Positions 1-23,292 of a DNA stretch of 23,292 nucleotides are shown one piece after another. This DNA comes from a virus. The notes under the pieces are model-generated. The model was given only the letters and a program-made list of their open reading frames with translations, made no database searches and was not told the origin of the DNA. A program made the translations under genes and the position numbers. The stretch covers positions 1 to 23,292 of IMG/VR virus record IMGVR_UViG_3300009167_000033; one strand, 5' to 3'. Each line of letters opens with the position of its first letter. Within the stretch, counting starts at the first letter, position 1.

Positions 1-219
1 ATCCGTCAGAGTTTTCCGCCCCATCGTGGTTTGCTCGTTTGTCGTGCCCGAGAGCACATCTGAAAGCGTATCCTTATCGACCAGAGTCGCATCAGCCTCA
101 AGGCCGCTCGTCTCGATCGGCACAAGGATCAACGCCGCGTTCGCAGGGTCGTTCCCTTTGACTCGGTTGTAATACTCAACTACTCGCCCCTTTGCGATGT
201 TGAAAACGATGTTTGCCAT
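1..219 (-). CDS. Phage structural-type small protein, 3' end cut by window edge
   Basis: The gene starts at the ATG at 219 and runs off the left edge, so only the first 73 codons are visible. The N-terminus reads MANIVFNIAKGRVVEYYNRV and continues with an ALILVPIETSGLEADATL stretch. From memory, very similar N-termini (MAN-x-VFNIAKGRV) occur in an uncharacterised family encoded next to tail and adaptor genes of many podovirus-like phages; no biochemical role is known to me. The upstream gene ends at 221, two bases before this start, and a GAGG element lies about ten bases upstream, so it is the next cistron of the leftward late operon. A virion role is inferred only from position and family recollection. 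Confidence 0.75.
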   Translation of the reverse strand, partial: MANIVFNIAKGRVVEYYNRVKGNDPANAALILVPIETSGLEADATLVDKDTLSDVLSGTTNEQTTMGRKTLTD

Positions 220-220
220 G

Positions 221-535
221 TTAGCCGTCCTCTTCTATGCCAGTCAACGTGAAAGAAAGATCGCCATTTGTACTCCGAACCCGCACAACATCCGACTGCT
301 TTACAGTGAAAGCGGAGGAGGAAAGCGAGTCGTTCGCCCCGATAACCATATCGTAGGCAAGGTAATGTTTACTTTCGATAGCCGCACCTCCAGGGGAAAC
401 AGCGATCCGAAACATATCGATATCCCCTCGATTGCACACAATCATTCTCACGGTGGCGTGTCGATTGCTCGGCCCCGTGTAGAGTGTGGACAAAACGGCC
501 CCGTTCGGCGCCGCCTGCCCAAGAATCCCATGCAT
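221..535 (-). CDS. Conserved small phage virion-type protein (about 104 aa)
   Basis: This small protein probably belongs to a family common downstream of tail genes in environmental podoviruses. Visible hallmarks are LSTLYTGPSNRHATVRMIVCNR near the N-terminus (given here in part: LYTGPSNRHATVRMIVCNR), FRIAVSPGG, SKHYLAYD and a C-terminal VRVRSTNGDLSFTLTGIE strand set. The pattern is all-beta and has no membrane segment. I start it at the ATG at 535, preceded at 4-5 bases by GGTGAG, the same ribosome site used by the capsid gene; a GTG at 544 is possible but has no good site. It overlaps the previous gene by at most a few bases. Function is unknown; a decoration or tail-tip role is inference. 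Confidence 0.75.
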   Translation of the reverse strand: MHGILGQAAPNGAVLSTLYTGPSNRHATVRMIVCNRGDIDMFRIAVSPGGAAIESKHYLAYDMVIGANDSLSSSAFTVKQSDVVRVRSTNGDLSFTLTGIEEDG

Positions 536-536
536 G

Positions 537-827
537 CTACTCACCGAGGAAAAACTCCAATGAGCGAATGTCGTTATTAAACCCGGCCTCGATCAGGTTC
601 CACTTACCATTACGGTAGATATACGTTCCATGTCCACGACCAGGATCCCAGTTCGTTCCATCCGCAACTCGAATCTCCCCTTCCGTCGGCTTTCCCGGCG
701 CAACTGTCGTGGCGATAAGCCGCACACTATCTCCTCCCCGCTCCAGTGCCTCTGAGATACGTCTCAGTTCATTCTGTAGCCAGTTCAGATCAACAGCACT
801 AGGTGCTACACCTGGATAGTATTGCAT
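537..827 (-). CDS. Conserved phage protein with tail-associated N-terminal helix (96 aa)
   Basis: The N-terminal third (residues 12-30) is a helical segment, DLNWLQNELRRISEALER, followed by a beta-rich part with GEIRVADGTNWDPGRGHGTY and YRNGKW. Proteins with the order 'NELRRIS, then VADGTxWxPG-GxG, then NGxW' are recurrent in podovirus late operons next to the tail-stabilisation gene and are annotated there as hypothetical or virion proteins (recalled, not searched). The ATG shares one base with the upstream TGA (TGATG), so translation is probably coupled. The short helix could form a coiled coil or tether for a small beta domain. No catalytic motif is visible. Confidence 0.75.
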   Translation of the reverse strand: MQYYPGVAPSAVDLNWLQNELRRISEALERGGDSVRLIATTVAPGKPTEGEIRVADGTNWDPGRGHGTYIYRNGKWNLIEAGFNNDIRSLEFFLGE

Positions 828-2383
828 CAGTACATCCCTATCTCATTAACGACCAAATCGTATCGTTTGAGTCTCCAAGGAAAATCGTCTGTCGCGGTGA
901 ACTTCACTCCAAGCATTCGGCCCACAACGTGACAGTCAATCTTCTGATGCACACCAATGGTGAAGGGGTACGGCCCGTGCCACTCTGGAGAGGCCATTTG
1001 GTCATACGCAGTCGAAATCCAAATATCAATCGAAGAACCAACCGGCCCCTCGACTAAAGGACGAACCTGCTTGACCAACTTAACCGTATCAGGCTTATCA
1101 AAGCGAATGTTGTCTCGCAGAACATAAGACTCATACGGCGAAGTGTCAGCAAGATTTCCGACTGAAAAGGCATATATCTTCGTGTTTTGTGGAGATGCAA
1201 CCAGTGCCGTTGTCACAGCATTAGTCGATAGATTCTGCTCCCAGGACAGCGCCGTGCCGGGCCAGTTCTCCGTAATTGTCGACCAAGTCTTTCCTCCTTC
1301 ATAGTTAACGCTTCCAGTGCAAGCATGCGTCACACCTGGAAGCTCTTTCACGCCCCAAGTGTTGTACTTCCAATTCCACACCAAGGCTAGGGTACAGAGC
1401 GAATCGCCTTGCTGCGGGAAGCAGACATACATCTCGTTGGTGAGCGGCAAGGCCATAGTAAAGGCACGATCGCGATAATCTGAATCAAGTTGGCGGAAGA
1501 GCCATTTGCGATTTCGCGCATCGATCACACTCTCTGGTGCACCCCCCTGGTGAATGTATACGTCGCCGGAACCGAGAACGAAGTGGCCGCCGGGGAACTC
1601 CGTGACGCAGTTCACCGCCAAGGCGCCACCATAAAGTCCAGAAATCTTCTGAAAGCGGAAGATAAAAGGCGTGCCAATGTATTGGATAGCGTAATAACCG
1701 CTCCGTTTATACGCGATAAACTGCTCCCCCAATGATAGTCCGTCGACCAATTCAGTCTGGTCGTCTGCCAAGTCATATTCCCCGGCGTCTTTCGTCGTGT
1801 CCGTAACATCCCAAGTAGACGGGAGAGTGCCAGGTTCGGCATGGTGGCTCCACTTCACAAGGTGTGGATAGTTGGTCGTGTCTTTGGTGATGTTTAGAGC
1901 GAGTAGGTAATTACGAAAAGGCCGCAAGATCTTACAACGGTAATTTGCGGGCCAGTTCGAAAGGTCCGCCGCACGCCCATTTCCAGTCCAATACTGCGGA
2001 ATATCCTCTCCATTATTCAGCACCACAATCCCAGACAACACACCACTATTCCACTTATCGAGCACATCTTCCGAATAGTCGACATCAACACCGCCCGTCT
2101 GCCGTGTGATATTGCTGTGGATAAAGGTCGAATCAACAGCATAGATCTTGCCTAGCCCGGCATACACCCACATGTTGCCATAGGCGGACAGGAAATTCAC
2201 GAGATGGTAGGGTGGAATCAGAGGGGTTCCATACGCGGCCGCGTGACCTAAGACCTTCTCCGCAAAGCCCTCACGAAACACGAAGTTCTTTGCTTGCGAC
2301 CACGCATTAGGGAGCATCTCCTGAGGATAGATATCCTGGATTAGCCCCGTCTCTCCACAGTTGTCGACCGAAACTACTGGCAT
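827..2383 (-). CDS. Tail/DNA-stabilisation-like structural protein
   Basis: A 518-aa beta-rich protein without signal peptide or membrane segments. Aromatic-rich repeats with NNGEDIPQYW, LKPFRNYLLAL-like text (here ILRPFRNYLLALN), VLGSGDVYIHQGG, and FPQQGDSLCTLALVWNWKYNTWG resemble the blades of the large beta-propeller-like tail proteins related to P22 gp10 'packaged DNA stabilisation' proteins of podoviruses. In that family the protein plugs the head-tail channel and anchors the tailspike or needle. It lies between the fibre and small tail genes. The ATG at 2383 overlaps the fibre stop by one base and has AGGT seven bases upstream; a GTG at 2386 is an alternative start. Assignment rests on composition, length and position, so the exact tail role is inferred. 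Confidence 0.65.
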   Translation of the reverse strand: MPVVSVDNCGETGLIQDIYPQEMLPNAWSQAKNFVFREGFAEKVLGHAAAYGTPLIPPYHLVNFLSAYGNMWVYAGLGKIYAVDSTFIHSNITRQTGGVDVDYSEDVLDKWNSGVLSGIVVLNNGEDIPQYWTGNGRAADLSNWPANYRCKILRPFRNYLLALNITKDTTNYPHLVKWSHHAEPGTLPSTWDVTDTTKDAGEYDLADDQTELVDGLSLGEQFIAYKRSGYYAIQYIGTPFIFRFQKISGLYGGALAVNCVTEFPGGHFVLGSGDVYIHQGGAPESVIDARNRKWLFRQLDSDYRDRAFTMALPLTNEMYVCFPQQGDSLCTLALVWNWKYNTWGVKELPGVTHACTGSVNYEGGKTWSTITENWPGTALSWEQNLSTNAVTTALVASPQNTKIYAFSVGNLADTSPYESYVLRDNIRFDKPDTVKLVKQVRPLVEGPVGSSIDIWISTAYDQMASPEWHGPYPFTIGVHQKIDCHVVGRMLGVKFTATDDFPWRLKRYDLVVNEIGMY

Positions 2384-3414
2384 CACAGTACCTGATAGGT
2401 GATGTGTGAAGGACGCAATCCCTTCGTTGTAGCTGTCGTCGTGAATCCGGCACCGCTGGTCCTATAGAGGTTGAAGTAGTCTCCACCAATGACAGGATAG
2501 AGCAGAATGGGCTCTTGTGTTCCAGCATTCCAGCCATATGCCAGAATATATCCCGAGATGGAGGTAGCCTGAAGCGCAGCGGGAATTCCATCAAGAACCA
2601 GAGTCCCCGTAGTATTGGTCGTTGACAATTCAGGAATCGTCAACGTTACCACTCCATTAACCTTTTTCCAATATATCGTCGCCGACGCAAGATCCGGCCC
2701 GTTGTTCGCATACCGCAGATAGCCCGTGAACGATCCACTCGATCCAACCTGAGCAGCAATCAATGCATCGACTTCAGATTCCGTGTAGTAGCGGGTGTCG
2801 TGCGTGTGGGAAATATCCGAGTAGACGCCCGTATGCGTGTGTGCGCTGGCCGCATAGACGCCCGTGTGCAGGTGTGAGGTCAGCGAGTAGTTTGATGGTG
2901 TGAGGTTTCCGGCATGCCACACAGCACTACCGGCAATATTCATTCCACCAGCATTTACTGTCCCGCTAAAGGACCAGTTGCCTGTGATCGTCTCATTCGC
3001 CGCAAGGCGTGGAAAAACCGCACCATCTGCAATCTGTGTTTCAGGAATGGAGGATGCAGTATCTAGCACCCCATTCCCATTCACGGTCGGCCGCGTCGTG
3101 AAGTTCCATGAGCCTGGAATTACTTCCGTCGAACCGAGGCGCGGAAAGATTCCACCATCCGCAATCTCCGTCTCAGCATGCGTGTGGGACGAAGCGGCCT
3201 TTGCATTGAGCTGCGTCTGAATCGCACTAGTCACTCCATCAACAAAGCTCAACTCCGTGTGCGTCGCCGTTACCGCGCCCGTGATGTTCGGGAAGGTCGC
3301 CTTGATCGTCGACTTGAGCAAACGAAGGTGATCATCTCCCGCAGAGATCGGGTCTGATGCCGTGGGGTTCGCCGAGTTTAGCCCGTTGATGTATGTTGCG
3401 GTTTCCAGACTCAT
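2383..3414 (-). CDS. Tail fibre / collar-like receptor-binding protein
   Basis: A 343-aa fibre. The N-terminus (residues 15-45) carries SANPTASDPISAGDDHLRLL followed by KSTIKATFPN, a widespread phage fibre attachment signature. Residues 55-80 (SFVDGVTSAIQTQLNAKA, SSHTHA) are typical fibre-shaft sequence. A 25-residue unit is duplicated at 81-105 and 125-149 (E-T-x-IADG-x-x-FPRL...W-x-F). Residues 180-206 hold a run of His-x-His pairs (SHLHTGVY, AHTHTGVY, SHTHD), reminiscent of the metal-binding HxH needle of T4 gp12, then RYYTESEVDALIA, another fibre hallmark. The C-terminal 120 residues are probably the receptor-contacting domain. GGAGG six bases before the ATG supports the start. Host receptor cannot be deduced. 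Confidence 0.85.
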   Translation of the reverse strand: MSLETATYINGLNSANPTASDPISAGDDHLRLLKSTIKATFPNITGAVTATHTELSFVDGVTSAIQTQLNAKAASSHTHAETEIADGGIFPRLGSTEVIPGSWNFTTRPTVNGNGVLDTASSIPETQIADGAVFPRLAANETITGNWSFSGTVNAGGMNIAGSAVWHAGNLTPSNYSLTSHLHTGVYAASAHTHTGVYSDISHTHDTRYYTESEVDALIAAQVGSSGSFTGYLRYANNGPDLASATIYWKKVNGVVTLTIPELSTTNTTGTLVLDGIPAALQATSISGYILAYGWNAGTQEPILLYPVIGGDYFNLYRTSGAGFTTTATTKGLRPSHITYQVL

Positions 3415-3415
3415 G

Positions 3416-4141
3416 TCAATCCTCCAGCATTACGTAGTTCTGGTCGGCGTCGATTCGAGCCTGATCCGCTTTCAACATCTTCGCAAATTCCTTATTGTAA
3501 GTCATCTGGAAGAGTTGCATCGCCTCTGGATCGCGTAGATATAGAGCGATGTTGATGCCGGCCTGCGCCATGAGAAGTTCAGGTGCGTACTTTGTCCAGA
3601 CATTAGTCGAGCCGGACGTGATCTGCCCCGTCGTTGGCGAGGCAGTTAGCGTTTCAGCGTGTGTGTAATAGTACGCGACGTAGCGGCGAGTTACAGATTG
3701 CGTGGGCCACACATTGATATCAGAAAAGCCCGTGACGCAATAATGCGTAGGGTAGGTATCGGCATCTCCCCGATTCGTTTCCTCCCACGACTGCTTCTCT
3801 AAGAACGCACTCCAATTCGCAACCTGAACAAGAGGAATGGACCACGGCGCCGTCATGTTTGGCCACAAAGCTTCTTGTTCCGTATCCACAACCCCTAAAC
3901 CCGTTCGATCGTCAAGTCGGATATAGTCTTGGTCGATCTCTGTATTAGCGGTGAAGTAGTCATGAACACCCACTTTCTCAAAATCGAACCAACCAAGAAG
4001 AAAACTTGGCAGAAACGCGTTCCGCTCGAGGGCCGCCTGTGCGTTTTTCAGCTCAAGGAAAATGTACTGATCGATCAACGTGTCTTGGTGACGCGAGAGT
4101 CGATACTTGAGCATCTGAACACAATCGTAGGCTGAGGCCAT
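3416..4141 (-). CDS. Head-tail adaptor/connector-like protein
   Basis: A 241-aa soluble protein rich in aromatic residues. It starts with a helical segment (CVQMLKYRLSRHQDTLIDQY) and ends with a helical segment (LYLRDPEAMQLFQMTYNKEF, then AKMLKADQARIDADQ), flanking a beta region. This helix-beta-helix layout, the length and the place between the capsid module and the tail genes match adaptor proteins of podoviruses that dock below the portal (P22 gp4- or gp6-like families). The stop lies one base before the fibre start. The ribosome site is weak (GGGATGAAG before ATG). The assignment is mostly contextual; a tail-completion protein is the main alternative. Confidence 0.6.
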   Translation of the reverse strand: MASAYDCVQMLKYRLSRHQDTLIDQYIFLELKNAQAALERNAFLPSFLLGWFDFEKVGVHDYFTANTEIDQDYIRLDDRTGLGVVDTEQEALWPNMTAPWSIPLVQVANWSAFLEKQSWEETNRGDADTYPTHYCVTGFSDINVWPTQSVTRRYVAYYYTHAETLTASPTTGQITSGSTNVWTKYAPELLMAQAGINIALYLRDPEAMQLFQMTYNKEFAKMLKADQARIDADQNYVMLED

Positions 4142-4205
4142 TTACTTCATCCCACAGTCCATTCCGACAAGTATAAGGTTAAACGGCGCGGCCGCATACG
4201 TCAAA

Positions 4206-4607
4206 TCAAGCGCTCCGTTCAAGATCAATCCCGAGTTGGATCAATGCAGGCGAGTAGGGCTGGTCGCCGTTCTCGTGCTGGATGATCGCACCGATAAGGG
4301 GCACGAGAAGTTTGGGCACATCGCAAGGCCGATAGGGATCCGCTTTACACGCTTTCGCGACGGCTTTGATGTAGGCTTCTGTGTCGTTTTCATGGGGAGG
4401 TGCCCATTCCGAAATAAGCGAGGCAATTGTGTTCTGTCCCTCACGCCAATCTCCCAACAGTATCCGAGCAATCGCTCTAATTCCCCACTCTGGTGCGTTA
4501 AAGGTGATGAAGCGGCTGTCGGGCTGCTCCACGGCCATGCCCTTCCACCGAACGCTAGTCCGCTCGATGTTGCCCGGATTGTTATTGCGAAGTCCTCTTG
4601 AAATCAT
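4206..4607 (-). CDS. Lysozyme/transglycosylase-like phage protein
   Basis: A 133-aa protein opening with SRGLRNNNPGNIERTSVRWK, then GMAVEQPDSRFITFNAPEWG and IRAIARIL. The 'RG-RNNNPGNI...W-G...D-RF-F--PE-GIRA' block is a well-known phage signature annotated as structural protein, endolysin or lytic transglycosylase-like; the conserved acidic residues in it could be catalytic, but I cannot verify this. It has no signal peptide, so export would need a holin, or the protein could be a virion-borne wall-opening enzyme. Its ATG overlaps the upstream membrane/coiled-coil gene by four bases (ATGA), pairing it with a possible lysis partner, and GGTGAG precedes the start. The neighbouring 64 bases to 4142 hold no convincing gene. 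Confidence 0.7.
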   Translation of the reverse strand: MISRGLRNNNPGNIERTSVRWKGMAVEQPDSRFITFNAPEWGIRAIARILLGDWREGQNTIASLISEWAPPHENDTEAYIKAVAKACKADPYRPCDVPKLLVPLIGAIIQHENGDQPYSPALIQLGIDLERSA

Positions 4608-4954
4608 CTCTCACCATTCATGTGTGCGTCAAGTTTTGATTCAAACCTTGCGAGACTATCTCGCACTTCTCTCCACCTTTCCCCTGAATCTTGACGGAGT
4701 TGCATCATTTGTGCCTCTAGAACAGCGACGCGGCGTTCCGCCCCCGGCGTAATCTCTCTCTGTTGGAGAAGCATAAGAGCGTCTGTATTTGTATCAACCT
4801 TCTGCATCAAAGCCCCATAAGAGAAGGCAATGATGATAAAGTTGACACATATTCCTATAACAAGCGTGACAAGGTTACTAGAACTGAGAAAGGATGGCTT
4901 CCTTCGTTCCATTGCTAGTTCGTTAACTTCTTCCTCAAACTCCTCTTTGTTCAC
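4604..4954 (-). CDS. Single-span membrane protein with coiled coil, possible lysis accessory (Rz-like or holin-like)
   Basis: A 116-aa protein with a charged acidic/basic N-terminus (NKEEFEEEVNELAMERRKP), one hydrophobic segment around residues 29-48 (LVTLVIGICVNFIIIAFSYG), and a C-terminal helix rich in E, R, Q and L that should form a coiled coil (RRVAVLEAQMMQLRQDSGER). This layout resembles inner-membrane spanin subunits or small XhlA/holin-like proteins; no lipobox partner is visible nearby. The GTG at 4954 is chosen because GGTGGGGAG lies four bases upstream; a GTG at 4966 would add four residues but lacks a site. It sits directly downstream of a strong hairpin after the capsid gene and is coupled to the lysozyme-like gene. 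Function inferred. Confidence 0.6.
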   Translation of the reverse strand: MNKEEFEEEVNELAMERRKPSFLSSSNLVTLVIGICVNFIIIAFSYGALMQKVDTNTDALMLLQQREITPGAERRVAVLEAQMMQLRQDSGERWREVRDSLARFESKLDAHMNGER

Positions 4955-4968
4955 TATTCTCCCCACCT

Positions 4969-5000
4969 AAAAGAGGAGCGGGTTACTCATCATAACCCGC
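4969..5000 (-). terminator. Intrinsic terminator or attenuator after the capsid gene
   Basis: On the minus strand a perfect 8-bp stem (GCGGGTTA paired with TAACCCGC, loop of 7) at 4978-5000 is followed by TCCTCTTTT. It begins 30 bases after the capsid stop. The interrupted T-run suggests partial termination that would make capsid mRNA more abundant than the downstream lysis and tail mRNA. Confidence 0.6.
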
Positions 5001-5029
5001 CCCAATCTCACCGCTCGCCCGACTAAGCC

Positions 5030-6259
5030 TTATGCCACGCCGGTGAAGTTACCATGATACCCCATGGTCTTGCTTCCTCCGCGGAACTCGGGGCCGCCTT
5101 CCGTCAACCACTGACCCTTCTTCGAGTCCTGTCCAGGAGTCTGGATGTTGTCCTCGAACATCGTATCGGTGATGTACCGCCACCGAATCGACGAAGGATC
5201 GATGATAAAGGCACTGTTGCGATAGATCGAATGCCTGTTCATCAGCGGGTGCGTCTTGAGGAAGAACGTACCCTGCGGCATAACCATCTTGTTCAGCTCC
5301 ATGCCGAACGACTTGATCGTGCCCTGGAACTGAATGGTGCCGTACTGCTTCGCGAGCAGGTTCAGCGTATTCAGATAACCATTTCCGCAGAACAGAATGC
5401 GCTCATCCCCGGCCGGACTATCCCAGTCAAACACCATCGTCGAGGCCGTCAGGTAGTCTGTCAGACTCGTCGTGCCGTCAAAGATCGTGGTGTTCGCCAC
5501 CGGGATAAAGTCGCGCAGGCCGCCGAAAGATCGCATCGGCTTACCATTCGAACCTGTTCCTTCATAGCGCTGGCCAAACATCAGGGCCAGCTCGATGTCA
5601 CGCGAATGGTCGAAGATCTTCCTCTTCTTGTCATTCGCGAGCACATCGCCCGTGCGTGCCTTCGTCTTCGTCGCAGTACGAGTTGCCTCGTAAGCCGACT
5701 TGAAGATCTGGCAATAGTTGTAGTATTTGATCGGGTTGCGAGTCGTTGCGTCCGGCGCCGTGCTGCCTTCCGCATAGAGTGACCCAATCTTCAGGAACCA
5801 CGAATCGTCTGCGATCGATGCAGCCGAAGTACCGCACGCCCCACGAGTAATCGTGAATTCCGTCGCACTTACAACGGTCGCCACACGAACGATTTCCGCC
5901 ACCTGGTCGGCCGGTTCAGTCGGGTCTTCCACAAGCAGAAGATCACCCGGCTTCAGGTGCGTTGCGTTGCCCCACGCCACATCCGTCGTCGCACTCGGAT
6001 CGGCCGAGTCAACGATTACGGTGGTGTCCGAACTATTCATGGCCGTCGCGTCGTTCAGTTGTAGACGAACCAGATCGTTCGGCTCGTCCCACCACGCAAA
6101 CTCCGGATCGTCCACCGGCTCGTCCGCCATCTTTCCCATGAGCGCATACATCGGCGCCGTGCCGTTCGGGTTGCGCCACAGAATCATCTCACGAAACGAC
6201 TTGGGGCGCTCGTCCGTACCCCAGTCACCTGTACCACGAAGACCTGCTACTGCTGCCAT
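5030..6259 (-). CDS. Major capsid protein, SU10/DUF5309-like
   Basis: A 409-aa protein that would form the icosahedral shell. The segment around residues 180-230 (YYNYCQIFKSAYEATRTATK, then the charged KKRKIFDHSRDIELALMFG) matches the recalled core of SU10-type major capsid proteins (DUF5309), where '-QIF--AYEVT-TA-' and 'K--RD-E-ALL-G' are conserved. An inserted beta domain at roughly 70-160 contains VIVDSADPSA, HLKPGDLLLVEDP and TEFTITRGACGTSAA, resembling a surface-exposed insertion. The C-terminus (GGPEFRGGSKTMGYHGNFTG) is glycine-rich. It follows the scaffold by five bases, as usual in capsid modules. GGTGAG sits four bases before the ATG. Probably the most abundant product of the late operon. 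Confidence 0.9.
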   Translation of the reverse strand: MAAVAGLRGTGDWGTDERPKSFREMILWRNPNGTAPMYALMGKMADEPVDDPEFAWWDEPNDLVRLQLNDATAMNSSDTTVIVDSADPSATTDVAWGNATHLKPGDLLLVEDPTEPADQVAEIVRVATVVSATEFTITRGACGTSAASIADDSWFLKIGSLYAEGSTAPDATTRNPIKYYNYCQIFKSAYEATRTATKTKARTGDVLANDKKRKIFDHSRDIELALMFGQRYEGTGSNGKPMRSFGGLRDFIPVANTTIFDGTTSLTDYLTASTMVFDWDSPAGDERILFCGNGYLNTLNLLAKQYGTIQFQGTIKSFGMELNKMVMPQGTFFLKTHPLMNRHSIYRNSAFIIDPSSIRWRYITDTMFEDNIQTPGQDSKKGQWLTEGGPEFRGGSKTMGYHGNFTGVA

Positions 6260-6264
6260 TTAAC

Positions 6265-7206
6265 TCACCATGGATTGAAATCAGGATCCGAAGCGAGATC
6301 GGCCCAAGGATTGGCCGTCTGGTTCGGATTAGTCGGCGGGGTCACCCCTCCACCAGGAGCAAATGGCACATAAGGCTGTGACGGAGCACGCGGCTGCTGA
6401 GGAGGCTGCGGCACGTGACTCTGACTATACTTCGAGTTGATCCGAAACGCGGCCAGGGCCGCCCCTTCGTTGATGATCTGCTCTCTCGTAGCCTGAGGAT
6501 TCATCTGCCGCACCATCTGCAACGATTCGGCAATGACAGGTTTCCACTCAGGACGATTGAGCTTCGGGAATCTTCCGAAGAATTCCAGTTCAGCTCTCTG
6601 CGCCTTCATGTGTGTTTCCATATGCTGCTGGATCATTGCAGGGATCGCCTGTGCAACCTGCTGTGCAAGCTGCGTGGCGATGCCCACGTGCATCCGCGCG
6701 GCCAATTTCGGCAACACCTCGTCAGGAGCCGAAATTAACTGAGTTCTATCCTCATCGTTGAGTTTATACTCATTCGCCATGAGAAAGTCGATTGCCTGCT
6801 TCTGCAACGCTCCCATATCAACTGGAGCGGGAGTTGCTGGAGCCTGAAACTGCTGTGGAGGCGGTTCCACTGGAGCAGGTGCTGGCGGCTCGTAAACCTG
6901 CGGAGCGGGCGAACCCGCACCAGAGAGCAGATCATCCACAGAAGGCGGAACCTCCGGTGGACTCGGTGGCATCTCTGGCGGTGTAACCTGCACAGGCGGC
7001 GGGGCAGGAGGAACCGAGGACGGGCTCGGCTCCCGAGGAACATCAAATGCGTCCCACAAAGCATTCTGCTGCTCTTGTGGAATTTCCTTCGGTTCCGGCG
7101 TCGGGGCCGGAACGGGCGCTTGCGCGACCGGATTTTGATTCTGTGCAATCTGCGCCCGAATCTCCGGGTGCGCGGGAATTGCGTTATTGTGCAGGGGCTG
7201 ATTCAC
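6265..7206 (-). CDS. Capsid scaffolding protein
   Basis: A 313-aa protein in the place of the scaffold, directly upstream of the capsid gene. Residues about 30-130 are an extended Pro/Ala/Glu/Gln-rich low-complexity region. Residues 130-255 are predicted helical (MGALQKQAIDFLMANEYKL, ATQLAQQVAQAIPAMIQQHM). The C-terminal 55 residues are again Pro/Gln/Asn rich and end in WADLASDPDFNPW. Disordered-helical-disordered architecture is typical for podovirus scaffolds, which co-assemble with capsid protein and leave the prohead. The start is a GTG at 7206 with a strong AGAGGAG seven bases upstream. It overlaps the previous gene by 23 nt. A protease-fused scaffold can be excluded, as no catalytic motif is visible. 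Confidence 0.8.
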   Translation of the reverse strand: MNQPLHNNAIPAHPEIRAQIAQNQNPVAQAPVPAPTPEPKEIPQEQQNALWDAFDVPREPSPSSVPPAPPPVQVTPPEMPPSPPEVPPSVDDLLSGAGSPAPQVYEPPAPAPVEPPPQQFQAPATPAPVDMGALQKQAIDFLMANEYKLNDEDRTQLISAPDEVLPKLAARMHVGIATQLAQQVAQAIPAMIQQHMETHMKAQRAELEFFGRFPKLNRPEWKPVIAESLQMVRQMNPQATREQIINEGAALAAFRINSKYSQSHVPQPPQQPRAPSQPYVPFAPGGGVTPPTNPNQTANPWADLASDPDFNPW

Positions 7207-7438
7207 TTCTAATCTCCTCTAACTGTGCTGTGTAAATTCGGTGAATTTCCGTATACATATCATTGGGAAGTCGCGCGGCAAGGGCTAATCCATGCGCCAT
7301 ACCCAACTTGTAGTTTCGATCGAATACCATCTCCAGGTTTACAATCGGCGTATTTCCAAGTTCATTCAGCCTTGCCTGAACTTGCCCTTGATACACCTTA
7401 ACCACTAGGTCCCATGAAGGGGATTTGAGCAGGGACAT
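7184..7438 (-). CDS. Small helical phage protein overlapping the portal gene
   Basis: The visible conserved part reads SLLKSPSWDLVVKVYQGQVQ, then ARLNELGNTPIVN and a helical tail ending in YTAQLEEIRSESAPAQ. Small proteins with an 'L-SPGW-L------Q---R' helix lie between portal and scaffold in many podoviruses; their function is unknown to me. The ATG at 7438 has GGAG six bases upstream and gives 84 aa, overlapping the portal end by 41 nt. The frame is open further, with ATGs at 7471 and 7519 adding an acidic coiled-coil segment (VDPEIKAEMEEARARLELL). The longest form would overlap the portal by 122 nt. It could be a capsid-assembly chaperone or minor virion protein. Confidence 0.65.
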   Translation of the reverse strand: MSLLKSPSWDLVVKVYQGQVQARLNELGNTPIVNLEMVFDRNYKLGMAHGLALAARLPNDMYTEIHRIYTAQLEEIRSESAPAQ

Positions 7439-9344
7439 TAGCAACTCCAGCCTTGCCCGCGCCTCCTCCATTTCTGCTTTGATTTCCGGGTCCACCAGGT
7501 CCTCCAATTGGAATAACATTCGGCGGCATCCCCGCCCCTTGCGGCATAACCTGGACCTTGAAGTTGTTGATGTTCTTCAAGCCGCCAAGTTGCGCCACCC
7601 ATCCAAAGATCTGCCCCAAGTCATATTGTCCTATCACTTGGGGAACCTGCGCCATCTGCTGTAGAAGCTGAGTCCACATATTCACCTGTGCGAACCGATC
7701 GACAGGAAGTGTACCGTCTACAGAGATAAAGTCATACTGGCCCTGGATATCTTTAGGCGAAACTGTGAGCATCTTCGCGGCGCCGGGATGGTTCCACGCA
7801 TCGCCCGCGATACGCACCTTGAGTGCCTGATCCATAAGCTGCTGCGTCTGCATCAGCATGAGCTGCGACAGACCCGTAAAGCCCGTAGCTGAGAAGTACT
7901 CCGACATCGTCTTCAAACGATTGATGCCGAAGGAAGAGGACGTCCGCACTTCAGTCGCCGTCTTGCGCCCGCCAGTCTGGAGCATGCCCATGATGGAGTC
8001 GTTCACGCCGCTCACTCGCTGGATCATATTTGCGATCATCTGCGAATCGCCCATATGAGCTTGAGTCACGTTGCTAGTCGGAAACTGAGTAATCGCGGTG
8101 CGGACGTCCTGTCCATACATCTCCTCTCTCAGCCGAATAATCTTGCCCGGCTCAGGAGATAACACGTCCTTCATGACCACGCGGCTCGGATCAACGACAA
8201 ACATATCGTTGAGAGCCTTTCTCGTGTTGTAGAAGTGCGTGTTGACGAGCCAGTTCATCACGTCATTCATAGGTCGAACGATGTCAAGCATACTCCGCTT
8301 GAACATCGCATAACCATCCGGCTCGAGTTCCAACACCTCGAATGGGAACTTATTGTGGAACAATCCGAGAGGCTGAGCGTGGATTACAACGCTATCGTTT
8401 GCGACAACAAAGAGCCACTTTTCGGGAAAGGTTGAGTCATCCAACCCCCAGTCTCTCGGGATCAGTTCCACATACATCTCGAGCAACTCGACATTGTCCA
8501 TGTCCATCGTCTCGAGATACATCGTATCGCCAGGCCCAAAGGGCCGGTTCACCGCAGACGAGGGGAATTCCCTCTGACTCTGTTGAGAATACCTCTGGGA
8601 CCGTACTGCATCAATGTTGAAATACGTTCCCTGAGAGCCTCTCTTGACAATCTCATTCCAACCCGTAGGCACAAGGCGGCCGCAAAACTCCCCATCTTGA
8701 AAGTTCAGAACTGTGACACGAGGATCGGGCAGGAAGTCATAGGGACGGACGTTATAAACTCGATTGCCCTTGTAGCCGGGAATAGCAACGCGCCGCATCT
8801 CTCTATGCGTCGTTCCAAGGTCAACATCGAGAAACGTGTCCGGGACTTCAACTTCCCGATTCACTACCACTCTCTCATCGGACCAGAATGATCCGACGAC
8901 CCCAAGACCGTACTTGCCTACGTCAAGCAGCCAAATGTATAGTGGAGGGAGAATGCGGCCGCGGTTGACCTGATACTCCAACAGCGACTCAACCGCAATC
9001 GACGCTGATGTAGGACTTTCCGAATAGCCGGCAAACTGAAAGATTGGAGAGCGGGAGAGAAACACGCTAGTCCAATACGTATGCGCCGACATCAACACGG
9101 CGTAGTCATACGGGACGTAGATCGTGGTGAACTGCGGGTCTCCAGCTTCGCGTTTTGTGCGACGCTTTACATCCGCTTCCTTCTCCGGCATATACGCAAG
9201 GAACGCCTCGTCGTTAATACGCCACTGATTATGTCGCTCTCGCATCTTTTCGAGAGAGAAGTCCTTACGACGCTTCACGGCGTCGAGCACGAAGGTATGA
9301 AGCTTCGAGCCGTATCTCATTCTTTCTCGAAGGTCTTTCATCAT
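7398..9344 (-). CDS. Portal (head-tail connector) protein
   Basis: About 648 aa, within the size range of podovirus portals (P22 gp1/T7 gp8 class). The protein would form the dodecameric ring at the capsid vertex that carries DNA in and out and nucleates assembly with scaffold. Recognisable text includes the N-terminal helix, YVPYDYAVLMSAHTYWTSVF, PLYIWLLDVGKYGLG, YNVRPYDFLPDPRV, a central FKRSMLDIVRPMNDVMNWLV, and SGVNDSIMG followed by KTATEVRTSSSFGINRL, which is the typical portal 'G-x-TATEV' region. The C-terminus is a Gly/Pro/Asn-rich tail overlapping the next gene. The start is uncertain: ATG 9344, ATG 9341 or GTG 9362; the ATGs follow GGTGAGG and lie just after the upstream stop. Confidence 0.88.
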   Translation of the reverse strand: MMKDLRERMRYGSKLHTFVLDAVKRRKDFSLEKMRERHNQWRINDEAFLAYMPEKEADVKRRTKREAGDPQFTTIYVPYDYAVLMSAHTYWTSVFLSRSPIFQFAGYSESPTSASIAVESLLEYQVNRGRILPPLYIWLLDVGKYGLGVVGSFWSDERVVVNREVEVPDTFLDVDLGTTHREMRRVAIPGYKGNRVYNVRPYDFLPDPRVTVLNFQDGEFCGRLVPTGWNEIVKRGSQGTYFNIDAVRSQRYSQQSQREFPSSAVNRPFGPGDTMYLETMDMDNVELLEMYVELIPRDWGLDDSTFPEKWLFVVANDSVVIHAQPLGLFHNKFPFEVLELEPDGYAMFKRSMLDIVRPMNDVMNWLVNTHFYNTRKALNDMFVVDPSRVVMKDVLSPEPGKIIRLREEMYGQDVRTAITQFPTSNVTQAHMGDSQMIANMIQRVSGVNDSIMGMLQTGGRKTATEVRTSSSFGINRLKTMSEYFSATGFTGLSQLMLMQTQQLMDQALKVRIAGDAWNHPGAAKMLTVSPKDIQGQYDFISVDGTLPVDRFAQVNMWTQLLQQMAQVPQVIGQYDLGQIFGWVAQLGGLKNINNFKVQVMPQGAGMPPNVIPIGGPGGPGNQSRNGGGAGKAGVANVPAQIPFMGPSG

Positions 9345-9346
9345 CC

Positions 9347-9925
9347 TCACCCGATCGCGCACTTCGCAACAATGATGTCCGACTTCGGCGACTTCGTGAG
9401 TTCCACCTTCGAGAGCGGGACCGAGTGATACTCACCGCCCATCGTGTAGACTACCGGCTCATAACCACAGGCGGTTCCAAGTGGTACGGTGCCGACCTGC
9501 CGCCCAAGAATCACACCCTCAACCGGATGCAACTTGATCTCATAGGCAACGACGTTAATGGTCGTGAACACAGGCGGATTCGGCGGAGCAAGGATGACCT
9601 TGAAAACCGTTCCGGTGTTAGCCGAGACAAGGTTGATAGTGTCGGCAGTGCGGGCGCGAAAGCACCACGTCCCGTAACCGAGCCCCACAATCGTTGTCGT
9701 CGTAGCCGGGGCCGCAATAGCACGAGTCCCCACTGGTGTTGCGGGAAACGTATTTCCTGCCGCGCACACGCCCCAGTCGAGTTGCGTTTCCTTGATCTCG
9801 CTGAGCGGAAGCGCCACGCCGTTCGTGCGGGCCGTCGGGTGCGTCCAGTTGACAGTAACATCCTCCGCTCCCGTTACCCCAGAAAGGAAGAGAGCTAGAA
9901 CGATATACCACTTGTTGAATCTCAT
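9347..9925 (-). CDS. Secreted fibronectin-III-like protein
   Basis: A 192-aa protein with a clear N-terminal signal peptide (positively charged MRFNK, hydrophobic WYIVLALFLSGVTGA, cleavage probably after Ala20). The mature part begins VTVNWTHPTARTNGVALPLS and includes a WCFRARTAD strand and a paired-cysteine pattern, which looks like one FN3-type beta sandwich followed by a second small beta domain. Such 'VTVNWT-P--RTDG--L' proteins with signal peptides occur in podovirus late operons upstream of the portal; function is unknown to me. Export to the periplasm is predicted and unusual for a gene beside the portal. It starts within a 4-nt ATGA overlap with the DUF6496 gene and has GAGGGA upstream. 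Confidence 0.7.
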   Translation of the reverse strand: MRFNKWYIVLALFLSGVTGAEDVTVNWTHPTARTNGVALPLSEIKETQLDWGVCAAGNTFPATPVGTRAIAAPATTTTIVGLGYGTWCFRARTADTINLVSANTGTVFKVILAPPNPPVFTTINVVAYEIKLHPVEGVILGRQVGTVPLGTACGYEPVVYTMGGEYHSVPLSKVELTKSPKSDIIVAKCAIG

Positions 9926-10071
9926 TTCTTGTCCCTCTTCCTCTGTTCAGATAGAGCAATGGCAATTGCCTGCTTTCTACTCGTGACCTTCGACCCCTTC
10001 TTGCTTCCCGAGTGGAGGCTTCCGGCTTTGAACTCGTGCATGACCTTCTTGACTTTGTCTGTCTTAGGCAT
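9922..10071 (-). CDS. DUF6496-family basic mini-protein (49 aa)
   Basis: This 49-codon gene reads KVKKVMHEFKAGSLHSGSKK, then a lysine-rich KGSKVTSRKQAIAIALSEQR. The 'KVMHE-K-G-LHSGS...V--RKQAIAIALSEA' pattern is the hallmark of DUF6496, a short basic family found in bacteria and phages with no established function. More than a quarter of the residues are Lys or Arg, so nucleic-acid binding or DNA packaging assistance is plausible, but this is inference. The ATG at 10071 comes two bases after the stop of the 93-aa frame, and the TGA overlaps the FN3-like start as ATGA. It is too short for usual ORF cut-offs and easily missed. Confidence 0.8.
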   Translation of the reverse strand: MPKTDKVKKVMHEFKAGSLHSGSKKGSKVTSRKQAIAIALSEQRKRDKK

Positions 10072-10072
10072 G

Positions 10073-10354
10073 TCAGAGATTCCCTACTGTGGGTGCAATC
10101 GAAGTATTCTTCGATGTCGCGTTCGTCTCATTCCCCATCGAGCTACGAAGGGTATGGACATAGGTGCGGGGGTCGACCTTAGACTCGACTGAGTCGTTCT
10201 CCGACTCGTACTCACACTCAGCCTGGGTGGGGAGCAACTTGCGCTCCTTACCAATGCTTCGGAATAACGGCTCCGTCACGCGCTTCGTCTTCGATGGCGC
10301 GCTCGACGTCGATACTTTCCGCTCGGCGGCCCGCAACTCTTGCTCGCTCTTCAT
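10073..10354 (-). CDS. Unrecognised 93-aa polar protein overlapping the zinc-ribbon gene
   Basis: I do not recognise this frame. It is supported mainly by a near-ideal ribosome site, GGAGGTG, five to six bases before the ATG, and by its fit in the operon, ending one base before the DUF6496 gene. The product is hydrophilic, first basic (LRAAERKVSTSSAPSKTKRV), then acidic (AECEYESENDSVESKVDP), with a Ser/Thr/Asn-rich end. No domain, membrane span or cysteine pair is visible and it may be disordered. Its first 107 nt lie in another frame of the zinc-ribbon gene. Either both frames are translated or the zinc-ribbon gene's long C-terminus is the artefact. Confidence 0.5.
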   Translation of the reverse strand: MKSEQELRAAERKVSTSSAPSKTKRVTEPLFRSIGKERKLLPTQAECEYESENDSVESKVDPRTYVHTLRSSMGNETNATSKNTSIAPTVGNL

Positions 10355-10493
10355 TCTTCCACCTCCGGATTACCTCTTGCGGCGGACTGCAATTCATGCA
10401 ATGCAGTTCACCACGAATGTCCTGCCAGATGCGATCGGAGCCACACGCTCCACACATTTTCCTCGGCAAGATTAACGCGGATTCTCTAAGCAT
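10248..10493 (-). CDS. Small zinc-ribbon protein (81 aa)
   Basis: The protein begins MLRESALILPRKM and has four cysteines as two CxxC knuckles at residues 14/17 (CGAC) and 32/35 (CMNC), spaced 14 residues apart, a classic zinc ribbon. The C-terminal half is a charged helix (EVIRRWKNEERARVAGRR). The ATG at 10493 has AGGATAGGA close upstream; a longer frame to 10604 would overlap the holin-like gene and lacks support. The role could be DNA or protein binding in the late stage; no family can be named. The last 107 nt overlap the 93-aa frame, which has the better ribosome site. Confidence 0.6.
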   Translation of the reverse strand: MLRESALILPRKMCGACGSDRIWQDIRGELHCMNCSPPQEVIRRWKNEERARVAGRRAESIDVERAIEDEARDGAVIPKHW

Positions 10494-10533
10494 CTTCCTA
10501 TCCTGATTGTTCGGGGCCGATAAGTCAAGTTGT

Positions 10534-11061
10534 CTATGGGGAATCTGCTGGCTTGCTGTTCGCCAACAGGGCCGACTTCGTCGCACTACCAGCCGTACTG
10601 CCAAACCAGAACATGAGAATGAGAGGTACTCCAGTCGTCAGTACACCAAACAAGGCGTTGATTGTCTCCTTGTCCGTTTCTGATACGACCAAAACTCCAA
10701 TCATCCTCAAGATCAACACGCCAAAATACCCACCAAGAAATACCGCGCTGATCCAAAGCTGCGGCTTCATGTTAACCTTTGCCATATCCCTGGCGCTGAC
10801 TCGATCCGCCATTGAAATACGTTCCAGGTCAACCTCCAGCTCTGCGAGCTTCAACTCGAACTCCTGCTCGGCCCGTTTCAATGCGAGAAGAGTTTCAGGG
10901 TCTTGAGCTAGGATAGCCTTCTCCACATTAGCATCTCCGCCCACAGCAGCAGAGACAAGGTTTCCTGCCAACCCGCCCAGCGGCCCACCTAGCGCGGCCC
11001 CAAGGGTTGGAGCGACAGCAGAGATAACCCTTTTTGCCCTATCGCTAATCTTGATCTTCAT
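10534..11061 (-). CDS. Holin-like membrane protein, GTA_holin_3TM type
   Basis: 175 aa with a Gly/Ala-rich N-terminus (VAPTLGAALGGPLGGLAGN), a charged helix (EQEFELKLAELEVDLERI) and two strong hydrophobic segments near residues 105-127 (LWISAVFLGGYFGVLILRMI) and 138-153 (FGVLTTGVPLILMFWFG), followed by STAGSATKSALL. The ending 'FWFGSSAGS--K--L' and the 'amphipathic helix plus two or three spans' layout match the holin family described for gene-transfer-agent release. A holin would form the membrane lesion that frees or activates the lysozyme. It overlaps the upstream small membrane gene by four bases. The lysozyme-like gene is 6 kb downstream in the same operon, so lysis functions are split. 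Confidence 0.6.
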   Translation of the reverse strand: MKIKISDRAKRVISAVAPTLGAALGGPLGGLAGNLVSAAVGGDANVEKAILAQDPETLLALKRAEQEFELKLAELEVDLERISMADRVSARDMAKVNMKPQLWISAVFLGGYFGVLILRMIGVLVVSETDKETINALFGVLTTGVPLILMFWFGSTAGSATKSALLANSKPADSP

Positions 11062-11240
11062 CCCACTCTCACATTGGCAAAGCCGGGGAAGAAGCTCGCC
11101 AGCAGCCAGACAATCACGGCCAAGATAACGACGACATTAAGAATCTGCTTAATCTTGCCGTCCATCGGCAACCACGTATTCACTGCATAAAGCAGGAGGC
11201 CAACAACGACTAGAACGAGAATCAGATGGAGAATGGTCAT
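11058..11240 (-). CDS. Thivi_2564-like small membrane protein (60 aa)
   Basis: A 60-aa protein made of two hydrophobic helices (LHLILVLVVVGLLLYAVNTW and ILNVVVILAVIVWLLASFF) joined by a polar turn, PMDGKIKQ. The 'V--LL-AVN-WLPMD-KIK-ILNVVV---V-WLL' pattern is that of the Thivi_2564 membrane family seen in bacteria and phages; function is unknown, though holin/antiholin or pinholin-like roles are conceivable. The ATG at 11240 overlaps the large terminase stop by four bases (ATGA) and GAGGG lies about seven bases upstream. Its stop overlaps the holin-like gene by four bases, so the two membrane proteins are translationally coupled. Confidence 0.75.
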   Translation of the reverse strand: MTILHLILVLVVVGLLLYAVNTWLPMDGKIKQILNVVVILAVIVWLLASFFPGFANVRVG

Positions 11241-12727
11241 GGTGCAGCCCTCTTCCACTCGAGATTAGGAATATCGCTCTCATCATAGAGCATGTCTGTG
11301 CCCTGCTCGGCCCGCGGACTGAGCGTCATGTCGCACATCGCACTGACGTCAAGTAGATCCTTGTACTTCACGTTGGGGAAGTTGGTGAAGTCTTCGATGA
11401 ATTGATGTTGGTCCTTCTTGACGAAGAGGCATCCTGAGCTGGCGCGGCCGGAGTGCGCCTGCACGATTCGCTCAGTCTTACCCCGCGGAATACCTTGGCC
11501 TCTAACTCCAAGCTCAACGATTCGCATATGGCGAAGGCGGCCCGCCTGCATCTCTCTTTCCAAATACCACTTGAGAGTGCGTTGATAAGCCACCCCTTCA
11601 ACACCCCAACGTCGAATCGGATACTTGCGCCCCAGACGTTCCATGGCACGCGCCACGGCCTCGGGATCCTGATCTCTCGCCGTTTCATATTCGACAACGT
11701 ATTTATTCCCTCGCCAATAGGCACACACCATCACGGCCTGCATATCGGTCAACGTGCCGCGCATGCGGGCCGCATCACTCAGGACGGGTGCAGGATCGAC
11801 GGCTCCGATGTAAAGGGCGTTGGGCGGCAGTACCTCATAGTACTTGAGCCATTCCGCTCTAAACTCACTCGTTTCCCGCGCAGTGAGGAGGCACATCTTC
11901 TCCCGCATCCAAATCGACAATTGGTTTCTCTCTATCGCACTCCTCTTCTCCTTAAGAATCTCTTCCTTGCTCCATCTTGCTGGCCAAGTGCTTTGCGCTG
12001 TATACTCATCATCTGAGTCCAATATGCCAACTCGAAGGGATTTAAACTCGGATGACTTGAAACATACATCTGTAAGATCGTCAGCTGCAAGCGGAGTCTG
12101 AAGGAGAGCCAAGCACGCTGTCGGATCTTCGGAGAAGGGGACCAGAGACTCCTTAATACCGCCAAAGAATAGCTCAGTAAGTTTCTGTCTCTGTTCCGGC
12201 GTCGCTGTGTTCTCTTCATCGCAGGGGTCGTCCACGACAATAGTATCGGGTCTAAACCCCTTCACATTCACGCCGCGGATGGAGCCGGATGATCCGAGTG
12301 CCATGACTCGGATGGGGTATCTGTCGGTGCCGTGCAAGATTTCGATGTCGCCTGCGGTCCATTTGTCCCCAGGGCGTAGATCGAAGATCTGTCTGAACTC
12401 ATCATTGTATTCGATCTGTTGTTTGAGCCACTCCACTGAGAGGATGGCGTGACCTTCAGATTTACTGACATAGAGGATCGTGTGGCCAAGTCCATACGCA
12501 ATCCGTTTCGCTGTGAACATACGGGCGATCGTCGTCTTCGACGAGCCGCGATAGAGTTGGGCGTTGGAGAATCTATTGTGCTCGAAGAGCTTCCATAGAT
12601 CTCGGTGAAAGACAGGGGATTCCTGTCGACACTCTGTTGGGAAAAAGTAGCGAGAGAAGAAGATGGAATCGACTGCCCCGAGCTGGACGATTTCCTGTGG
12701 AGAGAGCTGTTCAATCACGGCCGACAT
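11237..12727 (-). CDS. terL: Terminase large subunit (packaging ATPase/nuclease)
   Basis: A 496-aa motor that docks on the portal, pumps DNA into the prohead using ATP and cuts the concatemer. Visible elements are a deviant Walker A at residues 60-66 (RGSSKTT), Walker B at 162-168 (TIVVDDP) followed by CDEEN, a coupling motif LLQTPL near 208-213, and an RNase H-like nuclease beginning with IGAVDPAP (Asp311), continuing with GVEGVAYQ and ending with DLLDVSAMCDMTLSP, which would supply the remaining acidic metal ligands. The length and the 'RG-SKTT' form resemble T7-like/podoviral large terminases. The ATG has GGAG seven bases upstream and overlaps the upstream nuclease gene by 13 nt. Confidence 0.92.
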   Translation of the reverse strand: MSAVIEQLSPQEIVQLGAVDSIFFSRYFFPTECRQESPVFHRDLWKLFEHNRFSNAQLYRGSSKTTIARMFTAKRIAYGLGHTILYVSKSEGHAILSVEWLKQQIEYNDEFRQIFDLRPGDKWTAGDIEILHGTDRYPIRVMALGSSGSIRGVNVKGFRPDTIVVDDPCDEENTATPEQRQKLTELFFGGIKESLVPFSEDPTACLALLQTPLAADDLTDVCFKSSEFKSLRVGILDSDDEYTAQSTWPARWSKEEILKEKRSAIERNQLSIWMREKMCLLTARETSEFRAEWLKYYEVLPPNALYIGAVDPAPVLSDAARMRGTLTDMQAVMVCAYWRGNKYVVEYETARDQDPEAVARAMERLGRKYPIRRWGVEGVAYQRTLKWYLEREMQAGRLRHMRIVELGVRGQGIPRGKTERIVQAHSGRASSGCLFVKKDQHQFIEDFTNFPNVKYKDLLDVSAMCDMTLSPRAEQGTDMLYDESDIPNLEWKRAAP

Positions 12728-13224
12728 ATGTGCACTCCAAACTCGCCGGGCCGCACCTTCGTCACATCATCCCTCAGGGATACTTTGCAAGGAAAGTCGA
12801 CAAACTTATCATACCAATAGACGACTTCACACACCGCGAATCTCCACAAACCACTCTCCTTATGATGCAGCCATTTGTCCAAAAGAGGTAGGTACTTGTC
12901 CAGGAGTTGGAAATATGCCTCAGGGGTATGGTTGTATTTGATCTCTATGATGGTGCACACGCCCGCGCGAAAGTCCAGCAGGAATGCATCCGGCTGTGCG
13001 TAGTTGATGATACGAGGGGATGAGAACCTTCGATAGGAAAACCACATCGAGGGCAAATACAGATCTGAATAGGCTGCATGAAAGTGGTCATGAACCTTTC
13101 GTTCGAATCGAAGCCCCATTCCTTTGCGGCCGCGGGCTCTGTGGGCGTGGACGAAAGACGGGACGCCGTCATACGCATTCACCTCAATCAGATCATTCAG
13201 ATTCTGGTGATGGAAGTTGTGCAT
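12715..13224 (-). CDS. Terminase-adjacent PD-(D/E)XK nuclease-like protein
   Basis: A 169-aa protein between the two terminase genes. The order of elements matches a PD-(D/E)XK fold: a helix with Glu in GLRFERKVHDHF (residues 37-48), then strand QPDAFLLDF (Asp of the PD motif), then TIIEIKYNHTPEAYFQLLD containing the E-x-K pair, then a strand with FAVCEVVYWYD. In several podoviruses a protein of this type, with QPD, E-K-x-H-T and CEVV--YD text, sits beside the large terminase; its role is not established, but DNA-end processing, Holliday-junction or branch trimming during packaging is plausible. It overlaps the small terminase end by 32 nt and has a weak ribosome site. Confidence 0.65.
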   Translation of the reverse strand: MHNFHHQNLNDLIEVNAYDGVPSFVHAHRARGRKGMGLRFERKVHDHFHAAYSDLYLPSMWFSYRRFSSPRIINYAQPDAFLLDFRAGVCTIIEIKYNHTPEAYFQLLDKYLPLLDKWLHHKESGLWRFAVCEVVYWYDKFVDFPCKVSLRDDVTKVRPGEFGVHICRP

Positions 13225-13687
13225 GTTCTGTGCGAGTGATTAGGCGAATCGTCTCGCGGGCCGTTGCCAGAGTCCCGGCATCGACCGTGCGAGTTAATTC
13301 CTGCGTGCGCTCCTCCACAACTGAAGTGCGCGGGCCGCGAGAGGGGGCAAATCCGAGATTCTGGGCCGTCTTATTCGCGATGTCGAAGACAAGGCGGTCG
13401 TCTATCTCGTCATCTGCAAGGATGTTATCGAGTTTGTCCAGCGCTTTCAGCGTGATATCAAGCTGGCGAAGGACAAGCCTCTGATGCATATCCTTCTCAT
13501 ATTCCTTGCGACGACTTTGCCAGTACTCCTGAAACACGTCGCTTCGCATCACGATGCTGAGCCAGCTCCGCGATATGTTCATCCTATTGCACAGGACTTG
13601 CAGATTCTTGATTTGCGGGTTCGCAAGGAGGAAATCGGCAATCTCCTGATGCCTGTGTGAGAGGTTCTGTATCTGTACTGCTGCCAT
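13193..13687 (-). CDS. terS: Terminase small subunit-like protein
   Basis: 164 aa starting MAAVQIQNLSHRHQEIADFL. Residues 20-60 contain a helix-turn-helix (IKNLQVLCNRMNISRSWLSI) followed by a 'VFQEYWQSRRKEYEKD' helix, the pattern of small terminases that bind the packaging site and load the large subunit. A second helical region (RQLDITLKALDKLDNILADD) would mediate ring assembly, and the C-terminus is polar. First gene of the leftward block, two genes before the large terminase. The ATG at 13687 is preceded by GGTGAAACA; the frame stays open to 13732 but without a site. Assignment is by motif and position. Confidence 0.7.
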   Translation of the reverse strand: MAAVQIQNLSHRHQEIADFLLANPQIKNLQVLCNRMNISRSWLSIVMRSDVFQEYWQSRRKEYEKDMHQRLVLRQLDITLKALDKLDNILADDEIDDRLVFDIANKTAQNLGFAPSRGPRTSVVEERTQELTRTVDAGTLATARETIRLITRTEHAQLPSPESE

Positions 13688-13840
13688 TGTTTCACCGCGG
13701 CGGCCGTGCCTTTGACTATTTCTAAGGTACACGGGCGTAGCCCAAGGCGCAATAGAGGCGAAGTTTTATTTCCTCCCGAAGGGAAGAAGGAGCAGATTAT
13801 TCAAGATTATCGGGCCAATTTCGGGTGTGGAGATAAACTC

Positions 13841-13865
13841 GGAGGCGGAGGGAGGGGATGGGGGG
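13841..13865 (+). other. G-rich tract with quadruplex potential
   Basis: Twenty-one of 25 bases are G, arranged as GG-A-GG-C-GG-A-GGG-A-GGGG-AT-GGGGGG. At least four G-pairs with one- or two-base loops are present, enough for a two-layer quadruplex, and perhaps three layers if the last run is split. Confidence 0.4.
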
Positions 13866-13946
13866 TCAGGCCGGGAGCCGGGTGTCCTCGCCGGGGCCAG
13901 GCATGGACGCCTCTAAGCTATTGATATCGCTAGAGTTTTCGGGCCC

Positions 13947-13975
13947 TTGCAATGCGTATCAATTGCGAGTAGCAT
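13947..13975 (+). promoter_or_regulatory. Putative sigma70 promoter with inverted repeat in spacer
   Basis: TTGCAA (-35) and TAGCAT (-10) are separated by exactly 17 bases, with a start expected near 13982, about 40 bases before the ATG at 14024. An inverted repeat GCAAT/ATTGC (13949-13953 and 13962-13966) lies across the -35 and spacer and could be an operator. Each box matches consensus at 4 of 6 positions. Confidence 0.4.
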
Positions 13976-14023
13976 TTGAGTTGGGCCAAGCGCCCGTGTT
14001 CTTTCACAACCTAGGAGATGAAA

Positions 14024-14491
14024 ATGGCGAAAGCCAAAGTCGAGCGTAAGACGATGTCTTACGAGTTCAACGGCGACGTGTTGTCAATCGAGACAAGCGC
14101 CGGGATCGTTCACTCATTCGACTTCGGGGACGTTCCCGAAGAGTTGGATGCCGAGTTCATGGCGCTTGGTCGCAAGACCAAGATGGCCAACTTCGCAGTG
14201 AACGCGAAGAGTGAGGCGGAACGGATCGAGATGATCCAGACCGGCTTCGAACGGCTCAAGGACGGCGAATGGGAGAAGGAACGGGAAGGTGGCGGACCTA
14301 CCGTTTCGGCCGAAGTCGAGGCACTTGCCAAGATCAAGGGCAAGCCGGTGGCAGCGATTCAGAAGGCGCTGCAAGCCTACGACAAGGCGACTCGCGCGGC
14401 CATCCTCGCGAACGCGAAGGTGGTCGAAGAGGCCGCGAAGATCAAGGCGGCTCGAGAGTCGGTCACGGTTGACCTCGGAGACATGGTGTAA
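14024..14491 (+). CDS. Early protein A, paralog of the gene at 14905-15396 (155 aa)
   Basis: Function unknown. The N-terminal 40 residues are beta-rich (TMSYEFNGDVLSIETSAGIV); residues 60-155 are highly charged and helical. Residues 81-155 align without gaps to residues 89-163 of the minus-strand protein at 14905-15396, with 39 of 75 identical by my count, including GxWEKER, VSAEVEALA and an IxAARE block. I recall similar 'G-W---R-GGG....EALA--KG-----I' proteins in other phages, always uncharacterised. The tail VTVDLGDMV is acidic-hydrophobic. ATG 14024 is chosen because AGGAG ends six bases upstream; the ATG at 14018 directly abuts the AGGAG. It is the first gene rightward of the divergent region, so probably early. 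Confidence 0.8.
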   Translation: MAKAKVERKTMSYEFNGDVLSIETSAGIVHSFDFGDVPEELDAEFMALGRKTKMANFAVNAKSEAERIEMIQTGFERLKDGEWEKEREGGGPTVSAEVEALAKIKGKPVAAIQKALQAYDKATRAAILANAKVVEEAAKIKAARESVTVDLGDMV

Positions 14492-14500
14492 GTAACTTGG

Positions 14501-14519
14501 GGGCGGTTGTGAGCCGCCC
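14501..14519 (+). other. Intergenic hairpin
   Basis: GGGCGG and CCGCCC form a 6-bp stem with a 7-base loop ten bases after the stop of early protein A. No T-run follows, so it is more likely an mRNA processing or stability element than a terminator. Confidence 0.4.
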
Positions 14520-14538
14520 TCCCTTTCAGGAGATGGAA

Positions 14539-14754
14539 ATGAGAATCGACTTTGAATTGTTGCGGAGCAAGGGATGGGAAGTCCATGTGGAGAAGGACGG
14601 CGTCCTTATTCAGGGACAGGAACCGTTCCGAAGCATCGGACAGGTCATCAGCGAACTGGAGGAGAAAGGTCTCGGCAGAGTCGAAGCCGAAGTCCTCGCG
14701 GATGAGTTCTTCATGAAGATCGAGGGTCGGCTGATCCTCGCCGCGCTAGAGTAA
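14539..14754 (+). CDS. Unrecognised 71-aa early protein
   Basis: I do not recognise it. It reads MRIDFELLRSKGWEVHVEKD, then GVLIQGQEPFRSIGQVISEL and an acidic helical C-terminus ending LILAALE. A small alpha/beta fold with a short beta hairpin followed by helices is likely; no cysteine pairs or membrane span. ATG 14539 is preceded by AGGAG with six bases spacing; an ATG at 14533 abuts the AGGAG, exactly the arrangement seen at 14018/14024. It lies 47 bases after early protein A and directly before a strong terminator, so the two form a short transcription unit. Confidence 0.7.
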   Translation: MRIDFELLRSKGWEVHVEKDGVLIQGQEPFRSIGQVISELEEKGLGRVEAEVLADEFFMKIEGRLILAALE

Positions 14755-14759
14755 TGAAT

Positions 14760-14795
14760 GGGCCGTCGGGAGCAATCCTGGCGGCCCTTCTTTTT
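14760..14795 (+). terminator. Strong intrinsic terminator
   Basis: A 12-bp stem (14760-14771 with 14776-14787, ten Watson-Crick and two G-T pairs) closed by a GCAA tetraloop is followed by TTCTTTTT. It ends the two-gene unit 14024-14754. Confidence 0.85.
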
Positions 14796-14847
14796 GTGTC
14801 GGTTATTTAGTTAAAATCAACAGCGAAGCCACTTAATTTTCGAAGGC

Positions 14848-14879
14848 AAAAAAAGAGGGCGGCTTTGTGTGCCGCCCTC
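14848..14879 (-). terminator. Strong intrinsic terminator for the minus-strand paralog
   Basis: On the minus strand a perfect 9-bp stem (GAGGGCGGC with GCCGCCCTC, loop of 7) is followed by seven T residues. It ends transcription of the gene at 14905-15396 and faces the plus-strand terminator 50 bases away, forming a convergent insulator. Confidence 0.85.
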
Positions 14880-14904
14880 CGATTGCACTAGGCAATTCGA
14901 CAGT

Positions 14905-15396
14905 TCAGGCGAGGTCGTCCAGGCTGACGTCGCTGTTCTCGCGCGCCGCACGAATCTCCTTCGCCTTCGCCACGATCGCCGTGTTGCTGAGGATCTTGTC
15001 GCGCTGTTCCTTCGTGTACTTGCGAAGGGCAGCCTGTGCCTGCGCGACCGTGATCTTCTTCAACGTGGCGAGCGCTTCCACCTCTGCGGAAACGACAGGC
15101 GCTCCGGCCTTACGCTCCTTCTCCCACTGTCCGCCACGCAGCATGGCATATACTTCGCGCATGGCATCGAGCTTCTCAGGGCCGCTGTCCGTGTCGCTGC
15201 TGCGGTCCTGAAGCAGCTTCGACAAACCATACAGCGCGACGTTGGTCTTGATGCTGTCGGCAATGTCGCGGGCCTGGAATGTCTCCGACTCGACCACATC
15301 CCCCGACTCTCGCTCGATAACCTGAACGTTGACCGTAGCGTCGTCGGCCTTGAGTTCGACGCTGAGGCGGTATGCAGACTTTTCAGTGATAGGCAT
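14905..15396 (-). CDS. Early protein B, divergent paralog of early protein A (163 aa)
   Basis: The only minus-strand gene to the right of the divergent control region, with its own promoter and terminator. The N-terminal 50 residues are beta-rich (AYRLSVELKADDATVNVQVI); the rest is charged and helical. The last 75 residues are 52% identical to early protein A, so the two arose by duplication, and the copies now face each other. The C-terminus, DVSLDDLA, is an acidic-hydrophobic tail like those on single-stranded DNA-binding proteins, though no OB-fold hallmark is obvious. GGAG seven bases before the ATG supports the start. Possible roles are DNA-binding accessory protein or recombination mediator; these are guesses. 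Confidence 0.82.
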   Translation of the reverse strand: MPITEKSAYRLSVELKADDATVNVQVIERESGDVVESETFQARDIADSIKTNVALYGLSKLLQDRSSDTDSGPEKLDAMREVYAMLRGGQWEKERKAGAPVVSAEVEALATLKKITVAQAQAALRKYTKEQRDKILSNTAIVAKAKEIRAARENSDVSLDDLA

Positions 15397-15452
15397 GATG
15401 ATACTCCGATTGATTGGTGAAACCGTCCCCCGAAACTGCGGGGAACAAGCGT

Positions 15453-15481
15453 ATTTTAGGCTAGGCCGCGCACGAAGTCAA
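15453..15481 (-). promoter_or_regulatory. Sigma70 promoter of the minus-strand paralog
   Basis: Reading on the minus strand, TTGACT (-35, 5/6) and TAAAAT (-10, 5/6) are separated by 17 bases. The start would be near 15446, leaving a 50-base leader that contains a small CCCCG/CGGGG hairpin (15428-15443). Confidence 0.75.
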
Positions 15482-15511
15482 GACCGACGAGAGATTCTAC
15501 ATAAGTTATAC

Positions 15512-15718
15512 AAAAGCCCTCAAAAGCCCTCATAGTAGCTTATTTGACCCCCCCTGCCCCTCTCCCGCTTCCGAAGGTTTCTATTATAATTTTTTTTTTA
15601 AAACCCCACAGAAGCAGGCAGGGGGCTAGGGTGTTCAAAAGCCGACCATGAGGGCTTATAAGGGCTTATGTACGGCTTATTAGAACAGCGCAGGCTTATA
15701 GGGCTTTCCACGGCTTAC
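15512..15718. repeat. Iteron-like GGCTTAT array in nested inverted repeats (candidate origin)
   Basis: Rightward copies of [AGC]GGCTT[AT][TC] begin at 15652, 15662, 15673, 15692, 15701 and 15711, with steps of 10, 11, 19, 9 and 10 bases, close to helical phasing. Opposite-strand copies (AAAAGCC) lie at 15512, 15522 and 15637. Inverted repeats share one centre near 15590: AAGCCCTCAT (15524-15533) with ATGAGGGCTT (15648-15657), CCCCCTGCC (15550-15558) with GGCAGGGGG (15617-15625), and GCTTC (15567-15571) with GAAGC (15611-15615). The centre is AT-rich with TATAAT and a T10-type run (15581-15603). Phased iterons beside an AT-rich element are what replication origins and cooperative operator arrays look like. 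No gene lies between 15397 and 15775. Confidence 0.65.
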
Positions 15719-15747
15719 TTGATCTATGGCAGCGTTGCTGCTACCAT
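15719..15747 (+). promoter_or_regulatory. Putative promoter abutting the last iteron
   Basis: TTGATC and TACCAT are separated by 17 bases; the start would be near 15754, 22 bases before the ATG at 15776. The spacer holds an inverted repeat GCAGC-GTT-GCTGC (15729-15741), and the final iteron (15711-15718) touches the -35 box, so an iteron-binding protein could control it. Confidence 0.4.
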
Positions 15748-15775
15748 ATGCAGCTTCACTTCACAGGAGTCTCCC

Positions 15776-16549
15776 ATGCCCGGTGCCAAATTCCCCGAAG
15801 GCTATCCCCGAATGTATCATCAAATAGCAGAGAAGTTGTTGATGAATCGTCCAGCCTTCTTAGAGGTGAAGCCAACCATAAATCTAACTCACGCACGGGC
15901 CACATTCAACAACTTCCGTGCATCCTGGCTGCGCAAGTATGAATACTTCGCAAAGAACAAAGACCCCCAGGCGAACGAAGCATATGATACGCACGTTCGT
16001 CTAATGAGCTACACTGTCACGATTCAAAATAATGCCCTGCTATTCACATCAAAAGAAATCGAACAAGACTTAGAAATGAATGAGTTTGGCTCGGCCCCTG
16101 AGTTCTTCACCCACCGGCCGCCCATTACCCCACAGGCAGAACAGCACAAGGGAAAGAAGGGAGGATCATGGATTCTTCCACCACTCCTAGACGAAATAAA
16201 CAAAGAAGGACTGCAAGAAGCAAACGAAAAGATTCGAGAGATCTTCCCGAAGCAACCAAGAGAGCAGATTATCTCAGATAATCCGCCCTTGAAATTCTCT
16301 TCCAAAGAGGAAGAAGTCTTCTTCATGGCGAACGGCGTGCTGCCTAAGGACGAGAAAGAACTAAAAGCTGGGTATCCCCTAACACCCAAGCCTGTTAAGG
16401 TCGAGGCTCCACCCTTAGATGATCTTCTCCCCAAAGAACAACCCAAAGAGCAGCCCAAGGCTGATCTATCTCAATGGGCCCCACGCATCTCAAAGCAGGG
16501 CATCCCTCTTGCCCCACCTCCAGAATATAAAGAGCTATTAAAGAAGTAG
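15776..16549 (+). CDS. Unrecognised 257-aa protein next to the iterons
   Basis: I do not recognise the family. The N-terminal 100 residues are compact and basic (LTHARATFNNFRASWLRKYE, 'YFAKNKDPQ') and look like a folded, possibly nucleic-acid-binding domain. Residues 105-257 are Pro/Lys/Glu-rich and probably flexible, with PPLDDLLPK (212-220), repeated EQPK and ADLSQWAP (229-236). The ATG at 15776 is set by AGGAG six bases upstream; the frame is open further upstream through the iterons but without a site. Its position immediately beside an origin-like array, with a promoter touching the iterons, makes a replication initiator or regulator a reasonable hypothesis, but no motif proves it. Confidence 0.75.
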   Translation: MPGAKFPEGYPRMYHQIAEKLLMNRPAFLEVKPTINLTHARATFNNFRASWLRKYEYFAKNKDPQANEAYDTHVRLMSYTVTIQNNALLFTSKEIEQDLEMNEFGSAPEFFTHRPPITPQAEQHKGKKGGSWILPPLLDEINKEGLQEANEKIREIFPKQPREQIISDNPPLKFSSKEEEVFFMANGVLPKDEKELKAGYPLTPKPVKVEAPPLDDLLPKEQPKEQPKADLSQWAPRISKQGIPLAPPPEYKELLKK

Positions 16550-16577
16550 CATAGCGCCAGGCACCGCCCCGTCGTGC

Positions 16578-16606
16578 TTGACATATCCGAAAAAAGGGCG
16601 GAAAAT
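16578..16606 (+). promoter_or_regulatory. Putative sigma70 promoter of the main early operon
   Basis: A perfect TTGACA is followed after 17 bases by GAAAAT (4/6). The start would be near 16613, giving a 36-base leader to the ATG at 16649. The -10 box sits within a small GGGC/GCCC inverted repeat (16596-16610). Confidence 0.5.
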
Positions 16607-16648
16607 GCCCGTGTGTACGAATTTTCCCCCGCGTTAGGAGCGCACAAA

Positions 16649-16816
16649 ATGTACCTCGCCAAGCTTCAAGACATTCGTCGCCTTGAGACGATCAAGGCCG
16701 AATTCATGCCACTCCGTTCCATCCCCAAGAACCAGCTCACACCCGAGCAACACAAGCGGCTCGTTGAACTCTCCGACGAAACCCTGAAAATCATTGGGAG
16801 GCTCGAGCAATCATGA
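16649..16816 (+). CDS. Small helical early protein (55 aa)
   Basis: It reads MYLAKLQDIRRLETIKAEFM and continues through IPKNQLTPEQHKRLVELSDE to IIGRLEQS. The whole chain should be helical, with the 'LTPEQ-KRL' turn typical of two-helix hairpins. No known family. ATG 16649 has AGGAG eight bases upstream; a longer frame from 16574 would begin inside the -35 box of the promoter and is rejected. Its TGA overlaps the next ATG by four bases, so it opens the translationally coupled early operon. Confidence 0.65.
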   Translation: MYLAKLQDIRRLETIKAEFMPLRSIPKNQLTPEQHKRLVELSDETLKIIGRLEQS

Positions 16817-17412
16817 GCAAGAAACCATCCATTGACCTATCCGAATTCCTCCCCAAAAAGGGTCAGGATCTCTCCGAGTTCCTGCCACCTTCGGTACAGC
16901 AACCGTCCGAAGTCCTCTCTCCTCCCGAACTCGTCGTCCTTCACTGGATCAAGTCGACCTGCTCCTGCGGCCGCGAGTACTCCTCACAAGAATACGGGCC
17001 GCTCATCCGCCACACCATATCCCGTCGCATCGGCTTCGGCCTTCGAGAAATGGGCAAGGTATTCATACCAATGCTTCCTGGGCTGGACATATCCGACTTG
17101 CCCCAAGAAGTCCGCACAAAGCACGAGCGCATCTACGCTTGTCCCTCCTGCCTCGGCACTCGGCCATCCTTGCCTCTCTTCCCTGAGGACAAACCCGCCA
17201 TCATAGTGAACACAAACGGCACCGCAATGTTCCCTCACGCCGCCGCCTGGTTCGAAGCGCACAAGACGAGCCGCCAGTTCGAAATTGATGAAACGCTCAA
17301 GGATATGCACAAGCGCGCCGTCGACTTTGACGACCTGCTCGCCTTCAAAACCACCAAGATGGATCTGCAGAGTGTTGCACAATCTCTGTGCGATCCCGAG
17401 TCACAAACATGA
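16813..17412 (+). CDS. Zinc-ribbon-like protein with DLSEFLP repeats (199 aa)
   Basis: Not recognised as a known family. The N-terminus carries the heptad DLSEFLP twice (residues 8-14 and 19-25) in a disordered, Pro/Ser-rich leader. The folded part has four cysteines as CSC (50/52) and CPSC (110/113), suggesting a zinc site, in LVVLHWIKSTCSCGREYSSQ and the segment around YACPSCLG. A later FDDLLAF segment (about residue 172) resembles the leader motif. The short repeats look like binding motifs for a partner protein. ATGA overlaps link it to both neighbours. Confidence 0.7.
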   Translation: MSKKPSIDLSEFLPKKGQDLSEFLPPSVQQPSEVLSPPELVVLHWIKSTCSCGREYSSQEYGPLIRHTISRRIGFGLREMGKVFIPMLPGLDISDLPQEVRTKHERIYACPSCLGTRPSLPLFPEDKPAIIVNTNGTAMFPHAAAWFEAHKTSRQFEIDETLKDMHKRAVDFDDLLAFKTTKMDLQSVAQSLCDPESQT

Positions 17413-17606
17413 AACTTTCCTTTCCCAAGTTTGAAGTGGCAGAGTGCCTAATGTGCGGGCGAGAGGGCATCCTCTGCGCCCCGCTCAACTACGTTCACCC
17501 GTGGATCACCAAACCAGACGAAGTGCGGCCGCAATACTTCCTCTGCGAAGCCTGCGCCCTCACCGTCGCAAACGAGTTCAAGTTCAATCGTGAGATACAC
17601 AAATAG
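17409..17606 (+). CDS. Small four-cysteine zinc-finger protein (65 aa)
   Basis: MKLSFPKFEVAECLMCGREG, then a proline-rich middle and YFLCEACALTVANEF. Two CxxC pairs (residues 13/16 and 46/49) with a 29-residue spacer indicate one zinc ribbon; Cys23 is extra. No wider family match. The start at 17409 is set by the ATGA overlap with the previous stop; an upstream in-frame ATG at 17388 is embedded in the previous gene. Likely a small regulator or host-takeover protein, by inference from size and early position. Confidence 0.7.
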   Translation: MKLSFPKFEVAECLMCGREGILCAPLNYVHPWITKPDEVRPQYFLCEACALTVANEFKFNREIHK

Positions 17607-17614
17607 GAGATAGT

Positions 17615-17800
17615 ATGAAGATCGAAATCAGTGAAGATCTCGCCAAGCGCATCCGCTTCGTCATCGAAGCCTATGTCGAAGATGTGGAAGAGGATCTTAT
17701 GGAGCATCCGCCCGAAGAGGGCGAGACTCATATCATCGATGAGATCGTCGACAATGCCGCGCAGCTTTCCGCCTTCGCCAAGACCCTTCCGGAGTATTAA
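17615..17800 (+). CDS. Acidic small protein (61 aa)
   Basis: MKIEISEDLAKRIRFVIEAY, then VEDVEEDLMEHPPEEG and a C-terminal helix with DNAAQLSAFAKTLPEY. It is strongly acidic, with roughly 17 Asp/Glu residues against about 4 Lys/Arg, and predicted helical. Acidic early phage proteins often act as DNA mimics or protein inhibitors, but there is no specific evidence here. AGGAG seven bases before the ATG supports the start, and the stop lies one base before the next gene. Confidence 0.7.
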   Translation: MKIEISEDLAKRIRFVIEAYVEDVEEDLMEHPPEEGETHIIDEIVDNAAQLSAFAKTLPEY

Positions 17801-17801
17801 T

Positions 17802-18005
17802 ATGGAACACGTATTCACCGTCAAGTGCCCCAATTGTGGGGTTGAAGATTCCACCAACGTCCTCATCGACGAACTAACAACCATCTACATCACGACAGTT
17901 TGTGTGGAGTGCACCAATCCATACGTCATGAAGCTCGAGCCGGCCGTCACCGTCTCGTGCGCAACCCTCAACCTCTCAGCCGATAAGGAGACATTCCATG
18001 CGTAA
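17802..18005 (+). CDS. Small zinc-ribbon protein (67 aa)
   Basis: MEHVFTVKCPNCGVEDSTNV followed by a beta stretch and TTVCVECTNPYVMKLEPAV. Two CxxC knuckles (residues 9/12 and 34/37) form a typical zinc ribbon, with beta strands between and after them. GGAG lies seven bases upstream of the ATG at 17802. The last eight bases overlap the next gene. No enzyme motif; a nucleic-acid or RNA-polymerase-binding role is possible for such ribbons but not shown. Confidence 0.7.
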   Translation: MEHVFTVKCPNCGVEDSTNVLIDELTTIYITTVCVECTNPYVMKLEPAVTVSCATLNLSADKETFHA

Positions 18006-18318
18006 CCGCGTTATCCAACAGCTCGAACAGTTCAACGAGTACGCCTTGAGTGTACAGAAAGCGTCCCTATTTTTCCTCAAGATGGACGACTTTCCCACTC
18101 TCGCATCCGATGCCTCGTGCACCGTCACAACGCACTTAGGTCGGCCCGAAATCTCCTTCTCATATCGTGACGAAGAAGCGTTCATCAAAGATACCGACTC
18201 AATACGTGAGTGGCTCAACCACATCAACGGAGACCACGCCGAGACAGACAACTATCACTCCTGGACATTCATTGAAGAGGAATTCACCATTCGATTCTAC
18301 CTCTGGAAACCCCTATGA
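17998..18318 (+). CDS. Unrecognised 106-aa early protein
   Basis: MRNRVIQQLEQFNEYALSVQ, then KASLFFLKMDDFPTL, a beta-rich centre (VTTHLGRPEISFSYRDEEAF) and HSWTFIEEEFTIRFYLWKPL. This alpha plus beta arrangement with alternating charged and aromatic strands suggests a small globular domain; no family recognised. AAGGAG eight bases before the ATG supports the start, which overlaps the previous gene by eight bases, and ATGA joins it to the next gene. Confidence 0.65.
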   Translation: MRNRVIQQLEQFNEYALSVQKASLFFLKMDDFPTLASDASCTVTTHLGRPEISFSYRDEEAFIKDTDSIREWLNHINGDHAETDNYHSWTFIEEEFTIRFYLWKPL

Positions 18319-18491
18319 ACATCACACAAGAAGAGCGTGAATCCCTGAGGGATGACGCACAGAACATTCGTCTCGCCCTTGAGGACTATGAGGCATATGG
18401 AAAGCTAACTCGCCTTACCATCGCCGTCCTATCCCTCATCGCAGACGACCTCGACCGCATCGCCAATCTGGAGAAGAGCAATGAATCTTGA
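18315..18491 (+). CDS. Small helical protein upstream of the helicase (58 aa)
   Basis: It reads MNITQEERESLRDDAQNIRL, then ALEDYEAYGKLTRLTIAVLS and ADDLDRIANLEKSNES. Two amphipathic helices, mostly acidic. The start lies in an ATGA overlap with the preceding stop and the end overlaps the helicase start by 11 bases, so translation is coupled on both sides. It could be a helicase accessory factor, on location alone. Confidence 0.65.
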   Translation: MNITQEERESLRDDAQNIRLALEDYEAYGKLTRLTIAVLSLIADDLDRIANLEKSNES

Positions 18492-19938
18492 CGAATTCAC
18501 AGTTGAAGCACCCACATCGCGCACCTGGTCTCCCTACCAACTCGCCATCTTCGATGAGGTCGCATCAGAAGGCAACCTCATCATTGAAGCCGTGGCCGGT
18601 TCGGGGAAAACATCGACCATATTAGAGTGCATGAATCGTGCCGAAGGCTCTGCCCTCTTTCTCGCATTCAACAAAGCCATCGCAGATGACCTTCGATCCA
18701 AGGTAAGGGGCGCAGAGGTCCGAACGCTCAATGCCTTGGGCCACTCCATCGTGACGAAGCGCCTTCCCGGTGTCAAGCTCGAATCTTGGAAAACGGCCAA
18801 TCTCGTCCGCTCGAAGCTCAACACGGAAGACTACGCAGAGTTTGGCAGCCAAGTCAATCGGATGATAAGCTTGGCAAAGGGCTGTGCCTTCGGCGTTCTC
18901 AACGACGCATCGCGTAAGCACTTCGTCCAGCTCGCCGACGACTTCGAACTCGACATTCCAAGCGACAAAATCGGAAAGGCTACGCAAGCCGCAAGCGTAG
19001 CCTTTTCCGAACTCATCTCCAACTTCGACTCCTTCGACTTTGATGACCAACTCTTCCTGCCCATCTATCATGACTGGACCTTTCCATCATTCGACACCGT
19101 CTTCGTCGACGAAGCACAAGACCTGAACGCCATCCAGCACCTCATGCTGGATCGGCTCCGCAACCGCGGTGCCCGGATCATCGCAGTGGGTGATACTCGC
19201 CAAGCGATCTACGGCTTCCGCGGTGCGCTCGTCTCGTCAATGGCTCTGCTTCGCGACAGCTTCGCCATGAAGCAGCTGCCTCTCTCGATCACGTATCGCT
19301 GCGACAGGGCCATCGTTGATCTGGCACAGACCATCGTTCCACACATCCAGGCGAGAGCAGGAGCAGGACAGGGAACTGTGCAGTACGTCGACCAACTCAA
19401 CATCTTAAATATCCCGGATGATACTTTGGTCGTCTGCCGCAACAATGCGCCGATCTTCGCACTTGCAATGCGCGCCCTCGCAGAACGCCGCCCCGTCCGT
19501 GTCATGTCCAACTTCACAGAGCAGCTCAAGGGCTTTGTCAAGTCATTCAAGACTCGAGACATGAAGATCCTGGAAGAGCGCCTCTTGAAGTGGTATGAGG
19601 CCGAGCGCAAGACGGCAGAGGAGAGTGGATTCTTCGGCCGCCTCGCCTTCCTCACAGACAAGTGCGACACCGTTCTCTCCCTCATCAAAGAATCATCCTC
19701 TCTTGATGACATACTAAATGCTCTCGAACGGTTCGGCAACTCGCGTATCGGCCCGATCCTTTCCACCATCCACAAGGCCAAAGGTCTCGAGGCCGAAACC
19801 ACCATCATCCTGAACAGGGAAAAGCTTCCCTCTCGCTTTGCCATAAGCGAAGCATCCCTCATCCAGGAGGATAATCTCTTGTACGTCGCCATCACCCGTG
19901 CCAAGCACACCCTCACCATTCACAGGGGAGAAACATGA
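18481..19938 (+). CDS. UvrD/Rep-family superfamily 1 DNA helicase
   Basis: A 485-aa 3'-to-5' type DNA helicase by family. All SF1 motifs are present: Q motif SPYQLAIFDEV, Walker A AVAGSGKTST (37-46), Ia LFLAFNKAIADDL, II FVDEAQDLN (208-216), III VGDTRQAIYGFRGA (236-249), IV SITYRCD, V STIHKAKGLEAE (428-439) and VI VAITRAKHTLTI. It is shorter than cellular UvrD (about 720 aa) because the 1B and 2B subdomains are reduced, as in compact phage helicases. It probably unwinds DNA for replication or recombination with the nuclease and ATPase encoded 1.4-2.8 kb downstream. The N-terminus NLDEFTVEAP resembles the acidic motifs of neighbouring proteins. GGAG in 'CTGGAGAAGAGCA' is the ribosome site. Confidence 0.93.
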   Translation: MNLDEFTVEAPTSRTWSPYQLAIFDEVASEGNLIIEAVAGSGKTSTILECMNRAEGSALFLAFNKAIADDLRSKVRGAEVRTLNALGHSIVTKRLPGVKLESWKTANLVRSKLNTEDYAEFGSQVNRMISLAKGCAFGVLNDASRKHFVQLADDFELDIPSDKIGKATQAASVAFSELISNFDSFDFDDQLFLPIYHDWTFPSFDTVFVDEAQDLNAIQHLMLDRLRNRGARIIAVGDTRQAIYGFRGALVSSMALLRDSFAMKQLPLSITYRCDRAIVDLAQTIVPHIQARAGAGQGTVQYVDQLNILNIPDDTLVVCRNNAPIFALAMRALAERRPVRVMSNFTEQLKGFVKSFKTRDMKILEERLLKWYEAERKTAEESGFFGRLAFLTDKCDTVLSLIKESSSLDDILNALERFGNSRIGPILSTIHKAKGLEAETTIILNREKLPSRFAISEASLIQEDNLLYVAITRAKHTLTIHRGET

Positions 19939-20285
19939 TCAAACTATCTGATACCATTTCCATGGTCGACATCAACATCCTCTCCCTTATCATGAACATG
20001 CAAGCTCAACAGGAGATCTCGTCCTTCATATCTGAGATTGCTTCGCAAGACGAATTGCGCACCACCTGCATCTCCATGTTCAACAAGCTTGCCGAAGTTC
20101 TCGCAGAGGATGGCAACCCAGAGTTCGTCGTGCTGTTAAACTTCCTCGGCCTGGCCCTCGAGACGAACATGAACGTAGTTGAAATGCAGAAGCGAAGCTT
20201 CGCACGAGTCCTCGAATTCAAAGCCGAATTGAAAAGGAGAGTTGAAGATGCCAAGACACAAGCAAACCGACCGGCCGCGGAATAA
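19935..20285 (+). CDS. Unrecognised helical early protein (116 aa)
   Basis: Hydrophobic and polar helices (SMVDINILSLIMNMQAQQEI, NPEFVVLLNFLGLALETNMN) end in a charged helix (RVLEFKAELKRRVEDAKTQA). No cysteine pair or known motif. It starts in an ATGA overlap with the helicase stop and its last 38 bases overlap the next gene. All-helical architecture suggests an oligomerising adaptor, possibly a helicase partner; this is inference from context only. Confidence 0.65.
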   Translation: MIKLSDTISMVDINILSLIMNMQAQQEISSFISEIASQDELRTTCISMFNKLAEVLAEDGNPEFVVLLNFLGLALETNMNVVEMQKRSFARVLEFKAELKRRVEDAKTQANRPAAE

Positions 20286-20469
20286 AAAGCTATCCCTGCG
20301 GAGCAGTCTCGTAGATCAGGTCGACGCTGCACTCGTCGACCCGCTCACCATGCGCCCTGAATTCGGCAGCTGGGCCGAGCTAATCGAAACTCTGCTCGAG
20401 GGCTGGCTCGACCGCAAGTTCGTCATCCACATCAAACCCTATTCAACGAATCTAAAGGAGTTCGAATGA
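20248..20469 (+). CDS. Ribbon-helix-helix-like DNA-binding protein (73 aa)
   Basis: A basic N-terminus (PRHKQTDRPRNKK) is followed by a short strand KLSLRSSLVDQVDAALVDP and a helix GSWAELIETLLEGWL. 'K-SL--S-LV--VD--L-D......-S-AELIE-LL--WL' is a common ribbon-helix-helix pattern of small phage DNA-binding repressors. The ATG at 20248 has AGGAG eight bases upstream; a TTG at 20242 is an alternative. It overlaps the preceding gene by 38 bases. It could repress the early promoters, for instance those carrying inverted repeats. Confidence 0.6.
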   Translation: MPRHKQTDRPRNKKLSLRSSLVDQVDAALVDPLTMRPEFGSWAELIETLLEGWLDRKFVIHIKPYSTNLKEFE

Positions 20470-20615
20470 GCATGATGCTTGGTGGAGTGATACTTCTCGT
20501 GCTTTGTTTCGCAGCCGTCGGAGTCAAGCATATGTTCTTCGACTCCGACTACGACCTCTGGCTCAAGCACCAAAGGGCAAAGGAATCCTGGAAAAAGATG
20601 ATGGAGGAAAAATGA
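20466..20615 (+). CDS. Single-span membrane mini-protein (49 aa)
   Basis: MSMMLGGVILLVLCFAAVGV forms one transmembrane helix (about residues 4-20), followed by a charged, Lys/Trp-rich cytoplasmic tail ending WKKMMEEK. No lipobox. ATGA overlaps tie it to both neighbours. It could act on the host inner membrane, for example in superinfection exclusion or membrane anchoring of replication, but there is no family evidence. Short enough to escape usual ORF cut-offs. Confidence 0.65.
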   Translation: MSMMLGGVILLVLCFAAVGVKHMFFDSDYDLWLKHQRAKESWKKMMEEK

Positions 20616-21010
20616 ACTGCACCCACACAAGCGATTCATTCTACCCGCCCCGATTTGAAGAGGATCCATGTCCACTATGCGAACTCGATCGGCTGCGCCG
20701 CGAACTGGCCGAGGCGCGGGCGGATTGCATAGAGCTGCATAAAATCGCGACTGAAGTCACTGCGCTAGGTGAAATCGCCGCGAAGCAAAACGAGGCGGCG
20801 CATGTCGAACTGGCCGAGGCGCGACGGCGCGAGTCTGAGTATCACGGTAAAGCCGCTGCGATGATGGTTCAGCGCGACGAGGCGCGGGCGTTGCTGAGAG
20901 AAGCGAAATCTTGGGTTGAGGCGCACGGAAAATCCAAACGTAGACACCGGGATGCCATGTCGTTGTTGTCTAGCATCGACGCCTTCCTCGCAACGGATCA
21001 ACCGAAATGA
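20612..21010 (+). CDS. Coiled-coil protein with N-terminal zinc knuckle (132 aa)
   Basis: It starts MNCTHTSDSFYPPRFEEDPC, with Cys3, His5 and a CPLC pair (residues 20/23), a plausible zinc site. Then comes a long heptad-like helix rich in E, R, A and L (LDRLRRELAEARADCIELHK, VELAEARRRESEYHGKAAAM). Similar 'DPCPLC--D-LRRELAEAR' proteins are found in many phages and have no known function. The DNA here is richer in gcg/gag than its neighbours, perhaps reflecting acquisition from another source. The start is fixed by the ATGA overlap; a longer frame from 20504 covers the membrane gene in another frame and is rejected. Confidence 0.72.
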   Translation: MNCTHTSDSFYPPRFEEDPCPLCELDRLRRELAEARADCIELHKIATEVTALGEIAAKQNEAAHVELAEARRRESEYHGKAAAMMVQRDEARALLREAKSWVEAHGKSKRRHRDAMSLLSSIDAFLATDQPK

Positions 21011-21075
21011 TCTTGAGTCTTCTCGTGCTGATAGCTCTAATTGCGTGGATCATGTGGGGATCACGCATTGATTAG
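21007..21075 (+). CDS. 22-residue hydrophobic mini-protein
   Basis: MILSLLVLIALIAWIMWGSR followed by ID: one transmembrane helix with a tiny charged end. It begins in an ATGA overlap with the coiled-coil gene, which would let terminating ribosomes restart. There is no independent ribosome site. The open frame is short enough to arise by chance, but the coupling and the perfectly hydrophobic composition favour a genuine micro-protein. Confidence 0.45.
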   Translation: MILSLLVLIALIAWIMWGSRID

Positions 21076-21092
21076 GAGTAATACCATCCCCC

Positions 21093-21121
21093 TTGACCTG
21101 TCGCCGCAACATCTTTATAAT
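21093..21121 (+). promoter_or_regulatory. Near-consensus sigma70 promoter
   Basis: TTGACC (5/6) and TATAAT (6/6) are separated by 17 bases. The start would be near 21128, 23 bases before the ATG at 21151. It is the best sigma70 match in the window and would drive the nuclease/ATPase end of the early block. Confidence 0.8.
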
Positions 21122-21150
21122 GCCCCTACATTCCATTTAGGAGATTAGGA

Positions 21151-21333
21151 ATGCTAACAGCAGATCAGTTGAACGATCTTCGCAAACGTGCTCTTGCTAA
21201 TGAGCACGTTTCGCAAGAAGAATTCGCCGCAGCTGTCAAACAGCTAATCGCGGATCGCCTCTCGTCGTTCGAGAAGCCCACGAAAACTTCTTCGAAGAAG
21301 GCAACGCCCGTCAATCTTGATGACCTAATCTAA
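21151..21333 (+). CDS. Small protein with SSB-like acidic tail (60 aa)
   Basis: The N-terminal part is helical (LTADQLNDLRKRALANEHVS, then QEEFAAAVKQLIADRL), followed by a Ser/Thr/Lys-rich linker (KPTKTSSKKA) and the tail PVNLDDLI. Helix-linker-acidic tip is the layout of proteins that dock onto partners via the tail. Its tail closely matches DVSLDDLA of the protein at 14905-15396. Strong expression is expected because a near-consensus promoter lies 30-58 bases upstream and AGGAG seven bases before the ATG. I recall similar short proteins in other phages but no function. Confidence 0.75.
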   Translation: MLTADQLNDLRKRALANEHVSQEEFAAAVKQLIADRLSSFEKPTKTSSKKATPVNLDDLI

Positions 21334-21342
21334 GGGGGAGTT

Positions 21343-22239
21343 ATGGAATTTCCCCGAGTGATCTCGTCATCAATTCGAGAGTCCTTCTCGCGTTGCCCAC
21401 AAAAGTTCTATTGGGACACCATCGTCGGGCTTGTGCCGAAGGGCGCGCCAAGTGTGCACCTCGCTGCCGGCTCCGCCTACGCCGCCGGGCTCGAAGCAAT
21501 GCGCAAGTCATACTACTCCGAAGGAGACTATGACAAAGCCATTGCTCTCGGGCTCCAAGCACTCATCATCGCCTACGGCCCGCACGATCCCGAACCCTGG
21601 GAGACTAAGACACTTGAACGCACAATCGCCGCGTATGTTGAACACCTGGTCCAATACCCTCCGGCTACTGATCACATTAAGCCTTCTCAGGGCATCGGGC
21701 CTCGTGTTGAGTTTAGCTTCGCTCTCGAACTCCCTTACAAGCATCCTACTACGGGTGAGCCGCTCCTGTTTGCGGGCCGCTTCGACCAGCTTGCAGAGTT
21801 CAACGGCGCGCTCTTCATCTTCGATGACAAGACAACAGGAAGCATCAGCAAGTATTGGCGACAGCAGTGGGACCTTCGGTCGCAAATAACAGGCTATGTG
21901 TGCGGAGCGCAGGAGCTTGGCTATAACGTCATCGGTGCCATCATCCGTGGCATGAGCATCTTGAAGACGAAGTGCGACACCCAAGAGGCCATCACGCACC
22001 GGCCGCAGTGGATGATTGACAGGTGGAAAACCCGTCTCTATTATGACGTGGAACGGATGCTCGACTGCTGGGCAAAGAACTATTGGCCGCATCAAGGCGA
22101 GGAGAATGGGGGCTGCACGACCTACGGCCTGTGCAACTTCTATGCCCTGTGCACAGCCCAGCAGCCCGAGCATTATATTGATGTGGGGTATGATCGAATG
22201 AGGTGGGATCCCATTGAAAGGGAGATGAAAGACTCATGA
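21343..22239 (+). CDS. RecB/Cas4-like PD-(D/E)XK exonuclease with probable Fe-S cluster
   Basis: A 298-aa nuclease. Key residues visible are Cys18 in SRCPQKFYW, Asp148 in AGRFDQL, the D-x-K pair in IFDDKTTG (Asp161/Lys163), and the QxxxY motif in RSQITGYVCGAQELG (Gln181/Tyr185). The C-terminus has CTTYGLCNFYALC (Cys258, 264, 270). One early cysteine plus three late cysteines is the arrangement that holds a 4Fe-4S cluster in AddB- and Cas4-type nucleases. Such phage enzymes resect DNA ends to make 3' single strands for annealing or recombination. The gene follows the SSB-tail-like protein by nine bases and is coupled by ATGA to a zinc-ribbon gene; the Sak4-like ATPase lies 490 bases further on. 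Confidence 0.88.
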   Translation: MEFPRVISSSIRESFSRCPQKFYWDTIVGLVPKGAPSVHLAAGSAYAAGLEAMRKSYYSEGDYDKAIALGLQALIIAYGPHDPEPWETKTLERTIAAYVEHLVQYPPATDHIKPSQGIGPRVEFSFALELPYKHPTTGEPLLFAGRFDQLAEFNGALFIFDDKTTGSISKYWRQQWDLRSQITGYVCGAQELGYNVIGAIIRGMSILKTKCDTQEAITHRPQWMIDRWKTRLYYDVERMLDCWAKNYWPHQGEENGGCTTYGLCNFYALCTAQQPEHYIDVGYDRMRWDPIEREMKDS

Positions 22240-22583
22240 TTCCTTTCTCCATCTTTCTCGGGGACGAGTACCTAGGAGATGGGATGCAGTCTCACCCCGA
22301 ATCAATCCACTATTTCTGCCGCAAATGTGGCACGATCTGGGCTCGTCTCATCTCATCCCAACCCTCATACCACTTCACCGTCACAGGTCACTGCGAAGCT
22401 TGTGATGACGACGCAATGTGGGCGGCCCCGCTCCTGTGCGAAGGACAACGCTTCCGCATTCTCCGTTTCCCTATTGCTGCGCTCCGCCGGGACTTCTTAT
22501 ACCTCATGGATAAGTTGTATCCCGCCCCCGTTATCTCTAATAATCTGCCCGGATCATCCCATGACCAACATAAAGCGGCTTGA
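22236..22583 (+). CDS. Zinc-ribbon protein (115 aa)
   Basis: Two CxxC knuckles (residues 28/31 and 53/56) lie in YFCRKCGTIWARLIS and GHCEACDDDAMWAAP, a treble-clef or zinc-ribbon pattern. The rest is unremarkable: a short N-terminal region and a C-terminal segment LRRDFLYLMDKLYPAPVISN. It overlaps the nuclease stop by four bases (ATGA) and its end overlaps the next gene by 23 bases. No specific family. Its position inside the recombination module suggests a DNA-binding accessory. Confidence 0.7.
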   Translation: MIPFSIFLGDEYLGDGMQSHPESIHYFCRKCGTIWARLISSQPSYHFTVTGHCEACDDDAMWAAPLLCEGQRFRILRFPIAALRRDFLYLMDKLYPAPVISNNLPGSSHDQHKAA

Positions 22584-22749
22584 CCGCCTCATCGTCCGCC
22601 TCGTCTTTGTCCGCAACCTTCTCACCAAATACGAGGGCCAACTCGACTTTGACCTCGACCTTCATTCTACCGAAGCCGAAATCAACCAACTCTATGAGAC
22701 TGCTTTGATGCAGTCAGAGGAGATTCCAAATGACAATGCCAGGGACTAA
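22561..22749 (+). CDS. Small helical protein before the ATPase (62 aa)
   Basis: MTNIKRLDRLIVRLVFVRNL begins a basic helix, followed by LDFDLDLHSTEAEINQLYET and a polar end. Two helices, possibly dimerising. The start has only a weak GGAT site and overlaps the preceding gene by 23 bases; its own end overlaps the ATPase start by 20 bases. Not recognised. Such tightly overlapped small genes are frequent in this early block. Confidence 0.6.
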   Translation: MTNIKRLDRLIVRLVFVRNLLTKYEGQLDFDLDLHSTEAEINQLYETALMQSEEIPNDNARD

Positions 22750-23292
22750 CACCCTACTCATCGGCCCGCCCGGATCGGGCAAGACGCACTCCATACGCAC
22801 GCTTCTCGACGCCGGCCTCGAAGTCTTTTGCCTATTCACCGAGCCGGGCATGGAAGTCCTCGGTGACACGCCAGTCGACAAGTTGCATTGGCACTACGTG
22901 CCGCCATCCCAACCATCCTGGGACGCAATGATCGACAACGCCACCAAGGTTAACACCTTCGACGCAGGAGCCCTGCAAAAGATGGCAGGGATGAACAAAC
23001 GTGAATACGCCCAATTCATCGACGTCCTCAAAGTATGTAATGATTTCTCTTGCCAACGATGCGGAAAAGTCTTTGGTCCCATCGACAAGTTCGACACAGA
23101 CAGAGCCTTCGTATTCGATTCCCTCTCGGGCCTCAATATTATGCTCCTCGACCTTGCCGTTGGAGGCAAGCCTATACGGACCCAACCAGATTGGGGAGTG
23201 GCAATTGACACAGAGGAGAAATTCCTCAATCGACTCGCCCTCGGGATGCGAGCTCATTTTGTTCTTATCTCCCACGTTGATCGACAGACTGA
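22730..23292 (+). CDS. P-loop ATPase, Sak4/RecA-like (3' end cut by window)
   Basis: The first 187 codons are visible. Walker A is GPPGSGKTH (about residues 12-20), Walker B is RAFVFDSLSGL, and the strand HFVLISHVDRQT near the edge would carry the sensor-like segment typical of this ATPase family (AAA_24/Sak4), which phages use for single-strand annealing and RecA-like recombination together with an SSB. An unusual insertion with three cysteines (CNDFSCQRCGKVFG) sits between the two Walker motifs and may bind zinc. AGAGGAG seven bases before the ATG supports the start. It follows the Cas4-like nuclease in the same operon, a common pairing. Sak4 versus another NTPase group cannot be settled without the missing end. 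Confidence 0.8.
   Translation, partial: MTMPGTNTLLIGPPGSGKTHSIRTLLDAGLEVFCLFTEPGMEVLGDTPVDKLHWHYVPPSQPSWDAMIDNATKVNTFDAGALQKMAGMNKREYAQFIDVLKVCNDFSCQRCGKVFGPIDKFDTDRAFVFDSLSGLNIMLLDLAVGGKPIRTQPDWGVAIDTEEKFLNRLALGMRAHFVLISHVDRQT

Follow-up and report, generated by a model that had tools for sequence, protein, structure and literature searches.

The locus and its sequence features

The window, by which we mean the whole stretch of DNA analysed here, is a virus record of 23.3 kb. Leftward in it are terminase, portal-like and capsid genes and rightward are genes for UvrD and PD-(D/E)XK proteins. The region of interest separates two divergent genes coding for proteins of 163 and 257 aa (Table 1). 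A reading made from the sequence alone (the sequence-only reading) had confined this region to positions 15512–15718, which are indeed gene-free; the actual gap between the flanking genes is somewhat wider and measures 379 bp. A near-identity search of the phage collection gave no match, an RNA family search of the region returned only miRNA matches at chance level, and a scan of the region for intrinsic terminators found none.

Table 1. Positions of genes, repeats and putative control elements in the window.
Feature	Position	Strand	Remarks
163-aa gene	14905–15396	−	Conserved neighbour; members match phrog_28928 (function unknown)
Gene-free region, putative control/origin region	15397–15775	.	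Between the divergent conserved 163-aa and 257-aa genes
Predicted leftward sigma70-like promoter	15453–15481	−	TTGACT-17-TAAAAT; G001 counterpart TTGACA-17-TAGAAT (L074)
Left array, outward GGCTTTT copies	15502–15528	−	Copies at 15522–15528 and 15512–15518
Degenerate in-phase copy of left array	15502–15509	−	TAACTTAT
Core inverted repeat	15548–15625	.	CCCCCTGCC (15550–15558) / GGCAGGGGG (15617–15625), T-run between
TATAAT followed by T10, candidate unwinding element	15584–15599	+	TATAAT 15584–15589, T10 15590–15599; counterpart in relatives
Inward-facing AAAAGCC copy	15637–15643	−	Inner edge of right array
Right array, six outward GGCTT[AT][TC] copies	15653–15718	+	Starts 15653, 15663, 15674, 15693, 15702, 15712
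Predicted rightward sigma70-like promoter	15719–15747	+	TTGATC-17-TACCAT; abuts last repeat; read from sequence
257-aa gene	15776–16549	+	First rightward gene, conserved neighbour; candidate iteron-binding protein; basic N-terminal domain 1–97

The repeats and inverted repeats described by the sequence-only reading are confirmed. All six rightward copies of GGCTT[AT][TC], reported as lying about one helical turn apart, were found in place, with steps of 10, 11, 19, 9 and 10 bp of which one is a double step. Three opposite AAAAGCC copies had also been reported and all are present (at 15512, 15522 and 15637), only the first two being part of the left arm. Since the copy at 15637 lies to the right of the core and faces inward, the left arm consists of two good copies and a degenerate one. 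The motif density is well above chance: counted on both strands of the gap GGCTT occurs nine times, as compared to a mean of 1.7 and a maximum of 8 in dinucleotide shuffles, none of 2000 of which reached nine, and no 380-bp window outside the region contains more than three.

The centre of the inverted repeats had been placed near 15590, and the best symmetry centre was computed at 15590.5, on the TATAAT-T10 element, with 52% mirrored as compared to a shuffle mean of 36% and a maximum of 43%. Besides the core inverted repeat, the region holds an inverted pair of 61 nt with 70% identity (15501–15561/15620–15680) and a further one, AAGCCCTCA/TGAGGGCTT. The enclosed TATAAT/oligo-T core is present as described, and its T10 is the only A/T run of at least 8 within the window. 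Single-strand folding of the core inverted repeat gave z values of −1.8 for the plus strand and −3.4 for the minus strand.

The predicted rightward promoter matches the consensus at 8 of 12 bases and was missed by the automatic scan. It is weak by consensus, and its assignment is based on its position and on the promoter found at the same position in the closest relative, G001 (TTGACC-17-TATCAT, locus L074).

Conservation of the layout in related phages

The family was defined by TerL, and relatives were obtained via TerL searches; 71 loci were recovered with an alignment built from 22 TerL proteins. Searches of viral contigs with the 163-aa or the 257-aa protein alone gave one locus and none, respectively. 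The arms on either side of the A/T run were taken for 35 loci, and both arms were complete enough in 30. The set includes the cultured Microcystis phage Mel-JY34 and Vibrio phage VS-ABTNL-3, which are the nearest named phages by TerL identity (39% and 34%). Because the relatives are not independent of each other, the pooled statistics given below tell how consistent the layout is across the family and not how many times it arose.

The best A/T near-homopolymer upstream of TerL scored 8 or more in 28 of the 33 loci with more than 3 kb of upstream sequence, as compared to 1 of 31 control stretches downstream of TerL. In the 35 loci the homopolymer mostly lies 2–4 kb from the terminase gene, the AT-rich element adjoining the arrays (T10 in the window) is a run of 8–26 in relatives, and the T-run occupies the same strand in 31. 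Conservation in related phages had been set beforehand as a test of the earlier reading. The outcome was positive for the layout, which with its flanking arrays of outward repeats is kept in some 30 relatives; the repeat sequence itself has changed and is phage-specific.

In G001, the closest relative (48 kb; 82% identity in TerL), the orthologous region at 18519–18922 has the same layout: outward GGGCTTAT and GGGCTTTT units follow each other at 10–11-bp steps, and there is a T-run as well as two sigma70-like promoters that face outward and have spacers of 17 bp. The intergenic DNA of the window and of G001 no longer aligns in blastn. Repeat units elsewhere are CAGGGGAACTA/CAGGGGAACAT in L141, TTAGGG in G009/L128, GTAGAT in L115 and CTAGA in L087. 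Two contigs from metagenome bins (MAGs) that were found later, L140 and L141, show the same layout by eye. The former is from an Ignavibacteria MAG and the latter from a Planctomycetota MAG bin; the presence of phage contigs in bacterial bins is a weak hint to the host or a binning error. Six contigs (L076, L095, L107, L121, L122 and L131) have one of their ends no more than about 120 bp away from the T-run. The homopolymer and inverted repeats probably break assemblies, and contig ends at the T-run should therefore not be read as genome ends.

Mirror symmetry and helical phasing

The left arm read outward aligned to the right arm of the same phage with a score of 29.6, as compared to 10.8 for right arms of other phages; with the window excluded, the maximum reached in 10,000 permutations was 15.3. 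Arms compared in the opposite orientation scored 10.6, and the own-arm score was above that of the opposite orientation in 27 of 29 cases, again excluding the window. The number of 7-mers shared between arms followed the same order, with 18.6 for own arms, 5.5 for the opposite orientation and 3.5 across phages. The symmetry peaks at 40–110 bp from the core and is absent at 200–270 bp.

Approximate 6-mer repeats within the arms, when pooled, recurred at lags of 10 (z 16.5), 20 (z 8.6) and 31 (z 4.4), and control DNA located 300–450 bp out from the core gave no lag-10 peak. VS-ABTNL-3, of which the repeats are 8 bp, must contribute to a smaller peak at lag 8. Outward GGG tracts had a period of 10.5 bp (z 5.5) and inward CCC tracts in the arms had none. 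For individual phages, helical phasing was detected at p ≤ 0.05 in 18 of 30 and not in the other 12. A hairpin with the T-run as its loop was discarded as a family feature: it is clear in the window and in L113, and across the family hairpin potential of the core (23/30) was only slightly higher than in mismatched-arm controls (176/300).

Neighbouring genes and a candidate binding protein

Members of the 257-aa protein family were recognised next to the core in 20 of 28 loci (three weakly, two as the second gene), and the alignment of this family is too diverged to seed a scan. The protein has no Pfam, PHROG or PDB sequence match. Its N-terminal domain was modelled by AF2 with a mean pLDDT of 86.8 for residues 1–112 and a predicted order of helix-strand-helix-helix-strand-strand (H-E-H-H-E-E). 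The domain has a pI of 9.6, and it is basic in nine of the ten family members tested. Structure comparison produced weak matches mainly to winged-helix proteins, the best PDB hit having an E value of 0.24. A winged-helix assignment, which the order of the elements suggests, was not retained as none of these matches was significant. The 257-aa product is the candidate for a protein that would bind the repeats.

Two paralogous genes of one family, both with phrog_28928 matches, lie left of the core (14018–14491 on the plus strand and 14905–15396 on the minus strand). Most relatives carry one or two copies of this family near the core, in either orientation.

A putative replication origin combined with an early promoter

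We consider it probable, at roughly 60%, that the region serves this phage family as its origin of replication and incorporates an early promoter. The comparative evidence, which comprises the layout, the phasing, the match of each left arm to its own right arm and the presence of a left array where the leftward promoter is gone, favours an iteron-type origin plus early promoter over a simple operator. The position of the T-run on one strand in 31 of 35 loci fits a strand-specific unwinding element; thymidines in such elements were found to matter for a plasmid initiator (PMC10797057). Also counted in favour of an origin were the phage's own replication proteins, since the right arm of G001 encodes PolA-type polymerase, DUF3987 primase/helicase, SSB-like, Sak4-like and UvrD proteins. 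On the other side stands cumulative GC skew, which has an inflection close to the core in several genomes but is inconsistent in its sign there. The origin architecture of phased iterons and an AT-rich element put forward by the sequence-only reading is supported by its conservation in the relatives, and the interpretation given by that reading is, as a whole, partly supported.

We infer that protein binding, strand opening and the start of replication occur at this region. In this model the short repeats on either side of the core would be occupied in a cooperative manner by a phage protein, most likely the one encoded by the first rightward gene, which would sit on one face of the DNA. Its two assemblies would then strain and open the T-run, at which the phage helicase/primase and polymerase could load. 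The outermost right-hand repeats, once bound, may also affect the promoter of the first rightward gene.

Among known systems, the origin of lambda has four iterons (six in some related phages) flanked by an AT-rich tract and located inside the O gene (PMC7466680). The region studied here is similar in that motifs resembling binding sites are repeated next to AT-rich DNA, with an early promoter and the gene of a possible binder nearby. It differs in having two mirrored arrays of units of about 10 bp, which surround an A/T homopolymer and lie outside any gene. An O homologue was not recognised and the neighbour genes gave no O-family match. Because the arrays are not inside an O gene, this is not a lambda-type origin as defined by iterons within an O-like initiator gene.

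In the plasmid origins of RK2, F and R6K the helical spacing of iterons matters, the initiator is encoded by the replicon, and a T-rich unwinding element is bound by it in a strand-specific manner (PMC10797057). Helically spaced repeats, a T-rich element and a candidate initiator gene are shared by the region described here. Plasmid iterons are longer and usually located on one side. In the SV40 core origin, short mirrored repeats adjoin an A/T tract, and divergent promoters, one early and one late, lie next to it. The resemblance to SV40 is one of layout only, as it is a different kind of virus and no T-antigen-like protein was seen here. The region is most likely an origin and an early control region in one, with a mode of action like that of the lambda or plasmid iteron origins and a mirrored layout that sets it apart.

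Whether this amounts to a new class of phage origin is a question on which we remain just short of an even balance. Such a class would be characterized by mirrored, phage-specific iterons of about ten bases placed one turn apart, a strand-biased A/T homopolymer and, encoded next to it, a new family of initiators that opens this homopolymer, and in the same joint reading it would be common to a large, mostly uncultivated phage clade. In the literature searched, the coverage of which excluded most subscription journals, we found no description of the mirrored layout. For most uncultivated phages neither the origin nor the initiator is known. The layout can be recognised without knowing the repeat sequence, so prediction of origins from contigs would become possible. 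Furthermore, as the repeat motif differs from phage to phage, and so presumably does the protein that matches it, the family would provide a natural experiment on the co-evolution of DNA recognition and replication start. The two cultured members, Mel-JY34 and VS-ABTNL-3, in which the equivalent region is located at about 44.2 kb and 40.7 kb, respectively, make the origin reading directly testable.

Alternative explanations

Helically phased sites beside a promoter also fit an activator or repressor array. The arrays could serve as an operator or enhancer only, binding a phage regulator of the divergent early promoters without a replication role, which we regard as unlikely though deserving of serious consideration. 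Such a function would agree with the sigma70-like promoters that bracket the arrays in the family loci, pointing outward more than inward (p 6e-6), and helical phasing suits cooperative regulators. The −35 box of the rightward promoter adjoins the outermost right repeat in the window and in L091, L099 and L100, and because of this contact a role of the arrays at the rightward promoter is likely. A central run of T8–T26 on a fixed strand is not required for an operator, however, and a layout that is kept with a changing motif would be less expected.

If the arrays did nothing but regulate divergent genes, the left one should be lost in loci with no leftward gene starting beside it. The leftward promoter score was 12.1 in the eight loci where this gene points left from the core and 5.4 in the twelve where it points toward the core (p 2e-4), whereas arm symmetry in the same two groups was 29.6 and 27.4. 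Cross-phage values were about 10, and all 18 testable loci were above their respective cross-phage means. Since the symmetry is similar with or without a leftward promoter, the mirrored arrangement is not explained by two promoters. In an operator for divergent promoters each array would be tied to the promoter on its side, but in loci that lack the leftward promoter and gene the left array is retained with its symmetry undiminished. A cooperative operator for the flanking divergent genes, the main alternative of the sequence-only reading, is therefore disfavoured in its plain form; what stands is the likely role at the rightward promoter.

It is very improbable that the region is a centromere-like partition site, such as parC of ParMRC or tubC of TubZRC, in which arrays of repeats of about 11 bp are bound by a small DNA-binding protein. 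Repeats of about one turn in two blocks, possibly around a promoter, recall parC and tubC, and the product of the flanking gene has a basic domain. Against this, no motor protein (ParM, ParA or TubZ) was found among the right-arm genes scanned, which covered part of the ORFs of the window and G001, and no lysogeny or plasmid maintenance gene was recognised. Mirrored polarity and a T-run would not be expected in such a site; the repeats of parC are not known to be mirrored or to enclose a T-run.

Equally improbable is a packaging site, the region being a physical genome terminus or pac site near the terminase genes. The distance to TerL, mostly 2–4 kb, would suit this function, as would the contigs that end in or near the T-run (L076, L095, L107, L121 and L122), but these breaks fit assembly failure at a homopolymer with inverted repeats. 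Moreover, the core lies well inside relatives with overlapping contig ends that resemble circular assemblies (G001, G007, G008 and G010), and the ends of G011 and G012 join within the core itself.

A switch was also mentioned in the sequence-only reading; an invertible one, in which the inverted arms would let the core flip and change gene expression, is the least probable explanation: the arms are inverted repeats and the core-proximal G/C tracts face opposite ways in G001 and the window, but the T-run is on a constant strand in 31 of 35 loci, for which reason an inverted core in G001 was also dropped, arm identity is limited to short repeats, and no recombinase was recognised beside the core.

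Further observations on replication and early genes

The family A DNA polymerase of G001 is split in two ORFs (L043:11996–14932; 31996–34932 of the record), one part comprising UDG, exonuclease and the N part and the other the C part. It is interrupted by a 180-aa ORF that matches the Lon protease C-terminal domain (PF05362, E 1e-10). VS-ABTNL-3 has three ORFs at the polymerase site (24872–28006), the middle one of about 185 aa, and the polymerase of Mel-JY34 is encoded by a single uninterrupted gene of 810 aa. Adjoining the replication genes of G001 is a fusion of a ParB-N domain with a DNA methyltransferase (PF02195 + PF01555; L043:10080–11456).

A short acidic-leucine motif (SLDDLA, PLDDLLP, DLSEFLP, NLDEF, NLDDLI) occurs at the ends of several unrelated early proteins in the window and its relatives. 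In the window it is found at 14905–14925 (minus strand), 16437–16480, 16813–16880, 18481–18500 and 21310–21333, and it may serve as a peptide through which these proteins dock to a shared partner.
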